Shown here one piece after another: positions 1 to 23,873 of a stretch of DNA of 23,873 nt. Source of the DNA: a virus. The position numbers were made by a program, and so were the translations under genes. A model generated the notes under the pieces. It saw nothing but the letters and a program-made list of their open reading frames with translations. It did not search any database and was not told the origin of the DNA. Position 1 is the first letter of the stretch, and the number at the start of each line of letters is the position of its first letter. The stretch lies in IMG/VR virus record IMGVR_UViG_3300031775_000610, positions 1 to 23,873 of that record; one strand, 5' to 3'.

Positions 1-1
1 C

Positions 2-376
2 AAAAAATACAGGTGTCAGACGATTCACCTTGATGGGTCTGGTGTGGGTGAGCCTGTGGCTGACATCCTACGCAGCGAGGGTTGTTCTATTACATCGTTT
101 AAGTTCACTAACCAATCGAAAGCTACACTTGTATCCACCCTCGCCGCCGAAATCGAGCATGGGAGAGTTCATTTCCCCAAAGATGACGAAATACTTAAAA
201 AGGAGTTAGAATTATTTGAAGGCACTGTGTTAGCTGGCGGAGCTGTTCGGTACGGGCATCCTGTCGGATACCACGATGATTCCGTGATGGCTGCGGGCTT
301 AGCGGTCATGAAAGCAAAAAAGAGAAAGAATACCACATCAATGATGCGCCGTTCTGACTATTTGACGTTTGGATAA
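2..376 (+). CDS. Terminase large subunit, C-terminal nuclease domain (partial, 5' end missing)
   Basis: The frame is open from the left edge, so this is the last ~124 residues of a longer protein. The large terminase subunit translocates DNA into the prohead with its N-terminal ATPase and cuts the concatemer with a C-terminal RNase H-like nuclease; only the nuclease is present here. Seen: the block HLDGSGVGEPVADIL, which fits the strand carrying a metal-binding Asp followed by a G-x-G turn, and near the end HDDSVMAAGLAVMKA, which fits the terminal acidic pair with the helix typical of this nuclease. The first ATG-like start inside the window (GTG at 44) lies within the domain and is not the true start. 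The portal gene begins four bases after the stop, the usual terminase-portal order. The family call is firm; the packaging type (cos, pac or repeats) cannot be judged. Confidence 0.88.
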   Translation, partial: KKYRCQTIHLDGSGVGEPVADILRSEGCSITSFKFTNQSKATLVSTLAAEIEHGRVHFPKDDEILKKELELFEGTVLAGGAVRYGHPVGYHDDSVMAAGLAVMKAKKRKNTTSMMRRSDYLTFG

Positions 377-379
377 TGT

Positions 380-2221
380 ATGACCACTGAAGAGTTTTAC
401 GGAGTGTTTGATGACGACTATGGCAGATATCACCGCCTGAAAAACGAAGTGTTCAACGGTTACTTTTCAGCAATGAATGAGGACACCAAATTTTATAACG
501 GAGATTATCCTGACATTGGAGAAATTATTCCCCGTGAGTACAGAGAATCAGGCATGTCTGCCACCATTCCGCCCACTGCTCGGAACGCGGTAGATAACGC
601 ATCGGATCACATACTCACTACCCCTCACATTTATGTCCCAGTGAAACAGACTGACAGCGACCAGCAAGGACAACAAGACCTAGCTGAACGTAAACGTCAA
701 TTCTTAGCTGCGTTTTGGCATAGAGTTGAGGTCGATTACGGCGACCCGCTCGCGCTAGGGCGTAAGAAGCTCGTTAAAGACGGGCGCATAGTTATGAAAA
801 AAGAAATCAGATGGGAGCTTATTCCGTTCCCTCCCCCAAACGATGCGTCTCGTGGGGAAAAACAGCGCTACCGAAATCATTTACGCAAACTAGCGCAAGC
901 TAAATTTTTGTGGAAAGTGTCAGTGCTCCCGAATGAAACTATTGTAGAGGACCCAGATAACCCAAATGATCCCTTGTACGCTTACGAATTTTATGACATT
1001 TACCCCGACGAAGCCCGACGAAGGTTCCCCGACTACGCAGACGAATGGAATTCTACAGAGTTAGATAAGCTCGAATTTGTGGAAATGTACACCAAGCCGC
1101 ATGGGAGTGACAAAGGTCAGCATAAAATGTGGGTAGGTGGCCGTTTAGTTCACGATGAAATGAACCCTTACTGTTGGGAAACAGCAGCCTCTACTGACGA
1201 ATACTTAGACTTTGAAGGTTACATACCGTATATTATCCGTGACTCAGGGTGGGGAGAAACGACTGCTAAGAACGACCCTGCTGACAGGTATGTAGGTATT
1301 TTAAGGTACATACACCCTGTACTACAGGCGGAAGCACGTCAGCTCACTGCAGTGGACATCCAATTACGGTACTCCACGTTTGCTCCTGTCATTACTAGAA
1401 ATGTCATGGACGACAGTACCCCTATAGAATTAGGCGCTGGTAAACGGATTAACCTTGTAGATGACCAAGAAATTAATTTTGTGAAGCTCCCTGAAGTTCC
1501 GTTGTCGGCGTTTCAGATGATGGATAAAGTGCATCAATATACAGCTGATCTGTCTAAGATGGGTACGCTAGGTGGTCAGCCGCAACGCGGGGTAGAGTCA
1601 GCTACCGAAGCAGATCTTAATATTCGCAATGCGTCAGTTAAGTTGTCAGGATGCGTACAATCTTTACGGGCATGTGTAGCTATGGCTTCGCGACAGGTGT
1701 TCCAAGACATTGAGCATATCCTTAATTCGAGCATTACCGTCGCTGGTGGTACAAAGCGTAGCGCGAGTGAGATTACAATTAAGCCATCTGAGCTGGATGA
1801 TTTTTATGCAGTCGATGTAGAGCTTCACACGTCAGATCGCGCACAGATTGAGATGCGAGACATGATGGTGTGGTCCCAACTGTACCAAGTGTACAACGGG
1901 ATGTTGTCTGCACAGACCGCTATGGAGAACTCGGGCATTGAAAACCCACAACAAGAGATGCTCAAAGCGTCCGTAAACACGCTGTTCATGTCACCTGAAG
2001 CACAACAGGTGCGTACTATGATGATGCTCAAGGGCTTAGAAAGCCAAGCGTCAGAAGTCTTGCGAGCCTTCCAGCAGAATATGTCGCAAGTTCCGCAGCA
2101 GGGGCCTGAGCAGCTTGGGGCTATGGCTCCTCAAGGAATGCCGCCCTTACCTACCGCGTCGGGGATTCCCGAGAACGTAGCTCTTAACCGTGAAGCTAAC
2201 GTAGCAAATGAGATGAGATAA
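380..2221 (+). CDS. Portal protein (head-tail connector)
   Basis: The portal forms the dodecameric ring at the capsid vertex through which DNA is packaged and ejected. The 613-aa length fits portals of podovirus-like phages. Position directly after terminase supports the call. Seen: an alpha/beta N-terminal half rich in Tyr, Trp and acidic residues, then around residues 395-425 the segment GGQPQRGVESATEADLN followed by a long helix, resembling the conserved 'TEA' helix region of portals. Residues ~500-560 are helical. The last ~50 residues are Gln/Pro/Met/Gly-rich and probably disordered. The start is ATG 380, three bases after the terminase stop, with no strong ribosome binding site, so expression may depend on upstream translation. 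The stop overlaps the next ATG by one base. Function is inferred from synteny plus this motif region rather than a full profile match. Confidence 0.82.
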   Translation: MTTEEFYGVFDDDYGRYHRLKNEVFNGYFSAMNEDTKFYNGDYPDIGEIIPREYRESGMSATIPPTARNAVDNASDHILTTPHIYVPVKQTDSDQQGQQDLAERKRQFLAAFWHRVEVDYGDPLALGRKKLVKDGRIVMKKEIRWELIPFPPPNDASRGEKQRYRNHLRKLAQAKFLWKVSVLPNETIVEDPDNPNDPLYAYEFYDIYPDEARRRFPDYADEWNSTELDKLEFVEMYTKPHGSDKGQHKMWVGGRLVHDEMNPYCWETAASTDEYLDFEGYIPYIIRDSGWGETTAKNDPADRYVGILRYIHPVLQAEARQLTAVDIQLRYSTFAPVITRNVMDDSTPIELGAGKRINLVDDQEINFVKLPEVPLSAFQMMDKVHQYTADLSKMGTLGGQPQRGVESATEADLNIRNASVKLSGCVQSLRACVAMASRQVFQDIEHILNSSITVAGGTKRSASEITIKPSELDDFYAVDVELHTSDRAQIEMRDMMVWSQLYQVYNGMLSAQTAMENSGIENPQQEMLKASVNTLFMSPEAQQVRTMMMLKGLESQASEVLRAFQQNMSQVPQQGPEQLGAMAPQGMPPLPTASGIPENVALNREANVANEMR

Positions 2222-2511
2222 TGTCAGGCGAACTAGCAGCATACATGAGTGACGCCGCAAGGCAAGTAACGGTATTGAATGCAATGGCATTGGAATACAT
2301 TGCTGATGCCTTTGCCACACCTGAAGAGGCCACTGTGTTTAGGTCATCGTTCGATGAAATGCAGACTCGTTTTTCGGCTCATGGTCATGGATCTGATCTG
2401 AGCGACTGTACCGACCCGTTCTGTATGGAAGCAAAGATGGCTATTATTGATGCGCTAGGAGTTATTATGAACCAACAGGCAGAACAAACTGCTCAGCAAG
2501 GGGGTATGTAA
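2221..2511 (+). CDS. Small conserved-position phage protein of unknown function
   Basis: I do not recognise this 96-aa protein. It is predicted mostly helical, mildly acidic, with no signal peptide or membrane segment. A Cys pair (SDCTDPFCMEAK, about residues 60-71) sits between two helices and could bind metal or form a disulfide, though no other Cys or His cluster supports a zinc site. The C-terminus is Gln-rich (NQQAEQTAQQGG). It is coupled at both ends by TAATG overlaps to the portal and to the 687-aa virion protein, so it is made together with them; a minor head or connector role is plausible but is inference from position only. AGGGGG just before its stop probably serves as ribosome binding site for the next gene. 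Confidence 0.7.
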   Translation: MSGELAAYMSDAARQVTVLNAMALEYIADAFATPEEATVFRSSFDEMQTRFSAHGHGSDLSDCTDPFCMEAKMAIIDALGVIMNQQAEQTAQQGGM

Positions 2512-4574
2512 TGCCACATGAAGTAGGTCACGAAACGTCAGCACGTTATGCCAACTTACCTAAAAGCGGTCAATCTATTGAAGCTCTGCAAAAGCTATAC
2601 GACGCAGCTCCCGACCCAATTACCCGAACCGCCATTGCTCAACTTATAGCAGGAGTTAAGCAAAATAAAGGCATGACAGGTGCTCAATACGAGGATTACC
2701 TCAACTTAAAACAGGAAATCCTTAACCAAGAAAGTTTCACTCGAAGCGAGCTAGACAACTCTATGGTTCGGGGGACAGCGGGTGATACATGGCGACGTGG
2801 CATTACGCAATTAGAAAGTTTATACCCACCCGACAAGGGCTGGGTTATTATGAGCGAAGTTCCTAATACACAAGCTGGTGAGGTTGTCTATCAATTTAAA
2901 AACTTGCTAGATAATATGCCTGTTGCAACATGGACTGGCACTTTCATGGACGGGGCGTTGGTTGCAGTCACCCCTCCAGAAAAAACTGAGACTGATTCAC
3001 CCGCATCAGCTGATGACTGGTACTTGTCGAAAGACAGGCTAGACGACAGCATCACTCAGATGGTAGCAAGGGTTCCTACAACATTTGACCTCGGAGACGG
3101 CCAGTCTATCGATGTAGCTGTAGGTGACACATTCCATTCCAGTGATGGGGGAGCTACTTGGATGCGTGGAGTTGCACCATTTGCTACAGTCGACAGTGCT
3201 ATTCCAGCTCCGGAATCTAACTACGACGCCCTTCAGCTTATGTTGGACTTTCAAGTTGAAAAACGCCTAGCCTTACAAGACCAAGCTAGTGTCCGCAGCG
3301 ATGCTGCAAAGCTAGGCTTTTCGTATGAGGAATTAGCCCAAAATACTGCATTAGAGCAATCGCGTCAGGCTGAAGATGCTCGCCAGTTTAATATGGGCTT
3401 TGGTGAACAGCAGCGTCAGTTCAATGTAAACACCCAAGAGGCCGCGCTGCAACGCATCGCGCAAGGGCGAGCAGCCGAAGAAGCTAACGCGACACAGCGA
3501 TACTTTAGTAGCCTTGAAGAGCTTGGTCGGAACTACCGAACAATGATTGAAACATCTCCTGCAATGGCTAACGCTGCCACAAATCAGGGAGAGTTAATAA
3601 GAAATATATTAAAGGAAGGTGGAGATGTACTTGCTCGCACATACTTCACTCGTGGCGGGATGTCTCCGCTCCCAGAAATCACTCAGGCGGATCTCATTAA
3701 CAACCTTAATGACGAGATGGTTCAGCTTCAGGAATTTGAAATCAACGCAGTAAACCAAGAAAATAGGCGCATTCAGCGAGCAGACCGAGATCGTGCTCGT
3801 GCCGAGTACCAGACATTTGTCAATGCAGAAATGGCTAAGCCGCAGGAAATGGTAGGGAAATCTAGGTTTGACCAACAAGGCTGGGATAAAATGGTTGGTG
3901 GTTGGGATGAGTTTGTCGGCTCAGACCGATACGCAGCGTCGATTGCAGCAGGAGAAGAAGCGCAAGCTGCCCTTGACGCATTTAATTTTGAGGAAGTTGC
4001 CGCCGCTGCTGTGCCAAGAGATGCCACAGGCGCAATCGACGAGATGGCGGGAGGTCTTCAGGCTGGGTTGGATGCCGCGCAAGCGCAGAAGAATGAGTTA
4101 CAAAGTGCAGTAGCTCAAGCTGCAAGTGAAACAACAATGCCTAGCGAAGGTATGTTTACAGAGAACTGGACAGAGTTGGCCCCTCGTAACATATCTACGT
4201 TCGACCAATGGTACGACGCTGGCGGGGCATCGTTTGGTCCTAGTTCGTTATTAACACCGCCTAAGTTAAATATTCCTCGTAGAGTATTCCAAGACCAGCT
4301 TATAGCAGACGCTAGAGCGACTACTCCACCAGCGGTTACGTCTGTGATGTCAGGGCAAATGCCAACCCCGTTATCGTTTGGGAATATGCCACTACCAACA
4401 TTCCAGCAGCTCCAAGCGTTAACTCCTACCGAGCAGCAAATGTTTAATCAACGCTTAATGACTGAATACAATGTCCCATTAGCTGATGTTGCGTTCCAAA
4501 GCCAGCGTCAATTCGGGGAGCCAAGCGCAGGACGCAGTAGAGACCTTGCTAAGTTCAGGGGGTATTCCGTTTAA
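2511..4574 (+). CDS. Large helical virion protein (probable internal/ejection protein)
   Basis: A 687-aa protein with no enzymatic signature that I can identify. The N-terminal ~100 residues are helical. Residues ~110-240 are beta-rich and include an exact Asp-box consensus, SSDGGATW (210-217), as found in beta-propeller turns. From ~235 to ~480 it is a long Gln/Glu/Arg-rich helical stretch (for example EQSRQAEDARQFN and EQQRQFNVNTQEAALQRI), with coiled-coil character. A turn region around GGMSPLPEITQADL follows, then more charged helix and an Ala-rich segment. The last ~110 residues are Pro/Thr/Ser-rich. Long rod-like helical proteins beside the portal commonly are core or ejection proteins or connector-associated proteins; that role is inferred. 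TAATG overlaps link it to the 96-aa gene before it and to the giant gene after it. Several overlapping frames inside this gene are shadows. Confidence 0.68.
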   Translation: MPHEVGHETSARYANLPKSGQSIEALQKLYDAAPDPITRTAIAQLIAGVKQNKGMTGAQYEDYLNLKQEILNQESFTRSELDNSMVRGTAGDTWRRGITQLESLYPPDKGWVIMSEVPNTQAGEVVYQFKNLLDNMPVATWTGTFMDGALVAVTPPEKTETDSPASADDWYLSKDRLDDSITQMVARVPTTFDLGDGQSIDVAVGDTFHSSDGGATWMRGVAPFATVDSAIPAPESNYDALQLMLDFQVEKRLALQDQASVRSDAAKLGFSYEELAQNTALEQSRQAEDARQFNMGFGEQQRQFNVNTQEAALQRIAQGRAAEEANATQRYFSSLEELGRNYRTMIETSPAMANAATNQGELIRNILKEGGDVLARTYFTRGGMSPLPEITQADLINNLNDEMVQLQEFEINAVNQENRRIQRADRDRARAEYQTFVNAEMAKPQEMVGKSRFDQQGWDKMVGGWDEFVGSDRYAASIAAGEEAQAALDAFNFEEVAAAAVPRDATGAIDEMAGGLQAGLDAAQAQKNELQSAVAQAASETTMPSEGMFTENWTELAPRNISTFDQWYDAGGASFGPSSLLTPPKLNIPRRVFQDQLIADARATTPPAVTSVMSGQMPTPLSFGNMPLPTFQQLQALTPTEQQMFNQRLMTEYNVPLADVAFQSQRQFGEPSAGRSRDLAKFRGYSV

Positions 4575-7500
4575 TGGCTAGTAAATACGACCTTCGTAGA
4601 TCTTCTTCCTCGCAGGGAATTCCTGCAAAATCTAGCCCTCAAGGTGGGCAGGGTTTTGACTCGGAAGGGTTTAAAGGCCCTTCGTTCGAGACGCCAGAAC
4701 AACGACGTGAGCGGTTACGGAGGGAAGAAGAGGAGCGCAAAGAGCGTGGCGGAAGTGGTTTACTGTCCGACATTGGCTCTCTTATTTCCGAGGGGTTCAG
4801 TAAAGCCCGTTCAGGGGCACAACAATTTGCTGAGCTAAGTACATTTGGATCTACTGACCCAGAGTTTCAGCGAGCATGGATGGAATCGCAAGCTGACCCT
4901 GAAGCGCGTAAGGATGCGCTATTAAGTTCGTATTTAGAAACATATAACGAAGAAGCTAGACGACTTAACGCAGACGATGACCCCTCTAATGACCAGCGAG
5001 TATTTGATGTAAGTGGCATGGGTCCAGACATTAATATTCCATCAATAGGGTCTGGGAAAATGCGGACTCCTCAGATTGGTTTTAACACGGGAGATGTAAT
5101 GCAAACCGTGGCAGAAGAGACAGCCCACCCAATTAACGTCGGTATTGGGATGTACGGCAAGGGAGCTGCCCAGTTAGCAAGGGCAGGTACAACAAAGCTA
5201 GGTTTATTAAAGTCGGGAATCCAAACGCCAACATTAACAAAAGGATTAACCACTGGACAATATGGCAGAATATTTAGTGGCCCGTTCTTAAAGGCGGGAA
5301 TTACAGCAGCTCAGGCTCCGTTATTTGCTACGAAGATGATTGTTGAGCCTATAGTCATGCGTCAGGCAAGCGTCCCAGCTACGGTAGCAGGAGAGGTGAT
5401 AGCAGCTACGGTAGCCCGTAGGACTTTTGAAAGTGTGTATAACTCTGACATGTTTGAAAGCTATCCTACCTATGCCAAGGCTGGAGCGGCTGTAGGCGTA
5501 GCGTTAGGCGTTGGCTCAGCAGCATCTATTCAGCTTGGAAAAGCGGCTGGTAAATTTGATCCTGTAGCTATTCGAGCAGGTAAACAGCAAATACAACAAG
5601 CCATCGACCAAAATGCGTTAGACGACACAATAGATGAATTAGATTTTCTTGAGCGAAGAGCAATATCAGGCAATGAAATTGTTCCGCAAGGGCTAGGTGA
5701 TGCTCCCGTACACGTAGGCCATAGCGACGTCGTGTACGTTGGAGTCGGTGGCGATGGAAGGCCGCTTCTGAAAGAGGACGGTACGTTGCTTGTATCTGAT
5801 ACCCCATCCCGATTTGGGGGAGCCGCAGCGGACACGGCGGTAGTTCGCAAAGATGCGCTAGACATGACAGCAGGAGCGTATGAAAATTCCACACTTCCGC
5901 CTTTTACAGAAGGTACGTTAAGAGGGCAATACGGACAAAACATTACTAGGCCAAAAACTAGGGAAGGATTATTAAAAGAAGATCATAAGACGCTATATCA
6001 CATAACCGATAAAGGCGACGAAATTCGACGCGATGGAATGGTAAGGGCCATTACGGATGAGACTGCTGCTCTTCAAGGTGGCGGCTTTGGTGGGTCTGTT
6101 CGAGGAAGTGTATCAACTACTACTTCCCGTGGAATGGCTGAACAATTGCAAACAGATCTTAGGCGAAGAGTAGAGATATCTCAGAATGAAACTCCTGAAG
6201 AAATTACGAACACATTAAACTCATGGGTAGCAGCTGACACACTTAAGGTTAATGTAGACGAGCCTATTTTTAATGCAAATGAAATAGACGCTATTGTCTC
6301 CGCAGCTCAAGCTCAGGGTGGCCCGCTTCAGTTAACAGCATTAGACACCTACTTTATACGACGTAAAGCAAAAGGCATCGAATTGTTTGGTGAGGAAGAA
6401 ATGCCGCCGGTGTTCCGCGACACGTCACCTATTCACAATAAGACGCCAGAGGAATACAGGTCACTGGACCCTGAAAGCATAGAGATTTTAGAACTAGACA
6501 CGGCCCTTATTCCTGACGGTGCGTTTATTAGCGGTCATGGTGTGGAGCGAGATTACTTTGCAGGGCCATTTCAGGGCCGAGTAAGTCAAGGTACAGGTGT
6601 TATAGTTGACGACCCAGACGCACTATTTGAAACAGAAATATTTGCAGACATACCATTCCCTCGCACTGACCGCCAGCTGCCGCTTCCGTTGCCTCCGAAG
6701 ACTAATCAAGAATTATTGTCTCAAGCGTCAGGCGACCTACAAGTGTATAAAGACACACTAGACCCAACGGACTACAGGCAAATAGTTCGGCGAGCGCAAA
6801 TAAACCAAACGCTTGAGGCGGAAACTGCTAGTGCGGCTGAGATTTTAGATTTAGTTAAGAACCAAAGAAAGTATATGACAGCCGATGGCACTGTGATTGA
6901 TTGGGACGAAGTGCCGATGTTAAACACATCTACTCAGATGGGCCGTTTAATATACGACGAGAATGTGCGACGTGTAGAGCTTAGCAACGTATATCTTTCG
7001 TTGCGTTACGCTAATTGGGAACAAAACATATTTAATCCTAAAGACATTGATTTACCTGCGGGCGCGGGTGCGGGGCCTAACAAGGTGTCTTTTGCGTCCC
7101 TTGTACAAGACGGGCGCTGGAACCCCCGACTTAAAGAGCTAGGAGTAATGAAGCTCAATGACGGGATGTACACATTTCATGGTAGAGCAGGACGGCAAAT
7201 TGAAGAGAAGCTAAAACAAATTCGTGCTGAATTAGATTTGAATGTAGACATTGATGAACTGAATGGCATTACACCTGAAACTATAATGTCCACCAAGTTC
7301 CAATTTATTCCCCCCGCAGTAAAAAAAGAGATGGATGCTATGTGGGAAAGCGGCGAAATGCCCTACTTTGGCGACGTTGTTGAACGTTCTCTTGGCGATT
7401 ACAGAGGTTACTTTCCTCGGTTTGTTACTAACCCCCAGAAGGGAATTACTGGTCACAGCGGGAGTCACACCTCTGCGTCGTATGACAAAACTAGGCGCGT

Positions 7501-10500
7501 AGGGTGGTCTCTTGACGAAGAGGGACACCCGATAGGGGAGTATGAACGCCAGATGTGGCAGATGGCCGACGAAATGGCAGTAGACCGAGATAACCCTATT
7601 GAGTACTTAGAAGATCCGTTAAAGATTTTAGGCCTACGACTCAAGGCTACGCTCGACAGAACAAATGCTCAGTGGGTAGAAGACGCCGCGTTGTCATCTC
7701 CAGCGTTTGATGGCTTAGGAGGCTACACCGCTGTAGAAAGAATGCAGATGGATTCCACATGGCAGCAAACTATGGATGTACGTGACCTTGCATTCACTAA
7801 TGTCAAAAATATACTTAACCGAATTAGTAGCTCTCCCGCTCAAGCGCGAGCAGAGCAAAGAAGGCTTTTAGGGGTAAACCTACAGCGAGCAGCTGCAACT
7901 GCGGAATCGTCGGGCCTTAGTCCGAAAGAAGCCGAGTTGCATGCGAACATAATAGAAAACGGGCGAACGCTTGCAGGTGAGATAGACACTTTTATGTCTG
8001 ACGCCGACTTAATGGTGTTCAATGCGAAGGATGTAACAGGAGAAAGTTTCGGAAGAAGTGTGCCGTATGGGGGGCCTACCACTCAAGCGATGTCACCACC
8101 TGCTGTACCTGTTCGCTCAGCTCCTAAAACAATTACAGATCTTAAAACAGATCTTAAAGCAATGCGAAAAACATTAAATGACGCAGCGGCTTTAGGTGAG
8201 ACTGGTGGTCCGTCTTCAAGTGCGCTATGGAGTTCTGTTCAAGAGCTACGCACAAAGTACGAAAAAGCGTTAGACATTTATAACAACTTTCTAAAAGGCC
8301 GTCCAGCGGTAAAGCGTAACATTGCCGCTCAATCAACATTTGACTCTCAAACAAACCGTTCTAACGCGCGTATTGTGCGACAAGAAGTTTCTAGTATGGA
8401 GTCAGAAATAGCCACTATAAACTTGCTTCGTAGCGTAATCGAAGACAAGATAACGTATGTAAACCGTTTACAGCCCAGTGGGTTGCCCCGCATACAAGCG
8501 CAGTTAGATAAAGACTTAGCAGACTTGACGCAAGCCGAAGAGCAATTAGCTATGGCTAGGGGCATGTATAACAGAGCTTTAGAACAAGCGGGTGAGGCTT
8601 CGCTTACTCCCATATCAGACTCATTAAATATGGTACAGCAGCCACGAGTCAGAGGCGGCCAAACGATTATGAAGCGTGATGGGAGTGGTCCTGTCATGGA
8701 AACTATTGTCCATCCAGCAGCAGCTCAATCAGGAAAGGTTCGCTTCCTTGCCAATGGCGCAATGAAAGATCATATATATGATGACGCCTTTGCCGACCAG
8801 CTAGACAGAGTGTTTAGGGCAGACATATCGGGTCAGAACTCTATGGAACGGGCGTATAACAATTTAAATGATGTGCTGCGTACCATCAATGCGAGTGCTG
8901 ATTTCAGTGGGTTAACTATTCAAGGGATGCTCGGCGCTGGATTGACTCCTTCGCAGTACGCTTCAGCAGTCGCAAGAAGTATGGCGGCGGTAACTGTAAG
9001 CAAAAGATTCTACACAGGATTTTTAGTTCGAGAAGAAGACACTATTAGAGAAATGACAAAATGGGGTAGGGTCCAGCTCGCTAACCCCGATAACGCTGGA
9101 GAGTTTCTTGTGCCAAAAAGTTTTGGTATTGGTTCTGCCCAGTTTCGTTTAGCTGGCGATGTGGGGCCTCGTTCAAGCCATAGAAAGATAAACCAAGCGG
9201 TCTCTAATAAAGTGCGTAAAGTGCTAGGTAGCAGTCAGACCTTCCCCCCGAACTCTGTCACACCTAAAGATGTGTTGTATGGAAGCGCACAGGCGGCGGT
9301 GTATATAGCAGAAAAACCTGTGTCTATGGTATTGAATGCGTCTAACCTACACTTTTCCGCTTTCGGGAATATTATGCGTGTGCATTTATGGAAAAACATA
9401 ATGGCTAATAAGCATCAGGCTGACATGATTAGAGTAGATAAGGGTGGTAAACGTAAAAAAGAAGTGTACACCCGTAAAGAAATGCTGGAAATTGGTGAGG
9501 CAATTAACAACCTTACGGGCTATGCGCGAGGTGAGCCAAGCACCATTGAGCGAACTTTGCTGTTTGCTCCGCGATTTTTCAGGGCGCAAACACAGAGTGT
9601 AGCAACTGCTATAGGTGACGCTGGCCCTGCTGGGGACTTAGCAAGAGAAAGTTATTTCCGTACCTTGCTTATGCTAGGGACATTAACTGCGGGCCTTAAC
9701 TATATGATTGGGGAGGGGCAGACAGATTTTGTTCCTTTCTTACGAGACCGCGACGGAACGTACAGAACTAACCAGAACTTTATGAAAGTGCATTGGAACG
9801 GCAGGGACCATTCCCTTGCAGGGCCGTTAGACAGTCAGTGGAGAATGTGGATGGCAACAGTGCTAAACACAGGCTTCCCCGTAGAAGCCCAAGCAAAGGC
9901 GTTTCAAGGTAAGCTCGGTTCAGCATTTGACAAAGCATTAACATTTTTTGTAACCCAAGAGGGTTTCGGTGGCGAACCGATGCCTCGTCCTATTTTGCCA
10001 ACAGGCAGATACGCTGACGCTGACTTTGATTCACGAATGCAATCGGTAGAGCAATACGGCAAGGGGTTCCTTCCTTTCTGGATGCAAAATGAATTGGATG
10101 AAAAACGTGATTTGGGACAATCATGGGGAGAACGCTACGGAAAAGGGCCGCCCCCCTCTATGTTACTTAACATGATCGGTGGGAAAGACGCACCTGTAAC
10201 TGTTAAAGAAGCAGTGCTTGGAATAGCGCGAGTGCGTTACCCAGACAGGGATTACAACCTTACAAATCGTCCCGTACCTGCCCATGTCAGGAAAGAAATT
10301 TATGCTGACAACCCAGATTTAGCTGCCCGCGATACCCGTGTAGGCGACGCAATGCTAGATGCTGAGTACACAGAATCGTATCAAGTAGCCAAGACCGAGA
10401 TTAAAAAAGCTGAGGCAGTGCGCGATAAAGAGCTATCTGATTTGGGGATGATGGTGTTAACTGGTGAAACAGGTCGGAATATGCTGCCGCGAGAAATCGG

Positions 10501-11554
10501 TAAAATTCAAGGGCAGCATTTTGGAACCATAGCGGGTTTGCGAGCTGGGTTAAGTGAATTTGAAAATGCCGCAGGTGGCGATCTGTTTTTTGAAATGGCA
10601 GAAAAAATGTTTAAGGCGTATGGTCAGGCTACTCAGCCATACACAGGGTTGGACTTTGATAAGTTAGCATCGATCCAAGAGGCTATCGAAAAAGAATATG
10701 GCGCCGAGTTAACCGATCAGTTCAACGATTATGTTAAGGATGCCGCATACCCACCTGCAATACAGGAAGTTATGGAAGCAGGATCTTATTTGCGTGAGGC
10801 TGATTACTGGTCTGCCCCAAACGATGTGTTCCAGAATGCGCTGTTTGCCGTAGCTGAAGATTCGGAGTTTCGTAAAGCAGCTGAGCAAGACGGAGTTGAA
10901 GCCAAGCAGTTAGTAGACGCATTTGCCAAGATATTACTTGATGTCTTTGGCCGCCCTATTAAAACCCTTAGTGATCTGGAAATCGCTGCTCGTCAAAATG
11001 GAGTGTTGGGTAAATGGCAATACCGCGCATTAGTACGGGGAATGAGGGAGGTGCTAGAAAAGGAGCGTAATGAGCGAGCTCGTAATGATCCGAATTTAGA
11101 CCTTGCTCGTGTGTTGTACTTAGGAAAATACCCAGCACTAAATCCAGAAACAACTACGCTGGGTGGGTTAGCTGGATTAGTCGACGTGGACTTAAACATA
11201 GACAGTTCGTTTGCTGATCACAGCATTGCTGAAAACACAACTATGTTCTTTAACGCAGTGTTAGCTAATCCCGTGCAAAGAATAGATGAGCTTAATAACT
11301 TTGCTCATCCTGAAGTAGCGTGGAAATGGGTGCAGATACAGCAGCTACTAATGGCTTCCGGAGACAAGCTGAAAGCCAACTACCGACAGCAAGCCCAGCA
11401 GCTCCCTCGCCCAGATGAGAACCCCACAGGCATGGGCTTAACCTCAGATGTTGAATCAACTACTCGCAGCTGGTCTCAGCAAATGAATGAAATCATGGGA
11501 CTTCAATCAACGCGAGGCCCTTCCGGATCTCCTCCCACTAGAGTAGCCCAATAA
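4574..11554 (+). CDS. Giant multidomain virion/ejection protein (2326 aa), possible ADP-ribosyltransferase-like segment
   Basis: One uninterrupted 7-kb frame. Seen in order: a disordered charged N-terminus with an Arg/Glu helix (~41-59); Ala/Gly-rich amphipathic helices (~200-325); a segment at ~470-665 with LYHIT (His476), SVSTTTSRG (512-520) and GHGVERDYF (Glu658), reminiscent of the H-[ST]-E layout of ADP-ribosyltransferase folds; a conserved-looking core around YFPRF (946-950) and an Arg/Leu-rich helix (~1013-1037); a coiled-coil region (~1180-1340); a segment at ~1570-1780 (around 1645, NLTGYARGEPSTIER, then APRFFRAQ) that resembles regions of giant phage polyvalent proteins; then ~500 mainly helical residues. 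Size and position suggest an internal protein ejected with the DNA, as with the large core proteins of T7- or N4-like phages, but no lysozyme, protease or RNA polymerase motif was found. Start is the ATG in a TAATG overlap, with AGGGGG about 10 bases upstream. The stop codon abuts the leftward gene's terminator. Confidence 0.72.
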   Translation: MASKYDLRRSSSSQGIPAKSSPQGGQGFDSEGFKGPSFETPEQRRERLRREEEERKERGGSGLLSDIGSLISEGFSKARSGAQQFAELSTFGSTDPEFQRAWMESQADPEARKDALLSSYLETYNEEARRLNADDDPSNDQRVFDVSGMGPDINIPSIGSGKMRTPQIGFNTGDVMQTVAEETAHPINVGIGMYGKGAAQLARAGTTKLGLLKSGIQTPTLTKGLTTGQYGRIFSGPFLKAGITAAQAPLFATKMIVEPIVMRQASVPATVAGEVIAATVARRTFESVYNSDMFESYPTYAKAGAAVGVALGVGSAASIQLGKAAGKFDPVAIRAGKQQIQQAIDQNALDDTIDELDFLERRAISGNEIVPQGLGDAPVHVGHSDVVYVGVGGDGRPLLKEDGTLLVSDTPSRFGGAAADTAVVRKDALDMTAGAYENSTLPPFTEGTLRGQYGQNITRPKTREGLLKEDHKTLYHITDKGDEIRRDGMVRAITDETAALQGGGFGGSVRGSVSTTTSRGMAEQLQTDLRRRVEISQNETPEEITNTLNSWVAADTLKVNVDEPIFNANEIDAIVSAAQAQGGPLQLTALDTYFIRRKAKGIELFGEEEMPPVFRDTSPIHNKTPEEYRSLDPESIEILELDTALIPDGAFISGHGVERDYFAGPFQGRVSQGTGVIVDDPDALFETEIFADIPFPRTDRQLPLPLPPKTNQELLSQASGDLQVYKDTLDPTDYRQIVRRAQINQTLEAETASAAEILDLVKNQRKYMTADGTVIDWDEVPMLNTSTQMGRLIYDENVRRVELSNVYLSLRYANWEQNIFNPKDIDLPAGAGAGPNKVSFASLVQDGRWNPRLKELGVMKLNDGMYTFHGRAGRQIEEKLKQIRAELDLNVDIDELNGITPETIMSTKFQFIPPAVKKEMDAMWESGEMPYFGDVVERSLGDYRGYFPRFVTNPQKGITGHSGSHTSASYDKTRRVGWSLDEEGHPIGEYERQMWQMADEMAVDRDNPIEYLEDPLKILGLRLKATLDRTNAQWVEDAALSSPAFDGLGGYTAVERMQMDSTWQQTMDVRDLAFTNVKNILNRISSSPAQARAEQRRLLGVNLQRAAATAESSGLSPKEAELHANIIENGRTLAGEIDTFMSDADLMVFNAKDVTGESFGRSVPYGGPTTQAMSPPAVPVRSAPKTITDLKTDLKAMRKTLNDAAALGETGGPSSSALWSSVQELRTKYEKALDIYNNFLKGRPAVKRNIAAQSTFDSQTNRSNARIVRQEVSSMESEIATINLLRSVIEDKITYVNRLQPSGLPRIQAQLDKDLADLTQAEEQLAMARGMYNRALEQAGEASLTPISDSLNMVQQPRVRGGQTIMKRDGSGPVMETIVHPAAAQSGKVRFLANGAMKDHIYDDAFADQLDRVFRADISGQNSMERAYNNLNDVLRTINASADFSGLTIQGMLGAGLTPSQYASAVARSMAAVTVSKRFYTGFLVREEDTIREMTKWGRVQLANPDNAGEFLVPKSFGIGSAQFRLAGDVGPRSSHRKINQAVSNKVRKVLGSSQTFPPNSVTPKDVLYGSAQAAVYIAEKPVSMVLNASNLHFSAFGNIMRVHLWKNIMANKHQADMIRVDKGGKRKKEVYTRKEMLEIGEAINNLTGYARGEPSTIERTLLFAPRFFRAQTQSVATAIGDAGPAGDLARESYFRTLLMLGTLTAGLNYMIGEGQTDFVPFLRDRDGTYRTNQNFMKVHWNGRDHSLAGPLDSQWRMWMATVLNTGFPVEAQAKAFQGKLGSAFDKALTFFVTQEGFGGEPMPRPILPTGRYADADFDSRMQSVEQYGKGFLPFWMQNELDEKRDLGQSWGERYGKGPPPSMLLNMIGGKDAPVTVKEAVLGIARVRYPDRDYNLTNRPVPAHVRKEIYADNPDLAARDTRVGDAMLDAEYTESYQVAKTEIKKAEAVRDKELSDLGMMVLTGETGRNMLPREIGKIQGQHFGTIAGLRAGLSEFENAAGGDLFFEMAEKMFKAYGQATQPYTGLDFDKLASIQEAIEKEYGAELTDQFNDYVKDAAYPPAIQEVMEAGSYLREADYWSAPNDVFQNALFAVAEDSEFRKAAEQDGVEAKQLVDAFAKILLDVFGRPIKTLSDLEIAARQNGVLGKWQYRALVRGMREVLEKERNERARNDPNLDLARVLYLGKYPALNPETTTLGGLAGLVDVDLNIDSSFADHSIAENTTMFFNAVLANPVQRIDELNNFAHPEVAWKWVQIQQLLMASGDKLKANYRQQAQQLPRPDENPTGMGLTSDVESTTRSWSQQMNEIMGLQSTRGPSGSPPTRVAQ

Positions 11555-11580
11555 AAAAAGGGGGCATCCAGCCCCCCCCC
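11553..11580 (-). terminator. Intrinsic terminator of the leftward gene (partly bidirectional hairpin)
   Basis: Stem GGGGGC (11560-11565), loop ATCCA (11566-11570), stem GCCCCC (11571-11576). On the minus strand the hairpin is followed directly by seven T (complement of 11553-11559), the classic rho-independent arrangement, 25-50 bases after the stop of the leftward gene. On the plus strand the hairpin lacks a T tract, so it should stop rightward transcripts from the giant gene only weakly. The T tract overlaps the last two bases of the giant gene's stop codon. The C run is nine long (11572-11580). Confidence 0.8.
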
Positions 11581-11604
11581 TCTGCTATTTGACTTTATGT
11601 ATCT

Positions 11605-12210
11605 CTACTCGTGAAGACGATCTGTTGTCCACTTCCGGAGCTTGTCGAGTTCAGCATCGACATAAGCCTTAGCTTCCTTCCGAGTTCCGAATCCAAGTAT
11701 TGAATCATGATCGACGCGATCATCTCGTTTCCAACGGGCGTTTCTATCACTGGCTAGATGTACCGAGCGATACGCATACCATTTAGGAGAGCTGTGGTGC
11801 TCGTAAGGTTCTGTGTTCCATGCCCACACGGGATAAGACCCCGTAGTCCTGTACCCTCTAGGCCTGTGCGCTCCCGTTTTGAGTGTCCATAACCTGCGAC
11901 GCTCAAGTTCTCTTACCTTAAATGAGCGACCAGTTTTTCGGTGGAACCACCTTTTCGGATACTCATCCTTAGGGTTTCGTATTGTTCGAGTCCGATTGTG
12001 GTTTCTGATTGCCACTGCTTCTTGGTATCCGCTTGGTATATCGTTAGTCCACTCGTACCCAAGAGCAAGGAACGCCTCTACCTCTTGGAGTGGCTGACCA
12101 CTTTCCTCCGCGATTATTTCAGCTTTCGACTTCCCTTCATTAGCCGATGCTTTCAAGTCGTCCATAGTTGACTGCGTATTTATCGTCTCGCCAGATTCTG
12201 CGCTATGCAT
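11605..12210 (-). CDS. Antisense moron-like gene, basic protein of unknown function (possible DNA-binding)
   Basis: The only leftward gene in the window, about 201 aa from ATG 12210 (or 186 aa from ATG 12165). I do not recognise the family. Residues after the 12165 start (KSKAEIIAEESGQPLQEVE) look like a helix-turn-helix. The middle is rich in Arg, His, Trp and Tyr. The C-terminal part contains KWYAYRSVH and later ILGFGTRKEAKAYVDAEL, a strand-then-helix pattern faintly like AP2-type DNA-binding domains. No HNH, GIY-YIG or LAGLIDADG motif is seen. A TTG start at 12246 would lie inside the -35 box of its own promoter and is rejected. Neither ATG has a clear ribosome binding site; ATG 12210 falls at the predicted transcription start, so a leaderless message is possible. 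With its own promoter and terminator it behaves like a moron cassette. It may be a regulator, a host-takeover or exclusion protein, or a degenerate homing-type protein. Confidence 0.7.
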   Translation of the reverse strand: MHSAESGETINTQSTMDDLKASANEGKSKAEIIAEESGQPLQEVEAFLALGYEWTNDIPSGYQEAVAIRNHNRTRTIRNPKDEYPKRWFHRKTGRSFKVRELERRRLWTLKTGAHRPRGYRTTGSYPVWAWNTEPYEHHSSPKWYAYRSVHLASDRNARWKRDDRVDHDSILGFGTRKEAKAYVDAELDKLRKWTTDRLHE

Positions 12211-12216
12211 ACACAC

Positions 12217-12246
12217 AGTATAACACATGTTGATTACTTCTGTCAA
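12217..12246 (-). promoter_or_regulatory. Sigma70-type promoter for the leftward gene
   Basis: On the minus strand, TTGACA (12246-12241, perfect -35) is followed by an 18-base spacer and TATACT (12222-12217, five of six to TATAAT). A start of transcription about seven bases downstream would be at ~12210, which is the A of an in-frame ATG. This is the strongest promoter match I see in the window, and it implies that the gene can be read by unmodified host RNA polymerase, independent of the late operon. Confidence 0.75.
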
Positions 12247-12314
12247 GCCCCTAGCAACTTCCGTAACCTACTTAAATCTATCGTAATGTTTGCTGATTAA
12301 TGTAAAAGGAAGTG

Positions 12315-12344
12315 TTGACGGGGTAGTGTAAACAAAATTAGACT
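12315..12344 (+). promoter_or_regulatory. Candidate sigma70-type promoter for the capsid unit
   Basis: TTGACG (12315-12320, five of six), 18-base spacer, TAGACT (12339-12344, four of six to TATAAT). Predicted start at ~12351 leaves a short leader before the scaffold gene's ribosome binding site. It is weaker than the divergent leftward promoter about 70 bases away, but it lies in the only sizeable rightward intergenic gap upstream of the capsid genes. Confidence 0.5.
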
Positions 12345-12361
12345 ATGAGCACAGATGTTCT

Positions 12362-12370
12362 AAGGAGGAA
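12362..12370 (+). promoter_or_regulatory. Strong Shine-Dalgarno site of the scaffold gene
   Basis: AAGGAGGAA lies immediately upstream of ATG 12373. It is the longest anti-16S match in the window and fixes the scaffold start. Its strength suits a protein needed in hundreds of copies and contrasts with the coupled TAATG starts of the neighbouring operons. Confidence 0.75.
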
Positions 12371-12372
12371 CA

Positions 12373-13191
12373 ATGACACAAGAAGTAGATGCTCAGACGA
12401 ATGAGTGGATTACGAACGCAGCACCAGCTGAGGATACCTACGCGACGGCTCCCAGCGAAACTGAATACGTGGTTCCTGATTCCACAGACCCATCCACACT
12501 GATCACTGCGTTACAAGAGCGAATAGACCAGCTGGAAAAGAATTTCACTGACAGTAAACATGTCACGAATCGCGCAACCAGCTCTTTAGATAGGCTTAAT
12601 AACAAAATCGAACAGTTTGCCACCAAGCAAGACCTTGAAGCCACCGTTGAAAACGTGAACGGAATCCGTACTCTTATGGAAGTAGGGCTGTCTGACGTCA
12701 TGTCAGAGGAGGGCCGAGAACACTTAGCCCAGCAACAGCAAACCACAAACTATAACAGTATGCTTTCGCAAGCCAAAGACGAGATGCGACAGGAATTGAA
12801 TGGGGCCTCACCCGACTCTGTGGCAGGTCAAGTAACAAATGAACAATTAGATGAGACTGAAGCGCGAGCGCGTTCGGCATCAGATCGTGTGTACGGTTAT
12901 GCTGAAGCGCGGGGTATTTCTGCTCAAGAAGTCCATGACCTCCCTATCTGGAGTGCTCCTAACAAATCGTTAGAAGAAGCAGTACAGTCAGCTAAGGAGT
13001 ACATAGACAATATGGTAAATAGAGATAACCCAAATCAAATCGCACAAAGTAAGCAAGCTGCCGGTGCTACACCAGCGCGAGCGTCATCTAGTTCTCAAGT
13101 GTTGACCATTGAAAAAATGAAAAACATGTCACCACAAGAGATTATGAAGATCCCGAAAGAGATCAGAAATCAGGCTCTCCGAGGTGGCTAA
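12373..13191 (+). CDS. Capsid scaffolding protein (probable)
   Basis: A 272-aa acidic, Gln/Glu/Ala-rich protein with almost no aromatic core, lying 19 bases upstream of the major capsid gene, the canonical place for a scaffold. Scaffolds line the prohead interior, guide coat assembly and leave before or during packaging. Seen: a disordered acidic N-terminus (1-40), a long coiled-coil helix (~40-105, e.g. ALQERIDQLEKN), a Gln-rich segment (~118-125), further charged helices (~155-215), a Ser/Ala/Pro linker (~230-242) and a basic C-terminal helical tail (LTIEKMKNMSPQEIMKIPKE), similar in placement to the coat-binding C-terminal helices of known scaffolds. No Ser-His-Asp protease signature is seen, so a protease-scaffold fusion is unlikely. 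It has its own candidate promoter and a strong ribosome binding site. The identification rests on composition and synteny. Confidence 0.78.
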   Translation: MTQEVDAQTNEWITNAAPAEDTYATAPSETEYVVPDSTDPSTLITALQERIDQLEKNFTDSKHVTNRATSSLDRLNNKIEQFATKQDLEATVENVNGIRTLMEVGLSDVMSEEGREHLAQQQQTTNYNSMLSQAKDEMRQELNGASPDSVAGQVTNEQLDETEARARSASDRVYGYAEARGISAQEVHDLPIWSAPNKSLEEAVQSAKEYIDNMVNRDNPNQIAQSKQAAGATPARASSSSQVLTIEKMKNMSPQEIMKIPKEIRNQALRGG

Positions 13192-13210
13192 CTATTAGCT
13201 AGGAGAAATC

Positions 13211-14062
13211 ATGTCTGTAGACAGATTTATACCTTCGCTCTGGGCTGCTACATTACTGGAAAATTTAAACAATTCCCATGTAGCGGTAAACTTATGTAAC
13301 CGGAATTATGAAGGTGACATCTCCCAATCGGGAGATACCGTTCGTATTACGTCAATCGGTCGAATAACAATCGCCGACTATATAAAGAACACAACTGCCA
13401 TTTCGCCTGAGACTCTTGACGATGCTCAGCAGGTCCTTACAATCGACCAAGCGAAATACTTTGCGTTCCAAGTAGACGACGTGGACGCTAGGCAAGTACG
13501 TGATGATGGTGCGTTGATGGACGTAGCCATGCGTGACGCCGCTTGGGGCCTAGGTAACGAAGCCGACACTTCAGTGTTGGCAGCAATGCAAGCGCAAAGC
13601 GATGCTGGTAATGCACTGGGAGCCATGATTATTGGTGACGGTGCAAACATTGATGCGTATGAAAACCTTGTTGATTTATCACAAAAGTTAGACGAAAACA
13701 ACGTGCCGCGAGATGGGCGTTGGGTAGTAGTTCCCCCGTTTTATCACGGTTGGCTACAGAAAAACGCAAGCTTTGTGAGCTACGGTACACAAGCAAACCG
13801 TGAAGACCTTGAGAACGGAATCATTGGTGCTGCTGCTGGTATGAGGATTGTTGTATCTAACAACCTTCCTTCTGCGGGTGCAGGACGAAATTACGTTATC
13901 GCTGGTCATTCTGACGGCGTTACTTATGCAGAGCAAATCAACAGCGTTGAAGCGTACCGACAGCAAACCGCATTTAGCGATGCTGTTAAAGGTTTGCATT
14001 TGTACGGATACAAAATTACGCGACCATACGTGTTGGCTACCGCCGACTGTATACCGCAATAA
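13211..14062 (+). CDS. Major capsid protein (HK97-like fold expected)
   Basis: A 283-aa protein that should build the icosahedral shell. Seen: an N-terminal arm with LWAATLLENLNNS; a strand-turn region (GDTVRITSIGRITIADY, ~41-57) fitting the E-loop area; a long helix (~94-127) fitting the spine helix; then DGRWVVVPPFYHGWL (168-182) and GMRIVVSNNLP (210-220), the pattern found in the P-domain of short coat proteins, where a residue block with VVPP is followed by a strand and Ser-Asn-Asn; and a C-terminal strand pair ending GYKITRPYVLATADC. The size is compact, without an obvious insertion domain. AGGAGA (13201-13206) is the ribosome binding site. It follows the scaffold and precedes a decoration-like protein; no N-terminal propeptide region is apparent, consistent with a separate scaffold. 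Capsid role is near certain from context. Confidence 0.9.
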   Translation: MSVDRFIPSLWAATLLENLNNSHVAVNLCNRNYEGDISQSGDTVRITSIGRITIADYIKNTTAISPETLDDAQQVLTIDQAKYFAFQVDDVDARQVRDDGALMDVAMRDAAWGLGNEADTSVLAAMQAQSDAGNALGAMIIGDGANIDAYENLVDLSQKLDENNVPRDGRWVVVPPFYHGWLQKNASFVSYGTQANREDLENGIIGAAAGMRIVVSNNLPSAGAGRNYVIAGHSDGVTYAEQINSVEAYRQQTAFSDAVKGLHLYGYKITRPYVLATADCIPQ

Positions 14063-14078
14063 GAAAGGGGATTAGAAA

Positions 14079-14453
14079 ATGGCAGTTACAAACGTAACAC
14101 TTACAGAACTAACCCTTAACACTGCAAGTGCAGACCTTCCAGCTGCTGGTTGGACTGCAATTGCCACTGGAGCTGATGGATTTTCTTTGGATATGACAGG
14201 TGTTGGTTCACCTGTACTCCTCGGATTCCTCGACGGTGGTGCAGCAGATACGGTTACAATCACAGCTGGTGATAGACCACCAGCGCAGCTACAGGGTCAA
14301 GGAAACTTGACCATTGCTATGGCTGCAAGTGATGTAAAGTATGTAACGCTTGAATCTGGGCGATTTGAACAGAATGATTCCACTATTAAGGGAACCATTG
14401 CTGCGGATGCGACTAAGATGATTGCGTTCTTGCTACCAGTTAACTGGGGCTAG
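14079..14453 (+). CDS. Capsid decoration/stabilisation-like protein
   Basis: A 124-aa all-beta protein lying 16 bases after the major capsid gene and before a terminator, so it is made in the same high-level unit. Seen: alternating hydrophobic strands (VTNVTLTELTLNTA, then a Gly/Asp turn), a segment with DTVTITAGDRPPAQLQG (~58-74), VKYVTLESGRFEQ (~87-99) and a C-terminal strand MIAFLLPVNWG. This layout resembles small outer-capsid proteins encoded after the coat gene in many aquatic phages, where they bind the shell surface and stabilise it. AAAGGGG upstream is a moderate ribosome binding site. There is no Cys, signal peptide or membrane segment. The alternative is a head-completion protein; beta-rich composition and strong co-expression with coat make decoration more likely. 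Confidence 0.7.
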   Translation: MAVTNVTLTELTLNTASADLPAAGWTAIATGADGFSLDMTGVGSPVLLGFLDGGAADTVTITAGDRPPAQLQGQGNLTIAMAASDVKYVTLESGRFEQNDSTIKGTIAADATKMIAFLLPVNWG

Positions 14454-14467
14454 TAAGCTACAATGGA

Positions 14468-14498
14468 GGGGGATGCCTTTACGGGCTCCCCCTTTATT
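14468..14498 (+). terminator. Intrinsic terminator after the capsid unit
   Basis: Stem GGGGGA (14468-14473), a bulged T, GCC (14475-14477), loop TTTACG, GGC (14484-14486), TCCCCC (14487-14492), then TTTATT. The nine-pair GC-rich stem with a short T tract is a plausible rho-independent terminator, 15 bases after the decoration gene. Placed here it would keep most transcription within scaffold-coat-decoration and let only part read into the tail genes. Confidence 0.8.
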
Positions 14499-14514
14499 GA
14501 TTTAAGGAGATGAC

Positions 14515-17139
14515 ATGGTTCGCCAAGCATTACGCTACCAAGTTTTAGACAGTTCTGGTGTGCCGATTGCTGGAGCGAGTATTCAAGTTGCACAGCTTGG
14601 TACAACAACTAACATTACACAGACAATGTATGCAGGGTTAACAGGCGGGACAACTATCGCCAACCCTCTTATTACAGACGCATCAGGGCGCGTTCAGGCG
14701 TACTTTGATGGTACAGACGCAGTGGCATTACTACGTGTCACGATGATTCCAACCCTTTCGGGCTTTACATTTACTAGCAGAGACGTACAGTTAGGATCCG
14801 ATTATGGCGTATTAAACGCTGGAGATGCCCCACTTAAGGGCACTACCGTTGATGCTAACGACCGATTTAACATGGCTAGGAGCGTTGCTGGCGACCCAGC
14901 GACCCTTCAAACAGGCGATATGTGGTACAACACCACAACAAATTCCCTTCACTGGCAGGATAATACAGGCACACAGACCGTTTCTAGTACTACAGGAGAC
15001 ATTACAGGCGTAACTGCTGGTGATGGACTGACAGGTGGTGGTGTATCAGGCGATGTCACACTTGATGTAGGCGATGGTAACGCGATTGTTGCATCCGCAG
15101 ATGCTGTAGATGTGAGCGTCAACGCAGCTTCATCCGCTGCCGCAGCCCTAGCTGGTGACGATAAGATCCTCATCTCAGACACAGATGATTCTAATACCAC
15201 TAAGAGCGCCACGATTTCACAGATCAACCCGACGATGCTCGATGGTGGAAACAACAAAGTTTACTATACCGATTCTGGCGGCGATGTTACTGAGCTTTCG
15301 TTAGGAGCAGCTAACCAAGTATTAACGTCAGCAGGAGCGACTAGCCCACCTACGTTTACTGACATAACGGGAGCATCTATTACTGGTTTAGGTAATGACA
15401 AAGTGTTATATACCAATAATAGCGGAGTGTTGAGCGAGGTTGCGTTAGGAGCAAACGGCACTGTGCTCACTAGTGCGGGCGCTACATCCGTTCCAACATT
15501 TGCTGCATCAGCAGCAGGTGGTGAAGTCACACTTAATGTTGCTACTGGTAAATCAGTTACCGCAGGGGACGCTGTAGTTATTGACGCAAGCGGGACTACT
15601 GCACCAGTAACGCTTACTTCTTCGTGGGATTCCCCCGTAGGCGGTCAGTACACACCTCCAATAACTCGGTCAGGTTGGTACACAACGGGATGGGATATAG
15701 TGTATTCCGAGTACGATCAAATGTACTATTATTTCTATCAAACTTCTGGTAGTAATAATCTAGAGTGCATCCCATTGCAGGTGTCAGCAACGGGTGTAGT
15801 TACGTTAGCAACTAGCCCAACCACTATTGCCAACAACATGATGATGTTTTATCAGGTCTCTATGTGTCAGGGCAATGCGAGTTTTCCGTCGGTGTTTTAT
15901 CTTACAGCTGCTACTACTGGGGGGTATCTGTCACATATCGGGGGTAATGTGAGCGGCTCTACAATAAACACTCAATTTAACAATATTTTAATTTACACAA
16001 CATTTGGGGGATGGTCACGAATTGCGATTACTCCAGTGCAGCTAGGTGGCGCATATTTACCTGCTGTACTTGTAGCTGGCCGTTATCCAGTAACGTATGG
16101 GTACGGTGGTTGGTGGCAAGGAATGCAGGTTAGTTCCACTGGTGCATCCCCTAGCGTTGGATCGTGGTATAACGCGCCAGCGTCTCCCGCGTCAGGTTCA
16201 TATTTCGACGGACCAGAAGTTGTCGCTAATCCCAATATGGGTCTGGGTGGAACTGCGTTCCAAGTCGTTTACCGCAATGACGCAACTACCGCAATAGAAG
16301 CCGTTTCAATACGTTGGGACCCAAGTGCAGGTGGATTCGGTGGTACTCCTGTGCAGCTTGATACACAGGGTTACCATTCACAAGGTCAAAGACTGCTCTA
16401 CATAGACACTGTTGGCGGATCTCGATTTGTTGCAGTTGATAGAAAAGGGTGGAACGGGAGTATTTCAACGTCAGGAAGTGAATGGGCGGTGGCGTACTGC
16501 TTTTCAAAAACAAACGGAAACGACAACGGCTTTACCATAGGCAATAGCATACAAACGCTAATTGGTAGTGCGAGTGCTGGCACATATACAGCAGCGGTCG
16601 CTCAAGCCACTCCTTCATTGGCGTGGGATGCTACTAGCAGTACGTTATATTTGTTAACTCGTGAAAATTCGACAGGTTCTCCTAACGGAGTGGCTCAAGG
16701 ATCGTACTTTACTGCCGCAGAGTTTACAGCGAGTGCCACTCTTGCTCTTGTAGCTGGCGCAGGTCCAGCAAATACAGAACAACTATTACTTGCTGGAGCA
16801 CAGGAAATACCAATGGCAATGGTGTGGAATTCAAACACAGGGTATGCCGTGTTCAGGTATGGAACAAGCACCTCAACAGGTAGTTATTTTATGAGAGGTG
16901 TTAAATTCGCACAAAGTAGTGATAGTGAAAATTACATAGGTATCGCTCAGACCACGGAGACTGCTGGCAACCCTGTAGACGTAAAACATATCGGCTCGAT
17001 TGATGACAATCAAACAGGTTTAACGGTAGGAGGAAAATACTACGTACAAATAGACGGTACGTTAGGAACAGGAGCTACTACAGTTCCAGCAGGGAACGCT
17101 ATTTCAGCAACAAAATTATTATTAAGGGACAATCTATAA
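14515..17139 (+). CDS. Tail fibre / receptor-binding-type protein
   Basis: An 874-aa, Gly/Ser/Thr-rich, beta-structured protein, low in Lys, with composition typical of phage fibres. Residues ~5-78 form a virion-attachment-like N-terminus (VLDSSGVPIAGASIQVAQ ... LITDASGRVQAYFDG), common in aquatic phage tail and head fibres. TGDMWYNTTTNSLHWQDN (~133-150) is the usual short fibre turn motif. A stalk follows, with GVTAGDGLTGGGVSGDVTL and two 39-residue repeats at a 48-residue period (246-284 and 294-332). From ~355 to ~800 lies a large aromatic beta region, probably the receptor-contacting body. The C-terminal ~65 residues (IGIAQTTETAG ... GKYYVQIDGTLG ... SATKLLLRDNL) form a recognisable small fibre tip module. 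AAGGAG (14504-14509) is the ribosome binding site. It could sit on head or tail; position after decoration leaves both open. Confidence 0.78.
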   Translation: MVRQALRYQVLDSSGVPIAGASIQVAQLGTTTNITQTMYAGLTGGTTIANPLITDASGRVQAYFDGTDAVALLRVTMIPTLSGFTFTSRDVQLGSDYGVLNAGDAPLKGTTVDANDRFNMARSVAGDPATLQTGDMWYNTTTNSLHWQDNTGTQTVSSTTGDITGVTAGDGLTGGGVSGDVTLDVGDGNAIVASADAVDVSVNAASSAAAALAGDDKILISDTDDSNTTKSATISQINPTMLDGGNNKVYYTDSGGDVTELSLGAANQVLTSAGATSPPTFTDITGASITGLGNDKVLYTNNSGVLSEVALGANGTVLTSAGATSVPTFAASAAGGEVTLNVATGKSVTAGDAVVIDASGTTAPVTLTSSWDSPVGGQYTPPITRSGWYTTGWDIVYSEYDQMYYYFYQTSGSNNLECIPLQVSATGVVTLATSPTTIANNMMMFYQVSMCQGNASFPSVFYLTAATTGGYLSHIGGNVSGSTINTQFNNILIYTTFGGWSRIAITPVQLGGAYLPAVLVAGRYPVTYGYGGWWQGMQVSSTGASPSVGSWYNAPASPASGSYFDGPEVVANPNMGLGGTAFQVVYRNDATTAIEAVSIRWDPSAGGFGGTPVQLDTQGYHSQGQRLLYIDTVGGSRFVAVDRKGWNGSISTSGSEWAVAYCFSKTNGNDNGFTIGNSIQTLIGSASAGTYTAAVAQATPSLAWDATSSTLYLLTRENSTGSPNGVAQGSYFTAAEFTASATLALVAGAGPANTEQLLLAGAQEIPMAMVWNSNTGYAVFRYGTSTSTGSYFMRGVKFAQSSDSENYIGIAQTTETAGNPVDVKHIGSIDDNQTGLTVGGKYYVQIDGTLGTGATTVPAGNAISATKLLLRDNL
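15250..15510 (+). repeat. Two-unit fibre stalk repeat
   Basis: Two 39-codon units (15250-15366 and 15394-15510) at a 144-base period encode the same pattern: N-x-K-V-x-Y-T, then G-x-x-x-E-x-x-L-G-A, then VLTSAGATS-x-PTF. The protein copies agree at about half or more of positions, while the DNA has diverged, so this is an old protein-level duplication rather than a recent tandem repeat. Confidence 0.7.
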
Positions 17140-17462
17140 TGGCAGACATAATTAAAATGAAATCAACATGGGTACATCCGAACTTGGTTGTTTGGAACTC
17201 AGATATTGAGTTGATTGAGGGTGTAAAACCAGATCATGTATTTGACGGAACGTCATTGAAGTTAACAAATATTGGAACCGATCCCATTACAAAGCAAGCT
17301 CATCCTAACATTGAGTGGGATCACATTAACACTAGTACTGCGGACAAGATCACAGATGTGACATTGCCAGACGATTTTCAGAATTCAGCTTCTACGTATG
17401 ACGACAGTACTTCTACATGGGGGTTTGACGCTGTTCTAAAATCAGCGTTAGAACGGATATAA
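17139..17462 (+). CDS. Small tail-region protein of unknown function
   Basis: A 107-aa acidic protein that I do not recognise. It is Asp/Thr/Ser-rich with Trp at intervals (STWVHPNLVVWNSDIELIEG near the start, IEWDHINTS mid-way, STWGFDAVLKSALERI at the end), suggesting a small beta domain with a C-terminal helix. There is no signal or membrane segment. Its ATG overlaps the fibre stop by one base (TAATG), so translation is coupled to the fibre gene, with AAGGGA about ten bases upstream. The next gene follows after 12 bases with a six-G ribosome binding site. Coupling to the fibre suggests a fibre-associated protein, connector or chaperone, but that is inference from position. Confidence 0.68.
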   Translation: MADIIKMKSTWVHPNLVVWNSDIELIEGVKPDHVFDGTSLKLTNIGTDPITKQAHPNIEWDHINTSTADKITDVTLPDDFQNSASTYDDSTSTWGFDAVLKSALERI

Positions 17463-17474
17463 GGGGGGCTAATA

Positions 17475-18845
17475 ATGGTAGCTGGACCAGTAGGTATAGG
17501 ATTCCCTACATCCGCATCGGGTGTAACTACTATAGATGGTTGTGATTTGCTTGTAGGATTTAGTAAATTTATTAATGACTATTGGGCTAGTGAGACAACG
17601 AGTGCAGGGTCAGGTACGTTCAATACGTTAGTAGACACATCGTTAGCTCGTTTTGGTGATGACCAAATACTCGATTTTTACGTCCGCATTACTGAATCAG
17701 GGAGCAATCTTGAGTATCAGGTAAGGCGTATATCGCAATTCATTGCTGCTACGGGGACTATATTTGTTGACCCTCCGTTTACTGAAACAGTTGCAAGTGG
17801 CAGTGATTACCAGATACATCGGTATGATCCGGCTCTTAAGTTTGAATGCTTAGATGAAGCAAGACTCCGTGAAGACGTATTTGAACACGCCTTCCGATTA
17901 ATTTACGACGACACGTCTACTTCTGACGGGCTTACAGACAGCTATGATGTAAACCCAGACATTCGTTCTGGCCCAATGTACATTTTTGTAGAGGAGCCAC
18001 AATCAATTACTCCTGAATGGAATGTTTTAAGTAACCCAGTAGGCAATACTATAACTAGTTGGACTACTGTCGGATTAACCGCAACTGTAGTTAATGAAAG
18101 TAATATAGACAGGCTGGTTCCAAAGTATGACACAAGCTGTATGAAGCTTTCATCAGCGGCGGCTATAACGGGTACGTTCTCTCAGGTAGTAGGGTCTATG
18201 TCTATTACTGCCGCTCAAGCCGCAGGACGACGCATGACATTTGGCGCATGGGTGTACACGAAAGATACGTCAGGAGTCAAAATTCAACTTTCCGATGATG
18301 CCGCTGACACCGCTTCGACACTACATGGAGGAACGGGTTGGGAGCTCTTAACTGTAGAAAAGGATGTGTCACAAACCAACGCTGCCACATTAACCGCTGC
18401 TGTGATTGTGGCAGGTGGCACAACTGGGGTGACTGCATTTTTTAATCGCGGATGGCTTTATTATGGCAACGCAAATCTTATACAAGATATATATCCGTGG
18501 CGCGAAGCACACCTTTTGAGAAGAGATGCCACCACACAAAGAGTTCAGCTGTCGTGGATTCCTGTTGCTGGTAGGCAAATACGCATGATAGGACGCCAGT
18601 ATTTATCAGCGTTAGGCAGTGTGTTAGCTACTCAATGCACTAATACAATGGAGCTGGATGAGGGTTCAGCCCAAGTATTGTATGGTGCAGCAGCAGAAAG
18701 TTTATTTGAAAAGGAAGGATTGACGACTGAAGAGTTTCCTCAAATAGCACAACGCATACAGATTATTGACAGGAAAAAAGCGGCTACTCAGCCGTGGGGT
18801 TATATTGTGCCACAAGTTCCCACGATTCGTAGCCCCTACCAGTAA
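17475..18845 (+). CDS. Adaptor-like tail/connector protein with an inserted jelly-roll-like domain
   Basis: A 456-aa protein. The N-terminal ~155 residues have the pattern of phage connector and tail-completion proteins: a helix (GFSKFINDYWASETTSAG), an ordered beta domain (ILDFYVRIT ... LEYQVRRISQFIAATGTI), a YQIHRYDPALKFECLDEAR block and a helix (LREDVFEHAFRLI). The C-terminal ~120 residues return to this theme (LLRRDATTQRVQLSWIPVAG, then VLYGAAAESLFEKEG and IQIIDRKKAA). Between them, ~175-335, is an independent beta domain (MTFGAWVYTKDTSGVKIQLSD, GGTGWELLTVEKDVSQ) resembling a carbohydrate-binding-module-like jelly-roll. By position, directly before a propeller-like protein, it would play the part of the T7 gp11 adaptor, but it is roughly twice the usual length because of the insert. 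Six G before the ATG form the ribosome binding site; it is TAATG-coupled to the next gene. Confidence 0.6.
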   Translation: MVAGPVGIGFPTSASGVTTIDGCDLLVGFSKFINDYWASETTSAGSGTFNTLVDTSLARFGDDQILDFYVRITESGSNLEYQVRRISQFIAATGTIFVDPPFTETVASGSDYQIHRYDPALKFECLDEARLREDVFEHAFRLIYDDTSTSDGLTDSYDVNPDIRSGPMYIFVEEPQSITPEWNVLSNPVGNTITSWTTVGLTATVVNESNIDRLVPKYDTSCMKLSSAAAITGTFSQVVGSMSITAAQAAGRRMTFGAWVYTKDTSGVKIQLSDDAADTASTLHGGTGWELLTVEKDVSQTNAATLTAAVIVAGGTTGVTAFFNRGWLYYGNANLIQDIYPWREAHLLRRDATTQRVQLSWIPVAGRQIRMIGRQYLSALGSVLATQCTNTMELDEGSAQVLYGAAAESLFEKEGLTTEEFPQIAQRIQIIDRKKAATQPWGYIVPQVPTIRSPYQ

Positions 18846-20944
18846 TGGCTATTATTAGCACAGGCTCCCGCGTAGACACGCCGTATGATGTGTACCTTGA
18901 AGTAGACAATCAAAAAGTAGGGTTCATGTTGAATGCTACAGAAGGTATTACGGGGTACAGGGCCTCATTAGCTGACCAAGTAACTCCACAATTTAACACC
19001 GCGTCTTACGATTACGCTTCTGTGCCTATCGAAGTAGAAATTCCAGTAGCTTATGAGAACTGGCAAGGTGGCTGTGCGTTTAACTCAGTTGAGTATGAAG
19101 AAGCAGGGTCCCTAACTAAGTATTCGTTTACGAGAGGTGTAGATGCAAGCTACGCAGGGCGCTTGTATTCAGGCCCTTACCATTTTCCAAACACTAATTC
19201 GGGGTCATCTGATTTCTTTACACAAGGCGATTCTAATACTCCTACAATAAAATTTCTGTACGCCCCGTCAACAGCTACTGCTACAGAGCAAGGCGTGTGG
19301 GCTATAGGTGGAAGAAAAGTGTACAAGCACTCAAGCGGTACAGTGTGGACGGAAGTCACAGCAATGGCGTTGAGTGCGGGGTATTATTTTAGCGACATAA
19401 TTGATTTTAATAACACATTATTTCTCGCTGTTGCACAAACAAGTAACAAAGATCCTGTTAATTATTATTACTCTACTAATGGTGGAGCAACATGGACTCA
19501 ATCTTCATTGGCAAACTCAGCGGTTTTGTTTTTTGCTATTCGTGGAGAAACATCGGGAAGCGCAGTGTTATGGTCTTGTGATGGCAACGGTAGGCTTCGT
19601 ACAAATGTTGACGGGACTAATACTGGTGGGGCTTGGTCTAGTCCTATAGCTATGGGAACTACTACAAATGATTGGGTAACTGGGCTCGACGTAGTTGCAA
19701 GTTACGTGTATGTGTTTAAGGCAAATTCAATTTGGCGCACTGACGGTACAGATTCGGTAAACGTGTGGCAATCTCAGGGAGATAACGAGGTGTGGAGCGC
19801 TAATGCGGGCAACGGATCAAGCCCTTATGTATGGATTGATGGTAATTGTTACGTCCAATACGGTCGCAGGGTGCTACAAATCGACGCTGTAAATAATAAT
19901 ATGACGATTGTATGGCCTCCTAGCGCAGCTCAAGTCGGCTCAGAAGAGCTAGACGGGCGCATCACTAGCATCAGTGGAGACTCTGACTGGCTGTATTTCT
20001 CTTTAGTAAATAGCATAGGCGTGTCTTATATTATGAAAGGGAAACCTAATACTACTAACTGGCATACCCTTACTTTTACGGAAACCCCTGCGGTTAAAGG
20101 GATTTACGTGGCTGGAAATAGTATTCTTGGTTCTACAAACCCGTGGGTTTTATATGGGACAGACGGTACAGGCAGCAATCCGCCTTCTGCTGGGGCGCTT
20201 AGAGGGGTTGTGTTACCCAAAACAGGGATGCTTCCAGACACAGATCCAGACTATAAATTTGCTCAATCTACAGAAAACCAGTACATCGTAGGTCCGTGGA
20301 TGGACGTAGGACAGGCGGCATCCCCTAAATTACTTAACGGTGCGCGAGTGTTAAGCCGTAATGCTAACGAATCATCACCCACCACTCTTAGTTACGTCAC
20401 TGATTCGGACAATTATCAGGACACATTTATACAAAACGTTCAGCGTGGGGACATTACAGGCACAGTTATAGGCACAGCTACCGATGATGACGCTACGTTT
20501 AGCATCAGTACAGAGGTTCGATTTAATAAAATCAGGTACATCTTAAAGCTGGCACGTCCTATTGGTGGCACTAACGTCGCGTCTATTGAGTCAGTGGTAC
20601 TGGACGCCACTATTGCCCCTGAGAGACGGCGTTTGTTTGAAATGGATTTCTTAGTTGCAGATGACCTACCACTTAAAGGCGGGGGTAAATCTCGTTACGG
20701 CGCTAAAGTGGCAGAAGAATTTTTATTTAACTCAGCTAATAGATTGATTACATTGACAGATATTTTCAATCGCACATATTCAGTTAAGATGCTGAGCCTA
20801 AGATCTGCTGGAGTTATCCCGCAGGATGGGCGAGACACGCAAGTGTACACTGTGTCATTTGCGGAAATCAACCAACTAACTGACATCGGTGACGTTTTGA
20901 TCTATGATACAAGTGCGTGGAACACGGGAAGGATATATAGCTAA
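18845..20944 (+). CDS. Beta-propeller-like tail protein (nozzle/hub candidate)
   Basis: A 699-aa beta-rich protein. Residues ~1-105 form an N-terminal domain (GFMLNATEGITGYRAS ... VEIPVAYENWQGGC) with a Tyr/Gly-rich end. Residues ~125-430 show repeated blade-like strands: VWAIGGRKVYKHSSGTVW, an Asp-box-like turn STNGGATW (210-217, Asn in place of the usual Asp), VLWSCDGNGRLRT, YVYVFKANSIWRTDG, YVQYGRRVLQID and DSDWLYFSLVN. The remaining ~270 residues are beta-rich, with sequence suited to ring contacts. T7-type gp12 nozzle proteins also hold a beta-propeller and are encoded right after the adaptor, so this is the best positional analogue; a host-binding hub is the alternative. It is joined to both neighbours by TAATG, and no good ribosome binding site precedes its ATG, so it probably depends on coupling. 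Confidence 0.62.
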   Translation: MAIISTGSRVDTPYDVYLEVDNQKVGFMLNATEGITGYRASLADQVTPQFNTASYDYASVPIEVEIPVAYENWQGGCAFNSVEYEEAGSLTKYSFTRGVDASYAGRLYSGPYHFPNTNSGSSDFFTQGDSNTPTIKFLYAPSTATATEQGVWAIGGRKVYKHSSGTVWTEVTAMALSAGYYFSDIIDFNNTLFLAVAQTSNKDPVNYYYSTNGGATWTQSSLANSAVLFFAIRGETSGSAVLWSCDGNGRLRTNVDGTNTGGAWSSPIAMGTTTNDWVTGLDVVASYVYVFKANSIWRTDGTDSVNVWQSQGDNEVWSANAGNGSSPYVWIDGNCYVQYGRRVLQIDAVNNNMTIVWPPSAAQVGSEELDGRITSISGDSDWLYFSLVNSIGVSYIMKGKPNTTNWHTLTFTETPAVKGIYVAGNSILGSTNPWVLYGTDGTGSNPPSAGALRGVVLPKTGMLPDTDPDYKFAQSTENQYIVGPWMDVGQAASPKLLNGARVLSRNANESSPTTLSYVTDSDNYQDTFIQNVQRGDITGTVIGTATDDDATFSISTEVRFNKIRYILKLARPIGGTNVASIESVVLDATIAPERRRLFEMDFLVADDLPLKGGGKSRYGAKVAEEFLFNSANRLITLTDIFNRTYSVKMLSLRSAGVIPQDGRDTQVYTVSFAEINQLTDIGDVLIYDTSAWNTGRIYS

Positions 20945-21774
20945 TGGCTTTAACCAATGTCACAGCTGGCAATACGGCGTTAGCTGCTGACCTTAACCAA
21001 TACAAAGAAGCGCTTGAGGGCACTCGTACCTTTATTCCTACTATTGCGGCATCTGCGGGAGCTGACATTACGATGCAGCTGTCTGATGCAGCTGGGGTTC
21101 GTAAATTAATAATAGAAAATTCCGCAGGTACAGATGGTCTTACTGTAGATTCTAATGGGGTAGTAAGTCCAACTATTTTACAAGTACCTACATCAGCTAC
21201 ACCTACGCAAACTACCGCAGGGCGCATGGAGTATGACACAACTAATAACTCGTTAACTTACGGCAATGGATCTGCGGTGGTCCGTGTAGCAGGTGGCGAC
21301 ACCATGTCTGTTACCCCATTAAGTGTTCAAGCATTAGTAAATAATACCGCTACGTTGACTACGATTAGTGATTTAACTACAGCGCTAGAAGCTAGTGCTA
21401 CATATGTCATAGAAATGACACTGATTTATTTGTCGGGTACAACTCCTGATATTAAGTTTCAGTGGGACATTTCTTCTGTAACGGGCTGCACTATTGAGTG
21501 GGGACAGACTGGTTCGTCAGCTATCAATGGCGCAGCTCCGTCTGGTGGTGGAGCAATTACGACATACAACTCTATGCACGACCAGACTCAAACAATGGTG
21601 TTATCTGGGCAAGGTACAGGCGCAGACAATAAAGTAATGGTTCCTATTGTAGCGACTGTTCACAATAGCACTACAGCAGGAAACTTAAACTTTCAGTTTG
21701 CACAAAACGTAGCTGACGCATCTAACACTACAATAGAAGTAGGAAGTTACATTAGGGTGACAAGGAATGGCTAA
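20944..21774 (+). CDS. Second fibre-like protein with C-terminal beta-sandwich
   Basis: A 276-aa protein, Ala/Thr/Gly-rich and nearly free of basic residues. The N-terminus (GNTALAADLNQYKEALEGT) is a short helix often seen at the attachment end of small phage fibres. A stalk strand (LIIENSAGTDGLTVDSNG) leads to the short fibre motif GRMEYDTTNNSLTYGNGSA (~98-116), which parallels a motif of the 874-aa fibre. Residues ~125-276 form a beta domain (ATYVIEMTLIYLSG, PDIKFQWDISS, LNFQFAQNVADASN, GSYIRVTR) resembling TNF/C1q-like or jelly-roll tips that make trimeric receptor-binding heads. It is TAATG-coupled on both sides; GGAAGGA lies about eleven bases upstream. A role as minor fibre or spike tip is inferred. 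The antisense open frame at its start is a shadow. Confidence 0.68.
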   Translation: MALTNVTAGNTALAADLNQYKEALEGTRTFIPTIAASAGADITMQLSDAAGVRKLIIENSAGTDGLTVDSNGVVSPTILQVPTSATPTQTTAGRMEYDTTNNSLTYGNGSAVVRVAGGDTMSVTPLSVQALVNNTATLTTISDLTTALEASATYVIEMTLIYLSGTTPDIKFQWDISSVTGCTIEWGQTGSSAINGAAPSGGGAITTYNSMHDQTQTMVLSGQGTGADNKVMVPIVATVHNSTTAGNLNFQFAQNVADASNTTIEVGSYIRVTRNG

Positions 21775-22766
21775 TGGACGAGAACAAAAAACCCTCTTTT
21801 TTTAAGCGACTCTTTCACATAAAAGATGTCCACTTACCACCGATTAGAATCGGCGCACCTAAATGGAAAACGCCAGAGATTAACTTACGTCTACCGTCAT
21901 TGAACGGCTGGCAGCCACCCAACCTGCGGGTTGCTTCACTTAAAGGTCTACACATCACTGGGGGCGTGTGGAAAGTTGGTACTTGGGGAATTGGGGTGGG
22001 TCTGTTAGTTACAGGTTTTGCTATTGGTACGTCAGTCGTGTTTACCAGAGCAGCACCTCATTTCCCTGAGCCAGCGCAGTACCATGTAGCTGCGGTAGCT
22101 TCTGACCAGACCCTTAAGGTCGGGGAAGAGTGGACGTTTGAAGACAACACGTCATCTGTAGAGCGGGAGCTACAGGTAAATACATTACAAATCAACATGA
22201 GTGGAGCGAGAGCAGCAGACATTAGCATTACCGACCTAGAGATTGGTAAGTCAAATCTTGGTGCTGTAGCTGCCATTCAAATACTAGGTGACACGTCAGG
22301 TTCAAACGCATTCTTCTTAGAGTGTGATGAAATAATCATTACAGGGGTAGAAGCTAAGACGTTTAACCTAGCCAACTCAGAGATATTTACGCTAAATATT
22401 CTTAATAATGTGGCAGACGGTATCTCCGTAGGGCCTACACTTAACGCAGCGGTGCTTGATATTACAGTCACCAGCACCCGTGGGGCGGTTAAAGTTCCTG
22501 CTGTTACCAGTGGTTCCTTCGATAAGATACTCATACACACTGCTACGGCTGCATCTCAATGCCGTACATTAACCATATCTAACGTGTCTGCGTATGGAAG
22601 TGGCATAGACCTAGACCATATTAAGGCGGGGACGCTGACGATTAGCTCTAGTAAGATAGGTGACGGCACAGGGATTGACGCTCCGAGCTTCATAATCGCG
22701 AACACAACCAAGATTCAAGTGCTTAATGCCACAGGAAATACGGAAGCGCCTGTCTCCGTTAAATAG
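21774..22766 (+). CDS. Type II membrane protein with beta-helix-like ectodomain, function unknown
   Basis: A 330-aa protein that I do not recognise. Seen: a basic, Pro-spaced N-terminal arm of ~65 residues (HLPPIRIGAPKWKTPEI, LPSLNGWQPPNLRVAS), one clear hydrophobic segment (~67-91, GIGVGLLVTGFAIGTSVVF) followed by Arg, and a ~235-residue C-terminal domain of short regularly spaced strands with Ile/Leu/Val and Asn/Gly turns (INMSGARAADISITDLEIG, DEIIITGVEAKTFNL, RTLTISNVSAYGSG, GTLTISSSKIGDG), the look of a right-handed beta-helix. Positive charge before the membrane segment predicts an inside N-terminus with the beta domain outside the membrane. It lies between tail-fibre and lysis genes, coupled by TAATG with AAGGAA upstream. 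A virion spike with an amphipathic plug, a lysis accessory (spanin-like role) or a host-surface modifier are all possible. Confidence 0.66.
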   Translation: MDENKKPSFFKRLFHIKDVHLPPIRIGAPKWKTPEINLRLPSLNGWQPPNLRVASLKGLHITGGVWKVGTWGIGVGLLVTGFAIGTSVVFTRAAPHFPEPAQYHVAAVASDQTLKVGEEWTFEDNTSSVERELQVNTLQINMSGARAADISITDLEIGKSNLGAVAAIQILGDTSGSNAFFLECDEIIITGVEAKTFNLANSEIFTLNILNNVADGISVGPTLNAAVLDITVTSTRGAVKVPAVTSGSFDKILIHTATAASQCRTLTISNVSAYGSGIDLDHIKAGTLTISSSKIGDGTGIDAPSFIIANTTKIQVLNATGNTEAPVSVK

Positions 22767-22777
22767 AAAGTTGTCCT

Positions 22778-23038
22778 ATGGCTAAAGATTCACGACTGGC
22801 AAAAGTAGGTGTGTCAGGGTACAACAGACCAAAGCGCACCCCCAAGCACAAAACTAAGTCTCATGTAGTGGTGGCTAAGGTAGGAGGGAAAGTGAAGACG
22901 ATTCGCTTTGGTCAACAGGGGGTAACTGGGGACCGAAAAAACACAGCACGTTCGCGTTCGTTTAAGGCTCGGCATGGTAAGAACATTGCCAAAGGTAAGA
23001 TGTCAGCAGCATATTGGGCGAACAGGGCTAAATGGTAA
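22778..23038 (+). CDS. Small very basic phage protein, DUF6321-like
   Basis: An 86-aa protein with about one third Lys/Arg/His. The sequence pattern (KVGVSGYNRPKRTPKHKT, then KSHVVVAKVGG, TIRFGQQGV, FKARHGKNIAKGKMSAAYW) matches from memory a well-conserved small protein of marine cyanophages and other aquatic phages, which I believe is the family DUF6321; the number should be confirmed. Function is unknown. Short hydrophobic strands alternate with basic loops, and the conserved end SAAYWAN-x-x-KW is striking. Charge suggests binding to DNA, RNA or an acidic virion surface. It sits between the membrane-anchored protein and the lysozyme, eleven bases after the former, with a weak GAAAG ribosome binding site. 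Confidence 0.8.
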   Translation: MAKDSRLAKVGVSGYNRPKRTPKHKTKSHVVVAKVGGKVKTIRFGQQGVTGDRKNTARSRSFKARHGKNIAKGKMSAAYWANRAKW

Positions 23039-23044
23039 TAGTCT

Positions 23045-23617
23045 ATGAGACTAGCAATAGCCATAGGATTAGCTCTCACAGTTGTACTTCTTGCGCCTAC
23101 CGCTCTATCTAATCAACTATATATTAGCTATGCTGTACCTCCCGTACCTGTCGTGCAGGTCTATACTCCGCCCGTAATAGCCCCTGTAACGCCGCTCAGC
23201 GAGGGTGTAGGTGCAAGGACGGTTAAAGACATTGCTTTATCTACCGATGCAGCTGAGAACGATTTAATCTTCCTGTCTAAATGGGAGCTGATGGATGTAC
23301 TTGCTCAGACTTCTTGGCGCAGTTACATCACTGCCAATATGTATTACATAGAAGAGTTAGACATGTGGTATTACGACGACTTTTATGCTGTGAAGCTGTA
23401 TGATCTAATGATGTGTGAAAGCTCTGGCAGGATAGATGCCATAGGTGACATAGGGATTGGGACTGGTATTTCGGTTGGGTTGTTCCAAATAAACACAGGG
23501 TACTGGCCTCAGCTGGCTAAGAAGTACCACTTGTTTAGACCAGTAGACAACGCACAGGCGGCGTATGAGGTCTGGGAAATATTAGGGTGGGACGCTTGGA
23601 GTTGTCATGACGGATGA
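23045..23617 (+). CDS. Secreted lysozyme-fold peptidoglycan hydrolase (transglycosylase-like endolysin)
   Basis: A 190-aa protein with a Sec-type signal (RLAIAIGLALTVVLLAPTALS, probable cleavage after LS at ~22), a Pro/Val-rich linker (~32-50), a helical segment, and a C-terminal lysozyme-like domain. Seen in that domain: MCESSG with catalytic-type Glu125, SVGLFQINTGYW (143-154), the Gly-Leu-Phe-Gln-Ile strand typical of the goose-lysozyme/SLT superfamily, then DNAQAAYEVWEILGWDAW ending WSC. Cys124 and Cys187 could pair as a disulfide outside the membrane. It should cleave glycan strands for host lysis; an ejection-associated enzyme is less likely given the signal peptide and the adjacent holin-like gene. 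The signal peptide allows holin-independent export, with the holin or pinholin setting the timing. Its last 11 bases overlap the next gene. Confidence 0.82.
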   Translation: MRLAIAIGLALTVVLLAPTALSNQLYISYAVPPVPVVQVYTPPVIAPVTPLSEGVGARTVKDIALSTDAAENDLIFLSKWELMDVLAQTSWRSYITANMYYIEELDMWYYDDFYAVKLYDLMMCESSGRIDAIGDIGIGTGISVGLFQINTGYWPQLAKKYHLFRPVDNAQAAYEVWEILGWDAWSCHDG

Positions 23618-23873
23618 CGAGCCTAAGAAAACCAGTGGTGGTACTACCATTACAGGCGTTCAGCTATTGGTGGGCATAATTTTTGTCCCCGTAGTCATGG
23701 TTTGGCTGGCTCTAGGGGCTAGGATTATCTGGTCTGCTACAGGAAATCCAGAAACTCTCGACCAAATTGAAGGATTATTAACGGCCCTTGCGGTGCTTTC
23801 GCTACCTGTATCGATGGGATTGGGTAAGTTGTTTGAGGCGTTCAGTAACGAAATCGATGTAAGGAAGAAGGAT
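23607..23873 (+). CDS. Holin-like membrane protein (partial, 3' end beyond window)
   Basis: A frame from ATG 23607 stays open to the right edge (89 codons, no stop). The start overlaps the lysozyme gene by 11 bases in another frame. Seen: a hydrophilic N-terminus with acidic and Lys residues (MTDDEPKKTSGG), a membrane segment (~17-41, GVQLLVGIIFVPVVMVWLALG), a short loop with NPETLDQIEG, a second hydrophobic segment (~57-73, LLTALAVLSLPVSMGLG) and a charged start of a C-terminal tail (NEIDVRKKD). Two membrane helices with a charged tail, next to an endolysin, fit a class II holin or pinholin, which permeabilises or depolarises the inner membrane to trigger lysis. The family cannot be named; another small membrane protein remains possible. 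Confidence 0.68.
   Translation, partial: MTDDEPKKTSGGTTITGVQLLVGIIFVPVVMVWLALGARIIWSATGNPETLDQIEGLLTALAVLSLPVSMGLGKLFEAFSNEIDVRKKD

Follow-up and report, generated by a model that had tools for sequence, protein, structure and literature searches.

The closest precedent for the locus described here is the PeSL (promoter early stem-loop) mobile regulatory cassette of T4-type phages, as outlined in what PMC4503421 and PMC4177764 relate of Arbiol et al. 2010 and Comeau et al. 2014. In these outlines, as in the cassette analysed here, a promoter and a stem-loop are common to unrelated accessory genes, an arrangement proposed to mediate modular shuffling by recombination. Unlike the PeSL cassettes so outlined, the cassette here has a shared 5' element that runs 27 codons into the protein, belongs to a phage that has a P22-like coat and is not T4-like, and is present singly in each slot, on the strand opposite the structural operon. 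The pid gene of P22, in the account given of it in PMC3573128, is likewise an ORFan moron; it lies in the late region of a phage whose coat belongs to the same family and is transcribed against its neighbours, and relatives have nothing or another insert at its site, as they do at the site studied here. That account mentions neither a shared coding header nor an exchange of cargo between common cassette ends. The internal proteins of T4, which are non-essential and several of which inhibit restriction enzymes, also have a conserved N-terminal peptide before divergent effector proteins (PMC9026906, PMC12373910). Their capsid targeting signal comprises 10-19 residues and is proteolytically removed in head maturation, whereas for the phage here no prohead protease was recognised in the head-region genes scanned (all but the small gene 2221-2511). 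In archaeal viruses, different small orphan anti-defence genes, which are poorly conserved, share one conserved strong promoter sequence (PMC11065993), a further likeness to the cassette; there, however, the promoters are archaeal, no coding segment is shared and function was tested.

A leftward gene between the giant and scaffold genes

The window, by which we mean the whole 23.9-kb stretch of DNA analysed, is a virus record; the phage is tailed, and its coat protein is P22-like (PF11651, phrog_267). In rightward order, the terminase end and more head-region genes come before a giant gene, which is followed by a putative scaffold gene and the coat gene; other structural genes and a lysozyme-like gene lie beyond. 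The sole sizeable intergenic gene on the opposite strand (11605-12210/12246) lies between the giant and scaffold genes, hereafter slot 1, and the coordinates proposed for it in the original prediction hold; the gene starts at 12210 and stops at 11605. The predicted product length of 186-201 aa corresponds to two in-frame ATG codons, at 12165 and 12210, respectively, and a TTG at 12246 would give 213 aa. As ATG 12210 lies only 6 nt past the -10 element, a leaderless mRNA is predicted. The features of the locus are collected in Table 1; header denotes the first 27 codons from ATG 12210, and cargo the remainder of the gene. Because no ATG occurs within the window cargo, the start must come from the header.

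Table 1 Coordinates of the cassette and its flanks in the window
Feature	Position	Strand	Remarks
Giant gene (2326 aa)	4574..11554	+	Left flank of slot 1; strongly divergent among relatives
Cassette terminator: G+C hairpin, loop TGGAT, T7	11553..11579	-	In all cassettes with the header, both slots
Cargo of the window: 174 residues, basic (pI 9.8), without internal ATG	11605..12129	-	No known family
Shared coding header, 27 codons, MHSAESGETINTQSTMDDLKASANEGK	12130..12210	-	Start ATG 12210, predicted leaderless; alternative ATG 12165
Cassette promoter TTGACA-18-TATACT, extended -10, conserved spacer GAAGNAATCANCATGTG	12217..12246	-	Predicted from sequence
21-bp motif TACGATAGATTTAAGTAGGTT upstream of the promoter	12265..12285	-	Common to all cassettes with the header and to the slot-2 operon of G026
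Scaffold gene promoter TTGACG-18-TAGACT	12315..12344	+	Equivalent sequence in all relatives, cassette present or not
Putative scaffold gene (272 aa)	12373..13191	+	Right flank of slot 1; named from its position ahead of the coat gene

The promoter elements described earlier were confirmed, with a -35 TTGACA at 12246-12241, an 18-nt spacer and a -10 TATACT at 12222-12217, and an extended-10 TG was found besides. This is the sole site in the window that scores at least 11/12, against expectations from first-order Markov shuffles of 0.55 and, with the TG, of 0.017. The pattern of the motif, 3-22 nt and TTGACA had one match apiece in 8 of the 34 records and none in the reversed control. Over the records and loci scanned, the promoter class was confined to two accessory slots, weaker matches with 7 mismatches falling inside the giant gene of other relatives. 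The GC hairpin and seven T reported downstream of the gene were also found, as GGGGGC-TGGAT-GCCCCC at 11576-11560 followed by T7 at 11559-11553, where the terminator abuts the TAA stop codon of the giant gene (11552-11554). The 15-nt terminator core is unique within the window (chance expectation, 0.02). Our terminator scan overlooked this hairpin, probably because the G run is able to pair with the T run in the fold. The 5' end was folded once as a candidate RNA element and gave no convincing structure. These predicted signals, a promoter and a terminator that belong to the gene and are conserved across carriers, support the autonomous moron architecture originally proposed.

The scaffold gene is preceded by a strong ribosome-binding site (AAGGAGG) and a promoter-like sequence (window 12315-12372), both conserved in all relatives. 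Since the scaffold gene has this conserved promoter-like sequence of its own, slot 1 lies between two transcription units, and an insertion there disturbs little.

Relatives were gathered by a coat-protein search of IMG/VR, which yielded about 30 close ones, and the giant/scaffold junction could be read in 26 records. The comparison of relatives for presence or absence, advised in the original prediction, found the cassette in 5 of the 26 (among them G002, 99.95% identical to the window). The other 21 lack it with both flanking genes intact, and the giant gene ends 54-77 bp before the scaffold ATG. With its own putative signals and this presence or absence between intact flanks, the leftward gene is, from its sequence context, a moron. 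Scaffold identity to the window is at least 78% in the visible carriers and at most 66% in non-carriers; because presence tracks scaffold type in this way, the cassette may have been gained at slot 1 only once.

The protein at the same place in G003 is 76% identical to the window protein. After the header, the two genes differ with dN 0.17 and dS 0.41, and the changes split 27/26/46 over the three codon positions; this retention with dN below dS marks a real protein-coding gene under purifying selection. The window protein had no match in Pfam, PHROGs, NCBIfam, PADLOC, PDB sequences or 50,697 phage records, and nothing above chance in 72,556 plasmids, which agrees with the earlier statement that the product is unlike known families. 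A glycosyltransferase of an Aureimonas plasmid (E 0.3) was rejected as a homologue, and Arm-DNA-bind_4 and minor-tail matches of the G003 cargo (E 0.12 and 0.01) were set aside as chance level. The product had been expected to be basic and possibly helix-turn-helix; the basic character stands, whereas the helix-turn-helix gained no backing, with no family match and an unusable AlphaFold2 model (pLDDT 43.6; 40.8 for the G005 protein).

Fixed ends and exchanged cargos

The main point to emerge, absent from the original prediction, is a shared header with exchangeable cargo that also occupies a second site. A protein search with the window product returned three loci that matched just its first 27-29 residues. 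This header (81 nt, 95-100% identical) is the same in the window, G001, G002, G004 and G005 and differs by 4 nt in G006, with 3 of these 4 changes synonymous, and by 1 nt in G003, where the alignment figure of 78/81 includes an edge effect and the codon comparison gives the single difference. The header peptide, MHSAESGETINTQSTMDDLK..., is fused in frame to the cargo in the predicted product. One header and one terminator enclose three unrelated in-frame cargos of about 174 (window), 216 (G005, G004) and 110 aa (G006), with pI values of 9.8, 7.3 and 4.3, respectively. Similarity breaks off at codon 27, with 95-100% nucleotide identity before it and none detectable after. In the comparison with G006, the most distant carrier, header identity is 95%, compared with 72-82% for the scaffold and coat genes. 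Few records document the exchange of cargo: the header occurs in seven, and two of these are nearly identical to each other. Patterns for the header (two, protein-degenerate), the promoter and the terminator, searched in viral contigs, returned the same six contigs only.

Homology between carriers is lost where the header ends, at 12123-12125, and returns at the terminator. Over 12.3 kb from 11550 rightward, the window matches G001 at 99.7% identity, but the two giant proteins are only 24.7% identical; the switch falls exactly at AATAAAAAAAGGGGG, where the stop codon of the giant gene meets the cassette terminator. The whole giant gene is exchanged between the window (4574-11554) and G001 (L110, left of 5807), and giant proteins within the family are often just 22-50% identical. 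Between the window and G003, the scaffold start (228 nt) is 100% and the scaffold leader 98% identical, compared with 85-90% for the remainder, as expected of a putative recombination tract beside the cassette. On these alignments, the cassette ends are recombination junctions, which lie, as in a PeSL-like cassette, within regulatory elements (the header end and the terminator) and represent few events.

The second site, slot 2, is near the lysis genes. The cassette of G004 is flanked there by the lysis genes on one side and a small MerR/HTH_17-like gene on the other and runs antisense to its neighbours, and none of its 245 codons differs from the slot-1 cassette of G005 (97.4% identity over 862 nt), in unrelated surroundings. 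As the G004 and G005 fragments overlap by 339 bp at 98.2%, they possibly reflect a single phage species that has the same cassette in each slot, and not a move. Slot 2 of G026 (L106:3113-5949) holds a four-gene leftward accessory group under the same motif and promoter; in this operon the header peptide is missing and the ribosome-binding site is normal, and another similar promoter stands ahead of a 183-aa gene. Its genes gave no family matches, and a Csm4-like PADLOC match of one of them (E 0.013) was rejected as chance level. In slot 2 of G003 (L101:7546-7758), a 70-aa leftward gene has a promoter of the cassette class, a terminator of its own and a Pfam match at chance level only; G003, filled at both slots, thus carries two cassettes with different payloads. 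A gene at L101:15960-16970, in the leftward block of the early region of G003, encodes an ArdC-like anti-restriction protein (ArdcN, E 2e-16; phrog_7245, E 2e-43).

The same promoter and stem-loop are thus found around three different cargos, and the promoter class also precedes other slot-2 genes. Judged by these comparisons, the cassette is a unit with fixed ends (motif, strong sigma70-type promoter, the 27 codons at the start, terminator) and a variable middle, placed at two antisense sites.

Explanations for the shared ends

We consider it probable that an exchangeable PeSL-like moron cassette with a coding header carries the leftward gene as one of its payloads, and that recombination in the shared ends of such cassettes swaps host-takeover or anti-defence proteins. 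Host RNA polymerase would transcribe the cassette without phage factors, and translation would initiate at the leaderless ATG of the header. The product would be made shortly after the DNA has entered the cell, or else during lysogeny or a carrier state; the scaffold promoters are sigma70-like too, in all relatives, so promoter type alone cannot separate early from late. Homologous recombination among co-infecting relatives, anchored in the header-to-scaffold stretch and in the terminator, would swap the middle with expression kept, and the host or defence encountered may drive the turnover of payloads. The payloads would be small proteins that act on host processes or defences, a role assigned only by analogy with P22 pid, the T4 internal proteins and the archaeal-virus anti-defence genes because homologues are known for none of the cargos. 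The most fitting view of the header is that of an adaptor that serves expression and recombination, not of a domain with an activity of its own, and the site looks like a plug-in slot for host-interaction genes.

Four other explanations were weighed. The one that survives best, which we nevertheless regard as unlikely, is that the lasting element is the operator-promoter of a lysogeny or accessory locus (slot 2) that was copied to slot 1, so that the cassette would be a repressor-controlled prophage exclusion gene. The lambda cI transcript from PRM has a leaderless start, which the start predicted here resembles, and the motif and promoter are conserved jointly. Slot 2 of G013 (L105:7174-9641 = G013 27174-29641) has, after the lysis genes and in the same antisense orientation, an HTH repressor-like gene, a gene for a 251-aa protein and a tyrosine integrase. 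However, G013 itself is without the 21-bp motif and the cassette promoter, and it is the only relative in which an integrase was seen; G003, at 37.7 kb the best-covered carrier, has no integrase or repressor among the genes scanned, and by eye no inverted-repeat operator was recognised. A tRNA-Gly (CCC) comes next after the integrase module of G013 and could be an attachment site or a hint at the host; a host search of genome contigs with the header pattern and the coat protein gave no usable relative.

That the header has a targeting function is a less likely possibility. It is doubtful that the 27-residue peptide is a working tag that gives unrelated effectors a common fate, whether by having them packaged in the virion and injected along with the DNA or by docking them on a common host partner. 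A conserved N-terminal peptide does precede variable, unrelated cargos, as in capsid-targeted internal proteins, and the cassette adjoins head genes; T4 Ip proteins have such a characteristic N-terminal signal before divergent effectors (PMC9026906, PMC12373910). The predominance of synonymous changes in the G006 header would also suit a constrained peptide, but conservation extends to the synonymous header sites, a sign of DNA-level identity or of recent exchange. At slot 2 of both G026 and G003 the promoter class is found with no such peptide, the header peptide showed no similarity to other proteins of these phages, and the head-region genes scanned supply no recognised protease. Were the tag real, the site would be a universal plug-in effector slot, comparable to the T4 capsid-targeting system yet independent of it.

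Divergence of one ordinary moron that the sub-clade's ancestor acquired a single time is already disfavoured by these data, and we think it improbable that the differing C-terminal parts are products of extreme divergence with the conserved start as the sole alignable remainder. The common scaffold type among carriers fits one gain, and a cargo of the window type does diverge, as the 76% identity between the window and G003 attests. Such divergence is nevertheless hard to reconcile with the abrupt break at codon 27, with the unlike lengths and pI of the cargos, and with the presence of an identical cargo at another site. A selfish element (homing endonuclease or transposon) spreading for its own sake is very improbable, since no cargo matched an endonuclease, transposase or recombinase and the cargos vary while the ends stay constant, for all that presence and absence, two insertion sites and a basic, possibly DNA-binding window cargo might suggest one.

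Significance for related phages

If the reading as an exchangeable cassette is true, the locus would be a clean natural case of moron exchange, with crossovers in shared control elements and in the codons at the start of the gene, such that proteins are exchanged as in-frame fusions. The 'mobile regulatory cassette' idea developed for T4 would then extend to phages with P22-like coats, with a coding header as part of the cassette. The motif, promoter and header would together provide a sequence handle with which to collect host-interaction genes in a group of uncultured phages, the cargos of which fall into no known family.
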